43,437 nt of DNA, from IMG/VR virus record IMGVR_UViG_3300017989_001418, positions 1 to 43,437 of that record; one strand, 5' to 3'. The DNA comes from a virus. The notes under the pieces were generated by a model. It did no database searches. It worked only from the letters and a program-made list of their open reading frames with translations, and was not told the origin of the DNA. The translations under genes were made by a program, and so were the position numbers. Positions 1 to 43,437 of the stretch are shown in pieces; within the stretch, counting starts at the first letter, position 1, and every line of letters starts with the position of its first letter.

Positions 1-675
1 AACCTCCTCAAGGAATGAGCCTGGCGTGATGTCCCAGTATCCTGGGGCTTCAAAACTCGTTTGTCCTATTCGTTTGAACACAATCACACCATGTTCGTCT
101 GCGTCAAACTGCTTAAGCCAATCAGAAGCGAGTAAGAGTCCATCGACACTGCTAAAATCGGCTCTTCGCAGGTCGGCGCCGCTAAGATTGGCATAGCGAA
201 GGTCAGCGCTGCTAAGGTCGACATAGCGCAGTTCGGCGCCACTCAGATTGGCATAGCGAAGGTCAGCGCCGCTAAGGTCGGCATAGCGCAGTTCGGCGCT
301 GATAATGTTGGCGCCACGCAGGTCGGCATCGTGCAGATTGGCCTCGTGCAGATTGGCCCCACTCAGGTTGGCCTCGTGCAGATTGGCCCCACGCAAGTCG
401 GCGTCACGCAGATTGGCCCCACTCAGGTTGGCCCCACGCAGATTGGCATCACGCAGGTCGGCCAAACGCAGATTGGCCACGCTCAGATTGGTCTCACGCA
501 GATTGGCCTCACGCAGGTTGGCCTCACGCAGATTGGCCTCACGCAGATTGGCCTCACGCAGATTGGCCTCATGCAGATTGGCCTCACGCAGATTGGCCTT
601 TTCGCCTTCCGCTTTGCCTTCGAGCCAAAGGTTGTGCTTTCGCAATATCTCGGGTAATTCTCGCATGGTCGTCAT
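1..675 (-). CDS. Pentapeptide-repeat protein, 3' end cut by window edge
   Basis: Reading from 675 down to 1 the frame has no stop, so the gene is incomplete. The protein starts MTTMRELPEILRKHNLW. From about residue 27 to 170 it is nearly unbroken five-residue repeats of the form A(N/D)L(R/S/H)x. Repeats of this kind fold into a right-handed quadrilateral beta-helix. From about residue 175 a different domain begins (LLLASDWLKQFDADEHGVIV), of the kind seen at the C-terminus of some phage pentapeptide proteins (DUF5758-like, from memory). The ATG at 675 has GGAGG six bases upstream and overlaps the stop of the 61-aa gene (ATGA), so the two are translationally coupled. Known relatives mimic DNA and bind gyrase (Qnr, MfpA), but that function is only a possibility here. 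The highly repeated codons may reflect recent array growth. Confidence 0.85.
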   Translation of the reverse strand, partial: MTTMRELPEILRKHNLWLEGKAEGEKANLREANLHEANLREANLREANLREANLREANLRETNLSVANLRLADLRDANLRGANLSGANLRDADLRGANLHEANLSGANLHEANLHDADLRGANIISAELRYADLSGADLRYANLSGAELRYVDLSSADLRYANLSGADLRRADFSSVDGLLLASDWLKQFDADEHGVIVFKRIGQTSFEAPGYWDITPGSFLEEV

Positions 676-857
676 GACGTGCCTCCGCGCGGTCTAGGGT
701 CACTCTGGCTGTCCAGGTGACCGCGTGAGTCGAGTGACACCTCGATGTAGGTCGAAAGGAACACTCCGCGCCGGGGCACGACCACGCCCCGAAGCGATGC
801 CTGGGCGACGAGCAGGTTGAAGTCTTGACGGGTCAGAATGGTTCGTTTACGGGTCAT
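672..857 (-). CDS. Small hypothetical protein upstream of pentapeptide gene
   Basis: A 61-aa basic protein (MTRKRTILTRQDFNLLVAQ...) whose stop overlaps the pentapeptide gene start. The ATG at 857 is chosen because GGAG lies about 10 bases upstream and because an upstream in-frame ATG would sit inside the operator. It has no membrane segment and no motif that I recognise. It is the first gene after the promoter at 908-936, so it shares control with the pentapeptide gene. A small regulator or accessory protein is possible, but no function can be given. Confidence 0.5.
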   Translation of the reverse strand: MTRKRTILTRQDFNLLVAQASLRGVVVPRRGVFLSTYIEVSLDSRGHLDSQSDPRPRGGTS

Positions 858-884
858 CGGTGTTGGTCTCCGGGGTGTTAGATT

Positions 885-917
885 GATAGAGTACCACTCT
901 ATCATCAAGCATAGAGT
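885..917. promoter_or_regulatory. Operator with three half-sites over the -10 region
   Basis: A perfect inverted repeat GATAGAGT-ACC-ACTCTATC fills 885-903. A third half-site ATAGAGT lies at 911-917, giving a second inverted repeat (ACTCTAT / ATAGAGT) with an eight-base spacer. The sites cover the -10 region and the transcript start of the minus-strand promoter, which is where a repressor would block it. The neighbouring XRE protein (1035-1373) is the obvious candidate ligand; that is inference. Confidence 0.7.
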
Positions 918-936
918 GTTGATGGCTAATTGTCAA
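908..936 (-). promoter_or_regulatory. Sigma70-like promoter for the minus-strand pair
   Basis: On the minus strand a perfect -35 box TTGACA (complement of 931-936) is followed after 17 bases by TATGCT (complement of 908-913). It lies about 50 bases upstream of the 61-aa gene start and overlaps the operator. The box match and spacing are good; no transcript data are available. Confidence 0.65.
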
Positions 937-1001
937 CAATCAACCATTATTACTTAGTCTATCGCAATAAACCGGCGCCGCATAACCGTCATCAGCGCAT
1001 G

Positions 1002-1024
1002 AAAAAGCCCGGCCGAAGCCGGGC
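1002..1024 (-). terminator. Rho-independent terminator of the XRE gene
   Basis: On the minus strand a seven-base-pair GC stem GCCCGGC/GCCGGGC closed by a stable TTCG tetraloop is followed at once by TTTTT. It starts 10 bases after the XRE stop codon and would insulate that transcript from the promoter at 908-936. Confidence 0.85.
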
Positions 1025-1034
1025 TAGGTGGCGA

Positions 1035-1373
1035 CTACTCTTCGCCTAGGAGGTGTTTGGCGGTCGTGTTGACAGCCGCCGCGATGCGATCCAGACGTTG
1101 GAACTTCTCGCGTGCCCTCTTGATCGCTGCAGCGCAATCTCCCGACTGGCAGCACCCACCATCTCGGTTCCAGAGTTTCTGGGCCTTTGCGAGGGCTTTC
1201 ATGTAGACCGCATCTGGATTTTGATCGCAACACTCGAATCGAGTCCATAGGTTCTGGGTCATGTTGCATCTTTCAGCCGCCTCTTTCTGGGTTAGGCCGG
1301 CGCGATTGCGAGCGCCGCGAAGTCGGTCACCGAATGTCTCAGGTAGCTCAACGGCCATAACATCAAGATTCAT
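1035..1373 (-). CDS. XRE-family HTH transcriptional regulator
   Basis: A 112-aa protein with a Cro/CI-type helix-turn-helix near residues 15-45 (LRGARNRAGLTQKEAAERC is typical of helices 1-2). The recognition region, with NMTQNLWTRFECC, is unusually rich in Cys and Trp. The C-terminal half is a short helical segment with CCQSGDC, with no S24 peptidase domain, so cleavage-type induction is unlikely. The ATG at 1373 has GGAG five bases upstream. The gene has its own terminator at 1002-1024. Its position beside an operator-bearing promoter suggests a prophage repressor or Cro-like switch; the target is inferred. Confidence 0.8.
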   Translation of the reverse strand: MNLDVMAVELPETFGDRLRGARNRAGLTQKEAAERCNMTQNLWTRFECCDQNPDAVYMKALAKAQKLWNRDGGCCQSGDCAAAIKRAREKFQRLDRIAAAVNTTAKHLLGEE

Positions 1374-1417
1374 AGTTTCTCCAGTACCAAAAGAAAGGAA
1401 GTTTTCAACGTACTCCT

Positions 1418-1444
1418 AGTATAATCGCAATCGCCGATTCACAA
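1418..1444 (-). promoter_or_regulatory. Possible promoter of the XRE gene
   Basis: On the minus strand TTGTGA (complement of 1439-1444) and TATACT (complement of 1418-1423) are separated by 15 bases, shorter than ideal. It sits 45 bases upstream of the XRE start. The -10 is good, but the spacing makes this weak. Confidence 0.35.
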
Positions 1445-1472
1445 TGCGCATAGTGGCCGTCCATGTGATCAT

Positions 1473-1518
1473 GATCGGCATCGTCTGCGAGCCGAGATCG
1501 GCATCGTCTGCGAGCCGA
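1473..1518. repeat. Perfect 23-bp tandem duplication
   Basis: Two adjacent identical copies (1473-1495 and 1496-1518) of a 23-bp unit beginning GATCGGCATCGTC. It lies just upstream of the XRE promoter region, so it could be a binding-site pair, or simply a slippage duplication. Confidence 0.8.
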
Positions 1519-1811
1519 GAACCGCGGCGCCTCAAGGTATGGCCCCCTATGATGACTAGGGTGTACTTCCTGGGATGCCGATTGTTTCGGTTGCGTTAAG
1601 TTACCACAAGCGGGTGGCAAGCTGTGTTTTCTTGGTCGCTGAAGTATGGGGTTGGCGACGAAAAAGCTATGGAAGGAATTCGGCGAATTCCCTGTCGGTT
1701 CATTAAATTGTTCTCTCAAGGGTGCGACAACTCAGTCAAGGTGTTGTGTGGCAAGCGGTTAGGTGCTTCTTTCAATCCTTCAGGCGATAGGCTTAGACTG
1801 TAGTAGTACTA

Positions 1812-1860
1812 CTCTCTCTCTCTCTCTCTTCTCTCTATCTACCTCTCCTCTCCCTCTTCC
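1812..1860. repeat. CT-rich low-complexity tract
   Basis: A (CT)n run at 1812-1829 passes into a wholly C/T-rich tract to 1860 and beyond. This polypyrimidine strand is unlike the rest of the window. It may be a slippage product or a DNA structural element; no gene reads it sensibly. Confidence 0.7.
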
Positions 1861-2042
1861 CTCGTTCCTTCATGGCTCCTCTTCCCCCGTGTCTCTCCGT
1901 CCTTCCTGTCTTCAGGGGTCTTTAGGGGCGCTTGTGAAATTGAGGTTCGTTGGCCTTCAAAACCAATGGTGGGGTGCTTCGTGAGGGCTGATTTGCGGCC
2001 GGTCATCACCGTGGACAGCCGAGGTTGGCGGAAGGCGGCGCC

Positions 2043-2365
2043 TGACCGCGGTCTAGCCCTGGTTCGGTCAGCTTGTGCTGGATGTGTATGGTGTGAGGAT
2101 AATAAGGGCTTCTAGATTGCGCCCTAACGAGCGCGAAGGAGCTTTGAGGTGTTGTAGGCCATTGGGTATTCGAGGCCCTTAGGGCGCAAGCTAGGGCCTT
2201 AGGGGTGAGCGTATGGTGTGGGGCTGGCAAGGAGGACGTGGCACAACGATAGGCCAGATAGTAGTTTGCGACAGTATATATATGTCTGCAATCAAACTAG
2301 GCCAGCTTAGATAGTTGTTGTCTGGTTGTGGCCATGACCGGCTCGTGGCCGGTTGACCGCGGTCT
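2043..2365. repeat. Two copies of a palindromic word TGACCGCGGTCT
   Basis: The same 12-mer, with the 10-bp palindrome GACCGCGGTC at its core, occurs at 2043-2054 and 2354-2365. A dimeric regulator could bind such sites. The GACCGCGGT core can also occur by chance in this GC-rich DNA (a partial match, TGACCGCGGT, lies in the portal gene), so the functional claim is weak. Confidence 0.5.
2117..2189. repeat. 11-bp perfect inverted repeat with 51-base loop
   Basis: TTGCGCCCTAA at 2117-2127 is mirrored by TTAGGGCGCAA at 2179-2189. A related AGGGCCTTAGGGG follows directly. It could form a cruciform or be a paired protein-binding site in the noncoding block. Confidence 0.6.
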
Positions 2366-2401
2366 GCTTGTGGCTGGTTTGTGGCTGGTTTGTGGCCGCT
2401 G

Positions 2402-2462
2402 GCGCCCCGCGTTTGACCCGCTGGCGCCCCGCTAGCGCCCCGCGTTTGATCCGCTGGCGCCC
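2402..2462. repeat. 28-bp direct repeat, 33-base period
   Basis: A 28-base unit starting GCGCCCCGCGTTTGA occurs at 2402-2429 and 2435-2462 with a single C/T difference. Just upstream (2370-2400) there is a shorter repeat of GTGGCTGGTTT. The array lies 435 bases before the first late gene. Confidence 0.7.
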
Positions 2463-2585
2463 ATCTCAACCCGACAAACGTCCGGAAGCGCGACAACGTG
2501 TAACACTTGCGTGCGCTGTTGAGCTTGGTAAGATGTAACGATTGTGCGCTGCCACTGGCACGACCGACTCGCTCATGCCAGCGCT

Positions 2586-2610
2586 TAAACCCCTTGTTTT
2601 CTAGGGTTTA
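2586..2610. repeat. Small stem-loop in noncoding block
   Basis: TAAACCC (2586-2592) and GGGTTTA (2604-2610) form a seven-base-pair stem with an 11-base loop. It has no T-run after it, so a terminator is not supported. It marks the start of the structured part of the region. Confidence 0.45.
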
Positions 2611-2626
2611 GCACGTCATTGGCATT

Positions 2627-2787
2627 ACCGGGGGGGCCCCATCGGTCTGGATATCTGAACCACGCCCCCCCCGGTCACCTGCGGGCCCTGGTACAGGTAC
2701 CTCGCCTCCGGCGCGACGGAAAAATCAGCGATTGGGGCCCCAAATCTCTCGCAGCGAGGGGTACCTCGCCAATCACCGCGGGGGGGG
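2627..2787. other. G/C-run structured region, candidate cos/pac site
   Basis: ACCGGGGGGG (2627-2636) pairs with CCCCCCCGGT (2666-2675). A second G-run of eight lies at 2780-2787 after ACCGC. Between them are the perfect palindrome TTGGGGCCCCAA (2732-2743), a small stem GCGAGG/CCTCGC near 2755-2768, and the word GGTACCTCGCC twice (2696-2706, 2760-2770). Terminase recognition sites usually lie just upstream of the small-terminase gene and carry repeats and GC-rich ends. The position fits, but packaging function is inference. Confidence 0.4.
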
Positions 2788-2896
2788 CCCAGCTCTTGAC
2801 AGCATACAGCCTCGCGCGCGTGTTAACGTCGATTCAGAATCTCAACTACGATGGAATGTTGACCTGTTACTGCGCTCAACGATCGAAGGACCAACC

Positions 2897-3331
2897 ATGA
2901 CACGCAAGAAGAACAACCGATCGAATATCGGCCAACTGACCGACGACGCCAAGAAAGCCATCGAAGCGGCGCCAGACGGCGACATGATCCCTGCCTCCGA
3001 GGAGACCGCAAGCGCAATCATGGATCTTCCCGCCGCAGCGATCAACGGCGAACCAATCTTCAACGCAAAAGACGAAGAGCGCAACGCCTCGCATGCAGCC
3101 AGGATTCGTGACTTGCTCGAACTCAACGACGGCTACGAACCAGGCAAGAAGCCATACGTGGAGTTGGGCTTCTCGCATCGCCTCGGAAAGGATGGATCGA
3201 GTGCGTTCGTCGTCTTGGTCTCCGCAGAGTGGAACAACTGGGCCACAAAGAAGTTTGAGTCTATCAGCCTCATAGACGCCCTAGGGATGGCATGCGAAGA
3301 GAAGGCACGGCGCAAGTGCGCTGCTAGATAG
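2897..3331 (+). CDS. Hypothetical protein, first gene of late operon
   Basis: A 144-aa protein with a charged, basic N-terminus (MTRKKNNRSNIGQ) and a mixed alpha/beta C-terminal half (YVELGFSHRLGKDGSSAF...). The ATG at 2897 has AAGGA six bases upstream; the open frame extends further up, but into G-run DNA. It lies 1.5 kb before the terminase genes. I do not recognise the family. A packaging accessory or regulator is possible by position only. Confidence 0.7.
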   Translation: MTRKKNNRSNIGQLTDDAKKAIEAAPDGDMIPASEETASAIMDLPAAAINGEPIFNAKDEERNASHAARIRDLLELNDGYEPGKKPYVELGFSHRLGKDGSSAFVVLVSAEWNNWATKKFESISLIDALGMACEEKARRKCAAR

Positions 3332-3376
3332 TTTCCGATTTGGACAGCCAACTAACACACCAATGAGGACACACCA

Positions 3377-4408
3377 ATGAGCACGAATAAAGACAACGGC
3401 GACAACGACGTTATCGTTAATGTACGGCTTCGAAAAGGATGCGTTAGAGAACTTCGACATCTCTTGAGTCTGCACGGCTTCAAGACGATGACCCCGAACC
3501 AACGAGATGCCATCGCAAGCGCGCTCAGGGCCGTCGATTGCAAGGCTGGATGCGATCAACAACGTGCGCATAGAGAAACATCGCGCAAGCAGGTCGATGC
3601 GCTAATGAAGGAGCCCGACGAATACAAGAGGGAGGTCGCTCGCTGGAAAGTAAAGTGCGCTCAACTGGAGCTGGACTACCAAGAGATTTGCGCGATTCGC
3701 GATAGGGTAGTAAAGGAGCGCGATGATCTTCATAATAGGTGCGATGGCCTTCGCTTTGGTCGCAATAGAGCCGAGGCTGAATGCAGCGAACTCAAGGAGA
3801 AAGTCGACAGGCTTCAGGAAACGCAAAAAAAAGCGCTAGGCACGAGAGTTATGCAAGCGGGCATTCTGACTATGCTGAATCCGAGAATCACCGAACTCAA
3901 GGCGAGCCTGCGTGAAGTCTCTGAAGAGCGCGATGCACTTCTTGCACAGGTCAATGAGATACGCGAGGAGTCGGCGGACAAGGATAATCGCATTAAGCGC
4001 CTTAGCGGACAACTCGCCGGCGCCAGGTCGGATTTCAAGATGGCCGACAAAGAGGTTTCTAGGCTCCTTGCGGAGGCTAGTGAACTCAAGCGCCAACTCA
4101 CAGATGAACTTTACGCTAACTACAGGTTCGACTTGGAAAAAGCCAAGAGTAAAGTGAAGTCAATCAGGGAACAAGTGAAGGTCGCACATAAGCGGTGCTC
4201 TGAGCTGACGAACGAAATCGATTCGTTGAGGACCGACGCCAAGCGCTACCGGTTTATTCGTGATCGCCTGTCGTTCAGGTCTTGGACGGTTACTTGGAAT
4301 GTGAGGATTGCCAGTAAGTGCGATGCGTTCGATTCTGCAATAGACGAACGAATTGGGGCAACTGAATATGCCGCCGACACCGAGCAAACTCAACAACGAA
4401 CAACGTAG
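3377..4408 (+). CDS. Coiled-coil protein with DAxRYR(F/W)IRD C-terminal motif
   Basis: A 343-aa protein. Residues from about 60 to 290 are rich in heptad-like Leu/Glu/Lys/Arg and should form a long coiled coil. The end carries DAKRYRFIRDRLS followed by FDSAIDERIG, a short C-terminal motif I recall from many small phage proteins of unknown role. Its 3' end overlaps the terminase small-subunit gene by 41 bases. The ATG at 3377 follows the 3331 stop by 45 bases. The function is unknown; the position suggests a helper of packaging or regulation. Confidence 0.75.
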   Translation: MSTNKDNGDNDVIVNVRLRKGCVRELRHLLSLHGFKTMTPNQRDAIASALRAVDCKAGCDQQRAHRETSRKQVDALMKEPDEYKREVARWKVKCAQLELDYQEICAIRDRVVKERDDLHNRCDGLRFGRNRAEAECSELKEKVDRLQETQKKALGTRVMQAGILTMLNPRITELKASLREVSEERDALLAQVNEIREESADKDNRIKRLSGQLAGARSDFKMADKEVSRLLAEASELKRQLTDELYANYRFDLEKAKSKVKSIREQVKVAHKRCSELTNEIDSLRTDAKRYRFIRDRLSFRSWTVTWNVRIASKCDAFDSAIDERIGATEYAADTEQTQQRTT

Positions 4409-5120
4409 GGAGGTGTGTTCCCGATATGAACTTGGTGAGACAATGGCGGGTCTCGCTAAGGAGTTCGGGGTTTCCACTACGAACATCCGCAAGACAGTCC
4501 GTCGCGGTGTTCCAGGCGACGAGGAGGCAACTAAGGTCCCGGTCTCCGGGGCGTCGATTGCTAAGTTCGCTAAGCGAGCAAAGAGCATCCTTTGGCGGCA
4601 AAACGGCAAGGACAAGAAGACCTATAACACTTGGCAGGAGCGCGTCAACGACCTGACGGACAACGGCGGGTGCACTCGGCATCAAGCCATTGTTCAGGTC
4701 AGCAAGGACTACAAGTGCCTGGAGCGGCTGTTCGCGGAGTACGACGTATCGGCGCACGATCCGAACCCAGATTCTCATCCGCAGATTCGTCAACATGGAC
4801 AGCCCGAGCCAGTAGACGGCGTGATGAGCGAGGCTCGCGTTCAGTCGCATCGCGAAAACCTAGCCTGGGCCATTGATATGGCCGGTAGGTATCTGCGCAC
4901 TGGAGAGAAGCCGGACACGACGCCAAACGACGCGGCTTACTTCATGTATCGGCAGGCCATCGATGATCCAAAGGAGTTCTTTGCTAAGTACACGCAGATT
5001 CAGGCGAAGCCGAATGAAGAGGAAGAGGCCGACCGGCTGGCCAGAACAACAGGTAAGCGGGCTATCAGCGAAATCGATCAGATGCTTGATGTGCTGGAGG
5101 AGCACGGCGAAGCGGTATAG
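4368..5120 (+). CDS. Putative terminase small subunit with N-terminal HTH
   Basis: A 250-aa protein. Residues about 8-50 form a sigma/resolvase-like HTH (EQRREVCSRYELGETMAGLA, then FGVSTTNIRKTVRRG) able to bind DNA. The rest is helical and acidic towards the end. It sits directly before the large terminase, the usual place for the subunit that recognises the packaging site. The ATG at 4368 is preferred to a TTG 15 bases upstream; GGGG lies nine bases before it. It overlaps the coiled-coil gene. The assignment rests on HTH plus context, not on a family match. Confidence 0.65.
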   Translation: MPPTPSKLNNEQRREVCSRYELGETMAGLAKEFGVSTTNIRKTVRRGVPGDEEATKVPVSGASIAKFAKRAKSILWRQNGKDKKTYNTWQERVNDLTDNGGCTRHQAIVQVSKDYKCLERLFAEYDVSAHDPNPDSHPQIRQHGQPEPVDGVMSEARVQSHRENLAWAIDMAGRYLRTGEKPDTTPNDAAYFMYRQAIDDPKEFFAKYTQIQAKPNEEEEADRLARTTGKRAISEIDQMLDVLEEHGEAV

Positions 5121-5140
5121 GTTAGGGGTAATACGGGGCA

Positions 5141-6970
5141 GTGGCGTCAATTCAATCACCTTTCGCACACCGTGTGCCGACGGAGGTCAAAGCGAACCTC
5201 CACTATCGCGCTCGCATTCATCGCCGCGTGATGGAAGATCCATCCTACGCGGACGTTCTCTGGAATGCGTGTTCCATCGATCCCATCTTCTATGTCAATG
5301 CCTTCGGTTGGACGTACGATCCGCGCCGGCAGCCGTTTCCGCGTGTGCCGTTCATTCTCTATGAGGAGTTCCAGTGGGAGGTCATGCTGGAGATCGTTAA
5401 TGCGATCCAGGATGGACACGATCTGCTGATTATGAAAAGCCGCGACATGGGTGCATCGTGGATGTGCTGTATCGGGCCGGAATGGTTCTGGCACTTTCGT
5501 CCCGATTTGTCGTTCTTGCTGTTGTCGCGTGTTGAAGAGTACGTTGACAAGCGCGACAACCCTAAGGCGCTGTTCTGGAAAATCGACTTCTTCCACGATC
5601 ACCTTCCGCGTTGGCTGATGCCTCCTGGTTATGATCGTAATATGCACCGCAGCATGATGCACATGCTAAATCCACATACGCGAAGTGTGATTGATGGGGA
5701 GTCAACGAACAAGAGAGCCGGGCGTGGCGACCGTCGAACGGCCATCTTACACGATGAGTTTGCCGCAGTCGAGCAGGGACACTCAGTGCTCCGCGCAACC
5801 CGTGACGCCACGCGGTGTAGGCTGTTCAACTCTACACCAGAAGGTACTGGAAACGCCTACTACGACTTGACACTCACAAACATCAAGAAGCTATCTCTCC
5901 ATTGGTCAAAGCACCCAGAGAAGAATCGAGGTTTGTACACAACCGCCGAAGATGGCACGTTACGTGTGCTCATTGAAGACGGCTATCCAGAAGGATATCT
6001 CCCGATTCTGGACGGCAAGCTACGCTCTTCGTGGTACGACAACGAGTGTAAGCGTGCCGCCTCGGAGCGCGAGATCGCCCAGGAACTCGATATTGATTTC
6101 CTGGGTTCCGGTTACCAGTATTTCTCTGCCGAGGCTGTCAGGGCCAAGATCCGCGAGTACGCCCGTCCGCCGAGTATTATTGGGGACCTCTCGTATGACA
6201 CGACTACCGCGGAGCCGTTGGAGTTTCGTGAGGAGCCAGCGGGCAAGGTGAAGCTCTGGTTTTTGTTGGGTCGCGATGGTAAGCCGCCGCTAGATCATAA
6301 GTACGTGCTGGGAGTAGACGTGTCGGCTGGCACCGGAAGTAGTAACTCAACGATCTGCGGGTACGATGCGGTGACCAATGAGAAGGCATTAGAGTTTGCC
6401 TCTCCGTACATCCGCCCCGAGGAACTTGCCAAGTTGGCGGTTGCTATATCGCGGTGGCTTGGTGGTGCCTATCTCGTTTGGGAATCCAACGGTCCAGGCC
6501 GTCAGTTCGGGTCTCGCGTACTGGAATTGCGCTACCACAACATCTACTACCGTAAGCGTGAAGAGTCGTTAGCGAAGGAGATCACGAAGGTTCCCGGCTG
6601 GGCATCGACTAAGGAAACAAAGTTAGTGCTGATGGGCGAATACCGCTCTGCTGTGGAGAAGGGCGATTGCATTAATCGCTCTAAAGAGGCGATGGAGGAG
6701 TGTCTTGAGTACATCTTCGATGCTACCGGTGGTGTGTCGCATAGCCGCGAGAACAGCAAAGACGATCCGTCCGGGGCCAAGGCGAACCATGGCGACCGCG
6801 TGATTGCAGATGCGTTGGCTTGGCGTGGATTATCTGAGAGACAGAAGAAACCAGATCAGCCGCCGAAGCCAGAGGTCCCGTATGGATCGCTGGCGTGGCG
6901 GCTGAAGCAGCGTGAGTTAGAAAAACCAAAACCTGGGCGCGAGCTACTGAAGAAAGACGGCTGGTACTAA
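5141..6970 (+). CDS. terL: Terminase large subunit (ATPase and nuclease)
   Basis: A 609-aa motor that pumps DNA into the prohead and cuts it. The ATPase half has the variant Walker A KSRDMGAS (residues 99-106), Walker B AILHDE (D205, E206) and coupling motif NSTPEGTGN from N230. The RNase H-like nuclease half has the acidic residues D393 (GVDVSAGTG), E448 (WESNGPG) and D557 (RVIADALAW). The start is GTG at 5141 after GGGG. The stop overlaps the portal ATG by one base. Length and motif order are standard for a terminase, so this is one of the surest calls in the window. Confidence 0.93.
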   Translation: MASIQSPFAHRVPTEVKANLHYRARIHRRVMEDPSYADVLWNACSIDPIFYVNAFGWTYDPRRQPFPRVPFILYEEFQWEVMLEIVNAIQDGHDLLIMKSRDMGASWMCCIGPEWFWHFRPDLSFLLLSRVEEYVDKRDNPKALFWKIDFFHDHLPRWLMPPGYDRNMHRSMMHMLNPHTRSVIDGESTNKRAGRGDRRTAILHDEFAAVEQGHSVLRATRDATRCRLFNSTPEGTGNAYYDLTLTNIKKLSLHWSKHPEKNRGLYTTAEDGTLRVLIEDGYPEGYLPILDGKLRSSWYDNECKRAASEREIAQELDIDFLGSGYQYFSAEAVRAKIREYARPPSIIGDLSYDTTTAEPLEFREEPAGKVKLWFLLGRDGKPPLDHKYVLGVDVSAGTGSSNSTICGYDAVTNEKALEFASPYIRPEELAKLAVAISRWLGGAYLVWESNGPGRQFGSRVLELRYHNIYYRKREESLAKEITKVPGWASTKETKLVLMGEYRSAVEKGDCINRSKEAMEECLEYIFDATGGVSHSRENSKDDPSGAKANHGDRVIADALAWRGLSERQKKPDQPPKPEVPYGSLAWRLKQRELEKPKPGRELLKKDGWY

Positions 6971-8712
6971 TGAAACAGACGAACCCACTCAATGAGAAGC
7001 AATTCAACCGGCTGACTAGCAGTATCGAATGGTCAGAACGCTGCATGGATTTTCCACGCCGTAAGCGCGTTGAGTCAGTCAGGCAGTTTGTGGGGTATCA
7101 CTACTTCACCGGTGGCGCCGAAAAGCGCGTGATTACGCCATTTCTGAAGATGGCTGTAAACATCTACGTTCGGGCACTTGCAGCGCGGGCGCCTCGTGTG
7201 TTGTTCACGGCGCGCAAGCCGGAATATTCTCCAGTGGCGGCGAATCTCACGTCGGCCGTCAACGAGATTCCGAAGGAAATCAATCTAGAAGGGACGCTTT
7301 GCCGCGTTGTGACGGAGGCGTTGTTTTCGATGGGGATTGTCCGCGTTGGACTGCATTCGGTAGGGAAGATTCTCGGGCATGAGTACGGTGCTTCATTTGT
7401 GGATGTGGTTACGCTTGACGATTATTTTGTCGACATGTCTGCTAAACATAGCGACAACATCCAGTATTGCGGGAACGGCTATTGGCTTGACTATGAGGAG
7501 GTAATGGAGTCTGGGAAGTTCAAGAAGAACAAAATCAATGGTCTTCGTCCTGATGAGTATACGTCGCAGGGCGAATATGGGCAGCAGCGTGCTGAAAGTG
7601 TGTCCGTAGACGAGTCGCCGACTACGTTTAAGGATCGCGTCTGGCTGCGTGATGTGTGGCTGCCCGATGAACGGCTGCTTGTGACTTACGCTGTTAAGAA
7701 TAAGCGCCTTTTGAATGTCATCGACTGGGAAGGTCCGGAGCGTGGCCCGTACTCGACGCTTGGATTTGATGACGTACCCGGCAATCTTCTGCCTCTGGCG
7801 CCGGTGTCTGTGTGGCGTGAGATCCATGAGTTAGCGAACTCATTATTCCGCAAGTTGGGTAACCAGGCAGACAGCGAGAAGACGGTTCTAGGGTTCACAG
7901 GCGGAGACGAGGAAGGAGTTAAGAACTTCCAGCGGGCCAGCGACGGAGATGGGATTCTATATGGGTCGCAGCCTCCGCAGAAGCTAACGGCAGGCGGGGT
8001 GAACTCCACTACGCTGGCATTCTACATGCAGTGCCGCGATCTGTTTAGTTACTTCGGCGGCAACCTGGATAGCCTTGGCGGTCTTGCGCCGCAATCTGAG
8101 ACTCTTGGTCAAGACAAGTTGATTAGCGAGGCATCTAGTGCTCAACTTCGTCAAATGTCGGCTAAGGTCGTGAATTTCACGAAGGACGTATTCACGGCGC
8201 TGGCGTATTACGAGTGGAATGATCCCGTGAAGACGCGGACGCTAAAGAGGCAGATACCTGGGACCGATCTGGCAATTTATGTTCCTTGGAACCGCAGGGA
8301 AAAGAAGGGATCTTTTGACGATTATATCCTGTCTATTGATGTTTATTCAATGCAGGACGATTCACCAGGCACGAAGATGCAGAAGTTGATGATGCTCATG
8401 CAGAACTTCGTGATGCCGATGATGCCGGCTATCGAGCAGGCTGGCGGAATCCTCGATGTACAAAAGCTACTTGGGTTGGCGGCAAAATACTCAGATTTTG
8501 AGGAATTAGGCGAGATTGTGCAGTTCCAGGACCAGATCACGCAGACGAATACCGGGCCCGCTGGAATGCCGCCGAATACGACTAGGACCTACGAGAGGGT
8601 GAATCGACCGGGCGCAACTGACCGCGGTAAAAGCCAGATTCTGCAACAGGCGCTCCTCGGCGGTCGGCCGCAAGAAGACGAGGCCGCATCGTTAGGTCGA
8701 CAATCTTCGTAG
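6970..8712 (+). CDS. Portal protein
   Basis: A 580-aa protein directly after the terminase and before the scaffold and capsid genes, where portal genes lie. It has the size and mixed composition of podovirus-type portals, with a central region containing LANSLFRKLGNQADSEKTV and a Met/Gln-rich helical segment (MQKLMMLMQNFVMPMMP) that would line or approach the channel. Twelve copies would form the head vertex through which DNA enters and leaves. The ATG at 6970 overlaps the terminase stop (TAATG). The call rests on order and length more than on a single motif. Confidence 0.8.
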   Translation: MKQTNPLNEKQFNRLTSSIEWSERCMDFPRRKRVESVRQFVGYHYFTGGAEKRVITPFLKMAVNIYVRALAARAPRVLFTARKPEYSPVAANLTSAVNEIPKEINLEGTLCRVVTEALFSMGIVRVGLHSVGKILGHEYGASFVDVVTLDDYFVDMSAKHSDNIQYCGNGYWLDYEEVMESGKFKKNKINGLRPDEYTSQGEYGQQRAESVSVDESPTTFKDRVWLRDVWLPDERLLVTYAVKNKRLLNVIDWEGPERGPYSTLGFDDVPGNLLPLAPVSVWREIHELANSLFRKLGNQADSEKTVLGFTGGDEEGVKNFQRASDGDGILYGSQPPQKLTAGGVNSTTLAFYMQCRDLFSYFGGNLDSLGGLAPQSETLGQDKLISEASSAQLRQMSAKVVNFTKDVFTALAYYEWNDPVKTRTLKRQIPGTDLAIYVPWNRREKKGSFDDYILSIDVYSMQDDSPGTKMQKLMMLMQNFVMPMMPAIEQAGGILDVQKLLGLAAKYSDFEELGEIVQFQDQITQTNTGPAGMPPNTTRTYERVNRPGATDRGKSQILQQALLGGRPQEDEAASLGRQSS

Positions 8713-8789
8713 GCGCTCAACTTTGCGCCTATGACCAACAGAATCCAATTACACTGGAATGTGAGTGTAATCGTAACTGGAGAAGACCA

Positions 8790-9131
8790 ATCGTTACCTA
8801 TTGCTACTCAACCCCCGATGGTACTGTCTATCATCGCGAGTTTCCTATGGGCGAAGCCCCGGAGAAGATTCGCATTGAAGGCGATGGGCAATATGCCATT
8901 CGCGACTATCGTGCTGAAAGCGCAGCCGTTCCATCCACGGCTGGCTGGCCGCTGGAATGCGAGGGCTCTGGTGTACATCCAGGCCAAGCGCAGCAGTTGC
9001 GTGACTACTACGATCGGCATGGATGCCCGACTGAGGTAACTAGCCGTGGAAACCCAGTATATCGAAATGCGGCACATCGCAAAAAGGCCCTAAAGTGCAG
9101 GGCCATGCATGACCGCAATTCCTTTTCCTAA
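8790..9131 (+). CDS. Small conserved phage protein, apparent AUC start
   Basis: The reading frame gives TYCYSTPDGTVYHREFPMG then EAPEKIRIEGDG. It continues with GVHPGQ and ends SRGNPVYRNAAHRKKALK...DRNSFS. This layout (short 'TYxYxxPDG...FPMGxAP' head, HP-Q and AHRK tail) matches a small protein I recall between portal and scaffold genes of many phages. The first ATG in frame (8847) would remove the conserved head. No ATG, GTG or TTG exists upstream in frame before a stop near 8628. GGAG at 8779-8782 lies seven bases before ATC at 8790, exactly where the family would start. Either AUC is used, or a base has changed from ATG. The conservative alternative is 8847-9131 (94 aa). Two small stem-loops (8712-8729, 8749-8770) precede it. 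Confidence 0.6.
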   Translation: MVTYCYSTPDGTVYHREFPMGEAPEKIRIEGDGQYAIRDYRAESAAVPSTAGWPLECEGSGVHPGQAQQLRDYYDRHGCPTEVTSRGNPVYRNAAHRKKALKCRAMHDRNSFS

Positions 9132-9142
9132 ACGAGGACAAC

Positions 9143-10123
9143 ATGCCCAGCGACGAACTTGTTTCCGAAATCAACGATGCCATCAAGTCGGAGAGCCAAG
9201 AGAACGAGGCCGGCGTAGAGTCTGAAGGTACCGAACAGACGACCGAGGCCGATGGGGTCACCGAACAGACGCCCGAGGTCAGTGAGGCCACCGAAAAGAC
9301 GACCGAGGCCGGTGGGGCTATCGAAAAGACACAAGAGACGACGGCGGTAGACGATAGTACGGCTAATGAGCCATCCGGCGGCGGCGATGTACCTCAACAA
9401 GCGACCATTAGCGACGCTATTTTAGAGCGGGCGCTTAGTGTGGGAATTTCGCTGGCGGACGCAAGGCAGTTTCCAAGCGAGATGGCGCTGGCCAATGTAG
9501 TCGAGTCGTTTGAGCGGTCCATGGGCGTGGACGAACTTTCAGAAATGCCTGAAAGCGAGGAAGAACAGACCGACCCGCTAGATAGCCTGCCGTCGCTTGA
9601 CCCGGAGAAGTACGAGCCCGAGGTGGTTGATGCGTTCGATGCGATGAAGGACGTGATTCGCCAACAGCAAGAGACCATCCAGGGAATCAGAGACCAACAG
9701 GAGCAATCGCAGTATGTGTCCCAGCAAGCCGTAGGGCAGGAGCTTGAGCGGTGGTTCGACGGCCAGGTGGCCGACCTGGGAGACGACTACAAAGAGGCCC
9801 TTGGCGACGGCGGTCTTCGATCGCTCGACCAGGGAAGTTCGCAATTCGCGAAGCGCGATGCCATCGCGAACCAAATGGCAGTGCTGCACCATGGCTACGG
9901 GGCATCTGGGCAGTCGATCCCGTCACGAGATGAGTTGTTTTCGATGGCGATGAAAATCGTTCTTGGCGACGAAATCCAGAGTATTCATGAACAGAAGCTC
10001 TCCGGTGAGCTGGGAAAGCGTGCGCGACAGCATGTCAGCCGATCTAACAGCCGGAAGGCACAAGCAACACAAACACCCGAGGAGGAGACGGCGGCGATGC
10101 TGGACGCAAAGTTCGGCACGTAG
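9143..10123 (+). CDS. Scaffold-like acidic head-assembly protein
   Basis: A 326-aa, strongly acidic, mostly helical protein placed between portal and major capsid. Residues 30-65 are a low-complexity repeat (TEQTTEADGV, TEQTPEVSEA, TEKTTEAGGA). The middle is coiled-coil-like (RQQQETIQGIRDQQEQSQ) and the end is basic (GKRARQHVSRSNSRKAQ). An acidic body with a basic C-terminal tail that touches capsid protein is how phage scaffolds are built. The ATG at 9143 has GAGGA four bases upstream. Identity as a scaffold is inferred from order and composition. Confidence 0.7.
   Translation: MPSDELVSEINDAIKSESQENEAGVESEGTEQTTEADGVTEQTPEVSEATEKTTEAGGAIEKTQETTAVDDSTANEPSGGGDVPQQATISDAILERALSVGISLADARQFPSEMALANVVESFERSMGVDELSEMPESEEEQTDPLDSLPSLDPEKYEPEVVDAFDAMKDVIRQQQETIQGIRDQQEQSQYVSQQAVGQELERWFDGQVADLGDDYKEALGDGGLRSLDQGSSQFAKRDAIANQMAVLHHGYGASGQSIPSRDELFSMAMKIVLGDEIQSIHEQKLSGELGKRARQHVSRSNSRKAQATQTPEEETAAMLDAKFGT
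9230..9337 (+). repeat. 30-bp in-frame repeats in scaffold gene
   Basis: Three 30-base units and part of a fourth encode the 10-residue repeats TE(Q/K)T(T/P)E(A/V)xx(V/A). Because they keep frame they vary the length of the flexible acidic arm without breaking the gene. Confidence 0.7.
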
Positions 10124-10157
10124 CGGCTAACTCTGAGGGTCACGAAAGGGGCAGAAC

Positions 10158-11186
10158 GTGACTCTTCAATATGCAGACATCGACGATGCTGTCAATTACA
10201 CGCAGCAGAATCTGATTAAGCGCGGCGCATTCCTGGACATGCAGACGGACATCAGCGATCACGTCGCTGTCCGGGAGATGTGGAAGGATCGAAGGAAGGT
10301 ATTCGAGGGAGGTGACGATTGGGAATTCGACATCCAAATGGACCACAACCACAGCGCGCGGTTTGTGGGGATGTACGAGACAGACGGAACCGCGATCAAC
10401 GATACCCTTACGAAGGGCAAGGTGCAGCCGAAGCACGTCAACGCGCACTATATCTACGACCAGCGCGAGAAGGCGTTCCAGAAGGGTGGCCTGGCGATTG
10501 TGAACTACATCAAATCGAAGTACGTCGGCATGCATGTGTCGTTGTTCGATCTGATGGAGGCTGCGCTGTGGTCGGAGCCGGCGGACGACGGCAAGACTCC
10601 GTTTGGGATCGGTTACTGGGTTACGAGGAGTTCCTCGGAGGGTTTCAATGGCGGGAATCCGACGAATTTTGCCTCAGGGAAGGGCGGGATCGACCAGGGT
10701 ACGTACAGCCGATATGCCAACTGGTCCGGAAATTATGTATCGGTCACCAGGGAAGACCTGGCGCGGAAGATGCGGACGATGCATCGCAGGACGCAGTTCC
10801 GATCTCCGGTAAGTCACGCGCAGCCGGACCTTGGTAAGACTGGCAACGGCATCTACATGAACAGCGATACGATCGGTCTGTTCGAGGAGTACGCCGAGGA
10901 TCGCAATATGAACCTCGGCTCCGATGTGGACAAGTACGGTGGTCGAGTGACGTTCAAGTCGACGCCACTGACGTACGCTCCGTATCTAGACGACGACAGC
11001 AAGGACCCGGTGTACTTGCTTGATTGGAAGTGGATTGCCGTGGGTGTTTTGTCCGGTTGGGAAAATCAGTTGACCAAGCCGTATATGGTGCCGAACAAGC
11101 ACCTTGTCCGGCGCGTGGACAACGACTGCACAATGCAGATGATCTGTACCAATCTTCGTCGACAGGGCTGTCTTTGCAAGGCGTAG
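10158..11186 (+). CDS. Major capsid protein
   Basis: A 342-aa protein after the scaffold gene, with HK97-like placement and size. Segments such as WEFDIQMDHNHSARF, NPTNFASGKGGIDQGTYSRY and TGNGIYMNSDTIGLFEEYAE resemble a head-protein family seen in phage and prophage clusters with this gene order. The start is GTG at 10158 with AAGGGG six bases upstream; no ATG lies nearby in frame. It is followed by a strong stem-loop (11197-11226). The N-terminus is not obviously a cleavable delta domain, so a separate scaffold fits. Confidence 0.8.
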   Translation: MTLQYADIDDAVNYTQQNLIKRGAFLDMQTDISDHVAVREMWKDRRKVFEGGDDWEFDIQMDHNHSARFVGMYETDGTAINDTLTKGKVQPKHVNAHYIYDQREKAFQKGGLAIVNYIKSKYVGMHVSLFDLMEAALWSEPADDGKTPFGIGYWVTRSSSEGFNGGNPTNFASGKGGIDQGTYSRYANWSGNYVSVTREDLARKMRTMHRRTQFRSPVSHAQPDLGKTGNGIYMNSDTIGLFEEYAEDRNMNLGSDVDKYGGRVTFKSTPLTYAPYLDDDSKDPVYLLDWKWIAVGVLSGWENQLTKPYMVPNKHLVRRVDNDCTMQMICTNLRRQGCLCKA

Positions 11187-11196
11187 TAATTAACCA

Positions 11197-11226
11197 GGCA
11201 TACGGTGCCAAATGGCGCCATATGCC
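11197..11226 (+). terminator. Stem-loop after major capsid gene
   Basis: GGCATA-C-GGTGCC, loop AAAT, then GGCGCC-A-TATGCC: two six-base-pair stems (one G-U pair) joined by a C/A mismatch. No T-run follows, so it is more likely an mRNA-stabilising or processing hairpin than a full terminator. It would help keep capsid mRNA abundant. Confidence 0.55.
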
Positions 11227-11265
11227 ATTCTCGAACATCAACAACTCAACTGTGAGGTAAGAATA

Positions 11266-12063
11266 ATGGATGCGTCAATTAACGCACATGTCAAGCAAGC
11301 CAACACGATTTCCGAATGGGTGTGGTTTACTGGATCGACGGCGCTAGCCGAGGGTCAGGGCGTCTGTTACGACTATGACTACGGAACCGCTTCCGCATTC
11401 AACGCAAAGCGCACGAACTACGTCGAGCTTCCGTCGATTACCAACGCTCGTTACTTTGCTGGCGTCGCCTCGCGGGCTTATGCCGCGGTCAGCGGCGGGC
11501 AGTTTATCGAAATCTACAAGCCGGGCTCGACATGCAATATCCTCTCGAAGGCTAGCACCACGCTTGGCGCGGGGCTGCTGACCTGTGAGGCAGGTGGCAC
11601 GTATGCCGGTTACTTCCGGTACGCCGGCTTCGAGGGCGAGGGATCGGCGGTGCCGCTTCAGACCGTTAATCGCGCTTCGACTGCCGGCATTTGTCAAGCA
11701 AAGCTACAGACCGGTGTTCCGTCCGGGCTGGTGGAAGTGGTCACGCCAGAGGCTGGCGCGATTACCTGTATGGTCGGTGGGGTTACGTTCTTCGCTGAGG
11801 CCACGATCGGCAGCGATGCCACGTTTACGCTTGCTGATGGAACGATCAGTTGCCAGCGCAAGGGCTTTAGTTTGCTTGGTGACATGACCACGAGCGATAT
11901 CGTGATCACGATTACCAGCGGAATCCAGAATGATGGCTCTGATTCAGCTTTCAACAGTTGGACGGCGAATGCGACCAAAGAAGAGGCGTATCTGACTTGG
12001 TACGGCGAGTCTGCCGATGGTGTGTGGAAGGAAGACGTAGTGCTTGCTGGCACTATCGCGTAA
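11266..12063 (+). CDS. Capsid-associated (decoration-type) protein candidate
   Basis: A 265-aa, Gly/Ala/Thr-rich, beta-dominated protein with segments TGSTALAEGQGVCYDYDYG, NYVELPSITNARYFAGVA and FIEIYKPGSTCNILSK. It lies directly after the major capsid gene and between two strong stem-loops, suggesting tuned high expression. I recall similar proteins next to capsid genes in planctomycete prophages, usually unnamed. The ATG at 11266 is preferred because GAGG precedes it; the frame stays open 54 bases further up over the hairpin. A decoration or cement role is inferred. Confidence 0.65.
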   Translation: MDASINAHVKQANTISEWVWFTGSTALAEGQGVCYDYDYGTASAFNAKRTNYVELPSITNARYFAGVASRAYAAVSGGQFIEIYKPGSTCNILSKASTTLGAGLLTCEAGGTYAGYFRYAGFEGEGSAVPLQTVNRASTAGICQAKLQTGVPSGLVEVVTPEAGAITCMVGGVTFFAEATIGSDATFTLADGTISCQRKGFSLLGDMTTSDIVITITSGIQNDGSDSAFNSWTANATKEEAYLTWYGESADGVWKEDVVLAGTIA

Positions 12064-12080
12064 TCACGGGGCTGGGCAGA

Positions 12081-12117
12081 AGGATTGCCGGCGGTTGGTC
12101 CTCACGCCGGCAATCCT
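12081..12117 (+). terminator. 13-bp perfect stem-loop with partial T-run
   Basis: AGGATTGCCGGCG (12081-12093) pairs fully with CGCCGGCAATCCT (12105-12117) across an 11-base loop, followed by TGCCCTTGTTTT. The stem is long and GC-rich; the T-run is delayed by seven bases. It is probably a partial terminator that lowers expression of downstream tail genes compared with capsid genes. Confidence 0.65.
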
Positions 12118-12138
12118 GCCCTTGTTTTCTGGTGATCT

Positions 12139-12921
12139 ATGGCAGAGAGCACACTCAGTATCGATTACTCGACACTCAAACAAGAGGTTGGGTTCTTTCT
12201 GGGTTATGGCCGAACGGAAGGCAGTTGGTCTGTTGCGTCTGCGGCCGAGATCGACCAGTACGTGCAGTCTGGAGTGCGACGTGTGTATTACCCGGCGCTG
12301 GCAGCCCAGGGGATATCGGGCTATGAATGGTCGTTCCTTCGGCCGTCCACGACGATGGCGGTGGTCGCAGACGATGGCGACTACGATCTTCCGGATGACT
12401 TCGGGCGGCTGATCGGGCAGCTTCATTACGCCCCAGATGATCAGTATCAGCCGGTTACGATCGTTCCTGTTGGTACGATCCTTGACTTGCGTGTTCGTGA
12501 CGACCGCAACGATGCGCCGTGCTTTGCGGCCACAAGATTCAAGTCTTCTGACGGCTCTGATGGGCAGCGGCAGGAAATTCTCTTCTGGCCTGAGCCAGAC
12601 GACAGCTACACACTCTACTACAAGTATGAGGCGTATCAGGGAAAGCTGACAGCATCCTATCCGTATCCGCTTGGCGGAATGAAGATGTCGGAATTGTACC
12701 TTGAGAGCTGTCTCGCCGTTGCAGAGCAGATGGGAACTAACGAAGTTGGATTGCATGCGCGGGAATATCAGCTACTGCTGATTGATGCAATCGCTCGCGA
12801 TCGCAAGAATGACGCGAGGTATTACGGCGCGATGGGGCAGCGAGAGACAGTCGACGTTCGCAAGAGACACGGCGACACTGGTGGGACGTATCCAATAACA
12901 TACAACGGAGAGGATGTGTAG
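12139..12921 (+). CDS. Head-tail adaptor, T7 gp11-like candidate
   Basis: A 260-aa protein beginning STLSIDYSTLKQEVGFFLGYG and containing EIDQYVQSGVRRVYYP, YDLPDDFGRL and a C-terminal helical part (ESCLAVAEQMGTNEV). Helix-rich adaptor proteins with an early 'L...V...LG..R....W......I...V..G.R..Y.P' pattern attach below the portal in many phages. The position after the head genes and before the gp12-like nozzle gene fits. It starts at ATG 12139, with only a weak GGTGA site. The assignment is from pattern and order. Confidence 0.65.
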   Translation: MAESTLSIDYSTLKQEVGFFLGYGRTEGSWSVASAAEIDQYVQSGVRRVYYPALAAQGISGYEWSFLRPSTTMAVVADDGDYDLPDDFGRLIGQLHYAPDDQYQPVTIVPVGTILDLRVRDDRNDAPCFAATRFKSSDGSDGQRQEILFWPEPDDSYTLYYKYEAYQGKLTASYPYPLGGMKMSELYLESCLAVAEQMGTNEVGLHAREYQLLLIDAIARDRKNDARYYGAMGQRETVDVRKRHGDTGGTYPITYNGEDV

Positions 12922-12923
12922 CA

Positions 12924-13328
12924 ATGGGCAGGTACGTAGGTCACACGTTTTACAGAGACGACGAAGAAGCAGATCGCGCCGAGAGCGGGGCTGCAAGTAA
13001 GACCAAGATGGACAAGCGCCGCGAGGCGCTGGCGTCTAAGGGCCAAAAGACCAAGATGGACAAACGCCGCGAGGCGCTGGCGTCTAAGGGCCAAAAGACC
13101 AAGATGGACAAGCGCCGCGAGGCGCTGGAGGAGGGTAAGTCTAGCTCTCGGTCTACTTCTAAGACTCCCATCGGGCGATCTACCAGTAGCAACGTCAGTG
13201 CTGTGTCTCCGATGACGAATGCATACACAATAAACAAGCGATATCGTCCTGGTGTTGATGGTCCGTCAAGCGGTCTATTGAATTACCTTCAGGCGAGTCG
13301 CCTGCGAAGGAAGCGAAGTGCCGTTTAA
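12924..13328 (+). CDS. Basic repeat-containing virion-region protein
   Basis: A 134-aa, very basic protein. Residues about 26-68 consist of a 16-residue unit KTKMDKRREALASKGQ present 2.7 times, encoded by near-identical 48-bp DNA repeats. The C-terminal half is Ser/Thr-rich and ends in RLRRKRSAV. The repeats should form a charged helix. It starts three bases after the adaptor gene and overlaps the next gene by 11 bases. The function is unknown; DNA or RNA contact is plausible from charge alone. Confidence 0.6.
   Translation: MGRYVGHTFYRDDEEADRAESGAASKTKMDKRREALASKGQKTKMDKRREALASKGQKTKMDKRREALEEGKSSSRSTSKTPIGRSTSSNVSAVSPMTNAYTINKRYRPGVDGPSSGLLNYLQASRLRRKRSAV
12999..13128 (+). repeat. 48-bp tandem repeats inside a gene
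   Basis: Copies at 12999-13046 and 13047-13094 differ at one base; a third copy matches for 34 bases (13095-13128). Such near-identity points to recent expansion by slippage or recombination, kept in frame by the 16-codon period. Confidence 0.85.
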
Positions 13329-13662
13329 GAGCGAGAAGCAGCGCCGCTATATGTACGCGAATCATCCGGAGATCGCGAAGCGCTGGAGCGAAGAGGAGAA
13401 ACACATGAAGCCCAAGAAGTCAATGTCCGAGGCTGAAAAACGCAGGCAGGCGGATGCTGCTGCCGAGCGAAAGCGCGTTGACGAGTGGATGGCCAATCGC
13501 AATCGCCAGAGGCAGGAAGGCAAGCCGAAGCCAAAGGGGCCAACGAAGGAGCAAATCAGACGGCAGCAGATTCGCGATGAGCAGGAACAACGTAGTCGCT
13601 CTACGGGGTGGGGTAATTTACTTGATGCGCTCCAGGGGAAGACGAAGGGAAAGAAAAAGTAA
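13318..13662 (+). CDS. Conserved small phage protein, 'PFKSEKQRRYMYANHPEIAKRW' type
   Basis: A 114-aa, very basic, helical protein. Its first residues (PFKSEKQRRYMYANHPEI) match a short motif found at the start of many small phage proteins, often annotated as DUF3008-like. The GTG at 13318 is forced because the motif begins at once and the gene overlaps its neighbour by 11 bases. The rest is Arg/Lys/Gln-rich (KEQIRRQQIRDEQEQRSRS). The role is unknown; abundance in virion clusters suggests a nucleic-acid or head-linked function. Its stop overlaps the next ATG (TAATG). Confidence 0.7.
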   Translation: MPFKSEKQRRYMYANHPEIAKRWSEEEKHMKPKKSMSEAEKRRQADAAAERKRVDEWMANRNRQRQEGKPKPKGPTKEQIRRQQIRDEQEQRSRSTGWGNLLDALQGKTKGKKK

Positions 13663-13952
13663 TGGCAGCTTCAGCTTGGACAACGGGCGTGGCAACAAGC
13701 AAGGAGATCCTTGCTGCTGACGCGCACCGCGATGAATACACTGTGCAACTGCACGATACTGACCCGGTGTATCTGGCATTTGGCGAGGATGCCGTGGACG
13801 CTACGGGGATTAAGTTGATTTATCCCGGTGATTCCGTTCACGTTATCGGCGCAAAGGCGCGTCTTGCGCTGAATGCGATTAGCGCGGCGGCTTCTGCTGG
13901 CGGGATTGAAACGTACGAGGGCCTGGAGTACAGCACGGGTTCTCCGGCATAA
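13662..13952 (+). CDS. Small putative virion protein
   Basis: A 96-aa protein (MAASAWTTGVATSKEIL...) with beta-rich middle (PVYLAFGEDAV, KLIYPGDSVHVIGAKARL) and an Ala-rich end. Coupled to the preceding gene by TAATG. Proteins of this shape beside capsid and fibre genes are often minor head components, but no family is certain. Confidence 0.6.
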   Translation: MAASAWTTGVATSKEILAADAHRDEYTVQLHDTDPVYLAFGEDAVDATGIKLIYPGDSVHVIGAKARLALNAISAAASAGGIETYEGLEYSTGSPA

Positions 13953-13988
13953 CGAGACACTTACTTTCTTCAACCAAGGGGCACATCA

Positions 13989-15932
13989 ATGCTTCATCGA
14001 ATCGCGAGTTTACTGCGTAATCAGGAATCGGACCGAGAGAATCGTGGTCTGTTGTTTGCTTCTGGTGATACCGTTCCATCTGATGGCACAGACGGTTACC
14101 AGACTGGCTGTCTGTTTCAGCATGTCGACGGTGGAGACGGGACTGCGCTGTATGTCAACGAGGGGTCAATAACCTCGTGCGACTTCAATGCCATCGAGGG
14201 CGGTGGCTACGACACCCCGATGAACATCGGTGCATTTTCTTCGTTAACGGCAGGTAGCGGTGTTGAGATTTCGAGTGATCAAACCAGTGCCTTGAATGTC
14301 TATTCTGATGATGTCGGGGCAAACATAGGCACCAGTGTTCGTGGTCTTCGCAGCCGTTTTCTGTTGACTACAGACCAGAGTGCAGGGACTATTCGTGCAC
14401 TTCAGGGTCAGTTGAAGCTCGCGAACCTTGTTGATGTGACAACTGGTATTTACACTGCTTCTCAGGGATATGTAGAGCTTGCCGGAACGCATATTGCGAA
14501 AACTGGTTCTACGTTCTCTTGTTTTGATGCAAGTCTCGAAATTGGTACGGCACTAACCGTTGATAGTGGCGGCGAAGCGTGTGGAGTTCATGTCGAGACA
14601 ACTGGATCTGGTTCAATCACCAACAATGGCACGTGCGCTGGGATCTTGGTTGATAAGGCTGCTGGAGCAGCAGATTGGCCTGTTGCTATCCTGGCAAAGA
14701 ACTGCACCACTGGATTGTCGATCAGTGCGGCTTCTGGTCGTGCGATTGACATTGATACTTCAGGGGTCTTTCGGATGGGTGTACAGGGAACCGGAGTTCC
14801 TGTGTCGACGACTTATCCGTTCGCCATGGAAGTGCACTGTGAATCAACTGCTGACATCGAATCGGGCGATACTGGTGCAACGGCCGGTATCTACTCAAGG
14901 TATGAAGTTTCAGCAGACCAAACGTCGCAATGCAGCCATATCGCCATGTTCGGTAAGTTGCGTGTGAAGAAGGATCTTGCGGATGGTGCTCACGCGGGTG
15001 TATATGGATATGTCGAGATTTCGGAGAGTGGTACTGCGATCGGCGGAACCGCGACCACAACCACTGCGGCCGGCACCTTTGCCATTGAGGCAGATACGAA
15101 TTTCACTCTGTCAACTGGGCATCTCAATGGAGTGTGTATTGATTCAAGCGTTCATGCAAGCGCTACGATCAGTGGCACTATGTCTGGTCTTCGCATCAAG
15201 AAGTCCACCGGCAAGCTGGCGTGGGAAACCGGTATTGCGATCGAAGGTGACGCGGTCGCTGTTGGCATGACGGTTGGCAAATTCACCAGTAGTGGTGCTA
15301 CTACAAACGCAGTTGCGTTTTCGACTTCTCAGGATATTTACAGCGATGGCCAGTTGTCGACTGTTGAGATTCATGGTGCAAGTACCGGTGATCTTGGGTC
15401 CGGTTATTCAGCAAAGTGCCTGCGGGCAAGGCATATCGTTAACGCTACGGCTGCGGCACACGAGACGTACGGCGTTATGGGCCAACTTGTCGTTAAGGAT
15501 ACGACGCTTAGTCATCTGCATGCTGGCGTGATTGGAACATTCGAGGGGCATACGTCTGGTGTTGTTAGCACTCCGGCGTACAGATATGGAACAGCATGCG
15601 TGCAAGCTCGCATTGGCGGCGGTGCCGCGATCACTGCAACCACGCCAATCTGTGGGTTTAGTGCGATATTCAACAGTGCAGATGCACTGGCGGCTGGATC
15701 GTCAGTTGCATACGCAGTAACAAACACCACGACAGGTGAATGGGATTACGTAATTGGCGTTACTCATGCCGGTTCTGGTGTCCATAATGGCGTTGAGATT
15801 GTAGACGGTTTGGCGGGCGACACTGGAGATGAGGGGAAGGTTGGGTACGACGCCTTGATGAAGGTGGATATTGGTGGTACTGCGTACTACATCGCCTTGT
15901 TTGATGCCGGTAGTGTTACTGGCGAAGCATAA
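13989..15932 (+). CDS. Beta-rich structural protein with threefold internal repeat
   Basis: A 647-aa, Gly/Ala/Thr/Ser-rich protein. The N-terminal part has GYQTGCLFQHVDGGDG and LYVNEGSITSCDFNAI, a module I recall in structural proteins near phage capsid genes. After that, three modules of roughly 130-170 residues follow the same plan: an R/Y-containing strand, a 'xxGxLxVK...HAGVxGxxE' strand pair, then a 'GxxIxxS' turn. Examples are IAMFGKLRVKKDLADGAHAG and YGVMGQLVVKDTTLSHLHAG. A trimeric beta-prism or head-fibre fold is plausible. The ATG at 13989 has AAGGGG seven bases upstream. No enzymatic motif was found. Confidence 0.65.
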   Translation: MLHRIASLLRNQESDRENRGLLFASGDTVPSDGTDGYQTGCLFQHVDGGDGTALYVNEGSITSCDFNAIEGGGYDTPMNIGAFSSLTAGSGVEISSDQTSALNVYSDDVGANIGTSVRGLRSRFLLTTDQSAGTIRALQGQLKLANLVDVTTGIYTASQGYVELAGTHIAKTGSTFSCFDASLEIGTALTVDSGGEACGVHVETTGSGSITNNGTCAGILVDKAAGAADWPVAILAKNCTTGLSISAASGRAIDIDTSGVFRMGVQGTGVPVSTTYPFAMEVHCESTADIESGDTGATAGIYSRYEVSADQTSQCSHIAMFGKLRVKKDLADGAHAGVYGYVEISESGTAIGGTATTTTAAGTFAIEADTNFTLSTGHLNGVCIDSSVHASATISGTMSGLRIKKSTGKLAWETGIAIEGDAVAVGMTVGKFTSSGATTNAVAFSTSQDIYSDGQLSTVEIHGASTGDLGSGYSAKCLRARHIVNATAAAHETYGVMGQLVVKDTTLSHLHAGVIGTFEGHTSGVVSTPAYRYGTACVQARIGGGAAITATTPICGFSAIFNSADALAAGSSVAYAVTNTTTGEWDYVIGVTHAGSGVHNGVEIVDGLAGDTGDEGKVGYDALMKVDIGGTAYYIALFDAGSVTGEA

Positions 15933-15959
15933 GTATTGCGCTAAAGAAGAGAGGCTAAA

Positions 15960-16352
15960 ATGAAGGCTGCTGATATTCTGAATGGATTTCATGCGTGGAC
16001 GCGCCTGGTTGGCATGAAAATGAGTGCATCCAATGCGTATTCTTTGATGAAGTACGCAAGGCTTGTGTTCGAGGAATATGAGCTAATTGAGCGCCGTAGG
16101 TCTGGCCTTGTCCACAGGATCACAGGGACTGAGCCAGGTTCAAATGCAGAAATCAAGCATGGAACCAATGAGTTCGAGCAGTACGTTTCCGAATTTTCGG
16201 AAATGGCTGAAGTGGAAGTTTCTGTTCCTACATTTGGGAACAGTCTTGAGGCTGTGCTCTCTTGGATTCCGGATGACGAGAAGTTCTCTGCCCAGGAGCT
16301 AGCTGTTCTTGAGCCATTCTTCGGAGGCGACGATGGAGCTTCGACCAACTAG
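15960..16352 (+). CDS. Hypothetical protein in virion cluster
   Basis: A 130-aa protein, acidic and mostly helical, with no recognisable motif. Part of it (IHGAxEx-like EFEQYVSEFSEMAEVEVSVP and FSAQELAVLEPFF) resembles short phage proteins that track tail or chaperone genes, but I cannot name a family. The ATG at 15960 has GAGAGG five bases upstream. It overlaps the next gene by 20 bases. Confidence 0.6.
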   Translation: MKAADILNGFHAWTRLVGMKMSASNAYSLMKYARLVFEEYELIERRRSGLVHRITGTEPGSNAEIKHGTNEFEQYVSEFSEMAEVEVSVPTFGNSLEAVLSWIPDDEKFSAQELAVLEPFFGGDDGASTN

Positions 16353-16551
16353 AGAGTTCACGAACGAGCACCAGAAATCCATGGTCGCTGAGCCGCTTGC
16401 GTTGGAGTTAACGTGGCCGCGTTCTTTGAGTATTAAGACATCTTCGCTTGACAGGATTAAGAGCGCCGAGTTGATGTTCGATAACGGGCCACCTCGGGGC
16501 AAGAAGTGGTACGTGTACGTCAATATGAGCGTCGTTGAAGTGGATGCCTAG
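16333..16551 (+). CDS. Small hypothetical protein
   Basis: A 72-aa protein (MELRPTREFTNEHQK...) with an aromatic beta-like end (GKKWYVYVNMSVVEV). GGAGG five bases before the ATG at 16333 decides the start; the open frame extends slightly further up. Overlaps on both sides suggest translational coupling. I do not recognise it. Confidence 0.55.
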   Translation: MELRPTREFTNEHQKSMVAEPLALELTWPRSLSIKTSSLDRIKSAELMFDNGPPRGKKWYVYVNMSVVEVDA

Positions 16552-16567
16552 CAATGCGAGGCCAAGT

Positions 16568-18976
16568 GTGTCAAAACAACGTAAGCTCATGGTTAGCTTC
16601 CCTCTCGGCGGACTGGACCGCAAGGCAGCTTATCGACAACAGAAGCCATACACCACCGCAGACTGTTTGAACGTCTGGCCGGTAGGATCAATTGAACAGC
16701 GCGACCGCGGTGGTTCTCGCCCCGGTCTTGCTTATGCGTTTGACTACGCGCTGGATTCGCAGTCAGAGATAGATGATCCTATTCGGATGATGAATCCGAT
16801 GCAAATCGCTCTGTCTGATGGATACTATTCGCTGTCGGATACGTTCGATGGAAGGTCACTCTCTTCTAAGTGGTCCCAGAGTAACGGCGGCGAAGCGCTC
16901 GCAGAAGTCTTGTTTCAGACTGGCGTATCTAGCCAGGTGTGGGGCGTTGGGACATCTGACGGGGTAGAGAGGCATGCCATATGGGACACTCCACCGCTCG
17001 ACTTCGACAGTCCGTATTGGACTGAAATCTACATCGAGCCGAAGGATGGCGTATGGTGTCTTGAATACGGTGTCGAGACAAATATGGACGACACGACTCC
17101 AGATGTTGGCGAAGACTGCATAGAAGTCGTGCTGAATACATCCGGAACTCCGAGTATCATCGTAAGACGATACTATGGCGGTGCTCTCCAGACGTTCAAC
17201 TGGGAGTCGATAACGTGGCACGATTCATCACATGGCGGGTGGCTGCGTGTGTATCACGACACTTCTGCCGGCGCATCGGGAACGTACGGCGACCTGCACG
17301 TGTATTGGCAGGGTGAGAAGTGTGTCTATGATGACGAAGGAACCGAGTACCAGCCTCTAAACGACGCCGTTGCCGGAAAGAGAACTGGGTTCGGCGTGGT
17401 TGGTCCTAATGCTGGAGGCATTAAGGCATGGAGAATGCAGGGCACCAGGACCGATGAAGTCGACGATGCGGTCGTTAGGTCAAAGATGATCATATCGTCC
17501 GATGGCAATATCTACACAGAAGAAACCCCAGGTAGGTTCACGCTGCTGTCAACAAATCTCTCGGTCAGAGACGACGTGACGCTACAGTCGGTTCAGAGTG
17601 GACAGAAGCTGTACATTGCAGATTACGGTGACTTGCGAGCTAACGACACTAACGGGGTCGTGTCTGGTTCTACGCTAGACTCAGCTACTTATTCCGACTG
17701 GACGACCCTTGGGATAGACACAGATTCCGATGTGTGCGTGATTTCAGCAGTGGGTGGGGCAACTACCGAAGGCACATACAAGATTGATTCAGTGGCCGCT
17801 GGAGCTGTGACGCTAGCTTCAGCGCCCGGCGATGGAACATGTTCGTTCAGAATCGAGCGCGCGACTAAGGTATACGATCCATCGGACGATTCGCTAAGTA
17901 TCTTGACCGCGTCTAATGGCCAAGTCCCAACAGGCAACCCACTGATGTGTAGGCACCTTGGCAGGCTGTTTCTCGGTGGGTCTGAAATCGCTCCACATGT
18001 CTGGTACTGTAGTAGACAAAACGATGAGAACGATTGGGACTATGCTGAGACAGATGATCAGCGTGCCGTTGCAGGAACTAGCAGCGAAGTTGGTGTGCCA
18101 GGGAGGCCACTTACCGCGATGTTTTCGCACAGCGACGACTACCTGATATTCGGGTGTAGGGATGAGATATGGAGGATGCGCGGAGATCCGGCTGTATCCC
18201 AAGGCCTCGATTCATTGAGTAAGGTCATAGGCATTGTCTCGAAGGACGCCTGGTGTATAACGCCTGATGGAGATGTGGTATTTCTGTCTGCAAACGGGGT
18301 ATACATACTTCCTGCCGGCGGTGAAAGTAGGCCAATTCCTTTATCAAGGGCAAAGCTACCTCTTGAGTTGATGAACGTCGACTCAAATCAATTCGAGGTG
18401 CAGATGGAATATGACGTCGACAATGAAGGCGTCCATCTGTTTATGACACCAGTCGAAGATCAAGATCAGCTTCACTGGTGGATAGACTGGCAGACGAAAA
18501 CATTCTGGCCAGTGTCTCTCAGTGGTGATCATGAGCCAACGAAGATCGTGTACATGCAGTCCACATCGACCGAAGATTCGGCAGTGATTCTTGGATGTCG
18601 TGATGGTAGGCTCAGAAAGTTTAGCTGGGATGCAGAAAACGACACCGGAACCACGTTCTCGTCGTACATCGACATTGGACCCATTCCGTTGAATCGCGGT
18701 GGAGAGGTCGGCGTGATTGTCTCGATGGATGCGACAATGGCCGCCAACGGTGGAAGCGTGACTTGGAGCATCTATCCCGCCTTGACGTTTGAGGCCACTT
18801 ATGACGCCTCCGCGTTGGCCACTGGTACATGGACAGCCGGTTTGAATGCGACCGTAAGGCCGTCGGGTCGCGGTCAGGCGTTTCGACTGCGTATTACTGG
18901 CACAGCAGGATCTAGATGGGCTGTTGAGCACATTGTTGTTGCTACAAGAGAATCAGGACCAAAAAAGGTGGCGTGA
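16568..18976 (+). CDS. Tail nozzle protein, T7 gp12-like candidate
   Basis: An 802-aa protein that starts MSKQRKLMVSFPLGGLDRKA and soon has PYTTADCLNVWPVG then EQRDRGGSRPGL. 'PPYTTxxxxNVxP...RxRGGSRPG' is the opening I recall for large beta-rich podovirus nozzle proteins that sit under the adaptor. Length matches T7 gp12 (794 aa). GTG at 16568 has GAGG six bases upstream; ATG at 16544 in the same frame is the alternative and would overlap the previous gene. The body is beta-rich with repeated Gly/Trp/Asp turns. It is followed directly by the fibre gene (TGATG overlap). Confidence 0.7.
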   Translation: MSKQRKLMVSFPLGGLDRKAAYRQQKPYTTADCLNVWPVGSIEQRDRGGSRPGLAYAFDYALDSQSEIDDPIRMMNPMQIALSDGYYSLSDTFDGRSLSSKWSQSNGGEALAEVLFQTGVSSQVWGVGTSDGVERHAIWDTPPLDFDSPYWTEIYIEPKDGVWCLEYGVETNMDDTTPDVGEDCIEVVLNTSGTPSIIVRRYYGGALQTFNWESITWHDSSHGGWLRVYHDTSAGASGTYGDLHVYWQGEKCVYDDEGTEYQPLNDAVAGKRTGFGVVGPNAGGIKAWRMQGTRTDEVDDAVVRSKMIISSDGNIYTEETPGRFTLLSTNLSVRDDVTLQSVQSGQKLYIADYGDLRANDTNGVVSGSTLDSATYSDWTTLGIDTDSDVCVISAVGGATTEGTYKIDSVAAGAVTLASAPGDGTCSFRIERATKVYDPSDDSLSILTASNGQVPTGNPLMCRHLGRLFLGGSEIAPHVWYCSRQNDENDWDYAETDDQRAVAGTSSEVGVPGRPLTAMFSHSDDYLIFGCRDEIWRMRGDPAVSQGLDSLSKVIGIVSKDAWCITPDGDVVFLSANGVYILPAGGESRPIPLSRAKLPLELMNVDSNQFEVQMEYDVDNEGVHLFMTPVEDQDQLHWWIDWQTKTFWPVSLSGDHEPTKIVYMQSTSTEDSAVILGCRDGRLRKFSWDAENDTGTTFSSYIDIGPIPLNRGGEVGVIVSMDATMAANGGSVTWSIYPALTFEATYDASALATGTWTAGLNATVRPSGRGQAFRLRITGTAGSRWAVEHIVVATRESGPKKVA

Positions 18977-21900
18977 TGGCGAACATGGTCCCTAGAGGAA
19001 ACAGCCCTACGGAGTTGCGTAGGGCGTTTCAATGGAACAAGAAGCATACTGGCATACTTACTGAAGGCGCTTCTGGCGAGGTGCTAGTTGGCGCCGGCGC
19101 CGGGTCGACGCCCGCTTGGGGAACCGAGCTTACGGCGCTAACGCTGCTGACGGTCGACAATATCACGATCAACGCGGCAACGATCGCCAGCGACACCGGG
19201 GCGATCAGCTTCGGCGATGAGAATCTTTCTACAACCGGGACGATTACAGGCGTGAACGTAACCTCCGGGGAATCGCCTGGCCACACGCACGACAACAGCT
19301 ATTACACTGAGACTGAGCTTGACGCAGGCCAGCTTGATTCCTTGTACTTCCAGGAGTCTGAGTATGTAGATTCCAGTGCTGGGGTTGGTGATTCTGGCAA
19401 GCCAATAGTATTGAATGCTGACGGGGAAGTCGACATCACCATGATCCCGGATGGCGTTGGGGTGACTGACCATGGCGCGCTAGACGGGCTTGGCGATGAC
19501 GACCACACAATTTACCTACTAGCCGATGGAACAAGAGGTCTTACCGGGGATTTGTCTGTAGACGCGCTGGTAACGATCGATGGGCGCGATTTGTCTATCG
19601 ATGGCACGAAGCTGGATGGCATTGAGGAGAACGCAGATGTCACAGACGCCGCGAACGTGGCTGCTGCTGGTGCTGCAATGGCAGGCGGAGCATTTCACGA
19701 CGGATTCTCTGATTATGTGGCTGCTGAGCATGTATTACTTCCTGCTGCTCTGGCTGACATAGTCTCAGACACAACAGCGACCGGTGCGAATCTGACGACG
19801 CTGACCGACGACAGCATGGCAGATTCGCTGCATCGACACTCAGAGCTGTCTGCTAGCGATGGGACACCAGACAGGGCATTTTATGTCAATTCCGATGGAA
19901 ACATGGTAACGGACGCTGGAAAAATTCGCTTAGGTGATTCAATTGAGACATGGAAGTACAAGATTGAGATTTGGTCAGACAGGGCGTACGGAGATGGATT
20001 ACTGTTCAGTTCAGCAGACAGCACTGGGGCAAGTTCTGCACCTACGCTGTATTTCGTCAGACATAGAGGAACAACTAGCTCGCCAGCAATTGTTCAGAAC
20101 GGCGATCGCTTGATGAGGATCGCTGCGGTCGGCAATGACGGTCACGGGAGCTTGGCGTATAAAGCCGCAGCGAGAATAGAGGGAAGAGTTGACGGTGCGC
20201 CAACACCTGAGGTTGCGGTCCCTGGAAGCATTGTGTTTATGACCTCTCCGTCAGGAAGCGCAACACCTGCTGACAGGATGATCGTTAAAAGCACTGGGTA
20301 TGTTGGGATCAACTCAACGCCAGACTCAAGGCTGGAAGTTCAGACAGAAACAGGCGAGGGGGTGCAGGCACTCACAATCGATCAGAACGACGCTGATAAG
20401 GCGTTCATCGATTTCCAGGGAACGTCCGCTGCAAGTGCCGCGAACAATATCTCGACGTGGGTTTCTGGAGCAACGCTAACTGGGTTCACCAGGCAGGAGA
20501 TTAACGGTACAGAATACTGGATGCCGTACTACGGTGCACCAACAGGAGCGGCACTGGCAACTGAGTACGTGCCAGCCAGTGTCACGCTGAACGCCGGGTC
20601 GAATACTGCGGGTGACGTGGACAGCGTTGCAGCTATGCTGGAGAGCGATACATACGACGTAGACGAGGTCGCGGCCACGCCAGGGTTCGACATTGAGTTT
20701 GCGTTCTCGGGCGTTGTGGCATTTACTGGCGTGCGAGTCAGGTGTCTATATAACGGAGGGTCTTCCCACACGGTAGAGATCAGGCTGTACAACTACAATA
20801 CTACGTCATGGGATACAGTTCTTGAGTTCACCGATCAGGCGTATCAGACCATACTCGAATTCCCAGTGCTGGACGACACAAACTACATCAGCGGAGGAGC
20901 CGCAAAAGTTACTGTCTATCATTCGTCTGCTGGAAATGCCGCACATGACATCTCTGTCGACTACGTAGCGCTGACATACGGCGATGAGTTCAGTTACCCG
21001 CAGAGCGACCATGGGTTGCTAAGCGGAAATGCAGACGACGACCATACCCAGTACTCGCTGGCCGACGGAACAAGGGCGTTCACCGGTGTCGTGTCTGGAG
21101 TGACCCCAACTGCGGATGCGCACCTCAGCACGAAGGCGTATGTAGATGACGCTGTAGAGCCTCCATTCCCTGCTTGGGAAACGAATTCAGACGGATGGGA
21201 CGATGTACAAGAGGCAATGTCGTTTAGGTGGGGGAGAAATCGCGCTAGATCAACGCATAGATGCGTGAACACGTTTGGTTCGTTGTCTGGAAGCAATAAG
21301 TGGTGGGGAGGCGTGGTTGCAGATAATGGGAAGATTTATGGCATACCGCGTGACTCCACAACGGTACTGGAGATTGATCCATCTGATGATTCGGTTTCGA
21401 CATTTGGGTCGTTATCTGGGAGCGGAAAGTGGTACGGTGGCGTGCTGGCTCCGAATGGATACATCTACTGCGCCCCGGCAGGGTCAACTAGTATTCTGAA
21501 GATTGATCCAAGTACCCCATCTGCTTCTACGTTTGGAACTGTTACGGCTGGGCGCACTGGCTGTGTGCTTGCGAACAATGGGATGATCTACTGTATTCCA
21601 GGTGGCACGGCAAGCGACATACTGAAGATTGATCCGACAAGTGATAGTACGTCAACTTTCGGGTCTACGTCTGGGGCGTACTTCGGTGGAGTGCTTGCGC
21701 CAAATGGGAAAATCTATGGAGTTCCGTGGTCGTCAACTAGTGTCCTTGAAATAGATCCAAGTGCCGATACTGTCTCTGAGATCGGATCTGTTCCATCTGG
21801 GAACAAATGGGTTGGTGGCGTACTGGCCCCGAATGGGCTGATCTATTTCATTCCGTCTGGATACAGCTACATTGGGATCTTCGATCCAGACACGTACAAC

Positions 21901-22209
21901 ATGCGTTATATAACCGGGTACAGCGTGTATTCGTATGGGTTCTATGGCGGTTGCCTCGGGCCAGACGGAAGGATCTACATGGCAGCGAACGGCAACAGCG
22001 AGTTGGTTCGTGTCGATCCAGACGCAGAAGAGTATCAGGAGTGGTGGTCTTTGTCTGGGAGTAATAGATACACTGGCTGCGTGATGGCCGATAACGGATG
22101 TATCTACTTCATCCCAAGGGACGCAACTGCTGTCCTGAAGCTCGGCTTGGATTTGACAGGTGGAGTTCATGAAGACTGGCATTTGTCTAGGTATTTCAAT
22201 AAGTTTTAG
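18976..22209 (+). CDS. Tail fibre with C-terminal seven-bladed beta-propeller
   Basis: A 1077-aa protein. The N-terminal third has fibre-type repeats: DHGALDGLGDDDHTIYLLAD and, near residue 680, DHGLLSGNADDDHTQYSLAD, each followed by GTR. The middle (about 330-700) is a beta-rich body. From residue 764 to about 1060 there are seven similar units of about 42 residues, each with a 'GG/GC-x-L-A-x-NG-x-IY-x-x-P' strand pair and a '(I/V)LxIDP' strand (for example YGGVLAPNGYIYCAP, ILKIDPS). Seven such units close into a beta-propeller, the likely receptor-binding tip. ATG at 18976 overlaps the upstream stop; GTG at 18973 is the alternative. The function follows from position and repeats. Confidence 0.8.
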   Translation: MANMVPRGNSPTELRRAFQWNKKHTGILTEGASGEVLVGAGAGSTPAWGTELTALTLLTVDNITINAATIASDTGAISFGDENLSTTGTITGVNVTSGESPGHTHDNSYYTETELDAGQLDSLYFQESEYVDSSAGVGDSGKPIVLNADGEVDITMIPDGVGVTDHGALDGLGDDDHTIYLLADGTRGLTGDLSVDALVTIDGRDLSIDGTKLDGIEENADVTDAANVAAAGAAMAGGAFHDGFSDYVAAEHVLLPAALADIVSDTTATGANLTTLTDDSMADSLHRHSELSASDGTPDRAFYVNSDGNMVTDAGKIRLGDSIETWKYKIEIWSDRAYGDGLLFSSADSTGASSAPTLYFVRHRGTTSSPAIVQNGDRLMRIAAVGNDGHGSLAYKAAARIEGRVDGAPTPEVAVPGSIVFMTSPSGSATPADRMIVKSTGYVGINSTPDSRLEVQTETGEGVQALTIDQNDADKAFIDFQGTSAASAANNISTWVSGATLTGFTRQEINGTEYWMPYYGAPTGAALATEYVPASVTLNAGSNTAGDVDSVAAMLESDTYDVDEVAATPGFDIEFAFSGVVAFTGVRVRCLYNGGSSHTVEIRLYNYNTTSWDTVLEFTDQAYQTILEFPVLDDTNYISGGAAKVTVYHSSAGNAAHDISVDYVALTYGDEFSYPQSDHGLLSGNADDDHTQYSLADGTRAFTGVVSGVTPTADAHLSTKAYVDDAVEPPFPAWETNSDGWDDVQEAMSFRWGRNRARSTHRCVNTFGSLSGSNKWWGGVVADNGKIYGIPRDSTTVLEIDPSDDSVSTFGSLSGSGKWYGGVLAPNGYIYCAPAGSTSILKIDPSTPSASTFGTVTAGRTGCVLANNGMIYCIPGGTASDILKIDPTSDSTSTFGSTSGAYFGGVLAPNGKIYGVPWSSTSVLEIDPSADTVSEIGSVPSGNKWVGGVLAPNGLIYFIPSGYSYIGIFDPDTYNMRYITGYSVYSYGFYGGCLGPDGRIYMAANGNSELVRVDPDAEEYQEWWSLSGSNRYTGCVMADNGCIYFIPRDATAVLKLGLDLTGGVHEDWHLSRYFNKF

Positions 22210-22218
22210 GAGAGCATA

Positions 22219-22803
22219 ATGGGGCTTGCAGTTTATGACATTATGAGACGGCAACGATCGTGGGGAAGTCAAGGCGGAAGTTCTCCAACGTATGATCCAA
22301 TGGTGGCATGGAAAGAAAGAGAGGCGCTCTATCAGAGGGAAAAAGCAGACCTAGGCGCTGGATTCGATAGGCTGCTTAGCGCAGGGAACCTTAATCTATC
22401 ACAGCGGAAGGCGGATGTGCGAGCCGATGCAGCCAAGCAGAAGGCGTCTATTGGAAGCCAACTGTCTCGTTTAGGCATGGCGAACACGACGGTTGCGCCA
22501 ACGATGGGGCAGGGCGTGAATCGCGAAAAGAACGCAGAGCTTAATAGGATTGCAGAAGCCGAACAGCAAAGGCGACTCGAACTTGAGTTACAGCGAACTA
22601 ATGCGCTGGCGAACCTATCTGGACAGCACCTTTCCGCAGCCGACCAATACAACATGGCAAACTTACAGGCTGAATTAAGCAGGGGGCAGACTGCTGCGCA
22701 GACATACGCAGACACGCTTGATCCACTACTTAAGGCGCAGGGTGCTTATGTGCGAGGTACAACTGCTGGCGCTTCTTGGCGCAACCCCTGGTCGCCGCAG
22801 TAG
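22219..22803 (+). CDS. Internal virion protein candidate (gp14-like position)
   Basis: A 194-aa helical protein rich in Ala, Gln and Arg, with a long amphipathic stretch (NLSQRKADVRADAAKQKA...). AGGAG six bases before the ATG sets the start. It is the first of three genes between fibre and lysis cassette, in the order and sizes of the T7 ejection proteins gp14 (196 aa), gp15 and gp16. Sequence similarity to T7 cannot be claimed. A membrane-pore role during DNA ejection is inferred by position. Confidence 0.55.
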   Translation: MGLAVYDIMRRQRSWGSQGGSSPTYDPMVAWKEREALYQREKADLGAGFDRLLSAGNLNLSQRKADVRADAAKQKASIGSQLSRLGMANTTVAPTMGQGVNREKNAELNRIAEAEQQRRLELELQRTNALANLSGQHLSAADQYNMANLQAELSRGQTAAQTYADTLDPLLKAQGAYVRGTTAGASWRNPWSPQ

Positions 22804-22827
22804 CAATAAGCAACAGGAGATATTCAG

Positions 22828-24006
22828 ATGCCAGGTGGATGGTCTAAGGAATACTACGAGCGGCGAGACCGCAGCATTCGCGAAGAAGAGGCGCGGAGAG
22901 CAGACGAGAGGCGCGCGCAGCAAGAGCGTATGTATCGCCGTATTGACGAGGATAGACGAGCCAGGCAGCTTGCGAATCCTCACTCGAAGCTGAATCGTGC
23001 CAGGCGATTGGAGGCGGAACAAGAACAGTCTCTCATGGAAGCGGAGTACAATCAGCGAACGCAGCTTGAGCTAGCGAAGTTACAAGAGAAGGCTCGCCTA
23101 GATGTTCAGCAGTGGGAGTACAAATATACCCCCAAACAGAAGCAGCGTATTGCGAACAACAATCAGCGCAAGCAGGATGTCATGCAGAGTCCGGATTTCA
23201 CACAGGAACAGAAGATGGCCGCCGCCGCTGAGATTGACCGCGATACGATGAGTATTCTGCCTGGGATGATGCCGAAGGAGGGACCAACTTACAACGACGG
23301 ACAAGGCATCGGCGATGTGTGGGTTGATGTGCACGGGAATACTGTAACCAGGGAAGAAAATGGAATTCCCAGAACAATTCAGACGTATGATAAATCTCGT
23401 GAATACTTCGAAGCGAAGGCCAAAGCAGAGCGCGAAAAAATGCTATGGGACCTTCAGATTAAATTAGCAACGGAGCAGGTCCCTCAATACACGACAGATG
23501 AGAATGGTGTTCCTCAGCAGTCTGGAATGCGAAACCGAACACCAGAGGAAGTGTCTGCCGTTATGAACGTCCTGCGCGAAGACACGCGCCGGCGTGAGAC
23601 CCAACAGAACATTGAAGCCAACACGCTATCGCCAATCGAGGGCGAGCTTGTGGTTCCGCCTGAGATCGCTGCGCAGCGTGAGCAGCAAGCGACACATCCC
23701 ATACAACGGCAGGATTCAGTCTCGCCGGAGGTGACTGCGTCTGGTGTGCAAGAAATTAAGGAGCCTGAGTATGTACAAAACGCACGCAGATGGGTGGAAG
23801 GCAACGAGAAGTTTACGCCAGGCGCCGCGGGTTACAAGTCGGGCCAGATGTCGAAGCGAAAGTCGCAAGAGATCATTTCAGAATGGGAGAATGAGCTGAA
23901 GAACCTGCCGGAGAATATCCCGCATGTAAGTAGTGACGCCGACTACGATCGGCTCGCAGAAGGCACAACGTTCATTGACCCAGAAGGACACTTGAGGGTG
24001 AAGTAA
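22828..24006 (+). CDS. Internal virion protein candidate (gp15-like position)
   Basis: A 392-aa, highly charged helical protein. Residues 1-90 are Arg/Glu-rich (YYERRDRSIREEEARRADER), likely a long helix; the remainder is polar with Gln/Glu-rich segments. GGAG lies upstream of ATG 22828. Its stop overlaps the start of the 1595-aa gene (TAATG), consistent with stoichiometric partners in the ejection apparatus. No enzymatic motif is visible. Confidence 0.55.
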   Translation: MPGGWSKEYYERRDRSIREEEARRADERRAQQERMYRRIDEDRRARQLANPHSKLNRARRLEAEQEQSLMEAEYNQRTQLELAKLQEKARLDVQQWEYKYTPKQKQRIANNNQRKQDVMQSPDFTQEQKMAAAAEIDRDTMSILPGMMPKEGPTYNDGQGIGDVWVDVHGNTVTREENGIPRTIQTYDKSREYFEAKAKAEREKMLWDLQIKLATEQVPQYTTDENGVPQQSGMRNRTPEEVSAVMNVLREDTRRRETQQNIEANTLSPIEGELVVPPEIAAQREQQATHPIQRQDSVSPEVTASGVQEIKEPEYVQNARRWVEGNEKFTPGAAGYKSGQMSKRKSQEIISEWENELKNLPENIPHVSSDADYDRLAEGTTFIDPEGHLRVK

Positions 24007-27000
24007 TGGGCTGGAGAGATGCACAGCTGGTCGGTGCCGGAGAAGTTACAGACCAGGGCTCAGACAAAAAGAAGAACTGGAGAGATGCACAGCTGGTCGG
24101 TGCCGGAGAAGTTACAGACCAGGGCTCAGACAAAAAGAAGAAAGAGAAATGGCGCAGCGCATCGTTGGTTGGACCAAAGCCAGCTAAATGGGAGGAGGCG
24201 CCAATTGCCGACCCGGAAGAAGCCGCGCGGATTGCAAATACTAACTTCAAGCTGAAGTTTGCCAGTAAGCGGCTACATAGGTCCCCAATACCAGACCTAT
24301 TCTCGGCGATGACCCAAGTGACGTTCAAGGGTTTGTCTAAGATACAACGAGTGACCGGCTTCGGCGATGCCGACGAATCGAATCGTATTGCGAATGCGTT
24401 TGAGCAGGCGTCGCGCGAGATGGATAAGGAACGGTTCGGCGAAGACACATATATAGGAGGATTCTCGCGCAACTTCCGCGGTGCTTCCGTAACGCTTCCG
24501 GAAATGACCGCGGCCGGAGCCATTGCTGGACCGTACGGCGCCATCGGGGCAGCGATGCTTGGAGAAGCAAATGAAGCAATTACAGAAGGTCGCGATGCAG
24601 GATTAGAAGGCGCAGACTTGGCTGAGTACGTTGCAGCGCAGGCAGTTATTGAGGGCGGGCCAGCGTCTATTATGCAGAAAGTTGGCCTTGGCGGATTAGA
24701 GTCAATGTTCGGCAAACAGGCTAGCCGCGTTGTCTCCAGTGGGATAATGGAAGGTTTGAAAAAACTAGGAATCGGCGCACTTTCTGAACTTACGGAGGAG
24801 AACCTTACGGAAATCGGCCACAACGTAGCGTCAGATATCGCTGGTGTTACCGAAGGAGCAACTAAACCCGAGAATATCTGGCAAACGATCAAGGACACGA
24901 CTGTACAGACAGGATTAACCTACGGATTGGTTGCAGGGTCGCAGTCTACGCTCAATTACGCGGAGAGAACACGCGCGAAGGCATACGACAAGGCAAGGGC
25001 GAAGATACTTGAGATGGCTGATTCCGGAGATACGCCGTCCAGGAAGGAGTGGATTCACGACCTGAAGATGCCATTATCGGAGGGTAAAACCGCTGGACAG
25101 CGAAGGGGGCGCCTTGAGTTTGTTGCGGCGGAGATCCGTAGACGCGATGCGGCACTCGCCGAGCTAAAGGCCGCGGCTGAGCAGGCTGCGCCGGAGGCTG
25201 CCACGGATGCAACGCCAGAGACAGCACCTGTAGCTCAAGTGCAGCAGGTCGCACCAGAGGTTATTGCAGCCGAGCCATCCGCGCAATTATTGGCTACCCA
25301 AGAGCCACAAGCGGCTACGCCGGAAGAGTCTCCGGTAGCGTCCACCAAGCCGCCGCAGGTTGAACAGCAGCTACCCGTGGAGCAAGACGCTCAAGAGGCC
25401 CGCACTGGTGCTAGAATGGCACCGTCCAAGCACGACATAGAGGTTGAGGCACAGGGAACCGGCGAGGCAGTAGGAGGCCGGGAGGTGGTGCGGCAACTTG
25501 AACGGATCTGGGGAAAGAAGTTCCGCCGTGGACGGCTAGGTGCCGGCAAGTCTTCTGGAGTGCGAGGGATCTATAAGACACACAGCCAGATCACGAGGCT
25601 CGCGAAGGGGGAAGAAGCGTCCGTAGCTGTCGCAGCTCATGAATTAGCGCACTATCTAGATTACTCACAGAATGCGCGAAAAGGCTGGTCTAACCAGGCG
25701 ATCCAGGAACTTGGCAAACTCGATTACGACCAGAAGGCGCAAAGACCAAACGAAGGATTCGCTGAGTTCGTTCGTGCTGTGGTGACTGGTTCTACACAGC
25801 ACATCCGCGGCATTGACCTCGCGTCTTCTGTGCCTCATGCGTTTGCTGAGTTCTCGCGATTCCTGAAGGCCAACCCAGAGATTCGCGCAAAGATCGACGA
25901 GAGCAAGAAGTGGGGCGATAAGTTCCGTGGTGTTGGTGCTGTTGGTCGCGTGAAGGGGCAAGTTAGCAAGACTGGAGTAGACGAGTCGGCCGGTAAACGC
26001 ACGGCAAGCGAGGTGGTTCATGACGTAGCCGATTCGGCCTATACGAAGCTAAAGGAAGAGGCGTATCCGGTTAAGCTGTTCGAGAAGGAGGCTAAAGCAA
26101 GAGGTGCCACATTCGAGCCAGGCAAATCGCCATATGACATCCTCAACGCTACTCGAAGCTCTGCTTCCAATCGCGCCGCCGAGTCAATTGAGCATGGTAT
26201 CTACACCGTTGACTTTCAAGAGAAACTAGGACCGTCGTTATCCGATGTGTTGTCTAAGATCGAGCAGGGAGAGGACTACGAGAACTTTGTTGCGTGGGCG
26301 TACGCACGACATGCGGTTGAGTCGTGGGGGCTCGGAAAGAATCCGGGGATCACACTGGAAGACGCCAAGGAAACTGTAAAGCAACTCTACGATAAACGCT
26401 ACGAGGAGGCGGCCGACAGTCTAACGCAATGGAATAATGCGCTCATTGACATGCTGTCGGATGCTGGATGCATGACCGAAGAGGAAGCCACTAAGATCAA
26501 GGAATACTACAAGACATACATTCCACTTCACCGCGCAAAACCAAACGCAAAAGGCAAGAAAGTTAGCATGTCTCGTGCGCTTCGTAGGCGGCACGGGAGT
26601 GGTCTCCAGATTATCGACCCAGTGGAGGCTAGCTTGGCGCGGGCCGCGAAGTTCTTTGAGGTGGCGCAGAAGCAGCAGGTTGTCAACAACATCTTCAAGA
26701 CAGCCAAGGACATTAAGGGACTTGGCGAGTGGGTTGAAGTGGTTCCGGCGGATACTGTGGCACACCATTTTGGCATTGAAGATGTGCGAAAGCAACTCAC
26801 TGCGCAATTCAAAAAGGGTATGTTTGGGTATAAACCGAGCGAAGAGGAAGCTGACCTTCTTGACTCGATGCTCTCAGTAATTGACCCAACGGCTGTGATG
26901 GCCATCTGGCGGCCGGAGATGTTCAACTTCCACGGTGAACCGATCTTCCGATTGCAGATTGACGGAAAGCCTGTGCTCGTGCAATTGAAGCCAGAACTCG

Positions 27001-28793
27001 CCGAATCACTCGATGTTCTCAGCGTATCGCGAACACTCTGGAGAGGAGAGGCGATTGCGAAAGTGCTGGTGGGTTGGACGAAATTCTTTCAGACACGCGC
27101 GAACCCTAGCTTTCAGATTGCTAATGCCATACGAGACTATCAGAATTTCCTACACCAGGGTTCTAAGGGAATAAAGGGCATAGTCGATCCAGCCATGTGG
27201 GCATCGGCGTACGCAGTTAATGAGCTGCGTATTTCGCAGGGGCTGCCAGGAGATCCGCTGATTGAACTTTGGAAACGATCCGGAGGAGAACTCAGTACGT
27301 ATGTAGGGCTCGACCGCGATAAGCTGAAAGCCGGAGTGCATCGGGCAATGCGTGGCCGCCCAAGTCGGCGAGAGACTGCGTCTAACCTGCTTGGCATCAC
27401 AGAGGTCGGCTCTCGTATTGCTGAGTTCTCGGCAGTGCTAAACCAGAATGGATGGCTCGAAAGGGTGAAGGCCGGAGAGACTCCGCCGTTTGATGTGATC
27501 GTTCAGTCGATGAATGCCTCGAACGATGTGACAACGAATTTCGCTCGTATGGGGGCATGGGGACGCCATCTCAACAGTTACATCCCATTTATTAACGCGC
27601 GAGTTGAGAGCTTGGATAAGTTCGCTAGAACATGGAAGAATACCCCGAAAACCGCAGCCATACGCGCGGCTGAGTTCTCTGTTATACCGGCGCTGGCATA
27701 TTGGTGGTGGAAGCACGACGACGACGACTACAAAGAACGGCCATGGTGGCAAGATGCCTTTGCTGTGCTTACTGATCCGTGGGGAAACAAGTGGCGCATA
27801 CCAAAGCCGCAGGAGTGGGGAATCATCTGGAGCGGAGTTGAGCGCATGATGGACTTTGCCTACGACCGCGATCCAGAAGCAATAGAAAGGTGGGGCGCTC
27901 AGGTCTTCCGCACGGTCGACCCTGGATTGAAGCCTGCTGGTATTACGCCAGTTCTTGAAACGGCCGCTAATTATTCGATGTTCCGCGAACGACCGATTGT
28001 ATCAGAGCGACTCCAGAAGCTGCAAGGGCGCGACCAGTTCTATGAGCACACGTCAGCGCTCGCTAAGGGTGCAGCAGACTTCTTATACGAGACCAGCGGA
28101 GGGAAAGTTGACTTGTCCCCGGCAAAGATCGACTATCTTACTGATGCCCTGGCCGGCGGTGTATATCGCCGAATCACGTCGCCCGTTGAAAAGTTCGTGA
28201 AGGGCGAAGGATGGAAGCTTGCGGATGCACCTGGGTTGAAGAGTGTTACGTTACGCAAGGACTATTCAAAAAGTATCGACGATTTCTACGATTACGCGAA
28301 CGAACTCGATAAGGCACATAGCTCGCATAAGTTGCGAAAGGAGAAGTATGAGGACCTCGACAAATGGCGCGAGACGAAGTACGCTGCTGAGTTGATGACC
28401 GACATTCGCAAGGCAGGCAGGGACCTTCCGCAGGAACAGCGCGACAAAGTGGACGATTGGCTTACGGGTATATCGCGGGCTGTGCTTGATCGTCCGCAGC
28501 TGGACAGCTACCCGAATCCACTGGCTGACCCGAGTAAACTTCCGTCGCCAATACGAAAGGTCGTGCAGGAGCACATCGGCCGAAAGGCAAACACCGCTAC
28601 ACAGCGCGCAACAACACCAAAATCAATGTACGAGGCCAACGCAGCAATACGTTATCTATTTAGCGTTGGCGTTACACAAAATGCAGCGGGAGTAGCGCTG
28701 TATCAGCATCTAATCAAGCACGGGATGAAGTCTGGCAAGGCGGCCGAGAGAGTTGTGCAAATCGAACGGACACTGCCTGGCAAGTCGAAGTAG
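24006..28793 (+). CDS. Large ejection protein with HExxH metallopeptidase motif
   Basis: A 1595-aa protein, longest in the window. Residues 2-45 are two identical 22-residue units with WRDAQLVGAGEV, followed by related W-x-x-A motifs (KWRSASLVG, KWEEAPIAD). Gly/Ala-rich segments near 155-200 could touch membrane. A Pro/Ala/Gln/Glu linker follows at about 380-480. AAHELAHYLDY places HExxH at residues 545-549, with NEGFAEF and a Glu at 587 as a likely third zinc ligand (gluzincin-like). The C-terminal part is helical, with an R-ERPIVSERLQKLQ segment and TS-LAKGAADFLYE resembling domains (LPD38-like, from memory) in large phage polyvalent or ejection proteins. Position and size match the T7 gp16 role; the peptidase may open the cell wall or cut a virion partner. 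Confidence 0.75.
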   Translation: MGWRDAQLVGAGEVTDQGSDKKKNWRDAQLVGAGEVTDQGSDKKKKEKWRSASLVGPKPAKWEEAPIADPEEAARIANTNFKLKFASKRLHRSPIPDLFSAMTQVTFKGLSKIQRVTGFGDADESNRIANAFEQASREMDKERFGEDTYIGGFSRNFRGASVTLPEMTAAGAIAGPYGAIGAAMLGEANEAITEGRDAGLEGADLAEYVAAQAVIEGGPASIMQKVGLGGLESMFGKQASRVVSSGIMEGLKKLGIGALSELTEENLTEIGHNVASDIAGVTEGATKPENIWQTIKDTTVQTGLTYGLVAGSQSTLNYAERTRAKAYDKARAKILEMADSGDTPSRKEWIHDLKMPLSEGKTAGQRRGRLEFVAAEIRRRDAALAELKAAAEQAAPEAATDATPETAPVAQVQQVAPEVIAAEPSAQLLATQEPQAATPEESPVASTKPPQVEQQLPVEQDAQEARTGARMAPSKHDIEVEAQGTGEAVGGREVVRQLERIWGKKFRRGRLGAGKSSGVRGIYKTHSQITRLAKGEEASVAVAAHELAHYLDYSQNARKGWSNQAIQELGKLDYDQKAQRPNEGFAEFVRAVVTGSTQHIRGIDLASSVPHAFAEFSRFLKANPEIRAKIDESKKWGDKFRGVGAVGRVKGQVSKTGVDESAGKRTASEVVHDVADSAYTKLKEEAYPVKLFEKEAKARGATFEPGKSPYDILNATRSSASNRAAESIEHGIYTVDFQEKLGPSLSDVLSKIEQGEDYENFVAWAYARHAVESWGLGKNPGITLEDAKETVKQLYDKRYEEAADSLTQWNNALIDMLSDAGCMTEEEATKIKEYYKTYIPLHRAKPNAKGKKVSMSRALRRRHGSGLQIIDPVEASLARAAKFFEVAQKQQVVNNIFKTAKDIKGLGEWVEVVPADTVAHHFGIEDVRKQLTAQFKKGMFGYKPSEEEADLLDSMLSVIDPTAVMAIWRPEMFNFHGEPIFRLQIDGKPVLVQLKPELAESLDVLSVSRTLWRGEAIAKVLVGWTKFFQTRANPSFQIANAIRDYQNFLHQGSKGIKGIVDPAMWASAYAVNELRISQGLPGDPLIELWKRSGGELSTYVGLDRDKLKAGVHRAMRGRPSRRETASNLLGITEVGSRIAEFSAVLNQNGWLERVKAGETPPFDVIVQSMNASNDVTTNFARMGAWGRHLNSYIPFINARVESLDKFARTWKNTPKTAAIRAAEFSVIPALAYWWWKHDDDDYKERPWWQDAFAVLTDPWGNKWRIPKPQEWGIIWSGVERMMDFAYDRDPEAIERWGAQVFRTVDPGLKPAGITPVLETAANYSMFRERPIVSERLQKLQGRDQFYEHTSALAKGAADFLYETSGGKVDLSPAKIDYLTDALAGGVYRRITSPVEKFVKGEGWKLADAPGLKSVTLRKDYSKSIDDFYDYANELDKAHSSHKLRKEKYEDLDKWRETKYAAELMTDIRKAGRDLPQEQRDKVDDWLTGISRAVLDRPQLDSYPNPLADPSKLPSPIRKVVQEHIGRKANTATQRATTPKSMYEANAAIRYLFSVGVTQNAAGVALYQHLIKHGMKSGKAAERVVQIERTLPGKSK
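24011..24142 (+). repeat. Exact 66-bp tandem duplication at start of ejection gene
   Basis: Bases 24011-24076 and 24077-24142 are identical. The 22-codon period keeps frame and duplicates a W-R-D-A-x-L-V motif plus a KKK tail. Perfect identity means a very recent event or active conversion. The related but diverged KWRSASLVG copy just after it suggests repeated expansion of this motif. Confidence 0.95.
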
Positions 28794-28846
28794 AATGGAA
28801 GATAGGCACCTCTGCCCACCGTTCCAACACACCAGGAGGAGACACC

Positions 28847-29221
28847 ATGGTACTGTTCAAACTGCTAGCTCTACTTCGTACTCTTCGGCTGAATGACTTG
28901 CTTTCGTATCCCAGCGACCTTCGAGACAGTGAAGAGGTACGCACATGGGTTAGCGCTGTTGTAGATGCGCTGGCCGCGTTTACCGACCTCACAGAAACAG
29001 AAGTTGACGATGAGATTGCAGATGCAATCGCGCAGGTTGTTGACAATGACGTAGCGTGGTCTGCGCTGCATACGCTGCTTATTAGTATGATTTTCGACAA
29101 CGTCGATCCGACGAACGCTAATGTGCTTCAAGATGTATGCAATACCACCGGCTTCAATCCGATGCTGATCTTGGCAATCATTCAGATGATCCGCGCCATC
29201 TTGTCGCTGAGAAAGAGCTGA
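28847..29221 (+). CDS. Small protein opening the putative lysis cassette
   Basis: A 124-aa acidic protein with hydrophobic ends: MVLFKLLALLRTL at the start and PMLILAIIQMIRAIL near the end. GGAGGAG eight bases before ATG 28847 is a strong ribosome site. The composition suggests membrane association, perhaps amphipathic helices rather than true spanning segments. I recall similar small genes before a Pro-rich secreted protein and a papain-like protein in planctomycete prophages. The function is unknown. Confidence 0.6.
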   Translation: MVLFKLLALLRTLRLNDLLSYPSDLRDSEEVRTWVSAVVDALAAFTDLTETEVDDEIADAIAQVVDNDVAWSALHTLLISMIFDNVDPTNANVLQDVCNTTGFNPMLILAIIQMIRAILSLRKS

Positions 29222-29225
29222 TAGT

Positions 29226-30041
29226 ATGAGATCGTTTGCAATGAAAGCAACGAGAATGACAATTAGCTGCCTATTGATTGCCATGGCAATCGTTGCCTTC
29301 TCGTTTGTGCTCTATGATGGATCTTCAGTTGAGTCTCTGATCGTCGGACCATCAACGGCGCGATCTGGAGACCTTACTGTACTTAGCACTCGCGAAGCAG
29401 TATCTGGCGCGTGGATCGTAATCCCAGACGCCAAGCACGAGGTTGTCTGTGACGGGAAGCTATGCGTTGTCACGTTCAGTAGGGCGGGTGCGTACACAGT
29501 CGTGATGGCATCGGTGGTCAACAACAGGGCGGCAATCTCAACGCACGAGATTGTTGTTGACGGGTCAGCGCCGGAGCCGGAGCCCGGACCAGACCCTGGC
29601 CCCGAACCAGATCCCGATCCAGACCCGGAGCCTGGGCCTGCGTCAGACTGGGTTAAGTGGGCCAAGGAGACTGCACTGTCCACTGTGACGCATTCCGGTA
29701 GATCCGGGCAAGCGAAGCTCATGGCTGGACAGCTACGGAGCGTCTCAGCCAAGATCGCCGCTGGAGCAATCACCTCGCCCGTGGAGGCACGGGTGGAGGT
29801 TCGTAAGGCAGTGAATCATGCGCTCGGTGGGCAAGCAGCCTATTGGGTGCAGTTCTCCGTTGCGTTCGCCGAGCAATGTAAGCGCTTGGAAGACGCCGGA
29901 GACCTGCGGACACTCAGGCAGTATCAGGTTATCTATAGCTCTGTCGCTAAGGGACTGGATGAGGCGGCGGTTGTTGAGTTTCAGCCTACTATTCCGCATG
30001 CACGCAAAGGGTGCGCTAACGGAGCTTGCAGGATACAGTAA
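29226..30041 (+). CDS. Membrane-anchored or secreted Pro-rich protein
   Basis: A 271-aa protein with a basic start and a hydrophobic segment at about residues 10-31 (MTISCLLIAMAIVAFSFVLY), a signal anchor or signal peptide. A beta-rich Ig/PKD-like domain follows (about 35-115; GAYTVVMASVVNNRAAIS). Then comes a linker of Pro/Glu/Asp/Gly (PEPGPDPGPEPDPDPDPEPG), and a C-terminal helical domain with ASDWVKWAKET. It ends CANGACR. The plan is export, a rigid spacer and a distal domain, as expected for a spanin-like or cell-envelope protein. Its stop overlaps the next ATG (TAATG). The role in lysis is inferred from the neighbours. Confidence 0.65.
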   Translation: MRSFAMKATRMTISCLLIAMAIVAFSFVLYDGSSVESLIVGPSTARSGDLTVLSTREAVSGAWIVIPDAKHEVVCDGKLCVVTFSRAGAYTVVMASVVNNRAAISTHEIVVDGSAPEPEPGPDPGPEPDPDPDPEPGPASDWVKWAKETALSTVTHSGRSGQAKLMAGQLRSVSAKIAAGAITSPVEARVEVRKAVNHALGGQAAYWVQFSVAFAEQCKRLEDAGDLRTLRQYQVIYSSVAKGLDEAAVVEFQPTIPHARKGCANGACRIQ

Positions 30042-30982
30042 TGGGGGAAGCAATGAACAATACTGGCTGGCTAGGCCCGGACGCAGAGAGGCGAGCCTGG
30101 GACGAAGCGATTGCACTAGAAAATGGCCTTCACGTTGAATTTGACGAAATCGGCCATGCACTGATTATACTGAAGGATTTCTATTCAGGCAGGCCGTTTA
30201 CGTGGGATCTTGAGCGGAAGCTTCACGCCACCGGGCGGCTTCCGTACGAGCTAATCCCTACGTACCTCCAGGACACCGGCAACTGCGTAGCGGCTGGTTT
30301 GGCCGGCGCTGGGCAAAAGCTCCAGGTGATTGAAGTCGCGCTGGGTGGCGAGGAAGAGCAGTTCCGTGAGTGGTACATCCCGTGGATCTACGCCGTAAGC
30401 AGAAATCAGATCGGCGGCGGAATGAACGGTGCTGGCTCCACCGGAGCATGGGGCGCCCGCGCAGTGAACGAATACGGTGTGCTGTTCTCAGACGACGCAG
30501 GAGTACCCCAAACTAATGGGTATTCCGACAAGTGGGGTCGCAGGCGTAATGCCGGGTCGATCGAGTCAGCAGAGTATGGCAAGTTCGCCCCGGCCGCGGC
30601 AGACAACGTGGTTGAGCAGATCAGGGCAACCTCAGTTGAGCAGATGGTTGGGCTGCTTGAATCCGGGATGGTGCTCACAATTGCCTCATACCAGGGGTTC
30701 AGGGTATCAGAGTACAAGGGGCTGCACGTCTACAGGCCAAGCGGGTCATGGTCGCATCAAATGCATATCACTGATATGCGCCGGGATCCGGAGTTGATGT
30801 TCTATCGGATGAACCAATGGGGGCCGGATCACGCCAGGCCTCTCAACGGCGAGACACCAGGTGGGGCTTGGAACTTCGCGTCAGATGTAGAGCGCGAACT
30901 TCGCAGCCGCAACGTAGAGGTGTACGGATTTAGCCTTTTTCGCGGACATCCGCTGGACACGTCCGACCACAACATCATCTAG
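30041..30982 (+). CDS. Papain-like cysteine peptidase candidate, possible endolysin
   Basis: A 313-aa protein with the papain-type order of residues: Q77 and C82 in QDTGNCVAAG, H239 (or H242) in SWSHQMH, and N258 in RMNQWGP. Gln-Cys-His-Asn in this order and spacing fit a C1-like fold; no secretion signal is visible. ATG 30041 is chosen because AGGA lies seven bases upstream and TAATG couples it to the previous gene; ATG 30053, with GGGGG before it, is the alternative. No lysozyme, amidase or transglycosylase is seen elsewhere, so this is the best endolysin candidate, although a virion or host-directed protease is equally possible. Confidence 0.6.
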   Translation: MGEAMNNTGWLGPDAERRAWDEAIALENGLHVEFDEIGHALIILKDFYSGRPFTWDLERKLHATGRLPYELIPTYLQDTGNCVAAGLAGAGQKLQVIEVALGGEEEQFREWYIPWIYAVSRNQIGGGMNGAGSTGAWGARAVNEYGVLFSDDAGVPQTNGYSDKWGRRRNAGSIESAEYGKFAPAAADNVVEQIRATSVEQMVGLLESGMVLTIASYQGFRVSEYKGLHVYRPSGSWSHQMHITDMRRDPELMFYRMNQWGPDHARPLNGETPGGAWNFASDVERELRSRNVEVYGFSLFRGHPLDTSDHNII

Positions 30983-30992
30983 GAGCGGAACA

Positions 30993-31229
30993 GTGCAACT
31001 GACGGCGTACGCGACCATCATAAGCGTCGGGGGGCTGCTGGTCGGCGAGGCCGCCAGCGGAACGTTCCCTGCTGCCTCTCAGACGCTTCAGGGCGGCGCC
31101 CTGGCAGTCTTGGCGTGGACGGTGTGGCATCTACTTACCAAGGTCATGCCGGCTCACCAGCGAGCCCTAGAGAGGCAGAGAGAGGACTTCTTGGAGGCGC
31201 TACGAGAGCAGCACGGCAGCGACAAGTAG
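30993..31229 (+). CDS. Holin-like small membrane protein
   Basis: A 78-aa protein. Two hydrophobic stretches (YATIISVGGLLVG and LQGGALAVLAWTVWHLL) are followed by a charged tail (ALERQREDFLEALREQHG). Size, membrane segments and a charged C-terminus are holin features. The start is GTG at 30993. It is the last late gene and is followed by stem-loops, which supports a lysis role. The number of spanning segments, one or two, is uncertain. Confidence 0.6.
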   Translation: MQLTAYATIISVGGLLVGEAASGTFPAASQTLQGGALAVLAWTVWHLLTKVMPAHQRALERQREDFLEALREQHGSDK

Positions 31230-31231
31230 CG

Positions 31232-31248
31232 CGGGTGTAATACACCCG
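31232..31248 (+). terminator. Short stem-loop after holin-like gene
   Basis: CGGGTGT-AAT-ACACCCG is a perfect seven-base-pair stem two bases after the stop codon, without a T-run. It likely acts with the stronger terminator at 31385-31419 or protects the mRNA end. Confidence 0.5.
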
Positions 31249-31338
31249 GATATGTTGATTATGCACCCTTAATTTGCCCACCTTGACATCGCCCCCGAAC
31301 ACTCAAGTTATTTCGTAGTAAGCAGTTACGACGATAAC

Positions 31339-31468
31339 AACTAAGTGTCTACGCGGGCGGTTGCCCCACGGGCTGATTATATTAGGTCACTTGTGATCAT
31401 TCGCAAGTGGCCTTCTTTTATGGACTTACGAATAGTCATTACAACAATGAACTTACTGACACTTAGTT
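31339..31468. other. Candidate attP: inverted 11-bp arms next to integrase
   Basis: AACTAAGTGTC at 31339-31349 is mirrored by GACACTTAGTT at 31458-31468. The word AGTTAC occurs next to or near both arms (31324-31329 and 31465-31470). Tyrosine integrases of temperate phages bind short arm-type repeats around a core just upstream of their gene. The distance (126 bases before int) fits. The core itself cannot be identified without a host junction. Confidence 0.35.
31385..31419 (+). terminator. Rho-independent terminator of the late operon
   Basis: GGTCACTTG and CAAGTGGCC form a nine-base-pair stem (one G-U pair) with a 10-base loop, followed by TTCTTTT. It separates the late operon from the integrase gene. 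Confidence 0.75.
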
Positions 31469-31593
31469 ACCACACCCGCAATACACCATTGCCAGATTTG
31501 TAAAATACGAATACCCAGCCAATAGTGCGACATTTTTGTTCATGGTATCCCCTCGGGGTATATGGGCTATGCTTTATATAGAGGACCAGTATT

Positions 31594-32757
31594 ATGAACA
31601 ACACCGATCAAGTATTGTACTACCGCGAATGGAAGCGATCAAATCCTGAATATCCGCTAACTGTACATTCAAGCGGACAGTGGGTAAAGAAAGTCCGCGG
31701 AAGGACGCACTACTTCGGGCCGCTGTCAGATCCCGAGGCCGCACTTCGCAGGTGGTCGGCGGATAGGCACTACCTGCTGATCGGCATCAACCCGCAGCCA
31801 TCACGGCCGAAGTCGGTCACCATCAAGGAGCTATTTGCGAGACACCTTGCGGACGTGGATGCACGAATTCACGCGGAGCGCATGAGCGCAGCATCCAGGC
31901 GTGACTACACTGCAGTCCACAGGGTATTCCGTGCCGCCATGATGGACGGCCTCCCTGTCTCGCTTCTGGCGCCAGAGCATTTCGCAGAGATCCAAGTTTG
32001 TATTGAGCGATCTGGATTGCGTTTACGCACGCAACGTAATTTGATTGCCGCAACGAGGGCCATCTTCAACTGGGGCCGCAAGATGGAATTAATCAAGAAG
32101 CCCGTCAGGTACGGACCGCGGTTCGCGTCGCCTCCGCTGTATGAGATCGAGGCCGACCAAGAGACGAATGGAGTTTGCCGCTTCATCGATCGCGATGTGA
32201 TCCTTAGTGCTTTGGACATGGCCAAGCCACGCCTGAAGGTCGCAATCCTACTGGGGATCAACTGTGGCTTCTACCCTGGCGACGCCATCGCCATGACGCT
32301 CGACAAACTCCACTTGGACGGCGAGATTCCCTACCACGATATGCGGCGAGTGAAGACGAAGCGGCGCCGGATGGCCGCATTTTGGCCGGAGACGGTAGCC
32401 GCCATCGCAGATTATCGAGACAATCATCGCCGGCTAGCGAAGAGAGACGAGAGGATTCTATTGCTGTCTACTGGAGGGAGGCCATATTCACCGAAGCAGA
32501 ACGGAGACAAACTGCGTAAGTCGTTCGGCGCCATACTCGATAGACTTAGCGCACGCGAGAGAGGCGTCAACCTTGGATCGCTACGGCACACCTACGCCAC
32601 GGTTGTGGACCTCGTGCCCGATCAAGCGATGATCGACTTAACCATGGGGCACGTCGGAAAATCACTCCAGAAGAGGGTATATAAGCAGCTCAATATAAGG
32701 GAACTACCGCGGCTCAAGGTGGTGGCAAATACCGTGAGGGAGTGGCTGTATGGTTGA
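31594..32757 (+). CDS. int: Tyrosine-type integrase, planctomycete type
   Basis: A 387-aa site-specific recombinase. The N-terminal segment has SGQWVKKVRGRTHYFGPLSD, then a SAM-like core-binding domain (about 70-170) and a catalytic domain. Y363 (KRVYKQL) is the nucleophile, H353 (MGH) and R331 (LRHTY) are present, and the Lys of the beta-hairpin lies in VKTKRRR. The first catalytic Arg is missing: box I reads NCGFYPGDA with Y227 where Arg is expected. The first His of box II is Gly. I recall planctomycete integrases with the same 'INCGF' substitution, so this is a lineage trait rather than decay. It would integrate the phage at an attB that cannot be seen here. An in-frame ATG at 31594 is the only good start. 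Confidence 0.85.
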   Translation: MNNTDQVLYYREWKRSNPEYPLTVHSSGQWVKKVRGRTHYFGPLSDPEAALRRWSADRHYLLIGINPQPSRPKSVTIKELFARHLADVDARIHAERMSAASRRDYTAVHRVFRAAMMDGLPVSLLAPEHFAEIQVCIERSGLRLRTQRNLIAATRAIFNWGRKMELIKKPVRYGPRFASPPLYEIEADQETNGVCRFIDRDVILSALDMAKPRLKVAILLGINCGFYPGDAIAMTLDKLHLDGEIPYHDMRRVKTKRRRMAAFWPETVAAIADYRDNHRRLAKRDERILLLSTGGRPYSPKQNGDKLRKSFGAILDRLSARERGVNLGSLRHTYATVVDLVPDQAMIDLTMGHVGKSLQKRVYKQLNIRELPRLKVVANTVREWLYG

Positions 32758-32783
32758 ATTTCGATCTACTTTCTGTGCTATGC

Positions 32784-32812
32784 TTGACTTTTTATGATTG
32801 ACAATTTATACT
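32784..32812 (+). promoter_or_regulatory. Sigma70-like promoter of the early region
   Basis: TTGACT (32784-32789) and TATACT (32807-32812) are separated by exactly 17 bases and lie 21 bases before the GTG of the small HTH gene. The word TATGCTTGA at its left also occurs at the minus-strand promoter near 905-913, a possible shared control feature. Confidence 0.6.
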
Positions 32813-32833
32813 TAATCTCGCAAGGGGGCGATA

Positions 32834-33145
32834 GTGATTCAAGTATCGATTACATTAGGCAAGGAAACGGAAATGGCTATCAAACCACCTCCGGCTGATG
32901 TGAGCACTGCACTCAACGGGCTCAAGATAACGCTGGCGAAGAGGATGGCGGAAATGAGCATAACAGAACATGAGGTTGTAGCTAAGTCGAAAATGAGCGT
33001 AAGCACCATCAAGGATTTGCTTAGGGAGCGAAGAGACGATATCAAGTTGTCGTCAATCAAGGCAATAATGAATGCAGTTGGTTATCGCATAGAATTGCGA
33101 ATTGAAGACGTGACAACTAAGAAAAAAGTCTCCCTTCGCGTCTAA
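32834..33145 (+). CDS. Small XRE/HigA-like HTH protein
   Basis: A 103-aa protein. Residues about 30-85 form an HTH (ITLAKRMAEMSITEHEVVAK then MSVSTIKDLLRERRDDIKLS) of the lambda-repressor superfamily. It ends in GYRIELRIEDVTTKKK, typical of antitoxin or phage Cro-like small regulators. The GTG at 32834 follows AAGGGGG; ATG at 32873 with AAGGAAACGGAA before it is a good alternative giving 90 aa. It is the first gene after the early promoter and is followed by a terminator, so it is a single-gene transcript. A Cro/CI-like switch role is inferred. Confidence 0.7.
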   Translation: MIQVSITLGKETEMAIKPPPADVSTALNGLKITLAKRMAEMSITEHEVVAKSKMSVSTIKDLLRERRDDIKLSSIKAIMNAVGYRIELRIEDVTTKKKVSLRV

Positions 33146-33168
33146 GAACAAACTGCGGGGCAGTTCCA

Positions 33169-33237
33169 CCAGCGACTAACTCTCTCGCCAAGCGGGCTGC
33201 GCACCTTCCGCTTGGCCGTCACTGGTTTCTTTCTTTC
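33169..33237 (+). terminator. Two-part terminator after small HTH gene
   Basis: An inner nine-base-pair stem GCCAAGCGG/CCGCTTGGC (33187-33195, 33208-33216) is extended by an outer pairing CCAGCGAC/GTCACTGG (33169-33176, 33218-33225). It is followed by TTTCTTTCTTTC. It would stop the transcript from the 32784-32812 promoter. Confidence 0.75.
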
Positions 33238-33277
33238 ATGAGTCACTTCCACTGCGCTAACGGTGCGCACTTCTGGT

Positions 33278-33673
33278 ATGCAATTTCTCCTCAGCGATCA
33301 GGAAGCTATTGAGCTGATCCGGAGCGGAACCCGTTCTAATGACGGCCGCCTGATCATCGACATACCAGAGAGCTTCCTTCAGACGGACCGCCCTTATGCT
33401 GTGGCCATGGCATTCAATACTGACGCGCGAACGGTTTCGGTAGGTAGCAATAGCGTACGACTCTCGCCTACGCAGTTCGCGCTGCTAAAGTTGGTGCATG
33501 ATCGCCAGCGTGTTGGCTTTGAGGACGCGCAGGACGTAGTGTGGAGTGGCTTCGCGAGCGACAGCACAATCCGCGCAGTGTGTTCTCAAATCTCAGCCAA
33601 GCTATCAGGTATCGGGGCCTCTGTTGCGCTATCGGCACGCAAGGGAGTCATTCACTTAGAGTCGTACTCTTGA
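33278..33673 (+). CDS. Winged-helix DNA-binding protein candidate
   Basis: A 131-aa protein. The second half (VRLSPTQFALLKLVHDRQ, AQDVVWSGFASDSTIRAVCS, ...ARKGVIHLES) follows the OmpR/PhoB C-terminal winged-helix pattern: 'L(S/T)xxEFxLLxxL', a trans-activation loop region, the recognition helix and a beta hairpin. There is no receiver domain in the short N-terminal half. The start is uncertain: GTG at 33263 or ATG at 33278, neither with a clear ribosome site. Its 3' end overlaps the opposing membrane-protein gene by 22 bases. A regulator role is inferred. Confidence 0.5.
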   Translation: MQFLLSDQEAIELIRSGTRSNDGRLIIDIPESFLQTDRPYAVAMAFNTDARTVSVGSNSVRLSPTQFALLKLVHDRQRVGFEDAQDVVWSGFASDSTIRAVCSQISAKLSGIGASVALSARKGVIHLESYS

Positions 33674-34008
33674 TTGCTGCGGTTTACTACCGCGTAGATC
33701 AGGTGCCCAAACAGCCCGTGAATTATCACCTGCCCTACCCTAAAGCCAAGCCAATTAAATGGAATCGTGACTGAGTACAGCAGTAATGGCTTCCAAACGA
33801 ACCTGAGGCCGCTACATTCTCCGCTGTACCATACTGCCGCGCAACACCACATCAGCGCAACTGGATTCACCAACCAGCCGTAGATAACTAAGTTCGCGCT
33901 GAGTTTGGTCTCTTGTCCAACGAGCTTCTCGAGGTAGTAGCCGACCCCAAGGCAGAATCCCCCGATCGTCACTACCGCGAGGATCCCGAGATACTCTAGC
34001 CATCCCAT
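33652..34008 (-). CDS. Small membrane protein, opposite strand
   Basis: A 118-aa protein with about three hydrophobic segments: near 5-24 (YLGILAVVTIGGFCLGVGYY), 38-62 and 74-108. AGGAGGG five bases before the ATG at 34008 is the best ribosome site of the region, so the gene is probably real despite its orientation. It is transcribed against the early operon, as lysogeny or superinfection-exclusion genes often are. That function is a possibility from topology and orientation only. Confidence 0.7.
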   Translation of the reverse strand: MGWLEYLGILAVVTIGGFCLGVGYYLEKLVGQETKLSANLVIYGWLVNPVALMWCCAAVWYSGECSGLRFVWKPLLLYSVTIPFNWLGFRVGQVIIHGLFGHLIYAVVNRSNQEYDSK

Positions 34009-34068
34009 TATTGCCCTCCTGTTTCGAGAAACATGCCACTACTAAAGGGTAGCTCACTCCACTCTGAT

Positions 34069-34098
34069 TTGCAACAAAATCGTTAACAGTTGCAACAA
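34069..34098. promoter_or_regulatory. Direct repeat TTGCAACAA, candidate operator
   Basis: TTGCAACAA occurs at 34069-34077 and 34090-34098, start-to-start 21 bases, about two helical turns, with GTTAAC between. It lies between the divergent membrane-protein and excisionase-like genes, where a dimeric or cooperative regulator could control both. The ligand is unknown. Confidence 0.55.
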
Positions 34099-34155
34099 GG
34101 TGGCCTGATAGGATCGAGGTATCGACTGACGCACACCAGCACAAGGACTAACACA

Positions 34156-34353
34156 ATGAGGCTACTGAAGCCATCTGAGATTGCCGAGGCCCTCTCGGTT
34201 ACAGTCGCTACAGTTCACACAATGCTCAACCGCGGCGTGCTTCCATCAATTGACATCAGCGCCTCGGCCGACCCAAAACGACGAGTTCGGCGCGTCCGCG
34301 AGGATGACTTCCTGGCATTCATTGATTCGCGCCATAACGAAACGGAGAACTGA
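34156..34353 (+). CDS. Excisionase-like HTH protein
   Basis: A 65-aa protein with a MerR/excisionase-type HTH (LKPSEIAEALSVTVATVHTM then LNRGVLPSIDI) and a basic wing (KRRVRRVREDDFLAFI). This is the HTH_17 layout of small Xis and regulator proteins. ATG 34156 is the natural start; the frame is open 66 bases further up across the TTGCAACAA site. The gene lies five bases from the Sak4-like gene. Its separation from int by 1.4 kb makes Xis function uncertain; a DNA-binding role is well supported. Confidence 0.7.
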   Translation: MRLLKPSEIAEALSVTVATVHTMLNRGVLPSIDISASADPKRRVRRVREDDFLAFIDSRHNETEN

Positions 34354-34357
34354 AAAC

Positions 34358-35134
34358 ATGGCCTTCGATCTTAGTTCCATCACTACCGGTGTCTGTCGCC
34401 GTGCACCCAGAATCATCCTTCTCGGCGTTGAGAAGATCGGAAAGTCCAGCTTCGCCGCACAGTCAAATTCGCCGGTGTTTTTGCCTATCAAGGGCGAGGA
34501 GGGCATTGACGCGCTAAACGTGGCGAAAACGCCGACATGCAACGCATTCGCCGAAGCCGCGTCATGGCTCCAGGCTCTAATGAGTGGAGAACACGAGTAC
34601 CAAACTAGTGTAATAGACTCCGTAAGCACCATGGAGCCTCTCATCTGGCAGTACGTGTGCGAGAAGCACAAGGTAGAGAGCATCGAGAAAGTAGGAGGCG
34701 GGTACGGGAAGGGCTATACCGAATCCCTTGCCGTCTGGCGTCAACTTACCGAGATGCTTGACGCCTTGCGTTCGGAACGCAATATGGCATCGATTCTAAT
34801 CGGTCACGTAAAGGTTAAGCGATTCGACGATCCGGCTGGTCCATCGTACGACCAGTATCAATTCGACATCAACGATCGCGCCGCGAACCTTCTATTCCGC
34901 TGGGCAGACTGCATCCTATTCTGCAATACGAAAGTGGTCGTCCAATCCGAAGACACTGGATTCGACACAAAGAACCGAGGGATCGACATTACTGGTGGTC
35001 AGCGATTCCTGTTCACCCAGAAGCGGCCAGCTCACCCAGGCGGAGGACGCGGAGCCTACGGCCACATACCATACGAGTTGCCTCTGTCGTGGGAGGCGTT
35101 CCAGAGTGCCGTAGCGGCGGCGATGAGCCAATAG
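34358..35134 (+). CDS. Sak4/RecA-like phage ATPase
   Basis: A 258-aa P-loop ATPase: Walker A GVEKIGKSS (residues 23-31) and Walker B TSVIDS (D87). PIKGEEGIDAL and GHVKVKRFDD are typical of the phage family of single-domain RecA-like recombinases and nucleotide-binding proteins (Sak4, PF13479-type). These act with an ssDNA-binding partner to anneal or exchange DNA. The partner is likely the DUF669-type protein that follows. ATG 34358 has GGAG about 10 bases upstream. Confidence 0.8.
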   Translation: MAFDLSSITTGVCRRAPRIILLGVEKIGKSSFAAQSNSPVFLPIKGEEGIDALNVAKTPTCNAFAEAASWLQALMSGEHEYQTSVIDSVSTMEPLIWQYVCEKHKVESIEKVGGGYGKGYTESLAVWRQLTEMLDALRSERNMASILIGHVKVKRFDDPAGPSYDQYQFDINDRAANLLFRWADCILFCNTKVVVQSEDTGFDTKNRGIDITGGQRFLFTQKRPAHPGGGRGAYGHIPYELPLSWEAFQSAVAAAMSQ

Positions 35135-35176
35135 CCAGTATACAACTTCACTAACCATCACCACTGAGCAACAACA

Positions 35177-35758
35177 ATGAATCAGCGAGCAACGGACAAC
35201 GTAATGGGAAGCGACTTGTCGCAAATCTTTGGGCAGAACGGGTTTGATCCGAACTCCGTAGAGCCGGCAGACGATTTCGATGTGCTGCCTCCTGGGAAAT
35301 ACCCAGTGCTCATCGAGAGCGCGGATGGTCGACCAACAAAGAACGGCCAGGGATTCGGAGTGAATCTGCAATTCTCTATCCTGGATGGACAATTCAAGGG
35401 CCGCAAACTCTTCAAGTGGATCAACATCCAGCACACCAGCCAGAAAGCGCAAGAGATCGGTCAGCGTGAATTTTCCGCGCTAGGGAAAGCAATCGGGTTG
35501 ATTTCGATCACAAACACAAACCAACTACTCGGCAAGGCCGTGATCGCTCACGTCAAGGTTAAGGACAACGACAACGACATACGCACTTTCTCGTCGACCT
35601 TACGAGGCTTGACTTCAACACTCGCAGAGCAATCTCAGTCGACCCAGGAAGCTACGGGGCAACAACAAGCACTCGCGCAGCAGCAAACCAATACTCCTCC
35701 GTGGATGCAAAACGGCGCCGTCAATCAGCAGGCGAACGTCAATGGTACCCCGCGCTGA
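35177..35758 (+). CDS. DUF669-type ssDNA-associated protein
   Basis: A 193-aa protein. FDVLPPGKYPVLIESAD, GFGVNLQFSILDG and FKGRKLFKWINIQH match the DUF669 layout known from phage recombination clusters next to Sak-type or RecA-like ATPases. The C-terminal third is Gln/Asn/Thr-rich and low in structure, like the tail of many ssDNA-binding proteins. The start at 35177 has only a weak GAG site. Function as SSB-like partner is inferred from the pairing. The 177-base gap after it holds no convincing gene. Confidence 0.7.
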   Translation: MNQRATDNVMGSDLSQIFGQNGFDPNSVEPADDFDVLPPGKYPVLIESADGRPTKNGQGFGVNLQFSILDGQFKGRKLFKWINIQHTSQKAQEIGQREFSALGKAIGLISITNTNQLLGKAVIAHVKVKDNDNDIRTFSSTLRGLTSTLAEQSQSTQEATGQQQALAQQQTNTPPWMQNGAVNQQANVNGTPR

Positions 35759-35921
35759 GTCGACAGGGATAAATGCGGCGGAGATGCCTGCGGCCGTGAA
35801 TCGTAAGACCGTAGACATCGGTAGCACTGACAGACGGGCGCCGGGGTGTGGGAAACCGGCCTGCCGCAGATTAAAACAGACGAGCCTGGGTATGCTCAAA
35901 TCAAAACTGCCTGCTTCTAAT

Positions 35922-35957
35922 CACAAGGAACGCACATGCCACAAGGAACACACATGA
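35922..35957 (+). repeat. Tandem duplication of ribosome site plus start codon
   Basis: An 18-base unit CACAAGGAAC(G/A)CACATG(C/A) occurs at 35922-35939 and 35940-35957. Each copy carries AAGGA and an ATG, and both ATGs are in the same frame of the next gene. The two start sites therefore give 139-aa and 133-aa products. Confidence 0.85.
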
Positions 35958-36355
35958 CCGACAGACAGCTTGCGATGCTACAGTCGCTAGCGACAACGCT
36001 TGAATACGCAAAGGCCGCCGAGAGGAGGTCGAGGGAATTCAGGGTCGACGTTGAGCAATGGATTGCAGAACTCATCCCGCCGGCAGAAACAGACTCGCAG
36101 ACAGTTACGCTTCCTGACGGAACGAAGATCGTAGTTACGCGAGGCCTGACCTATAAGGCCGACACCGAAGCCATCAAGAAACTAGAGTCTCCTGATTGTC
36201 CGATGCCGCTGAGGTACGAGACAACATGCAAACTCGAACTTGGTACGTATGAACACTACAGAAAGAGCAAGCCTGCGGTATTTGCGCAAATCGCAGAGCA
36301 TGTTGAAGTCAAGCCTCGTAAAGTCGCCGTGGCAATCAAGGAGACAAAGACCTGA
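35936..36355 (+). CDS. Phage early protein of DUF7173-like type
   Basis: A 139-aa protein (133 aa from ATG 35954). It has an N-terminal helix (MLQSLATTLEYAKAAERR), then VTLPDGTKIVVTRGLTYKAD and a beta-helical end. I recall phage early proteins with this 'helix, then gVtvTyxxtrKvDtexL' order grouped as DUF7173; the match is from memory. Each of the two duplicated start sites has AAGGA. Its stop overlaps the next ATG (TGATG). The gene lies between the ssDNA-binding pair and the nuclease gene. Confidence 0.6.
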   Translation: MPQGTHMTDRQLAMLQSLATTLEYAKAAERRSREFRVDVEQWIAELIPPAETDSQTVTLPDGTKIVVTRGLTYKADTEAIKKLESPDCPMPLRYETTCKLELGTYEHYRKSKPAVFAQIAEHVEVKPRKVAVAIKETKT

Positions 36356-36744
36356 TGAGTCCGAGCACTATCGCGATCTACGGCGCAGGCTGCGCAGCGC
36401 TGGCGTGCCTCTACACTCTCGTTGAACTCCGCAGGCGTGGTCGTCCATGGCACCGCAACTGCTACTCGCAGGCGTGGCTTGACGGATGGTCCGTAACGCA
36501 TGTAGGGCACGGAATTGTCATGTTCGGCATTGCGAAGGCTGTATTCCCTGGCACATTCTATGAGCCGTTGGGATTCGTAATTGCCGCTGAGGCCATATGG
36601 GAATCGTTCGAAAATCGCAATTGGGTGATCAGAATGTTCCGCCGGGCCGGAGACAAGAACTACTTCGGTGATAGTGTGGCGAACTCAGCCGGCGACATCC
36701 TTGCCTGTATCGTTGGCGCTCTCTTTACTGGGTTCTTCGTCTAG
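36355..36744 (+). CDS. DUF2585/UPF0314-like membrane protein
   Basis: A 129-aa membrane protein with hydrophobic segments near 4-22, 48-66 and 110-129. It has a conserved set THVGHG, AEAIWESFEN and YFGDSVANSAGDILAC. The pattern 'SHxxHG ... EAxWExxEN ... GDSVxNSxxDxxxxxxGF' is that of the bacterial UPF0314/DUF2585 family, normally chromosomal and of unknown function. ATG 36355 overlaps the previous stop. A host-derived gene in a phage early operon is unusual; it might alter the host membrane. The role is unknown. Confidence 0.65.
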   Translation: MSPSTIAIYGAGCAALACLYTLVELRRRGRPWHRNCYSQAWLDGWSVTHVGHGIVMFGIAKAVFPGTFYEPLGFVIAAEAIWESFENRNWVIRMFRRAGDKNYFGDSVANSAGDILACIVGALFTGFFV

Positions 36745-36755
36745 TAGGGTCTGTG

Positions 36756-36998
36756 ATGTTTGGATCTTGTATATGTGCTCGGATGGACGATGTAAACAAG
36801 CTATCGGAAACAATACTACGCACCGCAAGAAAGGAGCATATCTGTTGCGAATGCTTGGGGACAATCGAGCCAGGAAATCAATACGAGTACGACAGCAATC
36901 TATTCGATGGTAAGTGGAGCCACCACAAAACATGCATGTCGTGCGTAAGAATTCGCAATAGCCTGTTTAGGTGCGGGTTCTACTACGGAGAGATGTGA
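36756..36998 (+). CDS. Zinc-binding small protein, possibly frameshifted
   Basis: An 80-aa protein with Cys clusters: CIC near the start, EHICCEC near residues 28-33, TCMSC near 59-63 and RCGFYYGEM at the end. I recall planctomycete phage proteins with ARKEHxCCEC, 'IEPGxxYE', 'DGxW...KTCxxC' and then a further 'GF(Y/V)YGE-WDD' part. Here the frame stops right after YGEM, while the next frame continues with the expected sequence. GTG at 36753 is an alternative start. The nature of the interruption is set out in the entry at 36987-37092. Confidence 0.65.
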   Translation: MFGSCICARMDDVNKLSETILRTARKEHICCECLGTIEPGNQYEYDSNLFDGKWSHHKTCMSCVRIRNSLFRCGFYYGEM

Positions 36999-37092
36999 CG
37001 ACATTCACCATAAGTATTGCGGGTGGAACGAAGATCACACGGAGTTTGTCTGTATCTGCCCAGGCAAGAGGAGTAAGGAACACGATCAGTGA
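36987..37092 (+). other. Frameshifted extension of zinc-binding protein; RF2-like site
   Basis: The zinc protein ends GAG-ATG-TGA-C. Moving one base forward gives GAC GAC and reads DDIHHKYCGWNEDH, then a CIC pair and GKRSKEHDQ. This Cys/His-rich sequence stops at 37090-37092. That stop overlaps the GTG of the next gene (GTGA), exactly like other junctions in this genome. The alternative frame has no usable start of its own. GGAG at 36987-36990 lies two bases before ATG-TGA-C, resembling the prfB (RF2) frameshift site with its Shine-Dalgarno followed by CUU-UGA-C. The P-site AUG re-pairing (UGU) would be poor, so an indel mutation or sequencing error is also possible. Confidence 0.55.
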
Positions 37093-38405
37093 CCGACATC
37101 AGCAAGTACACGCAACAGCCGTCTAAGACTGTACAGGCGATTCTCGACTGGCACAAGCAAGTTGGAGACTCCGAGCAAGCACGCGGATACCTGGGCGCGT
37201 CAATCATCGGCGCAGAGTGCGAGCGATACCTGTGGTACGTCTTTCGCTATGCGTGCAAGCCAAACTTCGATGGCCGGATGTATCGTCTGTTCGAGACCGG
37301 CGCCCTCGAAGAGGCTAAATTCGTCAAGGAACTCCGGGCCATCGGATGCGAAGTCCACGACCACGACCAGAACGGCGAGCAATTCGAGGTCAAGGCGATC
37401 GGAGGACACTTCTCCGGCCACATGGACGGATGCGCACTCGGCATCCCTGAGGCGCCGAAGACTTGGCATGTTCTAGAGTTCAAGACCCATAACGCAAAGT
37501 CATTCAAGAAGCTGGAGAAAGAAGGCGTTAAGGCGTCGAAGTCACAGCACTACTCGCAGATGATGGTCTACATGCATTTAACAGGCATGCAGCGTGCGCT
37601 GTACCTGGCGAAAAACAAAGACACCGACGAACTCTACTCAGAGCGCATCCGACACGATAAGACCGAAGCCGAGGCGCTGATGGAACGCGCAAATCGTGTA
37701 ATCACCAGCAGTCATCCGCCGGAGCGGATCTCAGGTCGTAGAGACTACTATCTGTGTAACTGGTGCGATGCGCAGGATGTGTGTTGGGGATGTGCAGATC
37801 GAGCGCTTCCAGTCCCGGCGCTATCGTGTCGGCAATGTTGCTACGCTACTCCTGCTATGGACAGCGACAACGGCCGATGGATATGCGACAAACACAATCG
37901 CGGGCTGTCTGATAACGACCAGCGAAAAACGTGCCATGATTTTCTTGTGCTGCCAGGGATGATCGCTTTCGCCGACGCAGCAGGACACGGCAACAACGAA
38001 TCTGGCGAGTGGATCGAGTTCATTCGCGAAGATGGAGCGATGTTCCAGCATGGAAACGCAAGAAGCAACTGCTACGGCGGCGCAGAACTCATGGCGCTCC
38101 AGCCAGACCAGATCGGCGATCCGATGCTTGACAGCGCAAAGAGACTCTTTGGCGCCGTCGCCGCTGGCTGCGTTGACGATGTGCTCCAGCGATATCCAGA
38201 AGAGGATTCTAGAATCGCCTGGAAGGGGCACCCATCGCAGCTCATTCAGGCGTGGCAGGAAGTATACACAGAGGATATCCGAGAACTAAAGCCGTTAGCG
38301 CGATTCGATCAGTGGAACTACACCGCGTCCGAGTACGATGGCGGTCGCCTTGCGATCCTCTGGAAGGAGGACGTAGCCGCCGAGATTCGGCAGGGAGTTG
38401 AGTGA
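37089..38405 (+). CDS. RecB/Cas4-like PD-(D/E)XK nuclease with Cys cluster
   Basis: A 438-aa protein. The N-terminal part follows the phage exonuclease/Cas4 plan: LGASIIGAECERYLWY, D113 in GHMDG, E130-x-K132 in LEFKT, and Q153 in QHYSQMMVYMHLTG. A Cys-rich segment follows (CNWCDAQDVCWGC, CRQCC, and CxxH nearby) that could hold a zinc or iron-sulfur cluster. The C-terminal 150 residues are an added domain of unknown role. GTG at 37089 overlaps the upstream stop. It would trim DNA ends for the Sak4-like recombinase. Confidence 0.8.
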   Translation: MTDISKYTQQPSKTVQAILDWHKQVGDSEQARGYLGASIIGAECERYLWYVFRYACKPNFDGRMYRLFETGALEEAKFVKELRAIGCEVHDHDQNGEQFEVKAIGGHFSGHMDGCALGIPEAPKTWHVLEFKTHNAKSFKKLEKEGVKASKSQHYSQMMVYMHLTGMQRALYLAKNKDTDELYSERIRHDKTEAEALMERANRVITSSHPPERISGRRDYYLCNWCDAQDVCWGCADRALPVPALSCRQCCYATPAMDSDNGRWICDKHNRGLSDNDQRKTCHDFLVLPGMIAFADAAGHGNNESGEWIEFIREDGAMFQHGNARSNCYGGAELMALQPDQIGDPMLDSAKRLFGAVAAGCVDDVLQRYPEEDSRIAWKGHPSQLIQAWQEVYTEDIRELKPLARFDQWNYTASEYDGGRLAILWKEDVAAEIRQGVE

Positions 38406-40012
38406 TGTACACCCTCCGCCCGTACCAGCAGCGAGCGCTCGACGCCCTGCATACGCACATCTGCACGAAGTCAGGGAACCCGTGCGTTGTGCTACCGACA
38501 GGTGCCGGGAAGTCGGTTGTGATGGCATCGGCTATCCACAGATGGAAGGAAGATGCTCCATGGCTAAGGGTGTGTGTGTTGGCTCACCGCAAGGAACTCG
38601 TCGTACAGAACGCAAGCAAGCTACGCTCTGCGTACTCAGACGGAGAAGTTGGCATCTTCTCGGCAGGTCTCGGCCAGAAGGACTACGACGCGCCGATTCT
38701 CTACGCTTCGATTGACTCGATCTACAGAAGAGCCGGGGAGTTCCCGCCGTTTCATGCGCTATTCGTCGATGAGGCTCACCGCATCCCCCCGAGGGGGGAA
38801 GGTAAGTATCGTACATTCATTAACGAATGCCGGAGATTCAACAAGGACCTGAAGGTGGTCGGCTGGACGGCGACGCCATTCAGGATGGGATGCGGGAAAA
38901 TCTGCCACCGCGACCATATCCTCAATGAGGTGTGCGTAGACGTTCCGGTTACTGAGCTGATCAACGACGGATACCTATGTCGTCTACGATCTAAAGTAGG
39001 CGAAGCCCAGCCACAGCTAGCCAGCGTGAAGCGCAACTCCGGAGGGGACTACATCTTAAAGAGCCTCTCGCAGGCCACCAACAGCGGCGGAGTTGTCACG
39101 CGAGCGGTCCAGGAGATTGTGCGGATTATGAACGCCGAGAACAGGCGTGCGGCTGCGATCTTCTGCGTCGACCTGGAGCATTGCAAGGCCGTACACGCCG
39201 AACTCCGAAGAGCTGGAGTGTTCGCCCCACAAATTACAGGGAAAACACCACATCACGAGCGAGACCAAATCGTAGCTGAGTTCAGGGCAGGGCGGCTCCG
39301 CGGAATATGTAGCGTAGGCGTCCTCACTGAGGGATTCGACAGCCCGAATATCGACTGCATCGTTCTGCTTAGACCAACGCTGTCCAGAGGGCTCTACGCC
39401 CAGATGGTTGGCCGCGGTCTTCGCCCGCACCAATCGAAACAAGACTGTCTAGTGCTGGACTTCGCCGGGTGCATTGCAGAACACGGGCCGATCGATCTTC
39501 TCGACGGAGATCCCATTGTTATGGCCACCTGCGCGGAGTGCCGCGAGTCGTTCAGTCGCGCCATCGGCGAGTGCCCGGTGTGTGGCTGGCAGATCCCCAA
39601 ACAGGAAATTGAGCGGCTGGAGGCTACGGAGCGCGAGCGCAGGATGCACGGCGACAAAGCGTCAAGGCAGTCCATCCTTTCGGAGCCAGAGACGCACAAA
39701 GTCGATGCGATCATTGTCTCTCGTCATCAGAAAGTCAATAATCCAGACTCGCTACTAGTGCAGTACCGTTGCGGAATGTCGATGTTTCGGGAATGGGTGT
39801 GCCTGGATCATGAAGGCTTCGCAGGAAAGAATGCACATCAGTGGTGGCGAGCGCGCTTTCCCGATGAGTCCGTGCCTTCAGTTGACGACGCGATTGGAGA
39901 CATGTTCCTGAGCCAGCGGCTCTTGGAGTGGACAAAGACGGTCACGGTTGCGCGGTCGGGTCGGTACTTCGATGTGGTGGACTACAACAGGATAACAGTA
40001 GGAGACAACTGA
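38405..40012 (+). CDS. SF2 DNA helicase (DEAH box) with zinc ribbon
   Basis: A 535-aa helicase of the UvrB/RecG-like phage type. The motifs are RPYQQRALD, PTGAGKS (31-37), DEAH (122-125), TATPF (155-159), LTEGFDSPN and QMVGRGLRPH (from Q333). A zinc ribbon follows (C376, C379, C390, C393). The C-terminal part (about 440-535) is a conserved extension. Start ATG 38405 overlaps the nuclease stop (TGATG); GTG 38402 is the alternative. Unwinding of branched or replication DNA in the early operon is the expected job. Confidence 0.88.
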   Translation: MYTLRPYQQRALDALHTHICTKSGNPCVVLPTGAGKSVVMASAIHRWKEDAPWLRVCVLAHRKELVVQNASKLRSAYSDGEVGIFSAGLGQKDYDAPILYASIDSIYRRAGEFPPFHALFVDEAHRIPPRGEGKYRTFINECRRFNKDLKVVGWTATPFRMGCGKICHRDHILNEVCVDVPVTELINDGYLCRLRSKVGEAQPQLASVKRNSGGDYILKSLSQATNSGGVVTRAVQEIVRIMNAENRRAAAIFCVDLEHCKAVHAELRRAGVFAPQITGKTPHHERDQIVAEFRAGRLRGICSVGVLTEGFDSPNIDCIVLLRPTLSRGLYAQMVGRGLRPHQSKQDCLVLDFAGCIAEHGPIDLLDGDPIVMATCAECRESFSRAIGECPVCGWQIPKQEIERLEATERERRMHGDKASRQSILSEPETHKVDAIIVSRHQKVNNPDSLLVQYRCGMSMFREWVCLDHEGFAGKNAHQWWRARFPDESVPSVDDAIGDMFLSQRLLEWTKTVTVARSGRYFDVVDYNRITVGDN

Positions 40013-40013
40013 T

Positions 40014-40538
40014 ATGGCATCACTAGTGAACGGTAGCAGCGGAGTTAGAATTGCATTTACGTGCTTAGACGGAAAAAGGAGGAGCCTAACAATCGATAGA
40101 GCGCTGACTCCCTGGCAAAGGGCTGCATATAAGAAGCACATCGAGGCAATGCTTGCTTCTGCAAAGAGCGGACTCGCATTGCCAAATGATACACTAGTGT
40201 GGCTTGAAAATGTTGACCATGATGTAATCAGCAAGCTTGAGAAATTCGGTGTCCTAAAAAGAAAAGAAGACGATCAGTGTGGGCATGTTATCGAAATTAC
40301 ACCTAATCCTCAATGCACTGCTGATGCTACAAGCCGAGTAGATCGAATAGCCCTTAGGCCGCGAGAGGCTGCTGAGTCTCTCGGAATGAGCGAAAAGGGG
40401 CTATGGAATATCACATACCCACGTGGATCGCTTCATTCTGTGAAAGTTGGGAGTCGTACTCTCTATTTCATTCACCACATTAAGCAGTGGGCCAACGAAC
40501 AGTTAGTTCGTCAGGAACAAAAGGCAGACGAAATATGA
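40014..40538 (+). CDS. Integrase N-terminal domain fused to excisionase-type HTH
   Basis: A 174-aa protein. Residues 1-85 follow the N-terminal arm/SAM-like domain of planctomycete integrases: VRIAFTCLDGKRRSLTID, WQRAAYKKHIEAMLASAKSG, then a 'LPNDTLVWLENVDHDVISKL' part. No catalytic domain follows. Instead residues about 108-165 carry a MerR/Xis-type HTH (LRPREAAESLGMSEKGLWNI and a wing SVKVGSRTLYFI). It overlaps the primase-polymerase gene by four bases (ATGA). The composition suggests a DNA-binding regulator that could recognise the same arm sites as an integrase; function is inferred. Confidence 0.7.
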   Translation: MASLVNGSSGVRIAFTCLDGKRRSLTIDRALTPWQRAAYKKHIEAMLASAKSGLALPNDTLVWLENVDHDVISKLEKFGVLKRKEDDQCGHVIEITPNPQCTADATSRVDRIALRPREAAESLGMSEKGLWNITYPRGSLHSVKVGSRTLYFIHHIKQWANEQLVRQEQKADEI

Positions 40539-42787
40539 CAGACCTCCTAACTCAAGCACTAAAGCTCGCGCAGCACGGATGGGCCATCCATCCGTGTCTT
40601 CCGCGGCAGAAGATCCCGGCCACTAAACACGCCGTCAAAGACGCCACAACGGACGAGCAGCAAATTCGCGTGTGGTGGGAGCGATGGCCCGAGGCGAACA
40701 TCGCGATCGCATGCGGCAAGCCTAGCGGTGTCTACGTTGTTGATGTTGACGTGTCTGCGGCAGGCGACGTGGACGGCCGACAATCGCTTCGGGAATTCCC
40801 GGAACTCCCAGACACAGTACGACAGGACACTCCGCGTGGTGGTTTCCATGCGTTTTTTAGGACCGATAACCCGCCCAAGAACAAGAACGCTTTCCGGCCC
40901 GGAATCGATATTCGTGGTGACGGATACTACGTGATTGCTGCGCCGTCAATCCATCCGAACGGCAAGCCATACATCTGGACGCCTGATCGAGCACCGTGGG
41001 AATTCGAGTTATCCGAATTTCCGTACTTCATGCGTCCAGCCACCAAGGCGCCGTGGGAGGCGGTACCGGCACAATCGACCCAACCACCTATACTCCCCGA
41101 TGACGACAATCTCCGTCGCGCTAGTCTGTACCTACAGCAATGCGACCCGGCCGTACAGGGAAACGGGGGTCACGACAGGCTACTCTGGGCATCGGTGGCG
41201 ATGGTTCACGGATTCATGTTATCCGACAAGCATGCCCTAGACCTGCTGATTCGCGAGTACAACCCACGATGCCTCCCGCCATGGAATCTCGACGACCCAC
41301 GCGACCGCAAGGACTTCGAGCGAAAGGTCAATGAGGCCCGAAAGCTCGTTCCGAAAGAGCAGCCCGGCTGGTTACTCAACGACGCGGCTTACGCCCCGGC
41401 GCCGCCAAACGTGAGCATCGATATTAACGCCATACGGAGAAACGCAGTGCCGAAAGGTCCGGTCTCCGAGGGGGCATACTTAAGCCAAGACGCAGAACTT
41501 CGCTACCTCACGCAACCAACTGGCCTGCTTGGGGAGCTATGCGGATGGATCAACGGCATATCAATTCGCCGTCAGCCATTCCTGTCGTTAGCGGCAAGTC
41601 TGGCATTCCTAGGAGCGCTTTTTGGCCGCAAGATCAGTGACCATCTCAACAATCGCACGAACCTCTATTGCATGGGAGTAGCACCGTCGTCAGCGGGGAA
41701 GACGAAGATCCTGTCGTGCCTGCGCAGGCTCTCTGCGGAGGCCGGATGCGTGGGGCTAATCGGAGGAGATGGGTTCGCTAGTGACTCAGCAATCGAAAAG
41801 CGCCTAGCTCGCCAACCGTCAACCGTGTTTCTTCTGGATGAGATCGGCCATCTGTTCACGCACATCAAATCAGGTGCCAACCAACATACAGTTCGCATCA
41901 TCCCAACGCTAATGAAGCTCTATTCGGCAGCAGGCGATATCTACCTCAACCGCGAATACGCCGAAGACGAAAAGCAAGTTCAGATAGTCGAACCATGTTG
42001 TTGTATCTACGGGACATCGACTGAATTACGGTTTACGGCTGGCATCAGTGAAGATGAGCTAGAGGACGGCTGGCTGTCCAGGTGCCTCGTATTCAGAACC
42101 GAGGGACGACCAGAGAAGCAGCGAATAAAATACAGCATCAAGACCCCACAGTCAATAGTACAGCAGGTTCTAGACTGGCACACGCGCAAGATCGAGGTTC
42201 ACACAGAACCAGGCGACCTAACAGGAGTACTTCAGGGCTCAACTGCCGCACTACTGCCGGCGCCTCCGCCGAAGATCGAGGTGGAAACGGAGCCGGACGC
42301 AGAGTGCGCTTTTGTGGAATTCGATAGAGAAGCCACTAGAAAGGCAAGCCAGTATCCGAGGTATGATGCAATCTGGATGAAGTCGGAAGAGAACGCCCGC
42401 AAAATTGCACTCATCGTGGCTGCATCAGAGAACTTCGATTCTCCATGCATCACAATAGCAAACGCCGAGTACGCAATACGGCTAATTCGCTATCTCATCA
42501 CGGATTTCTGCGGGACACTAGCAACTGCCATTACCACGAATTCAGTGGACAGCCAGAAACAGCGCCTACTGTCGGTAATCAAGCAAGCTGGCACCAGCGG
42601 ATGCAAACGCAGCGAACTAACAGTGCGCAGCCAATGGACAAAGAAGCGAGAACGGCAGGCGCTTCTTGATGACCTCATAGAAGCAGAGCAGGTTGTTGTT
42701 GAGTGCCAGCCCCCTAGGTCTGTGGGGAGGCCGGCGGTTGTATATTGGACGACCACAAACTACCGAAAGCACATGGATCAGAAATGA
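40535..42787 (+). CDS. Bifunctional primase-polymerase with helicase domain
   Basis: A 750-aa replication protein. Residues about 10-165 are an AEP primase-polymerase (PF09250-like): GWAIHPCLPRQKIP, D70/D72 in VVDVDV, H105 in GGFHAF, and D125 in GIDIRGDGYYVIAAP. The C-terminal half is a P-loop helicase-like (DUF3987-type) domain with Walker A GVAPSSAGKT (381-390) and Walker B FLLDEIGH (D435, E436). ATG 40535 is preferred. This single chain would prime and help unwind DNA at the phage origin; the origin itself was not found. Confidence 0.85.
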   Translation: MTDLLTQALKLAQHGWAIHPCLPRQKIPATKHAVKDATTDEQQIRVWWERWPEANIAIACGKPSGVYVVDVDVSAAGDVDGRQSLREFPELPDTVRQDTPRGGFHAFFRTDNPPKNKNAFRPGIDIRGDGYYVIAAPSIHPNGKPYIWTPDRAPWEFELSEFPYFMRPATKAPWEAVPAQSTQPPILPDDDNLRRASLYLQQCDPAVQGNGGHDRLLWASVAMVHGFMLSDKHALDLLIREYNPRCLPPWNLDDPRDRKDFERKVNEARKLVPKEQPGWLLNDAAYAPAPPNVSIDINAIRRNAVPKGPVSEGAYLSQDAELRYLTQPTGLLGELCGWINGISIRRQPFLSLAASLAFLGALFGRKISDHLNNRTNLYCMGVAPSSAGKTKILSCLRRLSAEAGCVGLIGGDGFASDSAIEKRLARQPSTVFLLDEIGHLFTHIKSGANQHTVRIIPTLMKLYSAAGDIYLNREYAEDEKQVQIVEPCCCIYGTSTELRFTAGISEDELEDGWLSRCLVFRTEGRPEKQRIKYSIKTPQSIVQQVLDWHTRKIEVHTEPGDLTGVLQGSTAALLPAPPPKIEVETEPDAECAFVEFDREATRKASQYPRYDAIWMKSEENARKIALIVAASENFDSPCITIANAEYAIRLIRYLITDFCGTLATAITTNSVDSQKQRLLSVIKQAGTSGCKRSELTVRSQWTKKRERQALLDDLIEAEQVVVECQPPRSVGRPAVVYWTTTNYRKHMDQK

Positions 42788-43173
42788 GCGAGTCTTTCGT
42801 AATCATTTTGCCATTACCTCCTCGTGAGCTATCTCCGAATTGCGCGGTCGCAACAGCTGGCGGCCGGTTTGCTAAGGCAAGCGCAACGAAACGCTATCGC
42901 AGACTAGCAAAGCAGGCAGTAGAAGCCGTGCAGATTGATTCGACTCCCTGGGGCAAGATGTCAGTGCAGGCACTGTTCTGTTGGCCCACGAAGAGGCGAC
43001 GCGACCAAGACAATGCGATAGCCTCATTGAAGTCTGCGTACGATGGAATCGTTGATTCCGGGTTGATTTGCGACGACGACTACAACCATATGCAACGACT
43101 ATCGCCTGAGTTCAGCATTGACCGCAAATATCCTCGCGTGGAACTTACGATCACCAGAAGGGACACAAGGTGA
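42784..43173 (+). CDS. rusA: RusA-like Holliday junction resolvase
   Basis: A 129-aa protein with the RusA layout: N-terminal strand PLPPRELSPN, then RRDQDN (D74, D76), SAYDGIVDSGL (D91) and CDDDYNH. The acidic set matches the catalytic Asp of Escherichia coli RusA (D70, D72, D91). The Lys that follows DxDN in RusA (K76) is not at the same place; here the nearest is K83. The gene overlaps the primase-polymerase stop (ATGA) and the next start (GTGA). It would resolve recombination intermediates before packaging. Confidence 0.85.
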   Translation: MSESFVIILPLPPRELSPNCAVATAGGRFAKASATKRYRRLAKQAVEAVQIDSTPWGKMSVQALFCWPTKRRRDQDNAIASLKSAYDGIVDSGLICDDDYNHMQRLSPEFSIDRKYPRVELTITRRDTR

Positions 43174-43437
43174 TTCCTGAAGAAAAAGAGCACGAGATAC
43201 TCCGTCTTCTAGCGCAGGAAACGCCGCTGCAAGCAATAGCTCATAGAACAGGCGTGTCATACAACACAATCCACAGAATCGCTACAGCGACAGAAGGAAG
43301 ATGGAGACGAAAACGAAATGGAAATCAGGAGTGGATTCGCAACGGAAGGCGCTGCCCTGGATGCGGCGCAAAGGTCACGCGGTGGCCGTGTCTTTTCTGT
43401 AATCCCGTAATTGGAATCACAGACGAGAACAAAAACG
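43170..43437 (+). CDS. HTH plus zinc-ribbon protein, 3' end cut by window edge
   Basis: At least 89 residues from a GTG that overlaps the RusA stop. Residues about 5-40 form an HTH (EHEILRLLAQETPLQAIAHR then TGVSYNTIHRIA), and C62-x2-C65 with C74-x2-C77 form a zinc ribbon. The last residue read is in the frame ending at 43436. It is not possible to say how far it extends. A small regulator of late transcription or a DNA-binding accessory are both plausible. Confidence 0.7.
   Translation, partial: MIPEEKEHEILRLLAQETPLQAIAHRTGVSYNTIHRIATATEGRWRRKRNGNQEWIRNGRRCPGCGAKVTRWPCLFCNPVIGITDENKN

Follow-up and report, generated by a model that had tools for sequence, protein, structure and literature searches.

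An integrase N-terminal domain joined to an HTH_17 excisionase-like domain in the replication operon of a tailed phage

What could a protein do that carries the N-terminal domain (NTD) of a tyrosine integrase and the HTH of an excisionase, that has no catalytic domain, and whose gene is located among replication genes? The question is raised by a single gene in a virus record of 43,437 bases, the whole of which was analysed and is referred to here as the window. The features on which the argument depends are the following, all on the plus strand:

40014..40538, + strand, the fusion gene (174 aa) in the helicase-primase interval, with its ATG at 40014 and its stop codon at 40536-40538
40014..40268, + strand, residues 1-85, the planctomycete tyrosine integrase NTD, with a beta-beta-beta-alpha-alpha-alpha order predicted
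40269..40337, + strand, residues 86-108, a linker of ~23 residues with low predicted confidence (pLDDT about 47-75)
40338..40517, + strand, residues 109-168, HTH_17 excisionase/RDF-like winged HTH, assigned by profile homology
38402..40012, + strand, upstream neighbour, a DEAD/ResIII helicase (PHROG 16)
40535..42787, + strand, downstream neighbour, a Prim-Pol / DUF3987 primase, joined to the fusion gene by an ATGA overlap
31594..32757, + strand, the phage's own tyrosine integrase, recognised by the core profile and with a different N-terminus
34156..34353, + strand, a separate HTH_17 protein (HTH_17 E 4.3e-9) near int, at the head of the early operon

The fusion gene has an intact frame and is translationally coupled to both the helicase and the primase. 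Its start follows the helicase stop codon (40010-40012) by one base and is preceded by an AGGAG at 40000-40004, while its own stop codon overlaps the primase start in the sequence ATGA (40535-40538). Genes for Sak4-like, DUF669, Cas4-type exonuclease and RusA proteins belong to the same operon, and an ORF elsewhere in the early region (36355-36744) gives a clear match to DUF2585 (E 1.5e-14). The initial annotation, which had located the gene within the replication operon rather than beside int, was correct on this point, as the integrase gene lies 7.3 kb away. It was equally right that the ORF lacks a catalytic domain: 31594-32754 is the only part of the window that the integrase core profile picks out, there is no Pfam integrase match on the ORF, and no SAM-like core-binding domain follows the NTD.

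The assignment of the first 85 residues to the NTD of planctomycete integrases, proposed from the sequence alone, is borne out by several comparisons. In a BLASTP search the ORF matched a planctomycete-type viral integrase (from contig L003) with an E value of 8e-11, the alignment starting at residue 1 in both proteins, and 22 integrase N-termini, mostly from planctomycete genomes, align end to end with residues 1-85 at about 30% identity. A profile built from 69 other NTDs, from which the fusion protein had been left out, matches its residues 1-82 with an i-E of 5.3e-14 (Z set to 100,000). The score of 55 bits, compared with a median of 108 for the integrases, is below that of most of them and marks the domain as a diverged member of the family, and two nearly invariant residues are changed (L27 to I and G28 to D). 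The loss of these residues, together with the low score, means that the DNA specificity of the domain may have changed or decayed.

Within the integrases the NTD directly precedes the Pfam Phage_int_SAM (SAM-like core-binding) domain, which begins near residue 89, and the arm-binding domain of heterobivalent integrases is located directly N-terminal to the core-binding domain. AlphaFold2, applied to the NTD and HTH families separately, predicts strands at residues 3-7, 10-16 and 22-27 and helices at 33-52, 58-66 and 69-77 (pLDDT 90-93 for most blocks), with a well packed beta-beta-beta-alpha core at a pLDDT of about 92. Structure prediction, which had been proposed as a check on this half, thus yielded a confident fold, for which Foldseek found no significant counterpart in BFVD or, with either the full model or the isolated NTD as query, in the PDB. 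No consistent match to a Pfam arm domain was obtained, nor was a Pfam family dedicated to the planctomycete integrase NTD found. From its position and predicted fold we infer that the NTD is an arm-type DNA-binding domain, a label that stays at this strength because the fold searches returned nothing significant.

The C-terminal half had been described as an excisionase-type HTH, and this description holds and can be refined to the HTH_17 kind. The Pfam HTH_17 model itself matches the ORF weakly (E 0.0075; 17 bits compared with a cut-off of 27), while a profile of 45 relatives, again with the fusion protein left out, finds residues 111-165 with an E value of 2e-14. The closest single relative is 52% identical, and all 46 aligned members match Pfam HTH_17 (best E 6.7e-14). 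When the family profile, in this case with the fusion sequence included, was compared with the PDB, the best solved structures were RdfS (3.6e-6), the Pukovnik Xis Gp37 (4J2N; 0.0011) and AlpA (0.0069). By sequence homology, the C-terminal half is of the HTH_17 / AlpA / RdfS kind, a group that contains RDFs.

One would like to know whether the two halves are ever found near one another in other genomes. A search with the C-terminal half among 392 planctomycete genomes revealed small HTH proteins encoded upstream of integrases that carry the NTD. As a guard against circularity, the arrangement was counted in 17 loci that had been fetched by the integrase alone and had at least 4.5 kb of upstream DNA; an HTH gene was found upstream and on the same strand in 14 of them and on the opposite strand in none, at distances from the integrase ranging from 5 bases to 4.8 kb. 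Conversely, of eight viral contigs retrieved with the HTH as the sole query, six also encode an NTD integrase, located downstream in five. The gap between the two genes is often filled by a primase or AAA gene, as in locus L149, where the HTH gene (5746-6009) is followed by a Prim-Pol-like gene (6033-7316; so labelled from its sequence rather than by a profile search) and the integrase gene (7564-8862). Of 22 loci tested, 17 have a tRNA gene on the other strand that overlaps the 3' end of the integrase gene or comes after it; the planctomycete elements for which this is the usual arrangement include L002, L011, L144, L147, L149, L153, L155, L156, L158, L164, L172, L173, L175, L178 and others. 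Finally, NTD distances and HTH distances are correlated over 42 pairs (Mantel rho 0.26, reached in 17 of 5000 permutations).

The upstream HTH gene, the primase in the gap, the tRNA gene at the integrase end and the correlated distances suggest that these loci are elements integrated at tRNA genes that carry an excisionase-(primase)-integrase module. Since the counterparts of the two halves are usually encoded side by side, the ORF unites two proteins that belong to one recombination module. Homologues of the N-terminal half do occur without the HTH, which the initial annotation had regarded as evidence against a fusion; this is literally the case in the integrases, yet the idea of a fusion stands because in those same elements the HTH gene adjoins the integrase gene. 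The distances of the fusion halves to the 42 pairs show no positive correlation (rho -0.34), so the halves need not derive from one element, and a single present-day element as the source of both is unsupported.

Several of the genomes also contain partial copies of the NTD. In L079 a nearly free-standing NTD of 98 residues (4950-5243), which may be a truncated duplicate, is encoded immediately 5' of the gene for a complete NTD integrase (5227-6567), and the same place is found in L021. One planctomycete genome (G187) has 11 NTD matches on contig C1, several of them in truncated integrases, and this contig is an apparent graveyard of integrative elements.

The fusion itself appears to be rare. 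A second example was not encountered among the 129 NTD frames and 103 HTH frames of the loci examined, and the short NTD frames checked, drawn from two sets of some 390 genomes apiece, were all contig ends or integrases broken by truncation or frameshift. Relatives of the whole protein turned up neither in pattern scans of viral contigs nor in tblastn searches of phages and plasmids, and scanning with the window's primase, helicase and exonuclease returned nothing, or one distant contig. A published description of such a fusion was not found in the open-licence literature, in agreement with the earlier impression that the arrangement is undescribed. In three sister phages (L300-L302), found via their terminase (helicase 54-58%, primase 38-47% and RusA 49-56% identical), and in a prophage (L082), the helicase and primase genes are directly adjacent or overlapping. 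The GC3 of the fusion gene, 0.41, is also below the range of the 14 other genes measured (0.47-0.67), and it alone has a negative codon score. The lack of the gene at the same place in the sister phages and the prophage, together with its low GC3, indicates that it was most likely inserted recently between two already joined genes.

The initial annotation had suggested that the fusion might guide or compete with the integrase of the phage itself at 31230-31593. This suggestion was not supported by comparison, as the N-terminus of the phage integrase is unrelated to the fusion NTD (E 1.2), which makes shared arm sites unlikely. The NTD profile has no match in the window besides the fusion gene, which is consequently not accompanied by a cognate integrase with a matching NTD. 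Moreover, the separate HTH_17 gene at 34156-34353 is located 1.4 kb after int; its product is, judging from homology, likely the phage's own excisionase or a regulator, and it is a better candidate for the former than the fusion gene. The putative attP upstream of int (31226-31484) contains an exact 11-bp inverted pair, AACTAAGTGTC, at 31339-31349 and 31458-31468, which the phage integrase may use as arm sites; there is no copy of this repeat near the fusion gene.

That the fusion serves as the excisionase or RDF (or as an integrase competitor) of its own phage is therefore rated as very improbable, given the unrelated integrase N-terminus and the presence of a dedicated HTH_17 gene, and the gene is also missing at the same place in the sister phages, in spite of the fact that its C-terminal half belongs to an RDF-containing group and that RDF genes such as rdfS can be located away from int. 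A somewhat less remote, but still improbable, explanation is that the gene is a captured and decaying remnant of a mobile-element recombination module that has no present function. The foreign base composition, the departure of the NTD from conserved residues, the lack of relatives of the whole protein and the many truncated NTD integrases in genomes would all be expected of such a remnant, but the intact frame, the good ribosome-binding site and the exact start/stop coupling to both neighbours would not, and both domains match over their full length, with an NTD that AlphaFold2 packs well.

A role in transcription or replication deserves more weight, though it too is on the unlikely side: the fusion could regulate its own early operon, its heads having been recruited from a mobile element and its sites being located in the phage genome. 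HTH_17/RDF proteins often double as regulators; RdfS, whose gene belongs to a distant operon, acts as a repressor at its own promoter and as an activator of int (PMC11963761), and AlpA activates its own promoter (PMC6092414). The precedent of RdfS in particular keeps this explanation alive, and it is favoured further by the tight translational coupling within the helicase-primase operon and by related elements (L149, L145 and L186) in which an HTH gene immediately precedes a primase gene. On the other hand, no repeats of at least 10 nt were found around the fusion gene, and the sister phages have the same helicase-primase operon without it. We infer that the best-fitting functions are either this one or that of a cut-incapable binder of the sites of other elements.

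The last of these is the explanation that we favour, albeit tentatively and at somewhat less than even confidence: the fusion would act as a cut-incapable blocker or repressor on composite arm and excisionase sites, most likely those of other elements. Its two DNA-binding heads would recognise adjacent arm-type and excisionase-type sites that are otherwise bound jointly by separate proteins, and, as the core-binding and catalytic domains are absent, the protein would bind but could not recombine. By merely occupying composite sites it would be a dominant blocker or repressor. In lambda, Xis promotes or helps the loading of the Int NTD at the neighbouring P2 site (PMC4880445). The likeliest targets would be the att and int-promoter regions of integrative or satellite-like elements with an HTH-(primase)-integrase module rather than the phage's own attP, since its own integrase has an unrelated N-terminus and a second HTH_17 gene is found near int. 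The location in the early replication operon would ensure that the fusion is made when the phage replicates. Arm-type sites were identified neither near the fusion gene nor in the elements.

Potential targets of this kind appear to be at hand. The viral contig L003, which carries an intact pair of HTH and NTD-integrase genes, comes from metagenome 3300017987, as does IMGVR_UViG_3300017987_001289 (L203), which is 99.95% identical to positions 4141-7967 of the window (3.8 kb); NTD-integrase elements therefore occur together with this phage or with one nearly identical to it. It is conceivable, but a good deal less than likely, that the fusion is a phage weapon against satellites or rival elements, in which the arm-reading half of a rival integrase and the excisionase or activator of the same rival, captured and joined, occupy the composite att/promoter site of that element and block its excision or induction. 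Were this so, planctomycete RDFs would work by contacting the integrase NTD directly.

The fusion is a new domain architecture composed of known parts. It shares the NTD with planctomycete tyrosine integrases but lacks their SAM-like core-binding and catalytic domains, and its C-terminal half belongs to the same HTH group as RdfS (8DGL), Pukovnik Xis (4J2N) and AlpA (8C3T), which, unlike the fusion, are single-domain proteins of 58-91 aa, none of them described with an integrase domain. The two types of head that act jointly at P2-X1 in lambda, as Xis and the Int NTD, are separate there and covalently joined here. The planctomycete elements with separate halves, with their HTH_17 protein, primase and tRNA-linked integrase, resemble the core module of the PICMI satellites (int, AlpA of PF12728/PF05930 and a DUF3987 primase; PMC10803314) and the PICIs (PMC6092414). 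In contrast, the window, which encodes a terminase of its own and a phage-sized gene set, is a tailed phage and not an int, AlpA and primase satellite, and only the fused protein is found beside a primase of phage lineage.

As a natural fusion, the protein provides ‘Rosetta stone’ evidence for cooperation between the integrase NTD and an excisionase, a contact that can be tested on one polypeptide. On the evidence of its sequence, it would be a natural cut-incapable binder and could be a counter-satellite device. It also points to a candidate excisionase for a large family of planctomycete integrases that target tRNA genes, and the loci in which the HTH, often a primase, and the NTD integrase are encoded separately represent a satellite-like module in planctomycetes.
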